DNA of 64,000 nt from Rhodospirillaceae bacterium (GTDB lineage: Bacteria; Pseudomonadota; Alphaproteobacteria; Bin65): positions 1 to 64,000 of the forward strand of contig WTGH01000039.1 of NCBI GenBank assembly GCA_011523655.1, in the 5' to 3' direction. Positions 1 through 64,000 of this stretch are shown one piece after another. A program made the position numbers and the translations under genes. The number at the start of each line of letters is the position of its first letter. Position 1 is the stretch's first letter. The notes below the pieces were generated by a model. The model saw only the letters and a program-made list of their open reading frames with translations. It was not told where the DNA came from and made no database searches.

Positions 1-49
1 GGGCGGACGCACCGTCGGCGCCGGCGTCGTCGCAGCCATCAAGAAATAG
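1..49 (+). CDS. tuf: Elongation factor Tu, 3' end only (first tuf copy, truncated by window start)
   Basis: Bases 1-55 identical to 17359-17413, the 3' end of the complete tuf; reads ...[15 protein letters not shown]. Confidence 0.93.
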   Translation, partial: GGRTVGAGVVAAIKK

Positions 50-97
50 CGGGCAGGAAACAACGGGCACTATTGGGCGGCGCGGCAATCCGTTGGC

Positions 98-125
98 TTG
101 ATTCGGGACCTTGAAAGCGTATGTA
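98..125 (+). promoter_or_regulatory. Candidate sigma70 promoter for tRNA-Trp/secE/nusG
   Basis: TTGATT-N16-TATGTA between tuf and tRNA-Trp. Confidence 0.45.
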
Positions 126-219
126 GACCGCTTCATTTCGGCGTCGGTATCGCGATACAGCGGGCCGACGCCGTTCCTCGACCGGGGGCGGCGCTTCTCC
201 GGCCGCCGGCAGGGCAGGC

Positions 220-295
220 AGGAGTGTAGCTCAATTGGTAGAGCACCGGTCTCCAAAACCGGGGGTTGGGGGTTCGAGCCCCTCCACTCCTGCCA
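220..295 (+). tRNA. tRNA-Trp (anticodon CCA)
   Basis: Full cloverleaf: acceptor AGGAGTG/CACTCCT, anticodon loop CTCCAAA, GGTTCGAGCCC T-arm, encoded 3' CCA. Confidence 0.97.
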
Positions 296-387
296 GACAG
301 GCGGTGGGCGCACTCGAAGAGCGCGACGACCGACATGTGACGGGTAGCGCGTAACCGGCGACCTCAAACAGGTGGAAAACGACAGGT

Positions 388-576
388 ATGAACCCGGCCA
401 AATTCTTACGCGAGGTGCGACAGGAGACCAGCAAGGTCACCTGGCCGTCGCGCAGGGAAACCGTGCAGACGACCGTCATGGTATTCGTCATGGTGGCGCT
501 GGTCGCAGTGTTCTTCATGATCGTGGACTGGCTGCTTGGTTCGGTCGTGCAGGCCATACTCGGCCTCGGGAGCTAG
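388..576 (+). CDS. secE: Preprotein translocase subunit SecE
   Basis: 62 aa, [25 protein letters not shown]... single TM; located before nusG. Confidence 0.96.
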
Positions 577-580
577 CCGG

Positions 581-1111
581 ATGGCGCAGCACTGGTATGT
601 CATTCACGCCTATTCCGGCTTCGAGAAGAAGGTCGCCGGTTCGATCCGGGAACAGGCCCGGGCAAAGGGGCTGGAAGGGCAGATTTCCGACGTGCTGGTG
701 CCCACCGAGGAAGTGGTGGAAATGCGCCGCGGCCAGAAAGTCAATGCAGAGCGGAAGTTCTTCCCCGGTTATGTGCTGATCAACATGGAGCTGACCGACG
801 ATACCTGGCATCTCGTGCAGAATACGCCCAAGGTAACGGGATTTCTCGGCGGCGGCGGCAAGCCGGTCCCGATCACGGAGCGGGAAGCCCGGCAGATCCT
901 GCAGCAGGTCCAGGAAGGTGTGGAGCGTCCGAAACCCTCGGTCACCTTCGAGATCGGCGAGCAGGTCAGAGTGTGCGACGGACCGTTCGAGAATTTCAAC
1001 GGCATGGTCGAGGAAGTGGACGAGGAGCGGACGCGCCTCAAGGTTCTGGTATCGATATTCGGCCGGTCGACACCGGTCGAACTGGAGTACACCCAGGTCG
1101 AGAAGGGTTAG
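581..1111 (+). CDS. nusG: Transcription termination/antitermination protein NusG
   Basis: [19 protein letters not shown]...; ATG at 581 in frame with supplied ORF 536-1111. Confidence 0.97.
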
Positions 1112-1262
1112 ACGGCCGGAAATTCCGGTCAGGGAAGGGCATCGGCCGGCGCCGTCTGCCGGCCATCGCCGAATCGTGCGGGAGGCCCGCCATAGCCGAA
1201 CCGCGCGTCAGCAATCCGGCAGCGACGAGGAAGGTCGCCGCCGAAACGGGAGCTGAAAAAGC

Positions 1263-1691
1263 ATGGCAAAGAAGATCGATGGGTATCTGAAACTTCAGAT
1301 ACCGGCGGGGCAGGCCAACCCGTCCCCGCCAGTCGGGCCGGCGCTGGGCCAGCGCGGCATCACCATCATGGAATTCTGCAAGGCCTTCAACGCGGCGACG
1401 CAGAATATGGAACAGGGCATGCCGATCCCGGTGATCATCACCGTGTATGCGGATCGCAGTTTCTCGTTCGAAACCAAGGCGCCGCCGGCCAGTTATTTCA
1501 TCAAGAAGGCCGCCAGGCTGGAAAGCGGGTCGACCGAACCCGGCCATATCGTCGCCGGCTCCGTGACACGCAAGCAGCTCGAGCAGATCGCCGGAGAGAA
1601 AATGAAGGATCTGAATGCCAACGATGTGGACGCGGCCGTTCGCATTCTCGCCGGTTCGGCCCGCTCGATGGGCATCGAGGTGGTGGGGTAG
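1263..1691 (+). CDS. rplK: 50S ribosomal protein L11
   Basis: [32 protein letters not shown]... Confidence 0.98.
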
Positions 1692-1693
1692 TC

Positions 1694-2392
1694 ATGGCGC
1701 GCGCAGGAAAACGTCTCCGCAACGCCCGTGAAAGCCTTGAAAGAGACAGGACTTATCCGGTGGAGGAAGCTGTCCGGGTCATCAAGGAGAGGGCGACCGC
1801 GAAGTTCGACGAGACCATCGAAATGTCGATGAATCTCGGAGTAGACACCCGCCATGCCGACCAGAATGTGCGCGGCGCCGTCACCCTGCCCAACGGCACC
1901 GGCAAGAGCCTTCGAGTGCTGGTATTCGCACGCGACGCCAAAGCCGAGGAAGCAACGGCGGCGGGCGCGGATATCGTCGGGGCCGAGGACCTGGCAGAGG
2001 AAATCCGCAACGGGCGATCGGATTTCGAGCGGGTGATCGCGACTCCGGACATGATGCCTGTAGTCGGCCGGCTCGGCAAAATCCTCGGGCCGCGCGGCCT
2101 CATGCCGAACCCGAAGGTCGGCACGGTAACGCCGGATGTCGGCAAAGCGATCCAGGACGCCAAAGGCGGCCAGGTCCAGTATCGCGCCGAGCGGGCCGGC
2201 ATCGTCCATGCCGGTATCGGCAAGGCGAGTTTTGCGGAGGAGGCGCTGGTCGAAAACGTCCGCGCCTTCTTCGGCGCAATCAGCGCCGCAAAGCCGAGCG
2301 GCGCCAAGGGCACCTACATCAAGCGGGTGTCGATCGGTTCGACCATGGGCCCGTCCGTTCGGTTGGACGTGGCCGAATTGAGCGGCGGCTAG
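1694..2392 (+). CDS. rplA: 50S ribosomal protein L1
   Basis: L1 sequence incl. [13 protein letters not shown]. Confidence 0.98.
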
Positions 2393-2399
2393 CCGCAGC

Positions 2400-2726
2400 A
2401 ACGGGATTTCGTCGGGCCGCCAGGTCCGGCGGAGCGGCGGCCGGGCTTTTCGGAGCGAGGCTGCCGGCCCCTGTCCGAGATTGCAGGCGCCGGACCGTCC
2501 GCGCGGACGGAACGGCTTAATCGCCCCCTCCTTCACCCTGTGGGGCGGCCGGCATGAGACGGAGGAAATGGGTTTCGATCCGGTGACGGATGGGAGCCGC
2601 GTTTCTCCGGGACAGGTTTCGGCCCGGCACCGGGTTCCGGCCCGGCGCAGGGCGAGTGAAACCGGTTCGCGAACGCCGTCATTCCGACGGCCGGAACGGA
2701 CCAGACAAGTGTCGGAGACGGAAAAC
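2400..2726 (+). promoter_or_regulatory. Candidate ribosomal protein L10 leader (rplJ autoregulatory 5' UTR)
   Basis: ~330-nt spacer before rplJ containing GATTGCAGGCGCCGG...GGCTTAATCGCC, resembling alphaproteobacterial L10 leaders; not modelled. Confidence 0.55.
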
Positions 2727-3269
2727 GTGGACCGCACGCAAAAAGTGAAGCTGGTTGCCGAACTGAACGGCATTTTCAGCGACGCCGAGCTCGTCATCGT
2801 CACCCGGCAGACCGGGATGACGGTGGCCGAAACCTCGACGCTTCGCGCGGAAATGCGGGAGGCCGGCGCTCGTTTCAAAGTGACCAAGAATCGGCTGGCG
2901 AAGATCGCCCTGGAGGGCACGCCGCACGCCGGACTGGCCGACCGTTTCGAAGGACCGACCGCCATCGCCTACGCCGAGGATCCCGTATCCGTGGCAAAGG
3001 CGATTCTCGATTTTGCCAAAAGGAACCAGAAGCTCGATGTTCTTTGCGGCGGACTGGGCGGCAAGGTCATCGATATCGACCAGCTCAAGGCGCTCGCGAC
3101 GCTGCCTTCGCTCGACGAACTGCGCGCCCAGCTGCTCGGTCTCCTTCAGGCCCCGGCCGCGAGGCTCGCCGGCGTTCTTCAGGCGCCCGCGCGGGATACG
3201 GTGGGTGTCCTGGCCGCCCCGGCGCGCGACGTTATCGGCGTGCTGGCGGCACAGGGAGCCAAGGAGTAA
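2727..3269 (+). CDS. rplJ: 50S ribosomal protein L10
   Basis: GTG start, (V/M)DRTQKVKLVAELNGIFSDAELVIVTRQTGMTVAE...; alternative in-frame GTG at 2709. Confidence 0.93.
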   Translation: MDRTQKVKLVAELNGIFSDAELVIVTRQTGMTVAETSTLRAEMREAGARFKVTKNRLAKIALEGTPHAGLADRFEGPTAIAYAEDPVSVAKAILDFAKRNQKLDVLCGGLGGKVIDIDQLKALATLPSLDELRAQLLGLLQAPAARLAGVLQAPARDTVGVLAAPARDVIGVLAAQGAKE

Positions 3270-3362
3270 GCGCACCCGCCATTCTTCAGCGGGCGTTCGA
3301 ATTTGTTCGATTGCCTGCTGGCCGATTCGGAAATCAACCCTATCTCACTGGAGTAAAGCCAC

Positions 3363-3761
3363 ATGGCCGATCTGGAAAAAATCGCAGAAGATCTTTCGTC
3401 GCTGACCGTTCTGGAAGCGGCGGAGCTCAGCAAGATGCTGGAAGAGAAGTGGGGCGTGCAGGCCTCGGCCGGCGGCGGCATGATGATGATGCCGGGCGCC
3501 ATGCCGGGTGCCGCCGCTGCCGAGAGCGATGACGGCGCCGCCGAAGAAAAGACGGAATTCGATGTCATTCTGAGTTCCTTCGGCGACAAGAAGATCAACG
3601 TCATCAAGGAAGTGCGCGCCATTACCGGCCTCGGCCTCAAGGAGGCCAAGGATCTGGTCGAAGGCGCGCCGAAGCCGGTCAAGGAAGGGGCCAGCAAAGA
3701 CGAAGCCGAAGAAATCAAGAAGAAGCTGGAAGAAGTTGGCGCTTCGGTCGAGCTCAAATAG
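3363..3761 (+). CDS. rplL: 50S ribosomal protein L7/L12
   Basis: [32 protein letters not shown]...[17 protein letters not shown]. Confidence 0.98.
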
Positions 3762-3768
3762 CTTGCCT

Positions 3769-3825
3769 GACAGCGCTTTCGAAAGCGCTGTCACCGTGGA
3801 GGCCGCGGGGCCGTACCCCGCGGCC
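3769..3825 (+). terminator. Two tandem perfect hairpins in the rplL-rpoB spacer (attenuator or RNA-processing site)
   Basis: GACAGCGCTTTC|GAAAGCGCTGTC (3769-3792) and GGCCGCGGGG-CCGTA-CCCCGCGGCC (3801-3825). Confidence 0.6.
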
Positions 3826-3960
3826 CATTCGGCGTTGCGCCATTGGAAATGAGCCGGGCGTGGTAGTGCCGGGCGCAGGATCCGGCAACGTATCGCTGAG
3901 CCGGAAGTGACGGACCGGTCGGTCCCGGCCGCGGTACCGGGTGTATGAAAAGGAAAGTCG

Positions 3961-8151
<4,191 letters not shown>

Positions 8152-8216
8152 ACCGGGCCGGCAGGTGCGGAGGCCGCAGTGCCGCCGTTTCCTCGTCCGA
8201 CCTTCCTCCGGCCTGA

Positions 8217-12611
<4,395 letters not shown>

Positions 12612-12634
12612 CCTCGGGCATTGCAACTGGCCGG

Positions 12635-12658
12635 CCCGGCGATTTCCGAATCGCCGGG
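12635..12658 (+). terminator. Hairpin downstream of rpoC (candidate terminator, no clear U-tract)
   Basis: CCCGGCGATT-TCCG-AATCGCCGGG, 10-bp perfect stem. Confidence 0.5.
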
Positions 12659-12751
12659 CACTTGGCGGCGGGATGCCATTTCGAATCCCGACAAACGTAT
12701 CAAAACTGTCGCATCGCAGCGGTTTATAGGGGTTTTCCCGCAGCTTGCCGC

Positions 12752-12780
12752 TTGACGGACCGCCGGGTCGGCAATATTTT
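12752..12780 (+). promoter_or_regulatory. Candidate promoter of the str operon
   Basis: TTGACG-N17-TATTTT in the rpoC-rpsL spacer. Confidence 0.5.
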
Positions 12781-12794
12781 CCGCTCGCGTTCAG

Positions 12795-12821
12795 GCGGGA
12801 GCGGATGAATGCCGCTCCCGC
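12795..12821 (+). promoter_or_regulatory. Perfect stem-loop near predicted 5' end of the str operon mRNA
   Basis: GCGGGAGCGG-ATGAATG-CCGCTCCCGC. Confidence 0.5.
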
Positions 12822-13077
12822 AGCTATTTGTAGAGCCATCCACACGATCCGGCCGGTTCGGGCGTCAGACGCAGCGTCCGGTACTGCCGCCGGGTCGGCT
12901 TTGCACCGGCCTGAAGCCGATGAAGCGCTTTCGGGTCGGTGTTTTGTATCGACCGGTCGCCGCGTCGATTGTCAGGCGGCCTGCGGAGCGGATCGGCCAA
13001 CGAGAACAAAGAATGCCGGAAGCCTGCGCCCGCCGTTTCGGGGCGGCGCGCGTCCGGTGCGAAAAGGCAGGACAGTC

Positions 13078-13449
13078 ATGCCGACGATCAATCAGCTGAT
13101 CCGCAAGCCACGCAAGGCGCCGGTCAAGCGGAACAAGGTGCCGGCCATGGAATCCTGCCCGCAGAAGCGGGGGGTGTGCACCCGCGTCTACACGACGACG
13201 CCGAAGAAACCGAACTCCGCATTGCGCAAGGTCGCGCGCGTCCGCCTCACCAACGGTTTCGAGGTAACCTGCTACATCCCCGGAGAGGGCCATAACCTGC
13301 AAGAGCATTCGGTGGTGATGATCCGGGGTGGCCGTGTCAAGGACCTGCCGGGCGTCCGCTACCACATCATCCGCGGCACGCTGGACACCCACGGCGTCGC
13401 CGACCGCCGCCAGCGCCGCTCGAAATACGGCGCCAAACGGCCGAAGTAA
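13078..13449 (+). CDS. rpsL: 30S ribosomal protein S12
   Basis: [51 protein letters not shown]. Confidence 0.98.
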
Positions 13450-13530
13450 CCGCAAAGCCGCAGCGAAACTACTCGATTAGTGCCGGCTTACCGCGGAGCG
13501 GCGGGCCGGTCCCAGAGGAAAGACCGACCC

Positions 13531-14001
13531 ATGTCCCGTCGCCACCGCGCAGAAAAACGCGAGATTTTGCCGGACGCCAAGTATCACGACGTGGTGCTGA
13601 CCAAATTCATGAACAGCATCATGAAGGACGGCAAGAAGTCGGTTGCCGAGAATATCGTCTATGGTGCGCTCGACCGCGTGGAGAGCCGGATGCGTACCGA
13701 GCCGCTGCGCGTGTTCCACGATGCGCTTGACAATGTCCGCCCGGCCATCGAGGTGCGTTCGCGTCGTGTCGGCGGAGCGACCTACCAGGTGCCGGTGGAG
13801 GTCCGCCAGGACCGCGCCCAGGCGTTGGCGATCCGCTGGCTGATCGCAGCGGCCCGGGCCCGGGCCGAACGCACGATGGCCGAGCGGCTGTCGGCCGAAC
13901 TCGTGGAGGCGGCGGAAAATCGCGGCGCCGCCGTCAAGAAGCGCGAGGATACGCATCGGATGGCCGAGGCCAACCGCGCGTTCTCGCATTATCGCTGGTA
14001 A
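13531..14001 (+). CDS. rpsG: 30S ribosomal protein S7
   Basis: [20 protein letters not shown]... Confidence 0.97.
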
Positions 14002-14061
14002 CGAGAAGGTAGAGGAATTGCGGTTTCCGGTTTCGGGAATCGCCCGCAGAGGCCCGCAAGA

Positions 14062-16137
<2,076 letters not shown>

Positions 16138-16213
16138 CGGCGAGGCTCAACCCAGCAGGAAAAAACCAGCAGGAAAGAAAAGGACCCCGGCAGGGGCAGG
16201 CAGAGGCAGGACC

Positions 16214-17407
<1,194 letters not shown>

Positions 17408-17421
17408 CGGGCAATAGCGGG

Positions 17422-17455
17422 ATGCCGCCGGACTTTTCGAAACCGGCGGCATTTT
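17422..17455 (+). terminator. Rho-independent terminator after tuf
   Basis: ATGCCGCCGG-N11-CCGGCGGCAT followed by TTT. Confidence 0.7.
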
Positions 17456-17469
17456 GATTGGGATTGACG

Positions 17470-17790
17470 ATGGAAAGCCAAACGATACGGATTCGGCTCA
17501 AGGCCTTCGATCACCGCCTGCTCGATCAATCGACCGGCGAGATCGTCAACACGGCCAGGCGGACGGGCGCGCAAGTACGCGGACCGATCCCGCTGCCCAC
17601 CCGGATCCGCAAATATACGGTGAACCGTTCGCCGCACATCGACAAGAAATCGCGCGAGCAGTTCGAGACCAGGACGCACAAGCGGTTGATCGATATCGTC
17701 GATCCGACTCCGCAGACGGTCGATGCGCTGGGCAAGCTCGACCTCGCGGCCGGCGTGCACGTCGATATCAAGCTGAAGGAAGAAGCGTGA
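17470..17790 (+). CDS. rpsJ: 30S ribosomal protein S10
   Basis: [44 protein letters not shown]. Confidence 0.97.
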
Positions 17791-18527
17791 TGCGCACCGG
17801 TCTCATCGCCGAGAAAAAAGGCATGAGCCGCATCTTCGCGGAAGACGGCCGGCATCTGCCTGTGACCGTCTTGCAGCTCGATGCCTGCCAGGTTGTCGAC
17901 AACCGGACGACCGAACGCGACGGCTACACCGCGGTCCAGCTCGGCCACGGCACGGCGAAGGCGAAGAATGTCACCCGCGCCATGCGCGGCCATTTCGCGA
18001 AGGCGAAGGTAGAGCCGAAGCGGCGGCTCGTCGAATTCCGGGTCAGTGAAGAGAATCTGGTCGAGGTCGGCGCAGAACTCTCGGCCGAGCATTTCGTGCC
18101 GGGCCAGTTTGTCGATGTCGCCGGCGTAACCATCGGCAAGGGGTTTGCCGGTGCGATGAAGCGGCATAATTTCAGCGGTCTGCGGGCGTCCCACGGCGTT
18201 TCGGTTTCGCACCGCGCGCACGGCTCGACTGGCCAGTGCCAGGACCCCGGCAAAGTGTTCAAGGGCAAGAAAATGGCCGGCCATATGGGCACGCAACGCC
18301 GCTCGGCCGTCAGTCTGGAGATCGTCGCGACCGATGCCGCCCGTGGTCTGATCATGGTCAAGGGTGCGGTGCCCGGCGCCAAGGGCAGCCTGGTCGAAAT
18401 ACGCGATGCCCGGAAGAAGGCCGCGCCGGACAATCTGCCGGTACCCGCCGCGATCCTGGGTGCCGCCGCGCCGGCCGATGCTTCGGACGGCGAAGGCGCC
18501 GACCCCGCCGAAGGGGGCGCAGACTGA
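17790..18527 (+). CDS. rplC: 50S ribosomal protein L3
   Basis: [20 protein letters not shown]...; overlaps rpsJ stop by 1 nt. Confidence 0.97.
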
Positions 18528-19153
18528 TGGCCATCGAGATCAAGTCAGTCGACATGGCGGCCAAGGCTGCGGGAAAGGTCACGCTGGACGAAAGCGTCTT
18601 CGGCCTGCCGGTGCGCGCGGATATTCTGCACCGGGTGGTGCGCTGGCAGCTCGCCAAGCGCCGAGCCGGGACGCACAACACGCGGGGTATGGCCGAGATC
18701 AAGGGAACCAGCCGCAAGCCCTGGAAACAGAAAGGCACAGGCCGCGCCCGCGCCGGCAATCTGAAGGCGCCACAGATGCGCGGCGGCGGCGTGGCTTTCG
18801 GGCCGAAACCGCGGAGCCACGCCCAAGCCCTGCCCAAAAAGGTTCGAAAACTCGGCCTCAAGATGGCGCTTTCGGCCAAACAGGCGGAAGGCCGGCTCGT
18901 GGTGCTGAAGGCGGCGTCATTGAAATCCGGCAAGACCCGGGATCTGGCGACCAGACTCGAAAAACTCGGCTGGTCGCGACCGCTGGTGATTACCGGAGCG
19001 GAGGCCGACGACGGCTTTGTGCGCGCCGCACGCAATCTGCGGAGCGTCGATCTGCTGCCCCAGCAGGGCGCCAATGTCTACGACATCCTGCGTCACGACA
19101 CGCTGGTCCTGACGGCGGATGCGGTGGAAGCGCTGGAGGCACGCCTGAAATGA
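18527..19153 (+). CDS. rplD: 50S ribosomal protein L4
   Basis: [26 protein letters not shown]... Confidence 0.97.
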
Positions 19154-19473
19154 GCTGGAAGTATCTTAATAAGGCGAAGCCGCCCAAGGAGCGGATGTAC
19201 GACATCATCCGGGCGCCGGTGGTGACGGAGAAATCTTCCTCCGGTTCGGAGAACGCCCAAGTCACCTTCCGCGTGGCCATGGATGCGACCAAGCCGGAAA
19301 TCAAGGCCGCGGTCGAAGGGCTTTTCGGCGCCAAGGTCAAGCGCGTCAACACCCATGTCCGCAAGGGCAAGGAAAAGATGTTCCGGGGCCGCAAAGGCCG
19401 GCGCAACGACGTGAAGATAGCCGTGGTTACCCTGTTGGGCGATCAGGCTATCGACATCACGACCGGCGTCTGA
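19150..19473 (+). CDS. rplW: 50S ribosomal protein L23
   Basis: [30 protein letters not shown]... Confidence 0.95.
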
Positions 19474-19507
19474 CCGGCATCGGGAACTGACGGAACGGGA
19501 CGGAACG

Positions 19508-20341
19508 ATGTCGCTGAAACACTACAAGGCCATGACGCCGGGCCAGCGCGGTCTGGTGCTTGTCGACCGGTCCGGCCTGTACAAGGGCAAACCGGTCAAG
19601 CACCTGACCGAAGGAAAGAGCCAGAAGGGCGGCCGCAACAATGCCGGGCGGATTACGGCGCGCCGGCGCGGCGGCGGCCACAAGCAGCGCTATCGCGTCG
19701 TCGATTTCAAGCGCACGAGGGAAGGCCGGGCGACGGTCGAGCGGCTGGAATACGATCCGAACCGCACCGCCTTCATTGCGCTCGTCCGTTACGCGGACGG
19801 CGAGCTTTCCTACATCCTGGCGCCGCAACGCCTGGGGGTAGGCGATTCGGTGGAGTCCGGCCCCGGCGCTGACATCAAGCCGGGCAATGCGCTGCCGCTG
19901 CGCAACATTCCCGTCGGCACCATCGTCCACAATGTCGAGATGAAGATCGGCAAGGGCGGGCAGATCGCACGCGCCGCCGGCGCCTATGTCCAGCTGGTCG
20001 GCCGGGACAGCGGCTATGCCCAGTTGCGCCTGGCGTCGGGCGAAATGCGCATGGTCCGCCAGGAATGCATGGCGACGGTCGGCGCGGTCTCCAATCCGAA
20101 CAACCAGAACACCAACCTTGGCAAGGCCGGCCGCAACCGCTGGAAGGGCAAACGCCCGTCGGTGCGCGGCGTTGCCATGAACCCGGTCGATCATCCGCAC
20201 GGCGGCGGCGAGGGCCGTTCGTCCGGCGGACGCCATCCCGTCACGCCGTGGGGCAAGCCGACCAAGGGCCGGCGCACCCGCAGCAACAAGGCGACGGACA
20301 AATACATCATCCGCAGCCGTCACGCGCGGAAGAAGCGGTAG
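19508..20341 (+). CDS. rplB: 50S ribosomal protein L2
   Basis: L2 with [17 protein letters not shown]. Confidence 0.98.
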
Positions 20342-20350
20342 GAGAGGACA

Positions 20351-20629
20351 GTGACGCGTTCAGTCTGGAAGGGGCCGTTCGTCGACGGCTACCTGCTGAA
20401 GAAGGCGGAGAAATCGCGCGAATCCGGTCGCAACGAGGTCATCCGGACCTGGTCGCGCCGGTCGACGATCCTGCCGCAGTTCGTTGGCCTGACCTTCGGC
20501 GTGCACAACGGCCACAAGTTCATTCCGGTGCTCGTCACCGAAAACATGATCGGCCACAAGTTCGGCGAGTTTGCGCCGACCCGGACCTATTACGGACACG
20601 CTGCCGACAAGAAGTCGCGCAGGGGGTAG
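20351..20629 (+). CDS. rpsS: 30S ribosomal protein S19
   Basis: GTG start; [19 protein letters not shown]. Confidence 0.97.
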
Positions 20630-20635
20630 CGGACG

Positions 20636-21013
20636 ATGGGTAAAGCCAAGGCCGAACGGCGGCTCGAAGACAACCAGGCCAAGGCTGTGGCGACGCGGTT
20701 GCGCGTCAGCCCGCAGAAGCTGAACCTGGTCGCCGCCCTGATCCGGGGCAAGAAAGCCGAGAAGGCGGTCACCGATCTTGCCTTCTCGCGCCGGCGGATC
20801 GCAGGCGACGTCAAGAAGGTGCTGGAATCGGCAATTGCCAATGCCGAGAACAACCACGGCCTCGATGTCGACCAGCTGTGGGTCAAGGAGGCCTTTGTCG
20901 GCAAGGGCCTGGTCATGAAGCGCTGGAAGGCGCGGGCGCGCGGCCGCGTCGGACGGGTGAAGAAGCCGTTTTCGAAGTTGACCGTGATCGTCGAAGAGCG
21001 CGAGGAGGCCTGA
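20636..21013 (+). CDS. rplV: 50S ribosomal protein L22
   Basis: Family sequence and position. Confidence 0.97.
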
Positions 21014-21017
21014 TCGA

Positions 21018-21701
<684 letters not shown>

Positions 21702-21719
21702 CCGACGGGAGCGGGAAGG

Positions 21720-22136
21720 ATGCTCAGCCCCAAACGGACTAGGTTCCGCAAGCAGCACAAGGGCCGCATTCACGGCTTTGCCAAAGGCGGCACGCAGCTG
21801 AATTTTGGCGCCTACGGCCTGAAGGCGACGTCTCCGGAGCGCGTCACGTCGCGCCAGATCGAGGCGGCACGCAGGACGATCACCCGCCATATGAAGCGTG
21901 TTGGCAAACTGTGGATCCGCATTTTCCCGGATCTGCCGGTCAGTCAGAAGCCGGCGGAAGTCCGCCAGGGAAAGGGCAAGGGATCGCCCGAATACTGGGC
22001 GGTGCGCGTCCATCCGGGCCGCATCATGTTCGAGCTCGATGGAGTGCCGGAAGATGTCGCGCGCCGGGCCTTCGAGTTGGCCTCGGCCAAGCTTCCGGTC
22101 AGCACCCGGTTCGTCAAGCGGCTGGAAGAGGAGTAG
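21720..22136 (+). CDS. rplP: 50S ribosomal protein L16
   Basis: [19 protein letters not shown]. Confidence 0.98.
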
Positions 22137-22141
22137 GGGCC

Positions 22142-22354
22142 ATGCACGCCGGCGATCTCCGCCCCAAGTCCATGGATCAACTGAACGAGCAACTGGAGGA
22201 CCTGAAAAAGGAGCAGTTCAACCTGCGCTTTCAGGCGGCCAGCGGCCAGCTCGAAAACACCGTGCGGGCACGCGAAGTCCGGCGGGACATCGCGCGGGTC
22301 AAGACGATCATGAACGAAAAGCGGCGCGCGGCGGGCGCCGCCGCAGGGAGTTGA
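22142..22354 (+). CDS. rpmC: 50S ribosomal protein L29
   Basis: [40 protein letters not shown]. Confidence 0.96.
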
Positions 22355-22359
22355 GGCAG

Positions 22360-22596
22360 ATGCCGAAACGCATACTCCAGGGCGTCGTGGTAAGCGATGC
22401 TGCGGACAAGACCGTGATCGTGCGGGTCGAGCGCCGGATCATGCATCCGCTCTACAAGAAGTTCATCCGCCGCTCGAAGAAATTCATGGCGCATGACGAA
22501 AGCAATGCCTGCAAGACGGGCGATCGCGTGTCGATCCAGGAATGCAGGCCCTATTCGAAACGCAAAACCTGGCAGGTTCTGGCCGGCGACGCCTGA
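22360..22596 (+). CDS. rpsQ: 30S ribosomal protein S17
   Basis: [26 protein letters not shown]. Confidence 0.97.
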
Positions 22597-22632
22597 CGGC
22601 GGAGCACGGCTTGAATTCGGGAGACCGAAACC

Positions 22633-23001
22633 ATGATCCAGATGCAATCCAGGCTGGAAGTCGCGGACAACAGCGGCGCGCGCAAGGTGCAGTGCATCAA
22701 GGTGCTCGGCGGCTCGAAGCGCCGGTCGGCTGGCGTTGGCGACGTCATCGTCGTGTCGGTCAAGGAAGCGATTCCGCGAGGCCGTGTGAAGAAGGGCGAC
22801 CTGCATCGTGCCGTGATCGTACGAACCGCGAAGGAAGTACGCCGGGACGACGGCACGGCGATCCGATTCGATCGCAACGCCGCCGTGCTCATCAGCAAGA
22901 CTGGCGAGCCGGTCGGCACTCGTATCTTCGGTCCGGTAACGCGCGAACTGCGCGGCAAGGGCTATATGAAAATCATCTCGCTTGCCCCGGAAGTGCTTTA
23001 G
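22633..23001 (+). CDS. rplN: 50S ribosomal protein L14
   Basis: [27 protein letters not shown]. Confidence 0.98.
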
Positions 23002-23045
23002 GGCACCGGCGGAAGAACGAACGGTCGGAAGGAACGGTCGAGACC

Positions 23046-23381
23046 ATGGCTGTCAAGATCAGGCTGAAGAAGGGAGACCGGGTGGTCATCACCGCCGGCA
23101 AGGACAAGGGCAAGACCGGCGACATCACCAGGGTCATCAAGGGGAGCAAGCCGGGGGATCACCGCGTCGTCGTAGGCGGCGCGAACATGGTCAAGCGGCA
23201 CACCAAGCCGACCCAGATGAATCCCGGCGGCATCGTCGAGCGCGAAGCGCCGATTCACATTTCGAATGTGGCGATGGTCGATCCGAAGGATTCCACGGCG
23301 ACGCGGGTCGGCTACACCTTCCTGGAAGGCGGCCGGAAAGTGCGCTTTGCCAAGCGATCCGGCGAGATCATCGACCGGTAG
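23046..23381 (+). CDS. rplX: 50S ribosomal protein L24
   Basis: [25 protein letters not shown]. Confidence 0.97.
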
Positions 23382-23407
23382 CGGCGAGCGGAAGGAGCGA
23401 CCGGACC

Positions 23408-23956
23408 ATGTCTTCGCCAAGACTGTACGAGCACTACAAGAGCTCGGTGCGGGACCAGTTGAAGCAAGCCTTCAGCTACACCAACCCGAACCAGATTCCG
23501 CGTCTGGAGAAGATCGTTCTGAATATGGGCGTCGGCGAGGCGACCCAGGACCGGAAAAAGATCGACGGCGCCGTGGACGACATGACCCGGATCTCCGGCC
23601 AGAAGCCGCTGGTGACTCGCGCAACGCGATCCGAGGCCGGCTTCAAGTTGCGCGAGGGCATGACGATCGGCGCGAAAGTGACGCTGCGTCGGATACGGAT
23701 GTACGAATTCCTCGACCGGCTTGTGACCATCGCCCTGCCGCGGGTGCGCGACTTCCGCGGCCTCAGCCCGAGAAGTTTCGACGGCCGGGGCAATTTTGCG
23801 ATGGGCATCCGCGAACAGCTCGTGTTTCCGGAAATCGACTACGACAAGACCGACACGATCCGCGGCATGGACATTGTGCTGGTGACGACGGCGCAGACCG
23901 ACGAAGAGGCGCTGGTACTGCTAAAGGGCTTCAACCTGCCCTTCCGCGCCAGCTAG
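23408..23956 (+). CDS. rplE: 50S ribosomal protein L5
   Basis: [45 protein letters not shown]. Confidence 0.97.
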
Positions 23957-23980
23957 GCAACACAGGAACGAGATCCGACG

Positions 23981-24286
23981 ATGGCGAAAAAAAGCGCAAT
24001 CGAAAAAAACGACAAACGGCGCCGGCTGGTGGCGAAGTTCGCGGGCAAACGCGCCGCGCTCAGGGCGATGGCCAAGGATGCCTCGCTGCCCCCGGAAGAA
24101 CGCTTCAAGGCGCGGCTCAAGCTGAACGAATTGCCGAAGAACGGCGCGGCGACCCGGGTGCGCAATCGTTGCGCCGTAAGCGGCCGTCCGCGCGGCTACT
24201 ACCGCAAGTTTGGCATCTCGCGCATTGCGCTCAGGGATCTCGGCTCGAAGGGCCAGCTGCCGGGCGTCGTCAAATCGAGTTGGTAG
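23981..24286 (+). CDS. rpsN: 30S ribosomal protein S14
   Basis: [17 protein letters not shown]...; non-zinc type (no CxxC). Confidence 0.97.
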
Positions 24287-24296
24287 GGGGCGGACC

Positions 24297-24695
24297 ATGG
24301 CGATGAGCGATCCTCTCGGCGATCTGCTGACCCGTATCCGCAACGGTCAGCGCGCCTCCAAAGCCAGCGTCGTGTGTCCCCACTCGACGCTGAAGATGAA
24401 TGTGCTGCGCGTACTGAAAGACGAAGGCTATATCCGCGGCTACAGCGAACGCGAGGTCCGCAAGGGCATCAGGGAAATTGTCATTGAGTTGAAGTACCAC
24501 GAGGGAACTCCGGTGATCCGCGAGATCGCACGGATTTCCACGCCCGGCCGGCGGGTCTACTCGGCAATCAAGGATTTGAACCGGGATCGCGGCGGATTGG
24601 GCACAAAGATCCTGTCCACCGGGCGGGGCGTCTTGTCGGACAACGCCGCCCGCGAGGCCAATGTGGGCGGGGAGGTGCTCTGCCGGGTCTTTTGA
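24297..24695 (+). CDS. rpsH: 30S ribosomal protein S8
   Basis: MAMSDPLGDLLTRIRNGQRA. Confidence 0.97.
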   Translation: MAMSDPLGDLLTRIRNGQRASKASVVCPHSTLKMNVLRVLKDEGYIRGYSEREVRKGIREIVIELKYHEGTPVIREIARISTPGRRVYSAIKDLNRDRGGLGTKILSTGRGVLSDNAAREANVGGEVLCRVF

Positions 24696-24737
24696 TCGCG
24701 GCAGGAGCGGAACGAAAAAGACGGAACGGAACAAGCT

Positions 24738-25271
24738 ATGTCGCGGATCGGCAAGGAACCGGTGAAGATCCCGAGCGGCGTCGACGTCAAGATCGACGGC
24801 CTGCTGGTGACCGCCAGGGGCAAGCTGGGCGAAGAGAGCTTCCGGCTGACCGACGACGTGATCGTCAGCCAGCAGGACGGCGCGCTGTCCGTGTCGCCGG
24901 CCAACGACGGCAAACGGGCGCGCACCATGTGGGGCACGACGCGCAGCCAGCTGCAGAACATCGTCATCGGCGTGTCGGAAGGCTTTACCTACAATCTGGA
25001 TATCCAGGGCGTCGGCTATCGCGCCGCTGTACAGGGTAGGACCCTCAATCTGCAGCTCGGCTACAGCCACGATATCGACTATCCGATCCCGGACGGCGTC
25101 AGTGTTTCGGTCGAGCGCAATGTGGCGATCGAGGTCAAGGGTACGAACAAGGCCGTGATCGGGCAGTTCTGCAGCGAAGTGCGCGCGTTCCGGCCGCCCG
25201 AACCTTACAAGGGCAAGGGCGTGCGCTACCGCGGCGAATATGTCATGCGCAAGGAAGGCAAAAAGAAATAG
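24738..25271 (+). CDS. rplF: 50S ribosomal protein L6
   Basis: [15 protein letters not shown]. Confidence 0.98.
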
Positions 25272-25338
25272 GCGCCGGTTTCCGGTTGGCGGATTCCGGG
25301 CCGTCTGTTTCCCGATTTTTGGCGAGAAGCGACACACG

Positions 25339-25704
25339 ATGGCAACCAGAGAGAAAAGACTGTTTGCGCGCCGCAGGCGCCGCAACCGGCATGCAATCCG
25401 GAAGAAGGCGAATGGACGTCCGCGCCTGTCGGTCTTCCGCTCCGGCAAGCACATCTATGCCCAGGTCATCGACGATCTGACGGGAGAGACCAGGGCCTCG
25501 GCCTCGACCGTCGAGAAGGATGTCAGGAGCACGATCGGGAACGGAGCCAACATAGCGGCGGCCGAAGCCATCGGTCGGCTGGTGGCGGAGCGCGCATTGA
25601 AGGCCAAAGTCGACTCCGTGGTCTTCGACCGCGGCGGCTACATCTATCACGGCCGGGTCAAGGCGCTGGCGGAAGCCGCGCGCGAGGCCGGTCTCAGATT
25701 CTAG
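25339..25704 (+). CDS. rplR: 50S ribosomal protein L18
   Basis: [42 protein letters not shown]. Confidence 0.97.
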
Positions 25705-25718
25705 GGGACGGTAGTCGA

Positions 25719-26288
25719 ATGGCTCGAGAGAACAGGCGGGATGACCGCCGCCGTGGCGGCGGGGACGACCGGGAAGAGAACGAGTTTGTCGAGAAACTCG
25801 TCAGCATCAACCGGGTCGCCAAGGTTGTGAAGGGCGGCCGGCGGTTCGGCTTCGCCGCACTCGTTGTGGTCGGCGACGGCAAGGGCCGGGTCGGGCACGG
25901 CGCCGGCAAGGCGCGCGAGGTGCCCGAAGCGATCCGCAAGGCGACGGAGCAGGCCAAGCGCCAGATGATCCGGGTGCCGCTGCGCGAGGCGCGCACGTTG
26001 CATCACGACGTCAAGGGCCGTTACGGCGCCGGCAAGGTCGTGCTCCGGGCGGCGCCGGCGGGAACAGGTATTATTGCGGGCGGCCCGATGCGGGCGATTT
26101 TCGAGAGCATCGGAATCCACGATATCGTCGCCAAGTCGGTCGGCACCTCGAACCCGCACAATATGGTCAAAGCGACCTTCGATGCGCTGACGCAGATCCA
26201 GTCTCCGCGCGATGTCGCGTCGCGCCGGAGCAAGAAGGTCGGCGATATCGTCGGGCGCCGCCAGGACGGCGGCGAAGCCCGCGAATAG
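25719..26288 (+). CDS. rpsE: 30S ribosomal protein S5
   Basis: S5 domain, [29 protein letters not shown]. Confidence 0.98.
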
Positions 26289-26335
26289 AACAACAACGCC
26301 CCGGAGCCGAAGTTCGGGGCGCCGGAGCAGGCGCG

Positions 26336-26524
26336 ATGGCAGAGAAGAAGAAGACTTTGCGGGTAACCCAGACCGGCAGCCCGATCGGCCGCCCGAAGGA
26401 TCAGCGCGCGACGCTGGTCGGCCTGGGTCTCAACAAGATGCACCGGACGCGCGAGCTGGAAGACACGCCGGCTGTGCGCGGCATGATCCGCAAGGTGCAC
26501 CATCTGGTGCGCGTCGAGGACTGA
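26336..26524 (+). CDS. rpmD: 50S ribosomal protein L30
   Basis: [44 protein letters not shown]. Confidence 0.97.
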
Positions 26525-26582
26525 AGCGCGAGCGGCGACCGGCAGGGCAGTTGGCCCGGCCGGCAACAGCGGATTTGGAACG

Positions 26583-27143
26583 ATGAAACTCAACGAACTG
26601 GCCGACAACAAGGGCGCGCGAAAGACGCGGACGCGGATCGGGCGGGGCATCGGCTCCGGCAAGGGCAAGACGGCCGGCCGCGGCCACAAGGGCCAGAACT
26701 CCCGCTCCGGCGTCTCAATCAGTGGCTTTGAAGGCGGGCAGATGCCGCTGTACATGCGCCTGCCCAAGCGCGGCTTCAACAACATATTCCGGAAGTCCTA
26801 TGCGGCGGTGAATGTCGGCCGCTTGCAGCAGGCGATCGACGCCGGAAAACTGGACGCCGGCGCGCCTATCGATGCCGGCGCACTCGTGAAAGCCGGTGTG
26901 ATCCGACGGCCGCTCGACGGCGTGCGCCTGCTCGGCCATGGCGAGATTTCCGCGGCCATCGAGATATCGATCTCGGGTGCAACGGGTGCGGCGGTCGCGG
27001 CGGTTGAAAGGGCTGGCGGCAAGGTCAATATCGAAGCTGCGGCGCCGAAGCCGGAAGGCAAGTTGCCGAAGAACGAGAAGAAGGCAGCGAAGCGGGCAGA
27101 GCGCGCCAGAGACGGCAAGGCCGCCGCACCGGCGGAGTCGTGA
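26583..27143 (+). CDS. rplO: 50S ribosomal protein L15
   Basis: [38 protein letters not shown]; Ala/Lys-rich C-terminal tail. Confidence 0.97.
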
Positions 27144-27180
27144 GCCCGAAGCTCGTCACGCAGACGCGACAGGCAACCGG

Positions 27181-28527
27181 ATGGCAGTGACCGACAGAAT
27201 TGCGCCGAGCATGGGCTGGAGCGCGTTTTCGAAGGCGACCGACCTGAAAAAGCGCCTGTGGTTCACGCTGGGCGCACTGATCGTTTACCGACTGGGGACC
27301 TACATCCCGATCCCCGGCATCGATCAACAGATTTTTGCCGACATTTTCGCCCAGATCAATCAGGGCGGCGGCCTGCTGACGGTGCTCAGCACCTTTTCCG
27401 GCGGGGCGCTGGAGCGCATGACCATCTTTGCGCTCAACATCATGCCCTATATCTCCGCGGCGATTATCATCCAACTCCTGACCGCCGTGTCGCCGAAGCT
27501 GGATCAACTCAAGAAAGAAGGCGAATCCGGCCGAAAAAAAATCAACCAGTATACCCGCTATCTCACAGTGCTCCTGGCGGCTGTCCAGGCCTACGGCGTT
27601 GCCGTCAGCCTCGAAGGCGCCAGTTCGAGCGCCGGCAACGCGGTCGCCAACCCCGGCATGTTCTTCCGTGCGACCGTCGTTATCACGCTGGTCGGCGGCA
27701 CGATTTTCCTGATGTGGCTGGGCGAGCAGATCACGGCGCGCGGTGTCGGCAACGGAATTTCGCTTATTATCTTCGCCGGCATCGTCGCCAGCGGTCCGGC
27801 CGCCATGGCGCAATTGTTTGAGATGGGCCGCCGGGGCTCGCTGTCCGCTTTCGCGATCATCGCTTTCGTCGCCATGGCAGTCCTGGTTGTCGCTATTGTG
27901 GTGTTTATGGAGCGGGCGCAACGAAGAATTGTCGTCCAGTATCCCAAACGGCAGCAGGGCAACCGGCAGATCGGCGGCGAGCAATCGCACATCCCGCTCA
28001 AGCTCAACACCGCCGGTGTGATTCCGCCGATCTTTGCGAGTTCTCTGTTGCTTCTCCCGGCAACGATTACCGGCTTTTCCGGGCAGGGCGGGCCGGAATG
28101 GTTGAACGTGGTGAACGCACTGATGGGCCGCGGCCAGCCGTTGTTCCTGCTGATCTATATCGGCATGATCGCCTTCTTCACATTCTTCTACACGGCGATC
28201 GTCTTCAATCCGCAGGACACCGCGGACAATCTGCGCAAATATGGCGGCTTCATACCCGGAATCCGCCCGGGTAAGCCGACAGCCGACTATCTCGACCATG
28301 TGCTTACGCGAATTACCGTCGTCGGCGCGCTTTATCTGTGTGCAGTTTGCGCACTTCCCGAAGTGCTGATCACGCAATATGCGATCCCGTTCTATTTCGG
28401 CGGCACCTCGCTGCTGATCGTGGTCTCGGTGACCATGGATACGGTGGCGCAAATCCAGGGCCATATGCTGGCGCATCAGTATGAAGGGCTGATCCGAAAA
28501 TCCCGTCTGCGAGGCAGAAAATCTTGA
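27181..28527 (+). CDS. secY: Preprotein translocase subunit SecY
   Basis: SecY, 10-TM type hydrophobic pattern; position in spc operon. Confidence 0.98.
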   Translation: MAVTDRIAPSMGWSAFSKATDLKKRLWFTLGALIVYRLGTYIPIPGIDQQIFADIFAQINQGGGLLTVLSTFSGGALERMTIFALNIMPYISAAIIIQLLTAVSPKLDQLKKEGESGRKKINQYTRYLTVLLAAVQAYGVAVSLEGASSSAGNAVANPGMFFRATVVITLVGGTIFLMWLGEQITARGVGNGISLIIFAGIVASGPAAMAQLFEMGRRGSLSAFAIIAFVAMAVLVVAIVVFMERAQRRIVVQYPKRQQGNRQIGGEQSHIPLKLNTAGVIPPIFASSLLLLPATITGFSGQGGPEWLNVVNALMGRGQPLFLLIYIGMIAFFTFFYTAIVFNPQDTADNLRKYGGFIPGIRPGKPTADYLDHVLTRITVVGALYLCAVCALPEVLITQYAIPFYFGGTSLLIVVSVTMDTVAQIQGHMLAHQYEGLIRKSRLRGRKS

Positions 28528-29123
28528 ATATCGTTCTGATGGGCCCGCCCGGGTGCGGAAAGGGCACCCAGGCCCAGCGCCTCCAGGAAAGATTCGGGAT
28601 GGTTCACCTGTCGACCGGCGACATGCTGCGCGCGGCGGCGGCAGCGGGCACCGAAGCGGGTCTCAGGGCCAAGGCGATTCTCGACCGCGGCGACCTTGTG
28701 CCCGACGACATGGTCGTCGGCATCATCGTCGAGCGTATCGAAGATACCGAAATCCGTGAAAAGGGCTTCATTCTGGACGGGTTTCCGCGCACCGTCGCCC
28801 AGGCCGAGAAACTGGACGATGTCCTTACCGACAAGCGGATCGATATCCATCACATTATCGAGATGCGCGTGGACGAGGCCGCCCTGTTCGCCCGAATCGA
28901 GAGGCGGGCGCAGGAAAGCGCCGGAGCCCGGGCGGACGACAACGCCGAAACCCTGAAAAAGAGGATCGTCGTCTATCGGCAGCAGACCGCACCGATTCTG
29001 CCGTATTACGCGAAATCCGGTCGTCTGGAGACGGTCGACGGTATGGCTGCGATCGATGACGTAACGACGCAACTGGCGGCGATAGTGGAAAACAGCACCC
29101 GAACGCAAAGGCCTGCTGATTGA
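28524..29123 (+). CDS. adk: Adenylate kinase
   Basis: TTG start overlapping secY stop (TTGA); MNIVLMGPPGCGKGTQAQRLQERFGMVHLSTGDMLR. Confidence 0.96.
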   Translation: MNIVLMGPPGCGKGTQAQRLQERFGMVHLSTGDMLRAAAAAGTEAGLRAKAILDRGDLVPDDMVVGIIVERIEDTEIREKGFILDGFPRTVAQAEKLDDVLTDKRIDIHHIIEMRVDEAALFARIERRAQESAGARADDNAETLKKRIVVYRQQTAPILPYYAKSGRLETVDGMAAIDDVTTQLAAIVENSTRTQRPAD

Positions 29124-29147
29124 CAGGCGAAGGCAGTAGGCTATATT
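29120..29147 (+). promoter_or_regulatory. Strong consensus sigma70-type promoter for rpsM-rpsK-rpoA-rplQ
   Basis: TTGACA (29120-29125) -N16- TATATT (29142-29147); -35 overlaps adk stop codon. Confidence 0.7.
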
Positions 29148-29278
29148 CGCCATGGCTCCGGGGAATTTGCCCTTTCGGGGCCCATTCGCGCTTGCGCACA
29201 CCGGATTCGTTTCAACTCCGAATCGAAGCCGGTACGCCTTGAAGCGGCAGCGGCCTGGTAAGAGAAGGAGAGCGCACC

Positions 29279-29647
29279 TTGGCGCGAATTGCTGGTGTCA
29301 ATATCCCGACCGCTAAACGGGTCGTTATCGCCTTGACCTATATCCATGGCATCGGGCCGGCCCATGCCCGGCGGATCGTCGAGACCGTGGGCGTACCGAT
29401 GGAAAAGCGCGTGAATCAGCTTTCCGACGATGAGGTGGTGCGGATTCGCGAGACCATCGACCGGACCTTCCAGGTCGAGGGCGACTTGCGCCGCGAGACG
29501 GCGATGAACATCAAGCGGTTGATGGACCTCGGCTGCTATCGCGGCCTACGGCACCGCAAGGGTCTGCCGGTCAGGGGCCAGCGTACACATACCAACGCGC
29601 GCACCCGCAAAGGCAAGGCGCGGCCGATCGCCGGCAAGAAAAAGTAA
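29279..29647 (+). CDS. rpsM: 30S ribosomal protein S13
   Basis: TTG start; [26 protein letters not shown]. Confidence 0.96.
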
Positions 29648-29654
29648 CGACTGT

Positions 29655-29680
29655 CAAACGCGCCGACAGCGGCGCGTTTG
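29655..29680 (+). promoter_or_regulatory. Perfect hairpin between rpsM and rpsK
   Basis: CAAACGCGCC-GACAGC-GGCGCGTTTG. Confidence 0.55.
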
Positions 29681-29750
29681 CCCGATCCGGCTCCGCCCCG
29701 ACCGATGCGAAAGGCCGGGGCATACCGGAAACCGCACGCAGGAGCAGTGG

Positions 29751-30143
29751 ATGGCAAGTCCAACGACAGGGCGGGTTCGTCGCCGCGAACGAAAGAACAT
29801 CACGTCCGGCGTCGCCCATGTGAACGCATCGTTCAACAACACGATGATCACGATCACCGATGCCCAGGGCAATGCAATTTCCTGGTCTTCGGCCGGCTCC
29901 CAAGGTTTCAAGGGATCGCGGAAGTCGACGCCCTACGCCGCGCAGATCGCCGCCGAGGACGCCGGCCGCAAGGCGCAGGAACACGGCATGAAGACCTTGG
30001 AAGTCGAGGTCAAGGGGCCGGGCGGCGGCCGCGAATCCGCGCTGCGCGCCCTGCAGTCGATCGGGTTCAACATTACCGCGATTCGCGATGTGACGCCGAT
30101 ACCACACAACGGCTGCCGGCCGCGCAAGCGCCGCCGGGTCTAG
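29751..30143 (+). CDS. rpsK: 30S ribosomal protein S11
   Basis: [26 protein letters not shown]. Confidence 0.97.
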
Positions 30144-30222
30144 CATCTCCCGCCGAAGGGAAGTGCCGCCGCAGATCTGAACGAATGACGCGCCGGGCGA
30201 CCGGCAGCTATGGGCTCTTGGT

Positions 30223-31245
30223 ATGAACGTACAACAGAAGAACTGGACCGATATTATCAAGCCGAACGGTTTGGCGACCGAATTCGGCAGCGATCCCGAC
30301 CGGCGAGCGACCATCATCGTTCAACCGCTGGAGCGCGGGTTCGGCCTGACCCTCGGTAACGCGCTGCGCCGGGTGTTGCTGTCCTCCCTGCAAGGCGCGG
30401 CGGTGACGTCGATCCAGATCGAGGGTGTGCTCCACGAATTTTCCTCAATTTCCGGCGTGCTCGAGGATGTCACTGACATTGTGCTCAACGTAAAGGCGCT
30501 GGCACTGCGCATGCATGGCGTGTCGGCGCGCCGCCTCTCGCTGCGCGCGCAAGGGCCCGGCGCAGTGACCGCAAGCCAGATCGAGGGGGTCCACGACGTC
30601 GAAATTCTCAACCCCGATCATGTGCTGATGCATCTCGACGAGGATATCGAGGTCGTCATGGAAATGACCGTGGAGAGCGGCAAGGGCTATGTACCCGCGG
30701 TCCAGAACCGCGCCGAAGACTCTCCGATCGGCCTCATTCCGGTGGATGCCATTTTCAGCCCTGTCAAGAAAGTGTCCTACAAGGTCGAAAATGCGCGGGT
30801 CGGACAGGTGACCGACCTCGACAAGCTGTCCCTTACCGTCGAGACGAACGGCGCGGTTTCGCCGGAAGATTCCGTCGCCCTGGCAGCGCGCATCCTGCAG
30901 GATCAGCTGCAGCTCTTTATCAATTTCGAAGAGCCGAAGCAGATCGTCAGGGAGGAACAGGAAGGCGACCTGCCGTTCAACCGGAACCTGCTGCGCAAGG
31001 TGGACGAACTGGAACTGTCGGTCCGGTCGGCAAACTGCCTGAAGAACGATAACATCATCTATATCGGCGACCTTGTGCAGAAGACGGAAACGGAAATGCT
31101 GCGCACGCCGAACTTCGGCCGCAAGTCCTTGAACGAAATCAAGGAAGTGCTGTCGCAGATGGGGCTGGCTCTGGGAATGGAAATACTGGACTGGCCGCCG
31201 GAGAATATCGAAGACCTCGCCCGCAAGCTGGAAGAACCGTACTAG
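30223..31245 (+). CDS. rpoA: RNA polymerase subunit alpha
   Basis: 340 aa RpoA with alpha-CTD. Confidence 0.98.
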
Positions 31246-31342
31246 AGCGGATCGCGCTAGGACACGTCGCGCTTGCCTTCGGTTTTCCGGCTGGGGCAGC
31301 AGGAACAGATCGGCCGACCGAGGCCGCCGGGGAGTTGGAGCC

Positions 31343-31768
31343 ATGCGCCACAGACTAAGCGGCCGGAAGCTGAACCGGACGAGCAGCCACCGCAAGGCCA
31401 TGTTCGCCAATATGGCGGCGGCGCTTATCAAGCACGAGCAGATCAGGACGACCCTGCCCAAGGCGAAGGATCTGCGCGGCGTTACCGACCGCCTTATCAC
31501 GCTGGGCAAGCGCGGCGACCTGCATGCGCGCCGGCAGGCTCTGGCGGTGCTGAAGGACCGTGCGCTCACCGAAAAGCTGTTCGGTACGCTGGCCGAGCGC
31601 TACGCCTCGCGCCGGGGCGGATATACTAGGGTGCTGCGCGCCGGCTTCCGCTATGGCGATTCGGCGCCAATGGCGGTTATCGAACTGGTCGACCGCGACC
31701 CCGATGCGAGGGGGCAGGACAGCGGCCCGACCCAAGACGCCGAGGTGGCCGAGGCGGAAGAGAGCTAG
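31343..31768 (+). CDS. rplQ: 50S ribosomal protein L17
   Basis: [24 protein letters not shown]; acidic C-terminal tail. Confidence 0.97.
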
Positions 31769-31845
31769 GCGCCACGGCGCGGAACCGCTTCGGAATGTCC
31801 GTTCCGCCGCTGCGTGACGCTCGGGTCGGCGCCTTGACCGGGTGA

Positions 31846-33201
31846 ATGCCGATGGCGCTTAACGCGACGCCGCAGAACACCCCTGGTTTGTTCGAAGGTC
31901 ACGCGCCCCGGCCACTGGCCGACCGGCTGCGGCCGGAAACCCTGGAAGGTATCGTCGGACAGGATCACCTGATCGGCCCCGAAGCGCCGATCGGCCGGAT
32001 GTTGGCGGCCAATTCCCTCGTATCGCACATCCTGTGGGGTCCGCCAGGCACCGGAAAGACGACCATCGCGCGCCTGACGGCCGATCGGACGGCGCTTCAT
32101 TTCGAGCCGGTTTCTGCCGTATTCTCCGGCGTCGCCGAACTGCGCAAGATATTCGATGCGGCTCGACAGCGGCCGACCGGCGGGCAGGGCACGCTCCTGT
32201 TCGTCGACGAAATCCACCGCTTCAACCGGGCCCAGCAGGATGCCTTCCTGCCGGTTGTCGAGGACGGCACGGTCATCCTGGTCGGCGCGACGACTGAAAA
32301 TCCGTCTTTCGAGCTCAATCCCGCGCTGCTTTCGCGCTGCCGGGTGCTGGTGCTGAACCGGCTTGACGACGCAGCCCTCGAATCATTGTTGGTGCGCGCC
32401 GAATCCGTGGAACGGAAGCCGCTGAACCTCACCGCCGAGGCCCGCAGTGCTCTCAAGGCGATGGCTGACGGCGACGGGCGCTATCTTCTGAATTTGGCGG
32501 AAACCGTCTGGGCTGCGGATACCGCGGGCGACGTCGATACGGCGGCGTTGGCGTCGCTGGTCCAGCGCCGGGCGCCGCTCTACGACAAGGGACAGGAAAG
32601 CCACTACAATCTGATCAGCGCTCTGCACAAGAGTCTGCGCGGTTCGGACTGCGACGCCGGCCTGTACTGGCTGGCCCGGATGCTCAGCGGCGGTGAAGAC
32701 CCGCACTATATCGCCCGGCGGCTGACCCGGTTTGCCGTGGAGGATGTCGGCCTTGCCGACCCGAACGCGCTTACGCAGGCGATTGCGGCCTGGCAGGCCT
32801 TCGAGCGAATCGGTTCGCCCGAGGGCGAACTGGCTCTCGCCCAGCTCGTCATCTATCTCGCGTCGGCGCCGAAGTCGAACGCGGCCTACAAGGCTCTCGG
32901 TGCAGCCACGCAGAGCGCCCGCAAGACCGGATCGCTCGCCCCGCCGAAGCATATTCTCAACGCGCCGACCAGGCTGATGAAGGATCTGGGCTACGGCGCC
33001 GGCTATGCCTACGACCACGACGAGGAAGACAGCTTTTCGGGACAGAACTATTTTCCGGACGGTATGCCGCGGGAGGCCTATTATCGCCCGGTCGAGCGCG
33101 GCTTCGAGCGCGATATCCGCAAGCGGCTCGACTATTGGTCGCGCCTGCGTGCGCGCCGGGCACAAGCCGGCGACCCGGCGCCCGACGACACGGAAGAATG
33201 A
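31846..33201 (+). CDS. rarA: RarA/MgsA replication-associated recombination AAA+ ATPase
   Basis: LWGPPGTGKTT, VDEIHRFNRAQQDAFLP. Confidence 0.93.
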   Translation: MPMALNATPQNTPGLFEGHAPRPLADRLRPETLEGIVGQDHLIGPEAPIGRMLAANSLVSHILWGPPGTGKTTIARLTADRTALHFEPVSAVFSGVAELRKIFDAARQRPTGGQGTLLFVDEIHRFNRAQQDAFLPVVEDGTVILVGATTENPSFELNPALLSRCRVLVLNRLDDAALESLLVRAESVERKPLNLTAEARSALKAMADGDGRYLLNLAETVWAADTAGDVDTAALASLVQRRAPLYDKGQESHYNLISALHKSLRGSDCDAGLYWLARMLSGGEDPHYIARRLTRFAVEDVGLADPNALTQAIAAWQAFERIGSPEGELALAQLVIYLASAPKSNAAYKALGAATQSARKTGSLAPPKHILNAPTRLMKDLGYGAGYAYDHDEEDSFSGQNYFPDGMPREAYYRPVERGFERDIRKRLDYWSRLRARRAQAGDPAPDDTEE

Positions 33202-33284
33202 AGGTCCTGCTTGCAGCCTCAGCCGCCGAATCGGCGCTGGATCGTTGGGCCGAGCGGCTGGCGGATCGTGCCGCGTCACGCTGA
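33198..33284 (+). CDS. Candidate 28-aa small ORF translationally coupled (ATGA) to rarA
   Basis: MKVLLAASAAESALDRWAERLADRAASR*; fills the gap to the next gene; ORF evidence only. Confidence 0.25.
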   Translation: MKVLLAASAAESALDRWAERLADRAASR

Positions 33285-33290
33285 GTAACG

Positions 33291-34310
33291 ATGCCTGTAA
33301 CCCGACACACCGTTGCGGAAACCGACGCCGACCAGCGGCTCGACCGCTGGTTCAGGCAGAAATTCCCGGAGTTGGGTCACGGCCGGCTGGAGAAACTTCT
33401 GCGCACCGGCCAGGTACGGGTCGACGGCAAACGGGTGAAGGCCGGGCACAGGCTCTCTCCCGGCCAGGTGATCCGTATCCCGCCGCTGGAGCTTGGGTTG
33501 CAGGACGCGGTCCCGGCGAGACGCCAGACGGAACGGCCGGCCGGATCGACGCGGGAAGACCGGAAATTCCTCGAGTCGATCGCACTGTATCGGGATGACG
33601 CCATTCTCGTCCTGAACAAGCCGGCGGGGCTGCCGGTCCAGGGCGGCTCCGGACAGATTCGCCACCTCGATGGCATGCTGCAAAGCCTGAGACGCTCCGG
33701 CGAACCGCCGCGCCTGGTGCATCGTCTCGACAAGGATACCAGCGGTGTGATCGCCGTCGGCCTGACGCGGCGGGCGACCTTGGCGCTGGCCGCGGCATTT
33801 CGGGGCCGGGAGGTGCGCAAGCTGTATTGGGCGGTCGTGGTCGGAACGCCGGAGCGGCGGCGCGGATTCATCGACCTCGCGCTTGCCAAGCGCGCGGGCC
33901 CGGCCGGCGAGCGGACAGTCGTCGGGGAAGACACCGGAACCGGCAGGAAAGCCGATGACACCCGCTCCGCACGAACCCGTTATGCGGTCATCGACCACGC
34001 GGCAAACCAGTTGACCTGGCTCGCCCTCATGCCGCTGACCGGCCGGACCCACCAGTTGCGTGCGCATTGCTCGGCGATCGGGACACCCATCCTCGGAGAC
34101 GGCAAGTATGGCGGTAGCGCCGCGTTCGTCGCCGGCCTGTCGCGCCAGGTCCATCTGCATGCGCATCGACTGGTCGCGCCGCATCCGGCAGGCGGATGGA
34201 TCGATGTAGAAGCCGCGTTGCCGCCCCATATGTCAGAGACGTTCGATATGATGGGCTTCGACGCACGCGCAGACACCGATCCCTTTGGCCTCGGCGCGGT
34301 CGGAGAGTAG
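33291..34310 (+). CDS. RluA-family (RluC-like) pseudouridine synthase
   Basis: S4 domain + PRLVHRLDKDTSGVIAVG catalytic motif. Confidence 0.93.
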   Translation: MPVTRHTVAETDADQRLDRWFRQKFPELGHGRLEKLLRTGQVRVDGKRVKAGHRLSPGQVIRIPPLELGLQDAVPARRQTERPAGSTREDRKFLESIALYRDDAILVLNKPAGLPVQGGSGQIRHLDGMLQSLRRSGEPPRLVHRLDKDTSGVIAVGLTRRATLALAAAFRGREVRKLYWAVVVGTPERRRGFIDLALAKRAGPAGERTVVGEDTGTGRKADDTRSARTRYAVIDHAANQLTWLALMPLTGRTHQLRAHCSAIGTPILGDGKYGGSAAFVAGLSRQVHLHAHRLVAPHPAGGWIDVEAALPPHMSETFDMMGFDARADTDPFGLGAVGE

Positions 34311-34324
34311 GGCGGAGGCACACG

Positions 34325-36178
34325 ATGCGCTGGTTTCTGCGCGGTGCAATCGGTTTGGCGGTTGTCGCGATCCTCGTCGTCGTGGTCGCGGTCATTACTG
34401 TCGGTACAACCAATTTCACGGCCTACCGCGACGACATCGCCGCCGCTGTGGAGGACGCCACCGGTCGGAATGTCACAATCGGCGGCCGGATCGAGCAGAA
34501 TATTCTGACCTCATCGCCTTCGATTGGGCTGACCGACCTGGCGGTCGCCAACGCGAATTGGGGTTCGCGGCCACAGATGTTGACGGCAAAACGCGCCGAA
34601 ATCGAAATCGCCCTGCTGCCGCTGATTGGCGGCGTAATCAAGGTGACGCGCTTTCGATTGACCGGCGCGGACCTGCTGCTCGAGACGAACGCCGAAGGCA
34701 CCGCGAACTGGCTGTTTGCCGGAACGGTCGGCGAAGATTCCGGAGCACCGTCCGAGACGCCCGACAATACCGCGTCTTCCACGGTGCCGGTTGTACCGCT
34801 GTTGAAGCATGTCCGGATCGAGGAGTCCGTCGTCACCTTCCGCGACGGCCGCAACGGGCTGATCAGCAGGCTGCGGATCGATAAGGTCGCTGCGCAGGCT
34901 CCGACCTACGAAAGCGCCATCGCCTTCAGCGCCCGCGGCGCCTACAACGGCCTCGCCGTTGCCGCGGAAGGGGCTCTCGGCCAGCTCGACGCCCTGTACC
35001 GGCGGGTCCGGAATTACCCGGTGGCTGTAGCGCTAACGGTCGGGCGGAGCGGGTTGCGGGCTTCCGGCACGGCCGATCTCTCCGGCCCTCTGCCGGAAAT
35101 TTCAGGCAGCATCGATGCCGAGTTGCTGGACCTCGATCAGATTGCGGCTGTAACCGGCCGGGGCGGTGGCAAGCCCGAGTCGGCGAAGAGCGGGGAGTCG
35201 GGCGGGACCGCAACGCGGAACCCGGGCGGAGCGCCTGTCATATTCCCGGAAGACGAACTGCCGCTTGGCATTCTCGGCCTCGTCAACGGGAAAATCACGA
35301 TCGGAATGAAACGGCTGGTCGTGGCGCGCAATGCATTCGAAAGGGTGCGGGCCGAAGTTGCGCTCCGGGACGGCCGGGTGGCAGTGCGCAAATTCAGCAG
35401 CCGGCTGGCCAAGGGCCGGATTGCCGGCGCTCTGCGGCTCGACATCGGCAGTCGGACGCCGAAATTTGCCGCCGATTTGTGGGCGTCGCGAATATCCTCC
35501 GGTGCGGTGCTTCTGCAGGCGCTCGGTGAACCTCTGATCGACGCTCCCGTAGCTGCGCGCGTCCGCGTCTCCGGCGCCGGGCGTTCGGCACATGCCATAG
35601 CCTCGACGCTCGAGGGGCTGGTCACGATGACGATCGGACGGGGACCCGTCGCCAACCGTCTGTTCGACGTCGCGACGACCGATTTTCTGAAATTGCTGGC
35701 CCGGAAGCGTGGCGGGCTCCGGGTCGATTGCGGCGAATTCGCACTGCAGTTTGACGGCCGTGGCGTCGGGCAGGGCAGACAGCTCGTGCTCGATACGAAC
35801 AGGGTGACCTTTTACGGGCAGGGCGCCGTGGACCTCGGGCGCGAATCAATGGATTTCCGTTTCGTCCCGGCCGGCAAGGGAGTCAGCCTGACTCGGTTGG
35901 CGAGCATTCTTCCGATTTCGATCGCCGGTTCTCTGACCCGCCCCGACATATCGGTCGAGCCGACGGCTATCCCGAAACGGGCGGCAACCGAATTGCTCGG
36001 GCTTGTCACGCGGCCTTTCCGGGCACCGAAGGGCAAGACCGACGCGCGCCGGAAATGCGGGGCGCCAGAGGCGGCCGAAACGTCCGGTCCGAGGGAGAAT
36101 CCCCGCGCCAAGAAAGGCAAATCGGGATCCGGGCGTTTGCTGGACGACCTCAAGAAGCTCAACCCGTTTCGCGAATGA
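34325..36178 (+). CDS. AsmA family protein
   Basis: N-terminal TM, ...GRNVTIGGRIEQ.. AsmA N-terminal pattern and C-terminal AsmA repeat region. Confidence 0.82.
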   Translation: MRWFLRGAIGLAVVAILVVVVAVITVGTTNFTAYRDDIAAAVEDATGRNVTIGGRIEQNILTSSPSIGLTDLAVANANWGSRPQMLTAKRAEIEIALLPLIGGVIKVTRFRLTGADLLLETNAEGTANWLFAGTVGEDSGAPSETPDNTASSTVPVVPLLKHVRIEESVVTFRDGRNGLISRLRIDKVAAQAPTYESAIAFSARGAYNGLAVAAEGALGQLDALYRRVRNYPVAVALTVGRSGLRASGTADLSGPLPEISGSIDAELLDLDQIAAVTGRGGGKPESAKSGESGGTATRNPGGAPVIFPEDELPLGILGLVNGKITIGMKRLVVARNAFERVRAEVALRDGRVAVRKFSSRLAKGRIAGALRLDIGSRTPKFAADLWASRISSGAVLLQALGEPLIDAPVAARVRVSGAGRSAHAIASTLEGLVTMTIGRGPVANRLFDVATTDFLKLLARKRGGLRVDCGEFALQFDGRGVGQGRQLVLDTNRVTFYGQGAVDLGRESMDFRFVPAGKGVSLTRLASILPISIAGSLTRPDISVEPTAIPKRAATELLGLVTRPFRAPKGKTDARRKCGAPEAAETSGPRENPRAKKGKSGSGRLLDDLKKLNPFRE

Positions 36179-36870
36179 AACGGTTTTACAGGTCGGCCGC
36201 CGTCGAGGAGTTTGACGGCGGCTTCGGGATTTCGCTCGATGGCCGGCCGGTCCGGACGCCGGCCCGCGCGGCGTTGCGTGTCCCGACCAGAGCGCTTGCC
36301 GAGGCTTTATGCGAAGAATGGGCCGCGCAAGGCGATCGTGTCGATCCCTTGTCGATGCCGCTCTCGCAGCTTGCAAACAACGCGCTCGACCGGATGTCGG
36401 ACGCACGGCGGGAAACGGTCGCCGAGTTGGTGCGATACGGTGAAACCGATCTCCTGTGCTACCGCGCCGAGCGGCCCGAAGCTCTTGTCACCCGGCAGGC
36501 GGCGCTGTGGCAGCCGCTGCTGGATTGGCTGGAGCGCCGCCACGGAATCGCGTTGCGCACGGTCGTCGGTGTGCCCCCGCAGCCCCAAGACCCGGATACG
36601 ATTGCACGGTTGGAACGGGTAATCGACGCGCACGACAATTTCGCGCTCACCGCGCTACATATGGGGGTGACCGGCGCCGGCTCCATCGTGATCGGCCTTG
36701 CGATGATGGAAGGCGAAATATCCGCTGATGAGACCGCTGCGGCGGCCTTTCTGGACGAACGGCACCAGATCGAGCAATGGGGCGCCGACGAGGAGGCCGA
36801 AGCGCGTCTGACCCGCGGATGTACCGATCTTGCCTTGGCGTGGCGGTTCGGCAATCTGCTTCGCGTCTGA
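36175..36870 (+). CDS. ATP12 family F1-ATPase assembly chaperone
   Basis: [57 protein letters not shown] overlap with AsmA-like gene. Confidence 0.92.
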
Positions 36871-36968
36871 CCCGGCCGGCCGGGCGAAACCGCAACGGAC
36901 TGGTCACGATCCGGGCAGGATGCTCTAATCCCGATCCGGCGCTCACCAATCGGGGCGGGAAATTGGTT

Positions 36969-38501
36969 ATGCAGGAAATTCTTGCAGAACTTGGCAAACG
37001 GCGCGAAGCAGCTCGACTCGGCGGCGGCCAGAGGCGGATCGAGGCCCAGCATGCCAAGGGCAAATTGACGGCGCGCGAGCGGCTCGACGTGCTGCTCGAT
37101 TCGGACAGTTTCGAAGAATACGACATGTTCGTCGAGCATCGCTGCGCCGATTTCGGCATGGAAGAACAGCGGGTGCCGAGCGACGGCGTCGTCACCGGCT
37201 GGGGCCGTATAAATGGCCGGACCGTGTTCGTGTTCAGCCAGGACTTTACCGTCTTCGGCGGGTCGCTGTCCGAAGCCCACGCCGAGAAAATCTGTAAGGT
37301 CATGGACCAGGCGATGAAGGTCGGCGCGCCGGTCATCGGCCTCAACGATTCCGGCGGCGCGCGTATCCAGGAAGGCGTCGCCTCGCTCGCCGGCTATGCC
37401 GAGGTGTTCCAGCGCAACGTGATGGCGTCCGGCGTCATCCCGCAGATTTCCTGCGTCATGGGCCCGTGCGCGGGCGGCGCGGTCTATTCCCCGGCCATGA
37501 CCGACTTCATCTTCATGGTCGAAGACAGTTCCTACATGTTCGTGACCGGGCCGGAGGTCGTGAAGACCGTCACCCACGAGGAGGTCACGGCCGAGGAACT
37601 GGGCGGCGCGATCACCCATTCCTCGAAATCCGGCGTCTCCGACATGGCCTTCGAGAACGATATCGAGGCCCTGCTGCAGCTGCGCCGGTTTGTCGATTTC
37701 CTACCGACATCGAACCGGGAGGCGACGCCACAGCGCGATTGGGAAGATCCGGTCGACCGGCCGGAGCCTTCGCTGGATTCGTTGGTCCCGGACAATCCGA
37801 ACAAGCCCTACGATATCAAGGAACTGATCCTGAAGGTTGCCGACGACGGCGATTTCTTCGAACTTCAGCCAGACCACGCCGCGAATATCGTCATCGGTTT
37901 CGGCCGGATGGCGGGGCGCACGGTCGGCTTCGTCGCCAACCAGCCGATGGTGCTGGCTGGTTGCCTCGATATCAACTCGTCGCGCAAGGCGGCGCGTTTC
38001 GTGCGCTTCTGCGACTGTTTCAACATCCCGATTGTGACCTTTGTCGATGTGCCCGGTTTTCTGCCCGGCACGGCGCAGGAGTATGGCGGCATCATCAAAC
38101 ACGGCGCGAAGCTGCTGTTTGCCTATGCCGAAGCAACCGTGCCGAAAGTGACGGTCATCACCCGCAAGGCCTATGGCGGCGCCTACGACGTCATGGCCTC
38201 GAAGCATCTGCGCGGCGACGTCAACTATGCCTGGCCGCAGGCCGAGATCGCCGTGATGGGGCCGAAAGGCGCGGTCGAGATCATTTTCCGCGAAGACCGG
38301 GACGACGCGGACAAGATCGAGGCGCGGACTGAGGAATACCGCCGCAAGTTCGCCAACCCCTTCATCGCCGGGCGCCGCGGCTTCATCGACGACGTGATCA
38401 TGCCGCGCAGCACGCGCCGCCGCATCTGCCGTTCGCTCGAATTGCTACGCAACAAGAGGCTTGAAAACCCCTGGAAGAAGCACGCGAACATTCCGCTGTA
38501 G
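36969..38501 (+). CDS. pccB: Propionyl-CoA carboxylase beta chain (carboxyltransferase)
   Basis: Carboxyltransferase domain, 510 aa; pccA nearby. Confidence 0.92.
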
Positions 38502-38537
38502 AACGGCCGGCGGCGGCGCAGTCTTTCAAACGGCCAA

Positions 38538-39104
38538 TCAATCTTTCCGCCGCTCGGGCGAACGGGGCAGCAACATCCGCCGCAGCGTCGAGTTCCGGTC
38601 GATGAAATGGTGCTTGAGCGCCGCGCCGGCGTGAACAGCGGCGAGGGCGATGCCGCTGTAGGCCAGGTAATAGTGCAGGTCAATGGCAAGGTCGCGCAGC
38701 CCTTCGGATGTCCCGAGGACGGCTGGCACTTCGAACAGGCCGAACATGTCGATGCCGGCGCCCTCAGACGTCGAGATAACGTAGCCGGTCGCCGGCACAA
38801 GGACGATGAGCGCGTTCAGGAGCCAGTGCATGGCGGTTGCGCCGGCGCGCTCGTGCCGCTTCAGATCCGCGGCCAGGGCGGGTTTCGGATCGGCCGGACG
38901 CCAGCCGATTTTGGCAAGGGCGAGCGCCAGGGCGACGATCCCGATCGCCTTATGAAGGGCGAGGGAATCGTTGTACCAAGGATCGTAGTAACTCAGTCCG
39001 ACCATCCAAACGCCGAGCCCGACGAGCCCGACGAAGGTCAGGGCGAGGGCCCAGTGAAAGGAAATCGAGACCAGGCCGTAGCGGTTCCGGCCGTTCTTCC
39101 ACAT
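38538..39104 (-). CDS. Cytochrome b561
   Basis: MWKNGRNRYGLVSISFHWALALTFVGL...; membrane His pattern. Confidence 0.88.
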   Translation of the reverse strand: MWKNGRNRYGLVSISFHWALALTFVGLVGLGVWMVGLSYYDPWYNDSLALHKAIGIVALALALAKIGWRPADPKPALAADLKRHERAGATAMHWLLNALIVLVPATGYVISTSEGAGIDMFGLFEVPAVLGTSEGLRDLAIDLHYYLAYSGIALAAVHAGAALKHHFIDRNSTLRRMLLPRSPERRKD

Positions 39105-39148
39105 GGCGTGTCCCCCAGGGGTGGCGGAACGCCGGATTCCAACCATCC

Positions 39149-39721
39149 CTACTTGCGAATTCCCTCGATCGAAAGGAAGAAATGCACCGTGTCGGACGCC
39201 GGGCCCAGGCTCCTGCCGGCGCCGAAAGCCTTGCGCGACAGGGTGACCGAGCCCTCGAATCCGGTGCGGTAGCCGCCCCACGGATCGTTGCCTTCGCCGG
39301 TTTTCTTCACCGCGATGGCGATCGGCTTGGTGACGCCCATCAGCGTCAGGTTCCCATTCATCGTGCCGCCGTTGGCATTGCCCTCATAGCCGGTGCTGAC
39401 GAAGGTCGCCCTGGGAAACTTCCGCACGTTCAGGAAGTCGGGCGAGCGCAGATGCTTGTCGCGTTCGGCATGGCCCGAGTCGATGCTGGCCGTGTCGATC
39501 TCGACCGATATTTTCTGGCCGCCCGGTCCGGCTGCCGGATCGAAGGCGAAGCTGCCCGAAATCTTGTCGAAGACGCCAATCATCCAGGAAAAGCCGAGAT
39601 GGCTGATCCTGAATTGGACAAAGCTGTGGCCCGGATCGATCCGGTACTCGGCGGCCCGGCTGGCCGTTGCCGAGAATGCGATGGCGGCGGCAAGGATGGC
39701 AGCCAGTGTGCGTGCTTTCAT
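39149..39721 (-). CDS. YceI family periplasmic protein
   Basis: Signal peptide + YRIDPGHSFVQFRISHLGFS... Confidence 0.92.
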   Translation of the reverse strand: MKARTLAAILAAAIAFSATASRAAEYRIDPGHSFVQFRISHLGFSWMIGVFDKISGSFAFDPAAGPGGQKISVEIDTASIDSGHAERDKHLRSPDFLNVRKFPRATFVSTGYEGNANGGTMNGNLTLMGVTKPIAIAVKKTGEGNDPWGGYRTGFEGSVTLSRKAFGAGRSLGPASDTVHFFLSIEGIRK

Positions 39722-40132
39722 GGTTCGAGGCTCCGTTCGGATGAATCTGGTCAACCGGAAAGAGGCAGGCAGGTTACGGTTCCATATTGACGGCGGACAG
39801 CGCATCAAGCAATTTTTCTTCTGTATCGAAAATTACTGAAAGAAAAAACAAGATTGCCCTTACCAGTTCGATATAAGAGTTCGCCAAGTAATTACGATAC
39901 CACTGCCAATAACGAAAGCGGCGTGACAATTATCAATAAAATCCGCCTGCAACGCAGCCGTTCTGCACCCGGTGGCCCGGAACGAAATGTATCCGGCGCG
40001 TTGCAAGCGCCGCCGTTTCGGCAAAGTCGTTCGAACCGGCCTTTGCACAAACGGATGCTCGCCCTGGGCCATGCATCGCCCGATTCGCTGACCGAGGCGG
40101 CTGCCGGATTCCGTCGTTCGGCAGGCGCCGGT

Positions 40133-40489
40133 TCAGGATTTGCTCAGGGCGGACAGCTTCAGTTCGTGCTGATTGCCGAGCCAGGTCGCATAGTCCCTGT
40201 GATCGGCCAGGTCGTCACCAGTCAGCGGGTGGAGAAAGACGTCGAGCTCGCCACGGTTGAGAATGAGAAAAGGCAAGAGTTCGCCGAGTTGTTCGGCCTT
40301 GAAGGCGATCTGATAGCTCCACTGCGGATGAGGGCCGACCGGAAAGTCCCGCCATCGCCCCATGGCGATATCGAAACGGGCTTCGACCGCTTCGCGCAGC
40401 AAGGCAGCCGCCGGCTTCGATTCCGCCGTGTAATAGACATGGGCGTGGTAAGCCTCGATGGAAGCGGGATCGGCTGTATCGATGGTCAT
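40133..40489 (-). CDS. DOPA 4,5-dioxygenase family protein
   Basis: YHAHVYY ... GPHPQWSYQIAF ... LHPLTGDDLADHRDYATWLG. Confidence 0.88.
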   Translation of the reverse strand: MTIDTADPASIEAYHAHVYYTAESKPAAALLREAVEARFDIAMGRWRDFPVGPHPQWSYQIAFKAEQLGELLPFLILNRGELDVFLHPLTGDDLADHRDYATWLGNQHELKLSALSKS

Positions 40490-40620
40490 CACTGTTGCCT
40501 TTAAGCCGGCCGTGCGGCGCCGATATAAGTTTTCTGCACCGCCGTGGCGACGCCCGGTCTGTACCTGATCGGCGCCCCGCGATAAACAGATTGCAAAGCG
40601 TTCGTTCCCGGAAGCCCGCC

Positions 40621-42627
40621 ATGTTCGAGAAAATTCTGGTCGCCAACCGCGGCGAGATCGCCTGCCGGGTGATGAAGACGGCAAAGCGGCTGGGGATCGC
40701 CACCGTCGCCGTCTATTCCGAGGCGGACCGCGACGCCCTGCACGTTGCCATGGCCGACGAGGCCGTCGCCATCGGGCCGGCGCCTTCTGCAGAATCCTAT
40801 CTGGTTGCCGACAGGATAATAACGGCTTGCAAGGAAACCGGGGCGGATGCGGTCCATCCCGGCTACGGTTTTCTTTCGGAGAACACCGGCTTTGCCGAAG
40901 CGCTGGCCGCGGCCGGCATTGCATTCATCGGTCCGCCGCCGGCCGCCATCGCCGCCATGGGCGACAAGATCGAATCCAAGCGCATTGCGATGAAGGCGGG
41001 CGTCAACACGATTCCCGGCCATGTCGGCGTCATCCCGGACGATGCCGAGGCGCTGAAGATCGCCGAAGACATCGGCTTTCCCGTCATGATCAAGGCGTCG
41101 GCCGGTGGCGGCGGCAAGGGCATGCGCATCGCCCGCGCAGCGTCGGAGCTGGCCGAGGGCTTCCGGCTGGCGACCAGCGAGGCCCGCAGCTCTTTCGCCG
41201 ACGACCGGGTCTTCATAGAGAAATTTATCGAAGACCCGCGGCATATCGAAATCCAGGTGCTCGCCGATGCCCACGGCAACGTCGTGTATCTGAACGAACG
41301 CGAATGCTCGATCCAGCGCCGCCACCAGAAGGTGATCGAGGAAGCGCCGTCACCGTTCATCGACGAAGCGACGCGGCGCGCGATGGGCGATCAGGCGGTC
41401 GCCCTGGCGAAGAATGTCGGTTATTGCTCGGCCGGGACCGTCGAGTTTATCGTCGACACAAATCGCAATTTCTATTTTCTGGAGATGAATACGCGCCTCC
41501 AAGTCGAGCATCCGATAACCGAGTTGATTACCAGCCTTGATCTGGTCGAGCAGATGATCCGCGTCGCTGCCGGCGAGAAACTGTCCTTCGGTCAGGACGA
41601 GGTGACGCTGAGCGGATGGGCGATGGAAAGCCGGGTCTACGCCGAAGATCCTCTGCGCGGATTTCTGCCGTCGATCGGCCGGCTGGTGCGCTACATCGCG
41701 CCCGAAGAAAGCGAAACCGTCCGCGTCGACACCGGAGTCGGCGAAGGGTCTGAAATCTCAATGTATTACGACCCGATGATCGCCAAGCTGGTCAGCTACG
41801 GTGCGACCCGGGATGAGGCGATTGACGAAATGCGCCGGGCGCTCGACGGCTACTATGTCCGCGGCGTGAACCACAACATGCAATTCCTGTCGGCCGTCAT
41901 GCAGCATCCGCGGTTCGTCGCCGGCAACCTGACGACCGGCTTCATTGACGAGGAGTTTCCCGACGGGTTCAAGGGCGTAACGCCGGGATCGACGGAAACC
42001 GGAACGCTCGCCGCAATCGCCGCTGCGGTGGCGCAGATCGTGCGCGAACGAGAAAGGTCAATCGGTCCGGATGAACCGGCATCGGTGGAGCCGGCCCATT
42101 GGGTCGTCCAGCTCGGTGCGGACTATGTCGACACTTTCATCGAGGGTGAACCCGGCGATGTCGAAGTGACGATCGGACACCCGCCAGCCGATGGCGCCGA
42201 CGACCGCATGATCATTCCGGTGCTGACCGGCTGGCGCCTCGGTGAGCCGTTGTTCAGGGGGCAGGTTGGTGGCGCGCAGGTGACCGCGCAGATCGACCTA
42301 GAAGGCAGCGGATGGCAGATCGGGCACGGCGGTGTAGCGGTGACAGCACGCGTCCTGCGGCCGGCAATTGCGCGGCTGGCGGCCACGATGCCGGTCAAGG
42401 AAGCGCCGGATATGTCGAAATACCTGCTCTCGCCGATGCCGGGCCTGCTGGTTTCGGTGGCGGTGACCGGTGGACAGCGCGTGAAGGCCGGCGAAGAGCT
42501 GGCGGTTGTCGAAGCCATGAAGATGGAAAATGTCCTGCGCGCCGAACAGGATGGCGAAGTGAAGGCCGTCCATGCCAGCCCGGGCGATTCGCTGACGGTG
42601 GACCAGAAGATCGTCGAGTTCGCCTGA
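40621..42627 (+). CDS. pccA: Acetyl/propionyl-CoA carboxylase alpha chain (biotin carboxylase + BCCP)
   Basis: MFEKILVANRGEIACRV..., C-terminal EAMKMEN biotinyl motif. Confidence 0.94.
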   Translation: MFEKILVANRGEIACRVMKTAKRLGIATVAVYSEADRDALHVAMADEAVAIGPAPSAESYLVADRIITACKETGADAVHPGYGFLSENTGFAEALAAAGIAFIGPPPAAIAAMGDKIESKRIAMKAGVNTIPGHVGVIPDDAEALKIAEDIGFPVMIKASAGGGGKGMRIARAASELAEGFRLATSEARSSFADDRVFIEKFIEDPRHIEIQVLADAHGNVVYLNERECSIQRRHQKVIEEAPSPFIDEATRRAMGDQAVALAKNVGYCSAGTVEFIVDTNRNFYFLEMNTRLQVEHPITELITSLDLVEQMIRVAAGEKLSFGQDEVTLSGWAMESRVYAEDPLRGFLPSIGRLVRYIAPEESETVRVDTGVGEGSEISMYYDPMIAKLVSYGATRDEAIDEMRRALDGYYVRGVNHNMQFLSAVMQHPRFVAGNLTTGFIDEEFPDGFKGVTPGSTETGTLAAIAAAVAQIVRERERSIGPDEPASVEPAHWVVQLGADYVDTFIEGEPGDVEVTIGHPPADGADDRMIIPVLTGWRLGEPLFRGQVGGAQVTAQIDLEGSGWQIGHGGVAVTARVLRPAIARLAATMPVKEAPDMSKYLLSPMPGLLVSVAVTGGQRVKAGEELAVVEAMKMENVLRAEQDGEVKAVHASPGDSLTVDQKIVEFA

Positions 42628-42679
42628 CACGCAACCGGCCGGATGCTTCGGTCTATCGCTTGCAATCCGGGACCGGCAG

Positions 42680-42973
42680 ATGGGAAAAGGGATGCCGGAA
42701 ACAGCCGTGCATCTGCGCATTTTCGGAAAAGTCCAGAATGTCTGGTTCCGCGGCTGGCTGGTCGAAATGGCGGATGGCGCGGGGCTCAGAGGCTGGGTCC
42801 GCAACCGGTCGGACGGATCTGTCGAAGCGTTGTTGATCGGTCCGAATAGCCTCGTGCAGGAGGTGGCCGGCCATTGCCGGTCTGGTCCGCCGGCCGCTGT
42901 TGTCGGCAGCGTCCGGGCCACGCCGTCGAGCGATGACGGATCGACCGGCTTCCGGCTGCGTTCCTCTTTGTGA
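42680..42973 (+). CDS. Acylphosphatase
   Basis: GKVQNVWFRGWLVEMA...GWVRNRSDGSVEALLIG. Confidence 0.9.
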   Translation: MGKGMPETAVHLRIFGKVQNVWFRGWLVEMADGAGLRGWVRNRSDGSVEALLIGPNSLVQEVAGHCRSGPPAAVVGSVRATPSSDDGSTGFRLRSSL

Positions 42974-43010
42974 CCGGGGGACGTGGCCGGCATGGGAAAC
43001 GAGTTCGCAC

Positions 43011-43526
43011 ATGGGCCGATTGTTGATCGAGGGAATCCCCTTTCATGTCGACAACATGGGGGGATATGTCGGCAAGCCGATCGGCGAGAGCGATTGGTTG
43101 TCGATTGACCAGCCGCGGATCGACCTGTTCAGCGAGGCGACGGAAGACCGAAACCCGCTGCATGTCGATCCGGCGTGGGCTGCCGCCAACGGCCCGTTCG
43201 GCAGCACGATCGCCCACGGGTTTCTCACCCTTTCCCTGCTGAGCTTTCTCTCCCGAAGCGGCGACCTGCAGCCCGACGGCGTCGACTACGGCATCAATCT
43301 CGGTTTTGAGCGGATAAGATTCCTCGCGCCGGTGACCGTCGGCGACCGCATCAAGCTGCGTTTGACCTTGATGGAGATCAAACCGCGCGGCGAGGGCAAG
43401 TGGCAGTACAAGCTGCGCTGTTCGATCGTCACGGAAAAAACCGGAAAGACAGCGCTGAGCGCGGTCTGGCTGGTGCTGTTCGTCAGTGCGGCGCGCGCGG
43501 GAGAAGACGGCCGACCGTTTGGCTGA
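43011..43526 (+). CDS. MaoC-like (hotdog) dehydratase
   Basis: ATEDRNPLHVDPAWAAANGPFGSTIAHGFLTLSLL. Confidence 0.88.
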   Translation: MGRLLIEGIPFHVDNMGGYVGKPIGESDWLSIDQPRIDLFSEATEDRNPLHVDPAWAAANGPFGSTIAHGFLTLSLLSFLSRSGDLQPDGVDYGINLGFERIRFLAPVTVGDRIKLRLTLMEIKPRGEGKWQYKLRCSIVTEKTGKTALSAVWLVLFVSAARAGEDGRPFG

Positions 43527-44196
43527 AGGTCGATTTCAGCGCGGCATCGAGATCGGCCATCGACGCTCCGGTCCCGAGGTCGGCCAGCGAGGTTATGCCA
43601 TAGCGCGGATCGTCTATGCCACACGGCAGGATGCGCCCGAATTCCGCCAGGTCCGGCGCGACGTTGATCGAGATACCGTGATAGCTCACCCAGCGGCGAA
43701 GCCGGATGCCGAGGGCGGCGATCTTGTCCTCGCAGCCGGGTCCCTTGTCGGCCGACCGGTCGACCCACAGGCCGACCCGGCCTTTCCGGGCAACGGCGTT
43801 CACGCCCAGCTCGCCGAGCGCCGCCGCGATCCAAGCCTCCAGCGCGTAGACGAGCTGGCGCACATCCCGGCGTCGGCGGTTCAAGTCCAGCATGGGATAG
43901 ACGATACGCTGGCCGGGGCCATGCCAGGTGTAGCGCCCGCCGCGCCCGACCAAGAAAACCGGCAAGTCGCCGGGATTGCGCAGTTCGGATGGCGCGGCGC
44001 TGGTTCCGGCGGTCAGCACAGGCTCGTGCTCGAGCAGCCAGATCGTTTCGCCCGTACGGCCTGCGAGAATGGCCTCGACCCGACGCTCCATATCGCGGAG
44101 CGCCGGTCCGTAGGGGCGCGGCGCCGACGCCGTCGACCATTCCGGTTCTGCGGCGGTTGCCGTTTCCGCTCCGGCATTTTCGCTGGGAGAATTCAT
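43483..44196 (-). CDS. lipB: Octanoyl-(ACP):protein N-octanoyltransferase LipB
   Basis: LLEHEPVLTAGTSA, RGGRYTWHGPGQRIVYPML, DKIAALGIRLRRWVSYHGISIN, PCGI. Confidence 0.94.
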   Translation of the reverse strand: MNSPSENAGAETATAAEPEWSTASAPRPYGPALRDMERRVEAILAGRTGETIWLLEHEPVLTAGTSAAPSELRNPGDLPVFLVGRGGRYTWHGPGQRIVYPMLDLNRRRRDVRQLVYALEAWIAAALGELGVNAVARKGRVGLWVDRSADKGPGCEDKIAALGIRLRRWVSYHGISINVAPDLAEFGRILPCGIDDPRYGITSLADLGTGASMADLDAALKSTFSQTVGRLLPRAPH

Positions 44197-44365
44197 TTGC
44201 GCATCCCCCTCACCGCGCCTCGTCTTGCGCCGATTTGGCCGCTTTGGCCGCCGACGCTGCCGCCTATATAAGCTGTCTTCGGTCGCCGGTCCCTGGAATC
44301 CATATCGGCGCTTTACATCGGTCGGCCATTCGATCAGACAGTTTCGGTCGAACGGGGCGTCGCAT

Positions 44366-44452
44366 GCGGTCGTGGCGGAATTGGTAGACGCGCAGCGTTG
44401 AGGTCGCTGTGGGCGAAAGCCCGTGGAAGTTCGAGTCTTCTCGACCGCACCA
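44366..44452 (+). tRNA. tRNA-Leu (anticodon GAG)
   Basis: Acceptor GCGGTCG/CGACCGC, anticodon loop TTGAGGT, long variable arm GGGCGAAAGCCC, encoded CCA. Confidence 0.96.
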
Positions 44453-44479
44453 GACCATCTAAGGTTCGGCAGGCCGGCT

Positions 44480-44518
44480 CCCTTGAGACACGGGCGGGGG
44501 CCCTTGTGACACGGGCGG
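44480..44518 (+). repeat. Tandem direct repeat (2 x 18 bp, 21-bp period) between tRNA-Leu and mgtE
   Basis: CCCTTGAGACACGGGCGG / CCCTTGTGACACGGGCGG, 17/18 identical; second unit is an imperfect dyad. Confidence 0.7.
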
Positions 44519-44557
44519 CCGGCGATTGATTTGTTGCCGAGCCGGGGGATTCCGGGC

Positions 44558-45958
44558 ATGGCCGACGCAATCGACAAGCCGGAAAAGACAAAGAAGAAAC
44601 ACGCCGCGGCGCCGCTCTATGGCCTGAAGCCGGCGGTGGTCCATGCCGTTGTGGAAGCGGCGCGTGCCGGGCAGTCGAAGCAGGTGCGCCGCCTGATCCA
44701 TCCTCTGCATCATTCCGACATTGCCGACCTGCTCGAGCGCCTGCCGTCGGACGTCCGGTTTCGGGTCGTCGACTTTTCGCGCCGCACGTTGCCATCTGAA
44801 GTGCTGCCGGAACTCGACGACGCGGTGCGCGACGAGGTTCTGGACATCCTTGAGCCCAGGCAGGTCGCGGCCGCCGTCAGCGATCTGAGCACGGACGACG
44901 CGGTCGAGATCCTCGAAGACCTCGACCACGCCACCCGCCAGGAAATCCTCACCGAAGTCGAGCTCGAAGACCGGCGGCTGATCGAGGACAGCCTGTCCTA
45001 TCCGGACGACAGCGCCGGCCGGTTGATGCAGCGGGATTCGGTCGCCGTCGCGCAAAGCTGGACGGTCGGCGAAGTGATCGACCATATGCGCGAAAGCGCA
45101 GATCTGCCGGACGATTTCTACGACATTTTCGTGGTCGACAGCAGGTCGCGCGCGCTGGTCGGCAGCCTGCCGCTCAACAAGCTGCTGCGTGCCCGCCGGG
45201 CCGTGCGCATCGCCGCGATCATGGATCGGGACATCACGATCATCCCGGCGACGATGGACCAGGAAGACGTGGCCATCCTGTTCCGGGACCGCGATCTGGT
45301 GTCCGCCCCGGTGGTCGACGACGATAACCGGCTTGTCGGTATGATCACAGTCGACGACGTGGTCGACGTGATCGACGAAGAGGCCGAGGAAGACTTGCTG
45401 AAGCTGTCCGGCGTCAGCGAGACGGACTTCTATAAGGACATGATCCAGACGACCCGCCGCCGCTTCAGTTGGCTCGGCATCAACCTGGTCACGGCGATCG
45501 CCGCGTCGATCGTCATCGCGATCTTCGCCCGGACCATCGAACAGGTCGTGGCCCTCGCCGTGCTCATGCCGATTGTGGCCTCGATGGGCGGTATCGCCGG
45601 CACCCAGACCCTGACGGTGGCGGTCCGGGCCATCGCCATGCGCGATTTCGGCCCGGGCAAGGCGTCCCGCTTCATCCTCAAGGAGCTCTCGGTCGGACTG
45701 GCGAACGGCATCCTGTTCGCCGCGATCATGGGCGTGATCGCTGGCCTCTGGTTCGCCGATCGGGGGCTTGGACTGGTCATCGCGGTCGCCATGGTGCTGA
45801 ACCTGCTGGTTGCCGGCCTGTCCGGCGCGATGGTGCCCTTCCTGCTCGACCGCCGGGGCGTCGACCCTGCAATCGCGTCGCCCGTCATACTCACTACGGT
45901 CACCGACGTTATCGGCTTCCTGACATTCCTCGGTCTGGCGACCGTATTTCTGCTCTAG
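44558..45958 (+). CDS. mgtE: Magnesium transporter MgtE
   Basis: MgtE N-domain, CBS pair, TM domain. Confidence 0.95.
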   Translation: MADAIDKPEKTKKKHAAAPLYGLKPAVVHAVVEAARAGQSKQVRRLIHPLHHSDIADLLERLPSDVRFRVVDFSRRTLPSEVLPELDDAVRDEVLDILEPRQVAAAVSDLSTDDAVEILEDLDHATRQEILTEVELEDRRLIEDSLSYPDDSAGRLMQRDSVAVAQSWTVGEVIDHMRESADLPDDFYDIFVVDSRSRALVGSLPLNKLLRARRAVRIAAIMDRDITIIPATMDQEDVAILFRDRDLVSAPVVDDDNRLVGMITVDDVVDVIDEEAEEDLLKLSGVSETDFYKDMIQTTRRRFSWLGINLVTAIAASIVIAIFARTIEQVVALAVLMPIVASMGGIAGTQTLTVAVRAIAMRDFGPGKASRFILKELSVGLANGILFAAIMGVIAGLWFADRGLGLVIAVAMVLNLLVAGLSGAMVPFLLDRRGVDPAIASPVILTTVTDVIGFLTFLGLATVFLL

Positions 45959-45965
45959 GGGCCGA

Positions 45966-46355
45966 TTGCCTGTGCGGATCGTCTTCGACACCTGGCAGTA
46001 CGTTCGCGTGATGGTGCGCCTCGAAGAAACGCGGGACCGGGACGCCGCCCGCCGGGTCCTGTGGGCGACCTGGTCGGCGGACTGGCGCCGCATGGACGAA
46101 GAACTGGAAACCCTGCGCACTGCGGACTTCGGGCGCTTCGCCGAAGCCATGATGGACGAGGAGGTGGCTTTCGATCCGGTCGATGCCGCGACGGCGCGGA
46201 CGGTCGCCCGGCTGGCGCGGGAAGTCGCCGGCGCGCTGGCAACGGCGCGGAAAGGCGCCGATCCGTCCACCGGGCAGGACCTGGCTTTCGAGCAGGCAGG
46301 GCTCACCGAACTGGCGGGGCGGCTCGAGGAACTGGCCCGGCGCCGCGTCGGCTGA
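45966..46355 (+). CDS. Hypothetical protein
   Basis: Short ORF immediately downstream of mgtE, soluble; non-ATG start. Confidence 0.55.
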   Translation: MPVRIVFDTWQYVRVMVRLEETRDRDAARRVLWATWSADWRRMDEELETLRTADFGRFAEAMMDEEVAFDPVDAATARTVARLAREVAGALATARKGADPSTGQDLAFEQAGLTELAGRLEELARRRVG

Positions 46356-46358
46356 GCC

Positions 46359-47501
46359 CTATTCTCCGCCTTCCCCTTCTTCGTTCCCGTCGGCCGCCGC
46401 TTCCAGCCTATCGACGCGCTCGGTAACCGCCCGGAGTCTGCGCAGGGCGCGGCCGATGCGCAACTGGTCCATCTCCAGCGACCGCTGCTCCTTGATCCGC
46501 CGGGCGGGATATCCGGTGTAGACCGACCGAGGCTCAACGTCGCGGCCGACCCCCGCCTTGCCGGCAACGATAGCGTCGTCGCCGACTTTCTTGTGGTCCG
46601 CGATGCCGACCATGCCGCCGATGACCACGCGGTCGCCGATCGTTACGCTGCCGGCGACTCCGGCGCTGCCGGCGATCATGACATTCTCGCCGATCGTGAC
46701 GTTGTGGCCGATCTGGACCAGGTTGTCGATTTTCGTGCCGTCGCCGATCCGGGTCGGGCCGAGGGTTCCGCGGTCGATGCAGGTGCCGGCGCCGATCTCG
46801 ACATTGTCGCCGACGATCACGTTGCCCAGCGAATCGATACGCTGGATATCGAAGTTGAACGCGGTTACCTCGCCGGTCTTCTGCGCCCGCTCGACGCTGC
46901 CTTCCTCAGCCGTGACGAAGCCGAACCCGTCTGCGCCGATGCAGGCATTCGGCTGAAGGATGCAGCCCTGGCCGATAACGCAGTTCTCGCCGATCCGCAC
47001 ACCCGGATGCAGGATGCTGCCGGCGCCGACCTCCGCGCCAGCCGCGACCGTGACCTGGGAAAGCAGGACCGCGCCCGGCCCGATGCGCGCGCCCGGACCG
47101 ATAACGCAGAGCGGCCCGACGGAAGCGCCGTCGCGGATTTTCGCAGTGGAATCGACGACGGCGCCGGGATGGATTCCGGGAACGTAGTGCAGCGGCGGCG
47201 AGAAGAGCCGGGTGAGGCGGGCCAGCGCAACCTTGTGCCGCCCGCCGATTGCCAAGCCGCCGGCGAACCGTTCGGTGTCGATCTCCATGCCGCGCGCAAC
47301 GATCGCCGCGCCGGCGTGGGTGCGCTGGAGCAGGGCGTGGGCGCCTTCGTCCATGGCCAGCGCAAGGGTTTCCCGGTGCAGGGCGAAGACCGGATGGGCG
47401 ACCGCGGTCACCGTGAAGCTGCCGTCGCCGATGACGTCAGCGCCGAGCGTTTCGGCGAGATCGTTCAGCGATTTCGGTTCGGGTGGAGAGAGCAGGGGCA
47501 T
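46359..47501 (-). CDS. lpxD: UDP-3-O-(3-hydroxyacyl)glucosamine N-acyltransferase
   Basis: Left-handed beta-helix hexapeptides, [41 protein letters not shown]. Confidence 0.92.
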
Positions 47502-47621
47502 AAGAGAAAGCCATCGCGCGGCAGCCCCTCGCCGGCAGGTTTCGGGGCGCCGGATGAACGCTTGCAGGTCACATAGGCCGGCCGCCGGCGAGCCGGCAAT
47601 TCGCGCCGTTGCCGCATCGGC

Positions 47622-48554
47622 TCAGGCCGCATGACCGAAGCGGCGGAAGAAGGCCTCGACAGCCTGCCAGACGGCCTCGGGCCGCTCGACCTGCAGGAAA
47701 TGGGTGCAATCCGAAATCATGGTGTAGGGCAGGCCATGTCCTTCCGCAAGGGCCCGGCCGAGGAGGGCGGGAGGCTGAACCTCAGGCAGCGTCACATCCG
47801 CGCCGACCACTGCGATGTCGCCGGGCATCGTACCGACTTCGGGCCAGATCGCCGGGTCGAGGTTGCCCGCAAAAATTTTCGCCTCGAGCCTCTTCGGGCA
47901 GGCCAGCACCCAGCCGTCGTCCGTCTTGCGTGTTGTCGCCAGCGCGAACAGTTCGTACGCGCCCGGCAGCCAGCGGCGGAAGGCCGGCCGATTGCGCAGC
48001 ACGGCAGCCAGCTCTTCGGGGTCGCCGAACCGGTCGGGCCGGCGCAGGGCGATTGCCTCCATATCTTCCATGTGAAAGGTCTGGGTCCGTTGCAGGGCAT
48101 GGCCGGGCGGTGGAAAGATCGGCGGGTCGACCAGGATCAGCGGCGACCAGCGCTCGCCGAATGCCCGGGTCTGGAGCAGGGCGGAAATGCCCGACATGGA
48201 ATGGAAGACCGCTGCGGCCGGCCCGGCGCCGAACAGCCGGTCGATGGCGCATCGCACGGTTTCGAAATCGTCGCGGAACTGGTGCCAGTTATGGTTCTCC
48301 ACACCGTCCGGCGGATTGTGCCCGTGGTTTCTGGTGTCGAACAGGACGAGGTCGTAGTCGGCCAGCATCAGCCGCCAGAACGGGTAATAGGCCTCGATCG
48401 CCATTCCGTTGCCGTGGCTGAGCGCGACCCGCGGTCCGTCTGGGTTGCCGTGGCGCCGCAGGATCATTGTGGCGCCGTCGGACAGGGCGAGGGTATGGAT
48501 TTCGCGCGGCTCGGGCGGAACCAGCGCCGGCGGCGGATGGATCGAGAAATTCAT
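47622..48554 (-). CDS. Alpha/beta hydrolase
   Basis: ALSHGNGMAIEAYYPFWRLM, DTRNHGHN, FHSMSG elbow, C-terminal His region. Confidence 0.88.
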   Translation of the reverse strand: MNFSIHPPPALVPPEPREIHTLALSDGATMILRRHGNPDGPRVALSHGNGMAIEAYYPFWRLMLADYDLVLFDTRNHGHNPPDGVENHNWHQFRDDFETVRCAIDRLFGAGPAAAVFHSMSGISALLQTRAFGERWSPLILVDPPIFPPPGHALQRTQTFHMEDMEAIALRRPDRFGDPEELAAVLRNRPAFRRWLPGAYELFALATTRKTDDGWVLACPKRLEAKIFAGNLDPAIWPEVGTMPGDIAVVGADVTLPEVQPPALLGRALAEGHGLPYTMISDCTHFLQVERPEAVWQAVEAFFRRFGHAA

Positions 48555-48631
48555 GGCATCCGGCTAGACCGTCCCGGCCGGTCGGTCAACGGACACCGGC
48601 GGGAATGGCGCAGCTTCGTGGGGTGTGGATG

Positions 48632-48753
48632 TGTCATGAAATGTCATGATCCTGTATGTCCGCTCTCCTTGCGGCTGAGGATCATCGCTGCGCGCCGTCC
48701 GGGGTGACATACAGGGGCTCGGGAACGCCATGTTGTGTCAGGAAATATCATGA
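48632..48753. repeat. Cluster of direct and inverted short repeats at the accessory-region boundary
   Basis: TGTCATGAAATGTCATGA (48632-48649) and TGTCAGGAAATATCATGA (48736-48753), 16/18; CCTGTATGTC (48651-48660) and inverted GACATACAGG (48706-48715). Confidence 0.7.
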
Positions 48754-49601
48754 CAATTCGCGGCTAGGAAATAGGGAAACGTTCCGTAATCGAAAATAAT
48801 GCTTTGTTCTTAAGGAGTTTTTTGTTCCCCATTATTCGAGTGTGGTTTGCTCTCTGTACGTGCGTAACCATTTCGCAACCGGATTCGTTCAATACCGGGG
48901 TATTGCTGTGGGGCGCTGTGACCGGAAACTACCCTTACCAATGATATAGCGAATGAGCCGCGAGAAGGAAACTTATCGTGAATCCCGGACAGCGGCCCCA
49001 TGGTCGGAAATCCGGCCGCCTGTCGTGCCGCCGGCCACAAAGCTGGCGAATTTTCCGAAACATTATGTTAGTATACTGTAATCGGTGAATAAAACTGAGA
49101 AATTTGTAGTCTGTAAGATGGGATTTGCAGGACCAATCATCAAACCGAGTTCAGGAATTTTCAATATTGAGGTGCGTGGATGGCGGTATTGGGCGGCAAA
49201 TTGCCGTGTTCGTTCAGCTACCGATAACAGTTCCGTTAAGCCGCGGATGCTCGGGATGCGCGCGGAACCGATAAACCGATTTTGGCTGATACCGGCTAGC
49301 GCAGTGTTTCACTGTCGCCCCGGTCTTGGCCATCACGGACTAATCGAGCGGTTACGATGGTGCCGTAGTTGCTTGCTGTAAGCGGGCGCACAGGGTCGGA
49401 CATCAGCGGCTTGCAGCGGTAAGCCCATCCACTTGCCGAACGTGACGCTAGCCGACGAAACCTAAAATCACAGGTTGTTATTCGGCGCGGCCTACAAATC
49501 CCTTGGCTCGTAGCGATCACAACCGTTTAGCTTGGATATCAGCGTCCAACAGCAACGCCAAAGGACAGTCGAGCCGCTGCACGTCGCATTCAGATGTCGA
49601 T

Positions 49602-49651
49602 TTGACATCGACCTGGCATTATCCGATATTCCTTACCGGCCGTTCGTTCAA
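49602..49651 (+). promoter_or_regulatory. P1: promoter + TetR-type operator upstream of thiolase-like gene
   Basis: TTGACA-N17-GATATT then CTTACCGGCCGTTCGTTCAA (49632-49651). Confidence 0.7.
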
Positions 49652-49746
49652 TTGGCGTGGCGCTGATTTTGCGAAAGTCGCGCCAGATTTCCGAAAACCG
49701 AAACGCCCCACAGAGAATTTGCCCGGACACGAACGGTGCAGACGAA

Positions 49747-50928
49747 GTGACCCGACATCGATCACGCCCTCCAGCGATTGTCGCTGCCAGCCAGATTGCG
49801 CCAGGGCGATTTCCGACGCTCGACGGCCTCCAGCTCCTTGAACGGATCGTGGAGCGGTTTCTCAGCGACTGGCCCGACCTTTCCCCAGGGATGATCGATG
49901 GTCTCTTGGCCCCACCCGCATACATTGCCGGTGCAGGCGGCACTAACACTTACATTCATCAGCGCCTTGCAGGCCGTCTAGGCATAAAGCCCCGGTTCGC
50001 CGAAACGCTCAACGCGGGCGCCACCTATGGCGCGATGGTTTCCAGGGCGGTTCTGGCGATAGAGGCGGGCGTATGCAATGCAGTGCTGTGTGTAGGGGTA
50101 GGCAAGTTTCCCTCGGTGCATGCGGACGGAGCTGCAATTTCGACAATGGTCGGGGATCCCGAATTCGAACTCTGTTACGGTGCATCGATTCCGGCCATGT
50201 ACGCCATGATTGCGCAACGGTTCATGCACCAACGCGGGACGACTCGCGATCAGCTAAGCGCTGTGGCCGTCAGCGCCCGTGAGTGGGCCCTTGCCAATGC
50301 CGATGCGTACATGTTCGGACGGGGCCCGTTGGCTCCGGCCGATATTCCTGCATCGCGACCGATCGCTTCGCCGTTCCACAAGTTCGACTGTTCCGTGCCC
50401 TGCGAGGGTGGCGGCGCACTTCTTATCGTCAGGGGGGCGTCTGTGGACCGGGGTTCGTCAAGAGCTGCCTATATCGTCGGCATCGGCGAATCGCACTACC
50501 ATGCGCCGGTCAGCGAGATCGCGGAACCTAGCGAGACCGGTCTGGCAGAATGCGCGCAACGGGCTTTCCAAATGTCCGGCCTTTCGCCGGAGCAAATCAG
50601 TATCGCCCAACTGTACGATCCGTTTACGATCACACCGATAATTCAGGTCGAAGAATGCGGCTTTGTCGAACCCGGCGGCGGCGGCGAGCTTTTTGAAAGC
50701 GGTGCCGCCGGGCCGGGCGGCTCGTTGCCGTTGAACACCTTCGGCGGCCTATTGTCGTTCGGACACACGGGCGATTCCTCCGGCATATCCTTCTTCGTCG
50801 AAGCTGCACAGCAGATCATGGGCCTTGCCGGAAAGCGGCAAGTCGACAATGTCGATACTGCATTGGTTCACACTTACGGGGGAATCCTTACCGACCATGT
50901 CACGGTTATCCTTGGACGCGAGCCGTAG
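49747..50928 (+). CDS. Thiolase-fold (SCP-x/lipid-transfer-like) protein apparently lacking the nucleophilic Cys
   Basis: Thiolase family sequence; NAGATYGAM where CxSG expected; QLYDPFTITPIIQVEECGF; GTG start proposed. Confidence 0.82.
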   Translation: MTRHRSRPPAIVAASQIAPGRFPTLDGLQLLERIVERFLSDWPDLSPGMIDGLLAPPAYIAGAGGTNTYIHQRLAGRLGIKPRFAETLNAGATYGAMVSRAVLAIEAGVCNAVLCVGVGKFPSVHADGAAISTMVGDPEFELCYGASIPAMYAMIAQRFMHQRGTTRDQLSAVAVSAREWALANADAYMFGRGPLAPADIPASRPIASPFHKFDCSVPCEGGGALLIVRGASVDRGSSRAAYIVGIGESHYHAPVSEIAEPSETGLAECAQRAFQMSGLSPEQISIAQLYDPFTITPIIQVEECGFVEPGGGGELFESGAAGPGGSLPLNTFGGLLSFGHTGDSSGISFFVEAAQQIMGLAGKRQVDNVDTALVHTYGGILTDHVTVILGREP

Positions 50929-51364
50929 AATACGGCCCACGCCGTTTGCGACCGATATCAGCCGCCCCTATTGGAATGCCGCACGGCAAGGCGTGCTTCG
51001 CCTGCAGCGTTGCCGGGACTGCGGCACGGCAATCCACTATCCAAGGCGATGGTGTCCGAATTGCTGGTCGACCGAACTCGACCATTTCGACGCGCGTGGC
51101 ACCGGTGTCGTCATCAGCTATACGATCGTGCACCAGTCGCCTTTCGAAGCCTTCGACCCCCATACGCCCTATGTGCTGGCCATCGTTCAGCTTGACGAAG
51201 GGCCAACAATGCTCACGAACATAATCGGCCCGGGCGCGAAGAAGGTGGCGATTGATGACTTGGTTCGGGTTCGCTTCGAGCACCGGAACGGGTGGACGGT
51301 GGTGCCGCAATTCGAGCGCGTACAAATGAAACGTCAACAGGGGACTCCCGGCTCTTCAAAATAA
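50897..51364 (+). CDS. DUF35/OB-fold zinc-ribbon protein (thiolase partner)
   Basis: CRDCG...RRWCPNC zinc ribbon followed by OB-fold; overlaps thiolase-like gene by 32 nt. Confidence 0.88.
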   Translation: MSRLSLDASRRIRPTPFATDISRPYWNAARQGVLRLQRCRDCGTAIHYPRRWCPNCWSTELDHFDARGTGVVISYTIVHQSPFEAFDPHTPYVLAIVQLDEGPTMLTNIIGPGAKKVAIDDLVRVRFEHRNGWTVVPQFERVQMKRQQGTPGSSK

Positions 51365-51629
51365 CGCCCCGGCTGCGCATCACTTTCGGTCTGTCAGTTG
51401 CAGGATGTTCCGAACCGGTTGAAGAAGACGAGGTGGCCTTGCACGACATCGCTGCAGACAAGACACAATCAAGGACGATGGCGCCGCATGCTGCATTGAT
51501 CCCCCTTACACAGGCGCCCGGACAACCAGAGTATCGCATCCGGTCCGCTCCGGTTCTCCTGCGGAGTATTCGGTCACCGGATCGGTCTTGTCGCGACGGG
51601 AACTCCCGGGCAACTTTCATCCCAGTGCC

Positions 51630-51680
51630 TTGACAATGAGGGTGCGATCGACTAGGCTAACTGAACGAACAGTCGGTCAG
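51630..51680 (+). promoter_or_regulatory. P2: promoter + TetR-type operator upstream of GST gene
   Basis: TTGACA-N17-TAGGCT then CTGAACGAACAGTCGGTCAG (51661-51680). Confidence 0.75.
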
Positions 51681-51852
51681 GTTACATCGTCGAGCCTACG
51701 CGCGAATCCGGCCGGATAGTCGGGTAAGTTGGGGGGGACAAGCTAAGCGGCACATGTGTGCAGAACGCAAGTTGCGAAGTCCTGTCAAACTGCACGGTAC
51801 AGACTGTTGCGCTTGCGTCTGAGGAGGCCGCTGATCGTATGGAACTGTTCCA

Positions 51853-52536
51853 ATGAAAAAACCCAAGTTGTATATGTTCTCAATTTCGCCGTCGTGCCAG
51901 AGGGTTTTTGCTACGCTCGCCAACAAAGGCATTGAATACGATAGCGTTGAAATCGATATCAGCGAGCGCGCGCGCCCCGAAGGCTTCGAGAAAATATCGC
52001 CGTTCGGCAAGGTGCCGCTTCTGGAGCACAATGGCCGGGCCATACTTGAGTCCGCCAATATCATCCAATACATCGACGAGGTATGGCCAGACCCACCCAT
52101 GATGCCCTCGGACCCGATGGCGAGGGCTTATGCGAGACAGTGGATTCAGTTCGCCGACCGGGAATTGTTCGACCGCGACGCTCAATTCGTTCATGTCGAA
52201 CCCGACCGTAAAAGAAAACTCGAAATTTGCAGCGATTTGTTTGATTCATTGAGGTTCCTGGATCGAGAATTGAACGGCAAAAAGGCACTCTTCCTGGGCG
52301 ATGATCTTTCGTTGGTGGATTGTATGCTGGCGCCGACGTTGGCCAATGCTCCTGTCTGGTCCGATCTAACCAAAGACAGGAAGTATGAAACCTACGAGAA
52401 TGTTAAGTCTTACACAGATCGCCTTCGGCGAAATCCGGTTCTGGAACAAACCGTCTTCTGCGTACCCATCGAAGTGTACGAGAGTTTCTTTAAGGCCGTT
52501 TTGGTAGACGGAATGACATTCCCGCCAAAAAAATGA
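51853..52536 (+). CDS. Glutathione S-transferase family protein
   Basis: ISPSCQRVFATLANKGIEYDSVEIDI...SPFGKVPLLEHNGRAILESANIIQYID. Confidence 0.88.
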   Translation: MKKPKLYMFSISPSCQRVFATLANKGIEYDSVEIDISERARPEGFEKISPFGKVPLLEHNGRAILESANIIQYIDEVWPDPPMMPSDPMARAYARQWIQFADRELFDRDAQFVHVEPDRKRKLEICSDLFDSLRFLDRELNGKKALFLGDDLSLVDCMLAPTLANAPVWSDLTKDRKYETYENVKSYTDRLRRNPVLEQTVFCVPIEVYESFFKAVLVDGMTFPPKK

Positions 52537-52573
52537 CATTCCTCCCCGCTCGATTCGATCGCTAATGCCATTG

Positions 52574-52641
52574 CCTGTGTCCGTACGAGGGATAGAGTGC
52601 CGCGACAAAGAAATGCCGGTAGAGTCGCTAACGGACACAGG
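52574..52641. repeat. 11-bp perfect inverted repeat in GST-ligase spacer
   Basis: CCTGTGTCCGT (52574-52584) / ACGGACACAGG (52631-52641). Confidence 0.6.
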
Positions 52642-52896
52642 AGTTTCGAAACGAATCGACATAAGCGGCAGCGTAATCGAGCGAGGAACGTCCCGAAGAC
52701 GATCAAGAGTTGCTGCTCTCGGTCCGGGCCCGGTCCATGTCAACGGTGATCGATCCCGCCCTGATGGCGTATGCAGGTGGCGGCGCCGGCTGACCGGTCC
52801 CAGACCGGACGTTATGGGAGGAGTGTGCCCTGCCTGTACCTGAGTGAATTGGGCACCGACGCAAACAGCGGTGAAACCTACATGGAGACCTGAGAC

Positions 52897-54468
52897 ATGC
52901 TGCGCGATCAACTTCGCCGATGCGCCCGACACACGCCGGACAAGGTGGCCTATTTTCAGGGCGACCGGTCGATCACCTGGTCGGCCATCTACGACCGCGT
53001 GGAGCGTCTGTCCGGCGCGCTACAGTCGTTGGGGCTCCGCCCCGGCGACCGGATCGCACTCCTTTCAAGGGAATGCATCGAGGTTTACGAGCACTTCTTC
53101 GCCTGCATGATGCTGGGTGCCGTTCGGGTTGGCGTCAACTGGCGCTACAGCCCGCGGGAGATGTTGCATGTGATTCGCAACAGCGACGTCAGCCACTGCA
53201 TCGTTACCAGCGATTGTCAGGAACTGATGGACAGCATCGAGGACGAAGTGAAAGCTGGCGGCTGCACGCTGATCGGTCTCGGCGACGGCCACAAATACGA
53301 ACTCGACTATGAAGACCTGATTTCTGCCGAACATACTTTCGATCCGCCCGACTTCGACGAAAACACGCCCCTGTTGCATACCTACACGTCCGGAGTCACC
53401 GCCGAACCCAAGGGCGTTGTGTTGTCGCACAAATCGATCCGGCTCGAGATCGGCTATGCACCCGACTATTTCGGTATCACCGCGAACGACATTTACCTGA
53501 TGCCGGTGCAGTCGGCCTGGGTTGCGATCGTCGGCGGCGCCTTCGGGCTACACAACACCTGCACGACCGTCATCGCCGACGGCTCGTTCGAGATCGGCGC
53601 TTACATGAAAGACATGGAGCGGCGGCGCTGCACGATTGCCCTGATGGCGCCGGCAATGTTCCCCTGGGTCATCCAAAGGGCGAAGACGGGGGACTACAAC
53701 CTCTCGGCCCTGCGCCGTGTCGTTTATGGCTCGGCACCGTCGACTCCCGCCGCCATCCGGGAAATGTCGGACACTCTGAATGCCGAAATGTTGCAACTCT
53801 ACGGCATGAGCGAGGTCGTTGCCTGGGCCTGTTTTCTGCAGCCGGACGACCACAAGCGCGGCCTGGCGGGGGAAGAGCACATCCTGCGTGCGTCGGGGCG
53901 CTTCGCCACTTTTGTCGACTACAAGATTTGCGACGACGACGGCAACACGTTGCCGACCGGAGAGACCGGTGTGATTCACCTCAAGGGCGAGACGGTCATG
54001 CTCGGGTACCTGAACCTGCCCGAGGAGACGGCCGAAGTGCTGGACGAGGAGGGCTGGCTGAAGACCAACGACATCGGCCGGGTCGATGAGAACGGCTTCG
54101 TTTATGTACTCGACCGGCGCAAATTCCTGATCAATACCGGCGGCGTCAACGTCTTTCCAGCCAGCGTAGAGGCGGTGATCTCGGAATATCCCAATGTGCT
54201 CGAATCGGCCGTGGTTGGCGTGCCACACCCGGATTGGGGCGAAGCGGTCGTCGCCGCGGTTGTATTGCGCCCGGAAGTCGACATGGCGCAGGAAGACCTC
54301 AGGCGTGAGGTTTTCGAGCATTGCTCGAAAAACCTCAGCCGGCAGGAATGCCCAAAGCATGTCGAGATCGTGAAGGAACTGCCGAGGACAATTACCGCCA
54401 AGCTGCACAAGCGGGCTCTTCAGCAATACTTCAGAGAGAATGTGACTCTGCCATGGGAGCGGAACTGA
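52897..54468 (+). CDS. AMP-dependent acyl-CoA synthetase/ligase
   Basis: ANL family: YTSGVTAEPKGVVLSHKS, YGMSEV, GWLKTNDIGRVDENGFVYVLDRRKFLINTGGVNVFP. Confidence 0.92.
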   Translation: MLRDQLRRCARHTPDKVAYFQGDRSITWSAIYDRVERLSGALQSLGLRPGDRIALLSRECIEVYEHFFACMMLGAVRVGVNWRYSPREMLHVIRNSDVSHCIVTSDCQELMDSIEDEVKAGGCTLIGLGDGHKYELDYEDLISAEHTFDPPDFDENTPLLHTYTSGVTAEPKGVVLSHKSIRLEIGYAPDYFGITANDIYLMPVQSAWVAIVGGAFGLHNTCTTVIADGSFEIGAYMKDMERRRCTIALMAPAMFPWVIQRAKTGDYNLSALRRVVYGSAPSTPAAIREMSDTLNAEMLQLYGMSEVVAWACFLQPDDHKRGLAGEEHILRASGRFATFVDYKICDDDGNTLPTGETGVIHLKGETVMLGYLNLPEETAEVLDEEGWLKTNDIGRVDENGFVYVLDRRKFLINTGGVNVFPASVEAVISEYPNVLESAVVGVPHPDWGEAVVAAVVLRPEVDMAQEDLRREVFEHCSKNLSRQECPKHVEIVKELPRTITAKLHKRALQQYFRENVTLPWERN

Positions 54469-54493
54469 TCGTTTTCCGCGCCGGCCACTCACG

Positions 54494-55333
54494 GTGACGC
54501 CCGACGAGAACACGGTTCGGGTTCCGGTCGGACACGGGCTGACGCTTGCCGCAGAATCGTTCGGAAAGGAAGGGAACCCGGTCGCGCTGTTGGGCCATGG
54601 CGGCGGCCAGTGCCGACACGTCTGGGCGGAGACGGCGAAACGCCTCGCCACCTCTGGCTACCGCGTCTTTACCCTGGATTCCCGCGGACATGGAGACAGC
54701 GACTGGACCAGACCGCCGCGATACGAGCCGGACGATTTCGCGCGCGACGTCGAGGCGTTAGCGCAGTGGCGCCTGGAGGCGGATGCTTGCCCGCCGCACT
54801 ATGTCGGTGCGTCGCTTTCGGGGATCGCCGGCTTGATCGCTGCCGGCTTGTTCAATGAGGCTGCGTTCGCGTCGCTCACCCTCGTCGACGTGACGCCGAC
54901 ATACAAGGTCGACGCGCTCGCGAAGGCCCGGAACCTCTTCGTCCGAACGCTGAAGCATGGTTTCGCCACGGAAACCGAAGCCGCGCGTGCCATCGGCGGC
55001 GAACCGGGAGGCGTTCAACTGAGCCGGGTCCTGCGCAAGGATACCGATGGCCGCTGGCATTGGCGGTGGGACCCGGCCTTTGCAGAACGCATCCACCATG
55101 ACGAGCGGACACAGCGCTTGTGCAAGGCAGCAGCTGCGGCGCTTTCAATTCCCGTTCATCTGATTCGCGCCGGCCGGAGCGAATTTGTCGACGATGAAGC
55201 CGCCGAGGCGTTCCTCGAGTTGACGCCGCATCTTCAGGTGACCGTCCTTACGGAGGCCCGACATGTCGTGACCGGCGACCCGCATGGCATCTATGCGGAC
55301 GCCATTCTAAAGTTCCTTGAGGCTTCCATCTAG
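54494..55333 (+). CDS. Alpha/beta hydrolase
   Basis: LLGHGGGQCRHVWAETAKRLATSGYRVFTLDSRGHGDSD, VGASLSG nucleophile elbow. Confidence 0.9.
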   Translation: MTPDENTVRVPVGHGLTLAAESFGKEGNPVALLGHGGGQCRHVWAETAKRLATSGYRVFTLDSRGHGDSDWTRPPRYEPDDFARDVEALAQWRLEADACPPHYVGASLSGIAGLIAAGLFNEAAFASLTLVDVTPTYKVDALAKARNLFVRTLKHGFATETEAARAIGGEPGGVQLSRVLRKDTDGRWHWRWDPAFAERIHHDERTQRLCKAAAAALSIPVHLIRAGRSEFVDDEAAEAFLELTPHLQVTVLTEARHVVTGDPHGIYADAILKFLEASI

Positions 55334-55413
55334 CGCCGGTGACCGATCCCGATTGGCCTTGCTATAGTTCGCGGCTCTCGGCTAATGGTCTGTCAAATCT
55401 GACCGAAGCTGGC

Positions 55414-55433
55414 GTGACCGACCGGTCGCGCGC
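55414..55433. promoter_or_regulatory. Weaker operator-like site upstream of the tetR gene (possible autoregulation)
   Basis: GTGACCGACCGGTCGCGCGC, 13/20 to the shared operator with perfect TGACCGAC half-site. Confidence 0.35.
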
Positions 55434-55505
55434 CATTCGCGAAGCAGAAGTCAGGGGCTCCATCGCAATAATGGCAATTCGGTTCCCTTCCCCCGAGAAT
55501 CCAGA

Positions 55506-56138
55506 ATGACCCAGAATGCAAAATTACGGCGCAAAGGGCGGAGCACCCACAATATCGAATCCCTGACGCAGATCAGCATCGATCTGTTCATGAACCGGGG
55601 TTACGACGCGACCTCCGTCGAAGAGATCGCCAAGGCCGCTGGAATCACGAAATCCGCAATCTATTACCATGTGGCCAACAAGGAGGAGCTCCTGCGGCGC
55701 GCGATCAGCAACGCTGTCGGAAAACTCTTCGAAATCCTCGAGGAGCCAGCGGCGAAAGAGGGCACGCCTTTGACCCGGCTGGAGTATATTTTCCGACGCT
55801 TGGTCGAAGTCGAGTTCGATCACTTGAAAGAGATAGCGTTGTTGCTTCGGGTGCGTGGCGGGAGCAAGACGGAGCGCTGGGCGCTCGAGAAACGTCGCGA
55901 GTTCGACCGTCACGTCCAAAAATTGATCGTTCTGGCCCAGGATGCCGGCGAGATTCGGGACGATTTGGATGCGCTCGCGATCGACCGCCTGGTCTTCGGC
56001 ATGCTCACCTGGATCCCCGAGTGGTACTATATCGGGCATAGAATCCCGCCCGGTGTCCTTGTGGACGCAGCCCTTGCCCTCATTTTCGAAGGCATCCGTC
56101 AGCCTGACGCCGCGAATGGACGATCTTCAGCGAATTGA
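55506..56138 (+). CDS. TetR/AcrR family transcriptional regulator
   Basis: FMNRGYDATSVEEIAKAAGITKSAIYYHVANKEELLRRAI HTH. Confidence 0.95.
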   Translation: MTQNAKLRRKGRSTHNIESLTQISIDLFMNRGYDATSVEEIAKAAGITKSAIYYHVANKEELLRRAISNAVGKLFEILEEPAAKEGTPLTRLEYIFRRLVEVEFDHLKEIALLLRVRGGSKTERWALEKRREFDRHVQKLIVLAQDAGEIRDDLDALAIDRLVFGMLTWIPEWYYIGHRIPPGVLVDAALALIFEGIRQPDAANGRSSAN

Positions 56139-56312
56139 AAGTTCAATTGGTCTGGAAGCTGATTTGCCGACCGATTTTCCAGAACAGCGGCAGGCTAATC
56201 TGTCTGGCAATGGTGGCCGCCAACAACATGCACTGATCCGGCGCGCTTCCGCCCCGGCGGTGGCCGAGAAAATGTCCTGAGCACCCTGACGGCTCGAACC
56301 GCAGCCTGCCGG

Positions 56313-56362
56313 TTGCAATCGATTCGTGGATACGGCATACTACTAACCGAATGTTCGGTCGG
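56313..56362 (+). promoter_or_regulatory. P3: promoter + TetR-type operator upstream of flavoprotein/P450 genes
   Basis: TTGCAA-N17-CATACT then CTAACCGAATGTTCGGTCGG (56343-56362). Confidence 0.65.
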
Positions 56363-56383
56363 TAAGAGAAATGCAGGCCCCAA

Positions 56384-57562
56384 TTGGCTGTCGCCGTTAC
56401 AACCACGAAGTGTTTGACACTGCACGACGAACTCGTCGGACGGGCAAGAGAACTGGCGCCAAAGATTGCCCGAAAGGCCCGCGCGATCGAGGAACGCCGG
56501 ACACCCGATCCCGAAATCCTTCAAGATCTGATCGACGCCGAACTGATGCAGCTCTTCGTTCCGCGGAGGTGGGGCGGACATGAAGCGAGCCTGCACACCC
56601 ACCGTGAGGTTGTGGAGGCCATAAGCGCCGCGTGCATGTCGACAGGCTGGATCGCGGCATTTTACATCGGCCACAACTGTCTGGCGCTGCGCTTTCCCGA
56701 AGCGGCGCAAGAAGAGTTTTTCTGCGACCGGCCCTTCGGGCTCATTCCGATCACCAATGCGCCGACACTGTCGGCAACGCGCGTTGACGGTGGCTGGATC
56801 GTGTCGGGCAAATCGGCATGGAGCTCCGGCATCATGGATGCGGACTGGGTGTGCCTGGCCGGCAAGGACGACACCAGTGCCGTCTACACCTTCGCCTTCC
56901 CGATCGACGATGTCGAAATCGACGATGTCTGGCACTACGCCGGCATGTCCGGCACCGGAAGCAACACTGCTGTCGTCTCGGATGCGTTCGTGCCCGAACA
57001 CCGCGCCGTCTCGGCGCTGGATTTCGCAACCGGGCGCCTGGCAGCGGAACTGTACGACAACCCTCTGCTCAGTGCGCCTCTGATGTCCTTCATACTTTGC
57101 GAGGTGATGCCGGTTTACAGCGGCGGCCTTCGCGGCGCAGCGGACGCGTTCGAGACCATTGTCCGCAACCGGACGGCAGCCTACGCCAAATCGCCCATGA
57201 GCGAAAACCCCCGCTCGCACATCCAGCTCGGGGAAGCGCTGGTCAATGCATCCATGGCGGAACGGCTGGTCCGCGACCTTTATGCCCAGGTCGAGCAGGG
57301 CATTGAGCAACGCAGCATCGGCATTTCGGAACGAGTTGCGCTGAAGGCCCAGTCGGCGTTCATTGCCGAGCATTGTCGGCTGGCGGTTAACGAGATGGCG
57401 CATTGTGCCGGATCGTCGAATTTTCATCTCGATTCGCCGATCCAACGCTATTTCCGGGATATCAATACGCTGGCCACCCACGTCTTCTGCGAGTGGGATT
57501 CTAGCCGCGAGCTGCTCGGCAGGGACCGTCTGGGCCTGGAGCCAAATCATCCCATCGTTTGA
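56384..57562 (+). CDS. Acyl-CoA dehydrogenase-fold flavin-dependent monooxygenase (HsaA/group D-like)
   Basis: VPRRWGGHEASLHTHREVVEAISAACMSTGWIAAFY...; TTG start uncertain. Confidence 0.85.
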   Translation: MAVAVTTTKCLTLHDELVGRARELAPKIARKARAIEERRTPDPEILQDLIDAELMQLFVPRRWGGHEASLHTHREVVEAISAACMSTGWIAAFYIGHNCLALRFPEAAQEEFFCDRPFGLIPITNAPTLSATRVDGGWIVSGKSAWSSGIMDADWVCLAGKDDTSAVYTFAFPIDDVEIDDVWHYAGMSGTGSNTAVVSDAFVPEHRAVSALDFATGRLAAELYDNPLLSAPLMSFILCEVMPVYSGGLRGAADAFETIVRNRTAAYAKSPMSENPRSHIQLGEALVNASMAERLVRDLYAQVEQGIEQRSIGISERVALKAQSAFIAEHCRLAVNEMAHCAGSSNFHLDSPIQRYFRDINTLATHVFCEWDSSRELLGRDRLGLEPNHPIV

Positions 57563-57628
57563 AATCTGTCCGGGGAGCGGATTCGCATGGTCTGCCTGAC
57601 GCGGACGGTGGAGTAAGGGAGGCGTCCG

Positions 57629-58921
57629 ATGCCCGGGAATCTGGAGGTGCTGGTCAAGCCTCTCGTAAATTGCGAGCCCGATGCGCTCGCCTCGCCCTGG
57701 CACATCTTCGACGCGATCGTCGAGCGAGACCCGCCGATTGTCTACAGCGACAGTCTGGAAGCATGGATCGTCGCCGGCCGACAATATGTGGTCGAGATAC
57801 TCGCCGACGCCAAGACCTGGTCCAATTGCTCCGTCGGCTCGAGCCGCAAGGCGAACGAACGCTTCTTCAGGTTGATGCGCGAGCTGCGCCAGGAACCTGA
57901 AATGGCGCCCATCGTCGAAGAGTTCACCAGCATCCGCCGCGACGGCGCAGTGCTTGTTACCGCCGACCCGCCGGAACATGTGCGCCAACGCCGGGCGTTC
58001 AGCGACCTGTTCCGGCCCAAGCGCATTCAGAGAATGACGCCGGCGATTCAGGCCAAATCGGACGAACTGGTGGCCAAGGTGCGGCCCCTCGGCTGCGCCG
58101 ATTGGGTTGCGGACTATTCCATCCAGTTACCGATCGCGATCCTCGCGCGCAATTTTGCCGTCCCGGAATCGGACGGGACAAAGTTCAAGCGGTGGAGCGA
58201 CATACTTGGCGGCCGAATCGGCCGCGTAAACATTACCAGGGAAGAGATCAGGGACCTGATTTTTTCGGAGAAGGAGTTCAGGAACTACTTCACGCCGCTT
58301 CTGGAGGAACGGGGGCGCGACCCTCAGGACGATCTGATATCCGACATTGCGACGGCGGAGGTCGACGGCGAGCCGCTCAGTAACGCCGAGAAACTGGAGG
58401 CTTGCCAGCAATTCGTCATCGCCGGGCACGAAACCACCTCGTCAATCATTGCCAACATCGGCCGGCGGATTGCGAGCGACCCCGATCTTCGCGACGGGCT
58501 TGCCGCGGACCGCAGCCTGATCCCGGGTTTCGTTGAAGAGGTTCTGCGCCTGGACCCACCCGTCCTCGGCTTCTTCCGCATGGCGAAATGCGATACCGAG
58601 GTCGCTGGCACAATGATCGCCGAAGGCGAGTACGTCTGGGTGGCCTATGCAGGCGGCAATCGCGATCCCAAGGGTTGCCCGAGGTCGCTTGAATTCGACA
58701 TGACGCGCCATCCCAACCGGCACCTGTCGTTCGGATATGGCGAGCACGCCTGCCTGGGCGCCGGGCTGGCCCGCGCGCAGGCCGTCATTGCGACGAACGC
58801 GCTGGTCGACTTGCCCAACCTGGCGCTGGCGTCGGACCATGTTGACGAGTATTCCGACAGCTACATCCTCAGAGGGCTGAAGTCGCTCAAGATCACCTTC
58901 GATCGGCAGCCGGTCGCGTGA
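57629..58921 (+). CDS. Cytochrome P450
   Basis: AGHETTSS I-helix, heme ligand motif FGYGEHACLGAGLAR. Confidence 0.96.
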   Translation: MPGNLEVLVKPLVNCEPDALASPWHIFDAIVERDPPIVYSDSLEAWIVAGRQYVVEILADAKTWSNCSVGSSRKANERFFRLMRELRQEPEMAPIVEEFTSIRRDGAVLVTADPPEHVRQRRAFSDLFRPKRIQRMTPAIQAKSDELVAKVRPLGCADWVADYSIQLPIAILARNFAVPESDGTKFKRWSDILGGRIGRVNITREEIRDLIFSEKEFRNYFTPLLEERGRDPQDDLISDIATAEVDGEPLSNAEKLEACQQFVIAGHETTSSIIANIGRRIASDPDLRDGLAADRSLIPGFVEEVLRLDPPVLGFFRMAKCDTEVAGTMIAEGEYVWVAYAGGNRDPKGCPRSLEFDMTRHPNRHLSFGYGEHACLGAGLARAQAVIATNALVDLPNLALASDHVDEYSDSYILRGLKSLKITFDRQPVA

Positions 58922-59010
58922 CGGGATACTATGCGTCGGCAGGGGAAGAACCGCCGGAATTGTACAGAACTTTGCGGCCATCTGGAGTGGGACCGCAGCC
59001 GTGGCATTTC

Positions 59011-59063
59011 TTGACTTGGCGGTGTACGCAAGGCAGAATTTCCCTTAACGAACAGTCGGTCAG
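59011..59063 (+). promoter_or_regulatory. P4: promoter + TetR-type operator upstream of VOC gene
   Basis: TTGACT-N17-CAGAAT then CTTAACGAACAGTCGGTCAG (59044-59063). Confidence 0.75.
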
Positions 59064-59126
59064 GAAATGTCGACACCTTTCTTCGACCGGGGTCTTTTGG
59101 CCAGCCCGACAATTCGGAGAGTAACG

Positions 59127-59648
59127 ATGCAGCCATACCGCAACCCGATCCAGAGCGTGAATCACGTGGCCTATCGATGCCGGGATGCAGAGGAGACGCG
59201 GCACTTTTACGAGGACGTTCTTGGCCTGCGGTTGTCATCCACTCTTTGGCTCAAGGCGACCCTCACGGGGCGCCCCGTCAATCTGCTGCATATTTTCTTC
59301 GAAATGGACGACAACTCTTTCGTCGCATTTTTCGACATACCCGATGAATTCGACGAGGCCCTGTTCCCCGAGCGGTCGGACTTCGACCTGCATGTGGCGA
59401 TGAACGTCGCGGACATGGAGACACTCCTTTCCTACAAGGAACGGCTGACAGAGGCCGGTCATCGCGTCCGCGGCCCGTCGGACCACGGTTTCCTCCAGTC
59501 CATCTACACCCATGACCCGAACGGCTATGTCGTCGAACTGACACTGAAGACCGACAAGTATGACGAGATCATGGGCGAGCACGTCGAGAACGCTCACGAG
59601 ATCCTGAAGGAGTGGCAGAAGGCAAAAGGACGTGTAGCTGCGGAATGA
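59127..59648 (+). CDS. VOC-superfamily (glyoxalase/extradiol dioxygenase-like) protein
   Basis: SVNHVAYRCRDAEETRHFYEDVLGLRL...DLHVAM...YVVELT metal-ligand pattern. Confidence 0.88.
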   Translation: MQPYRNPIQSVNHVAYRCRDAEETRHFYEDVLGLRLSSTLWLKATLTGRPVNLLHIFFEMDDNSFVAFFDIPDEFDEALFPERSDFDLHVAMNVADMETLLSYKERLTEAGHRVRGPSDHGFLQSIYTHDPNGYVVELTLKTDKYDEIMGEHVENAHEILKEWQKAKGRVAAE

Positions 59649-59826
59649 CCTGGCTCTCCCGGCAGAAGGCGATCTGCCGGAAATGTCCGGGCTGTGCATG
59701 TTCTTGATTTCCTCGCCGTTCCGGTGAACGGAATGACCTCCCCGTCGGAGGGGTCACGCCCCGGGATGACTCAAATGGCCCGTGTCGCACCAGCGCTTTC
59801 CCGGGCGGCAAGACAGGTGGTTCGAG

Positions 59827-61152
59827 ATGTTCGACCCAGAGGTCGAGGCACGTTCCCTCGACGATCAGTTCAAGCGTGACGATACAGCCTTTAGGCAGCA
59901 GATCTCCTATCTCTTCGAGCGCTCGCCGTTCTACGCGCGGAAGCTGAAGAAGGCTGGTTTCAACGACGCGGAAAGCGTCGGTGGCATCGATAGGATTGCC
60001 GAGCTGCCGGCCACCGACAAAGACGAAATCCGCGAGTCACAGCAACTGGCGCCGCCTTTCGGCGAGCATCTGGCTGCCGATCCGGCAGATATCATGCGGA
60101 TATTCTCGACCAGCGGCACCACCGGCACACCCACCTACATTGCGGTGACCGGGAACGATATCGAGCGCTGGGCAACCAACACGGCGCGTTCCTACTACGC
60201 TTCGGGCTTCCGACCCGGCCAGCGGCTGGTGGTCACTTTCAATGCCGGGCCCTTCGTGGCCGGCGGTGCCTATTTCGGTTTCGACAAGTTGGGCACGACC
60301 GTCATTCCGATCGGCCTCGGCAACACCGAGCGCTTGGTCAGCGCCATGCAGAATCTTGGCGCCGGAAATGCCGGGCTCTCCAGCACGCCGTCCTATGCGT
60401 TGCATCTGATCGATTGGTGCGCCGAGCACGGCATAGACACGAAGTCGCTCGGCCTCAGGAACCTGTCCGTCGCGGGCGAGCCGGGCGGTGCCGATCCGCT
60501 AATTCGCGAGCGGGTCGAGGCGGCCTTCGCTTGCGTAATGCGGGAAGCGATGGGCATCGGCGACATCTCCACCTCGATCTGGGGAGAATGCGAGCATGGC
60601 GGCGGCATGCATTTCTCAGCGCGGGACAACACGTTCGTCGAACTGGTCGACCCGGAGACGCGAGAGCCGGTTCCCTGGGAAGACGGAGCGGAGGGCGAAC
60701 TCGTCTACACGGCGCTTGAACGCGAGGCCATGCCCCTGCTGCGCCTGAACAGCCGGGACCATGTCGTCGTTAACGCCGAGCCTTGTCCATGCGGCAGAAC
60801 CAGCCCCCGGATTCGCTGCATCGGCAGGACCGACGACATGCTGATCGTCCGTGGCGTCAATCTGTTCCCAACGGCGATCGGCGCGCTGCTGAAAGAGTTT
60901 CTGCCCGAGGTCGGCGGTTTCTTCCGCATCGTACCAAAAAAACGCGGTGTGGCACAGTCGCCGCCTCTGCCGGTCTCGGTGGAACTCGGTCCGGATGTCC
61001 CCGCCGCACCGGAGGGGCTGGCCGAACGGATCGTTACCGCGATCCGCTCGAAGCTTGTGGTGACGACGGAGGTAAAACTGGTCCCCTACGGTTCCTTGCC
61101 TCGTGATGAATACAAGGCCAAGCTCGTCGACTATTCACAGGCCAAAGATTAG
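59827..61152 (+). CDS. Phenylacetate-CoA ligase (PaaK)-like adenylate-forming enzyme
   Basis: IFSTSGTTGTPTYIAVTGNDIERW; RCIGRTDDMLIVRGVNLFPTAI. Confidence 0.9.
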   Translation: MFDPEVEARSLDDQFKRDDTAFRQQISYLFERSPFYARKLKKAGFNDAESVGGIDRIAELPATDKDEIRESQQLAPPFGEHLAADPADIMRIFSTSGTTGTPTYIAVTGNDIERWATNTARSYYASGFRPGQRLVVTFNAGPFVAGGAYFGFDKLGTTVIPIGLGNTERLVSAMQNLGAGNAGLSSTPSYALHLIDWCAEHGIDTKSLGLRNLSVAGEPGGADPLIRERVEAAFACVMREAMGIGDISTSIWGECEHGGGMHFSARDNTFVELVDPETREPVPWEDGAEGELVYTALEREAMPLLRLNSRDHVVVNAEPCPCGRTSPRIRCIGRTDDMLIVRGVNLFPTAIGALLKEFLPEVGGFFRIVPKKRGVAQSPPLPVSVELGPDVPAAPEGLAERIVTAIRSKLVVTTEVKLVPYGSLPRDEYKAKLVDYSQAKD

Positions 61153-61186
61153 CGGTAACACTCGAAACAGCGAAAGAACCGGCGCC

Positions 61187-61954
61187 ATGGCACAGAAATC
61201 CGGACCCGTGACGCACCTCTGCTTTACCGACACCAACCGGATACTGGTGCGCGGCAAGGATCTCTGCAGCGACTTGGTCGGCAAGATGTCGTTCACCGAG
61301 ATGATGCTGTTCCACTTGATGGGAACGCCGCCGACGTCGCAGCAGGTGGCCGTGGTTGATGCCGTCCTGATCACCATCATGGAGCATGGCCTGACACCTT
61401 CCGCCATTGCCGCGCGCCAGACATATTTCGGCGCGCCGGAGGCGCTTCAGGGCGCACTGGCAGCGGGCATCCTCGGTGTCGGCTCCCGGTTTGCAGGCAC
61501 GTCCGGCGATTGTGCAATATTGCTGTCCGAAATCGTCGACGCTCCCGAAGACCGGAAGAAGGAGGTCGCGCGTTCGATAGCAGAGCGGTTTCGCGCCGCC
61601 GGGAAGTTCGTGCCCGGTTACGGTCACCCGGTGCACAAGAACGGCGATCCGCGTGTCGCACGCCTGGTCGAGATTGCGACCGAACAGGAGGTCGAGGGCG
61701 CGTATATCGAGGCCATGTACATGCTGGGCGGCGCCGTCAACGCAGCAACGGGAAAGAAATTGGTGATCAATGCCTCCGCCGCGATGGGCGCGGTAATGGC
61801 CGAAGTGGACATTCCGCCGGACATCATGCGGGGTCTCGTGATCGTCTCCCGCGCGGCCGGCCTGGTCGGCCACCTGCTGGAGGAGATGCAGCAGCCGGCA
61901 TCCCAGAGAATTTGGGATTTGGTCGAGCACGGCGTGCCCTACGAGGAAGTCTGA
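61187..61954 (+). CDS. Citryl-CoA lyase / citrate synthase-like protein
   Basis: TPSAIAARQTYFGAPEALQGALAAGILGVGSRFAGT, PGYGHPVHKNGDPRVARL. Confidence 0.85.
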   Translation: MAQKSGPVTHLCFTDTNRILVRGKDLCSDLVGKMSFTEMMLFHLMGTPPTSQQVAVVDAVLITIMEHGLTPSAIAARQTYFGAPEALQGALAAGILGVGSRFAGTSGDCAILLSEIVDAPEDRKKEVARSIAERFRAAGKFVPGYGHPVHKNGDPRVARLVEIATEQEVEGAYIEAMYMLGGAVNAATGKKLVINASAAMGAVMAEVDIPPDIMRGLVIVSRAAGLVGHLLEEMQQPASQRIWDLVEHGVPYEEV

Positions 61955-62048
61955 TGCCGGTTCTTTTCGGCTGCTGTCCCATGGTCCGGTGGAGCGAATG
62001 CAGGGAAACGACCGGTCCCGGAAATTTTTCCGAATTGGCACTCGCCTC

Positions 62049-62105
62049 TTGACACGGTTCAGGCAATCATAGTGAAATTTGATGCCTGAACGAACAGTCG
62101 GTCAG
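62049..62105 (+). promoter_or_regulatory. P5: promoter + TetR-type operator upstream of ABC importer genes
   Basis: TTGACA-N17/18-(G)TGAAAT then CTGAACGAACAGTCGGTCAG (62086-62105). Confidence 0.7.
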
Positions 62106-62265
62106 GAGAGCGCCTACGCTCCAGTGCGCCGAAAAATTTCTGAAAACGTGCCGCCGTTGCGGGAAAGTCCGCGTGGAAAAACAATATGAAAATAGACAGT
62201 AGTCGCCCCGACGCCGGCGTCCCGCGGAGGTGCCACACAAGAACTCGCGTCTCAAGGAGATGAAA

Positions 62266-63474
62266 ATGGCAAAGCTGACTAATCTGACAATTGCGAAAGG
62301 CCCCGGCAGGGGGCATTCGCGACGCTTCGGCACCGCTCTGGCCACGATCGCTATGCTGGCTGTCGGCGCTGCCTTTCCGGGAAGCGTCGGCGCCCAGGAA
62401 TTCAAGGTGGGTTACATCATGTCCCTGACCGGCCCGAGCGCGGTGCTCGGAAAAGCGACGCTCGAAGGCGCAAAGGCCGGCATCGAGATGGTGAACAGCA
62501 CGGGCGGCATCGGCGGCGCGAAAGTCAAGCTGGTAATCTGTGATGTTAAGTCGTCGGAACAGCAGGCGGTCATCTGCGCACGCCGGCTCGCCTTCCAGGA
62601 CAAGGTCAACCTCATGGTCGGCACCGGAAGCTCGCCGCAGACCATTGCGATCCTGCCTACGGTGATGGCGGCGAAGATCCCGCTGTTCGCGATCGCATCC
62701 TCGCCACGCACCTATAAGCCGGTGAAGAAGTACAGTTTCAAGGGTATTCAGGGGCTGGGCGACCAGATACCCCTCATCGTCAAGTACCTGAAGGACAAGA
62801 AGCTGAACCGGGTTTATGTCATCCATGACAACGGGCCGCTCGGGCAGATCATAGGCAAGATCTTCAAGGGAGCGGTGTCCGGCGCAGGCATCGAAGTTCT
62901 CGGCACCGAACTTTATGCACCAACCGATACCAACGTCACCGCTCAGGTCACGCGCATGAGGGCGGCAAAGCCCGATGCGGTTCTGAACATCGCGATCACG
63001 CCGCCGGCCGGCGCGCTGATCGTGAAGACGATGAAACAGCTGGGCATGAATGTGCCGATCATGGTCGGGTCGAACCTGCAGAACCGGGGCTTCGTCAAGC
63101 TGGCCGGCGATGCAGTCGACAACATCGTCTTCCCGGCGTCGAAGGTCGTGCTGGCGGACCTACCGGCCAGCGACCCACTGCGTCCGTCAATCATGAGATT
63201 CCGCGCCGCCTTCGCGAAAATGTACAAGGGTAAGGAGCCGAGTTCGCTTTCGCCGTGGTTGGTGGATGGGATCCTGCTGGCCCAGCGGGCGGGCAAGTCC
63301 CTGGGCAAGAAGGCGCTGGATACGGTTGCGCTGACCGACGCACTCGAAAAAACAAAGGACGTTCCCGGCATCCAGGGTATCTGGACATTCAGTCCGACCG
63401 ACCACGGGCCGAGCCTCAGGCAGGGTATGATTCTGGTGCATTTCCGCGGGAATCGCTGGACAGTCGCAAAATAA
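62266..63474 (+). CDS. ABC transporter substrate-binding protein, branched-chain amino acid (LivK) type
   Basis: Signal sequence then FKVGYIMSLTGPSAVLGKATLEGAKAGIEMVNSTGGIGGAKVKLVICDVKS. Confidence 0.93.
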   Translation: MAKLTNLTIAKGPGRGHSRRFGTALATIAMLAVGAAFPGSVGAQEFKVGYIMSLTGPSAVLGKATLEGAKAGIEMVNSTGGIGGAKVKLVICDVKSSEQQAVICARRLAFQDKVNLMVGTGSSPQTIAILPTVMAAKIPLFAIASSPRTYKPVKKYSFKGIQGLGDQIPLIVKYLKDKKLNRVYVIHDNGPLGQIIGKIFKGAVSGAGIEVLGTELYAPTDTNVTAQVTRMRAAKPDAVLNIAITPPAGALIVKTMKQLGMNVPIMVGSNLQNRGFVKLAGDAVDNIVFPASKVVLADLPASDPLRPSIMRFRAAFAKMYKGKEPSSLSPWLVDGILLAQRAGKSLGKKALDTVALTDALEKTKDVPGIQGIWTFSPTDHGPSLRQGMILVHFRGNRWTVAK

Positions 63475-63505
63475 CAAGGAGTAATCGCCCGAACGGGTCA
63501 GGACT

Positions 63506-64000
63506 TTGGATCTCGTTAGTCTCGGCCAAATTGTCGTATCCGGCCTGGCCAATGGGGCGCTGTACGCCTTCGTTGGCCTGGGTTTCTCGCTCATCAGCCG
63601 AAGCACCGGCATCATCAATTTCGCCCAAGGCGACTTTGCGATGCTGGGGGCCGTACTGACGGGATTCCTCGTCGCCGGGGGAATTCCGCTCATTCTCGCG
63701 GTGCCGCTTGCCGTCCTGGTCTGTGGGCTGGTCGGTGGTGCGTTGCATGTCCTGGCCGTTCAGCGCGCCGAGCGCGCCAACATGGCGCAGCTCATCATCA
63801 TGACCATCGGCTTCGCGATCCTGATCCAGGGAGCCGTGACTTGGGGATGGGGGTCCGACCCGATCGCCATTCCTGCCTTCACCGGGAGTGCGCCGCTCCA
63901 CCTCTTCGGCGTCACCATCCTTCCCCAGCAGCTTTGGCTGGTCGGCACGCTTGCGCTGGTGACGGCGTCGATGTGGTTCTTCTTTCATCGCACGGTGTTG
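63506..64000 (+). CDS. ABC transporter permease, LivH type (truncated by window end)
   Basis: TTG start; LDLVSLGQIVVSGLANGALYAFVGLGFSLISRSTGIINFAQGDFAMLGA. Confidence 0.9.
   Translation, partial: MDLVSLGQIVVSGLANGALYAFVGLGFSLISRSTGIINFAQGDFAMLGAVLTGFLVAGGIPLILAVPLAVLVCGLVGGALHVLAVQRAERANMAQLIIMTIGFAILIQGAVTWGWGSDPIAIPAFTGSAPLHLFGVTILPQQLWLVGTLALVTASMWFFFHRTVL

Follow-up and report, generated by a model that had tools for sequence, protein, structure and literature searches.

We analysed a 64,000-nt stretch of contig WTGH01000039.1 from a Rhodospirillaceae bacterium (hereafter the window), in which two overlapping genes on the forward strand encode a thiolase-fold protein and a DUF35 protein (Table 1). 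The start of the larger gene is a prediction, and its reading frame stays open upstream as far as 49657. Its product matched Pfam Thiolase_C_1 (4.8e-46), while Thiolase_N scored 23.3 bits, slightly below the cut-off of 26.4. NCBIfam thiolase-type models fell well short of their cut-offs (for the top one, PRK06158, 262 versus 421 bits), and the sub-cut-off models that matched are named thiolase or acetyl-CoA acetyltransferase. In the PDB, 9myr_A ranked first (5.6e-51) and 4u4e_A second (3e-48), followed by true thiolases. From chain descriptions and motif numbering we infer that 9MYR is CtSal, the bile-acid aldolase of Comamonas testosteroni, with the DUF35 domain of CtShy; its motif numbering matches that of PMC12329534 (Tyr302, Cys304 and Gln352) at an offset of 24. 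An AlphaFold model of the thiolase-like protein alone, built from a five-sequence alignment, had a mean pLDDT of 47.5, too low for geometry.

The earlier note had described a 32-nt overlap with a gene for a CxxC...CxxC zinc ribbon plus OB fold, and this description was borne out: the second gene begins with the ATG at 50897, before the thiolase-like gene has reached the end of its stop codon at 50928, and Pfam identified zf-ChsH2 (1.2e-15) and OB_ChsH2_C (8.8e-20). The closest solved chains were 6ok1_B and then 9myr_B. The zinc ribbon is intact (C39-x2-C42-x10-C53-x2-C56) and, by the definitions in PMC12329534, of the Cys4 type. Whereas the Cys3His1 domain of CtShy is part of a fusion with a MaoC hydratase, the window partner stands alone, and no MaoC domain was found fused to it by Pfam or adjoining it among the neighbouring genes.

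Table 1. Genes, codons and motifs of the window (feature, position, strand, remarks).
Thiolase-fold CoA-aldolase-like protein, 393 aa	49747..50928	+	GTG start, TAG stop; Pfam and PDB matches
Gly91 codon	50017..50019	+	Thiolase nucleophilic-Cys column; aligned with CtSal Gly89 and TcLtp2 Gly83
Tyr290 codon, predicted catalytic base	50614..50616	+	Aligned with CtSal Tyr302 and TcLtp2 Tyr294; replaces the HDxF His
Pro292 codon	50620..50622	+	CtSal counterpart is the essential Cys304; TcLtp2 counterpart is His296
His340 codon, predicted general acid	50764..50766	+	Aligned with TcLtp2 Tyr344, CtSal Gln352 and the thiolase GHP His; role inferred
DUF35 partner, zinc ribbon + OB fold, 155 aa	50897..51364	+	Best PDB match 6ok1_B (ChsH2 DUF35), 1.2e-19
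Cys4 zinc-ribbon motif C-x2-C-x10-C-x2-C	51011..51064	+	From sequence; canonical type, not the Cys3His1 of Shy
GST-family protein	51853..52536	+	Same cluster; conserved in sister genome
AMP-binding acyl-CoA ligase	52897..54468	+	Family models; likely CoA-thioester supply
HsaA/HPAH-C2-like flavin monooxygenase, oxygenase component	56384..57562	+	Family matches
Cytochrome P450	57629..58921	+	Family matches
Citrate-synthase-like protein	61103-61951		Above NCBIfam citryl-CoA lyase cut-off (PRK06224.1-5)

About 100 relatives were aligned with six solved references in MAFFT, and this sequence-based, not structural, alignment placed Gly91 in the column of the nucleophilic Cys of the true thiolases 6ESQ, 7PXP and 7YVY. 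The earlier note had named a Cys at the nucleophile position of a structural alignment as a refutation; the sequence-level counterpart of this check showed none. This agrees with its proposal that the catalytic Cys is absent, and the motif it had pointed to, NAGATYGA, does lie at 50011-50034 in the frame of the 49747 gene (residues 89-96, Gly91 within). Similarly, QLYDPFT (residues 288-294) replaces HDxF as proposed, although the range of 50611-50625 given for it covers LYDPF only and the full motif spans 50608-50628. The window protein therefore lacks two hallmarks of SCP2-type thiolases, the Cys of CxSG (Gly91) and the His of HDxF (Tyr290), while their GHP-motif His is present as His340 in GHTG, without the Pro. 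Tyr290, Asp291 and Gly333-334 were the same as in active aldolases, and further pairs aligned with CtSal were Tyr152/Tyr165, Arg204/Arg216 and Gly379/Gly391 (window/CtSal).

In CtSal, Gly89 stands in place of the thiolase Cys, Tyr302 was found by mutagenesis to be needed for activity, and Cys304 is indispensable (PMC12329534). In TcLtp2, the steroid aldolase of Thermomonospora curvata, Tyr294 is the base and Tyr344 the acid, as given in PMC12329534. By homology to these two mutated enzymes, we predict with high confidence that Tyr290 is the catalytic base. Compared with CtSal-CtShy(DUF35), the window pair has in common the thiolase fold, the Gly, the base Tyr (YDxF/Y) and the DUF35 partner, but Cys304 (of the YDCY motif) is replaced by Pro292, Gln352 by His340 and the oxyanion-hole Gln161 by Pro149. 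Compared with TcLtp2-ChsH2(DUF35) (6OK1), it has in common the Gly, the base Tyr and a Cys4-type DUF35, but YDHF is replaced by YDPF and the acid Tyr344 by His340. Given an aldolase-like base and missing nucleophile, and the absence of both Cys304 and Tyr344, the proton donor would differ from those of both studied enzymes. Since Pro292 cannot replace Cys304 and Tyr344 has no equivalent, His340 is the likeliest acid, a role that on the aligned residues we rate at slightly less than an even chance.

Because the relatives were chosen for their resemblance to the window protein, the following proportions are not natural ones; the sequences are also not independent. The nucleophile column held Gly in 88/88 Tyr-type sequences, the window protein included, and Cys in all 19 others; the two positions thus varied jointly in every sequence. 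The Gly/Tyr proteins, with CtSal, TcLtp2 and IpfD among them, formed one clade (100/100) in a 49-sequence tree, and a same-strand DUF35 gene adjoined 81 of 82 Gly/Tyr loci versus 3 of 16 Cys-type loci. As judged from the sampled sequences, the missing Cys is thus the rule across a large clade and not peculiar to the 49747-50928 gene. Column 340 of the Tyr class (n=88) held His in 75 sequences, Gln in nine and Tyr in four. The commonest motif patterns, in a tally that leaves out the second database copy of the window protein's twin, were YDAF/H (39), YDSF/H (26), YDCF/H (6) and YDCY/Q (5); YDPF was restricted to the window protein and this near-identical twin among the sampled sequences. Matches at E 1e-40 or better occurred in 87 of 385 genomes from the taxonomic class and 33 of 399 from the phylum, and the gene itself was present in two of the seven genomes searched at genus level. 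A viral-contig scan found no further relatives.

Within the tree, the window protein lay outside every Cys-bearing branch and grouped (100/99) with plasmid-borne proteins of Cupriavidus necator N-1 (48.6% identity), Sphingobium herbicidovorans (46.9%) and Mycolicibacterium chubuense NBB4 (39.3%); no characterised member of this sub-clade was found. AU tests rejected forcing it together with Sal (p 0.009), Ltp2 (p 0.0005) or 4U4E (p 0.002), each thus in a separate clade or sub-clade, while forcing it with IpfD, which forms a very long branch, gave p 0.24. The Sphaerobacter 'thiolase' 4U4E has the same Tyr/x/His arrangement as the window protein (Gly80, Tyr279 and His329) but carries Ser281 where the window protein has Pro292. 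The SCP2-type and archaeal/BbsAB thiolases share the fold, and several of them the DUF35 association, but they possess the nucleophilic Cys and HDxF, both of which are absent from the window protein.

The genes that follow the pair on this strand encode a GST, an AMP-binding CoA ligase, an alpha/beta hydrolase, a TetR regulator, a flavin monooxygenase, a P450, a VOC protein, a PaaK-like ligase, a citryl-CoA-lyase-family protein and a branched-chain-type ABC transporter. The CoA ligase matched broad family models only, with no solved structure at E 1e-60, and the P450 and flavin monooxygenase matches were likewise to broad families. No obvious flavin reductase gene adjoins the monooxygenase, and the citrate-synthase-like gene sits in the catabolic cluster with the PaaK-like ligase. 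The cluster contains no MaoC or crotonase hydratase gene, in which the Sal and Ltp2 operons differ from it; no steroid operon was seen among the neighbouring genes, and tblastn with the Rieske alpha subunit of pIBU218 as query found no Rieske dioxygenase in the window.

The neighbourhood resembles the ibuprofen ipf cluster more closely than a steroid operon. On pIBU218, the ipf genes encode an ABC substrate-binding protein, a CoA ligase, IpfE (DUF35), IpfD, a ring-hydroxylating dioxygenase, a GST and a ring-cleavage enzyme; the likeness lies in the neighbouring CoA ligase, GST, ABC substrate-binding protein and ring-cleavage dioxygenase. IpfD/IpfE (L044:13640-14827 and 13229-13627), the ibuprofen-CoA retro-aldolase pair of sphingomonads, are of the Gly/Tyr type and provide a genetic precedent for a retro-aldolase/DUF35 pair outside steroids. 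In the ibuprofen pathway, the beta-hydroxyl comes from an oxygenase instead of a hydratase, and cleavage by the retro-aldolase yields propionyl-CoA and a catechol (PMC9195938). However, IpfD has YDAF with Tyr342 in place of the His and is 33% identical to the window protein over the C-terminal 234 residues only, and the ipf cluster has a Rieske dioxygenase where the window cluster has a P450 and a flavin monooxygenase. By analogy, we conjecture that the window cluster might work on the ipf principle, with the P450 or the flavin monooxygenase as the oxygenase. Most of the zinc-ribbon Cys seem to be missing from IpfE, so that zinc may be dispensable in the IpfD/IpfE pair. The same plasmid also carries a close Ltp2 homologue (L044:939-2093; 475 bits to TcLtp2 6OK1, YDHF/Tyr type), accompanied by DUF35, enoyl-CoA hydratase and CoA-transferase genes.

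The nearest structure is CtSal, the Gly/Tyr signature is present, CtSal and TcLtp2 belong to the same clade and a DUF35 neighbour is near-obligate in it; on these grounds, the 49747/50897 pair is probably a thiolase-fold acyl-CoA retro-aldolase with its DUF35 subunit. Points against this reading are that no characterised Tyr/x/His enzyme, non-steroid members included, was found in the open-licence literature, that the Cys304 on which CtSal depends has no counterpart, which leaves the acid residue conjectural, that Gln161 has become Pro149, and that no hydratase gene lies nearby. The earlier note had likewise proposed a retro-aldolase in place of a thiolase, which the evidence supports; its further proposal of a tertiary beta-hydroxyacyl-CoA substrate is not singled out, because tertiary alcohols are the substrates of Ltp2 and, according to the pathway in PMC9195938, of IpfD, and CtSal uses a secondary one (PMC12329534). 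Homology to 9MYR and 6OK1 suggests that both proteins would assemble into an alpha-beta-beta-alpha heterotetramer. The substrate would be a beta-hydroxyacyl-CoA, presumably a CoA ester from the ligase at 52897 that gains its hydroxyl from one of the nearby oxygenases or from a hydratase whose gene lies elsewhere. Tyr290 would take the beta-hydroxyl proton, the C-alpha/C-beta bond would break and a ketone, aldehyde or aromatic product would leave; the acyl-CoA enolate would then be re-protonated, most likely by His340, to acetyl-CoA or propionyl-CoA. Thiolysis would not be expected of a protein without the nucleophilic Cys. We tentatively suggest, as a possibility slightly less likely than not, that this is a third catalytic arrangement, in which a Tyr/His pair retains the GHP His of thiolases as proton donor in non-steroid catabolism.

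Several other readings were weighed against the retro-aldolase. A steroid side-chain aldolase would have the fold, the base and the partner family in common with the window pair, and the cluster does contain an HsaA-like monooxygenase. However, the acid residues differ, no MaoC accompanies the DUF35 gene and the surroundings are not those of a steroid operon, which makes this reading very improbable; on the AU tests and the residues, we rejected orthology with Ltp2 or Sal. Another reading is different enolate chemistry on acyl-CoA, since the active-site residues could stabilise any such enolate: forward aldol synthesis, hydrolytic C-C cleavage or the decarboxylation of a CoA ester of malonyl type. 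A very slow decarboxylation of malonyl-CoA has been reported for TbSLP (PMC12329534). Such chemistry is unlikely here, given that CtSal does not decarboxylate malonyl-CoA (PMC12329534) and that the cluster, with its CoA ligase, oxygenases and uptake transporter, looks catabolic. A true thiolase with another nucleophile would fit the names of the family models, all of which scored under their cut-offs, but is scarcely credible for a protein that lacks both the Cys and the HDxF His and falls outside all Cys-bearing branches.

The loss of the nucleophile and the Pro beside the base, found in no other sampled lineage with a YD motif, could also suggest an inactive or scaffold thiolase relic. Comparison with a sister genome (L006, contig JAJEGH010000013.1) argues strongly against it: the thiolase-like protein is 98.7% identical there despite a synonymous divergence of about 0.21, with a dN/dS of 0.033 (0.18 for the DUF35 gene), so the thiolase-like gene is under purifying selection and is not a product of chance or decay. 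Together with the residues kept as in active aldolases, this leaves a relic extremely improbable, and we rejected it on the dN/dS value.

The retro-aldolase/DUF35 kind of enzyme is already known, and the arrangement of Gly, Tyr-Asp-Pro-Phe and His is unlike that of any characterised member found. If the third arrangement is real, it would be the commonest among the sampled relatives, whereas studies have so far dealt with the Tyr/Cys and Tyr/Tyr types only, and many 'acetyl-CoA acetyltransferases' in the databases would be mislabelled aldolases. If the retro-aldolase reading is true, a large and widespread set of 'thiolase' or 'acetyl-CoA acetyltransferase' genes adjoining DUF35 would perform retro-aldol C-C cleavage, and the genome-based reading of aromatic, drug and terpenoid catabolic pathways would change. 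The surprise lies more in the size of this mis-annotated class than in the 49747-50928 gene itself. A simple re-annotation rule would be Gly at the nucleophile position, YDxF and a DUF35 neighbour, and the Tyr/His prediction can be tested with two point mutants.

The gene order of the cluster is the same in the sister genome. DNA similarity between the two begins abruptly at 49359 of the window and spans 49359-61073 (L006:9612-21175), and the sequences upstream differ. In the sister genome, a tyrosine-recombinase frame (Pfam Phage_integrase, 6.7e-18) lies within about 1 kb of the similarity boundary. The catabolic cluster looks like a mobile insert. The genome of the window itself holds two further Gly/Tyr plus DUF35 pairs. 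The first (L003, G000:C6:24863-25777) belongs to the YDAF/His type and has P450 and Rieske-like genes as neighbours, and the second (L002, G000:C6:279017-279964) has an unusual YDDY/Gln active site and sits on a very long branch.
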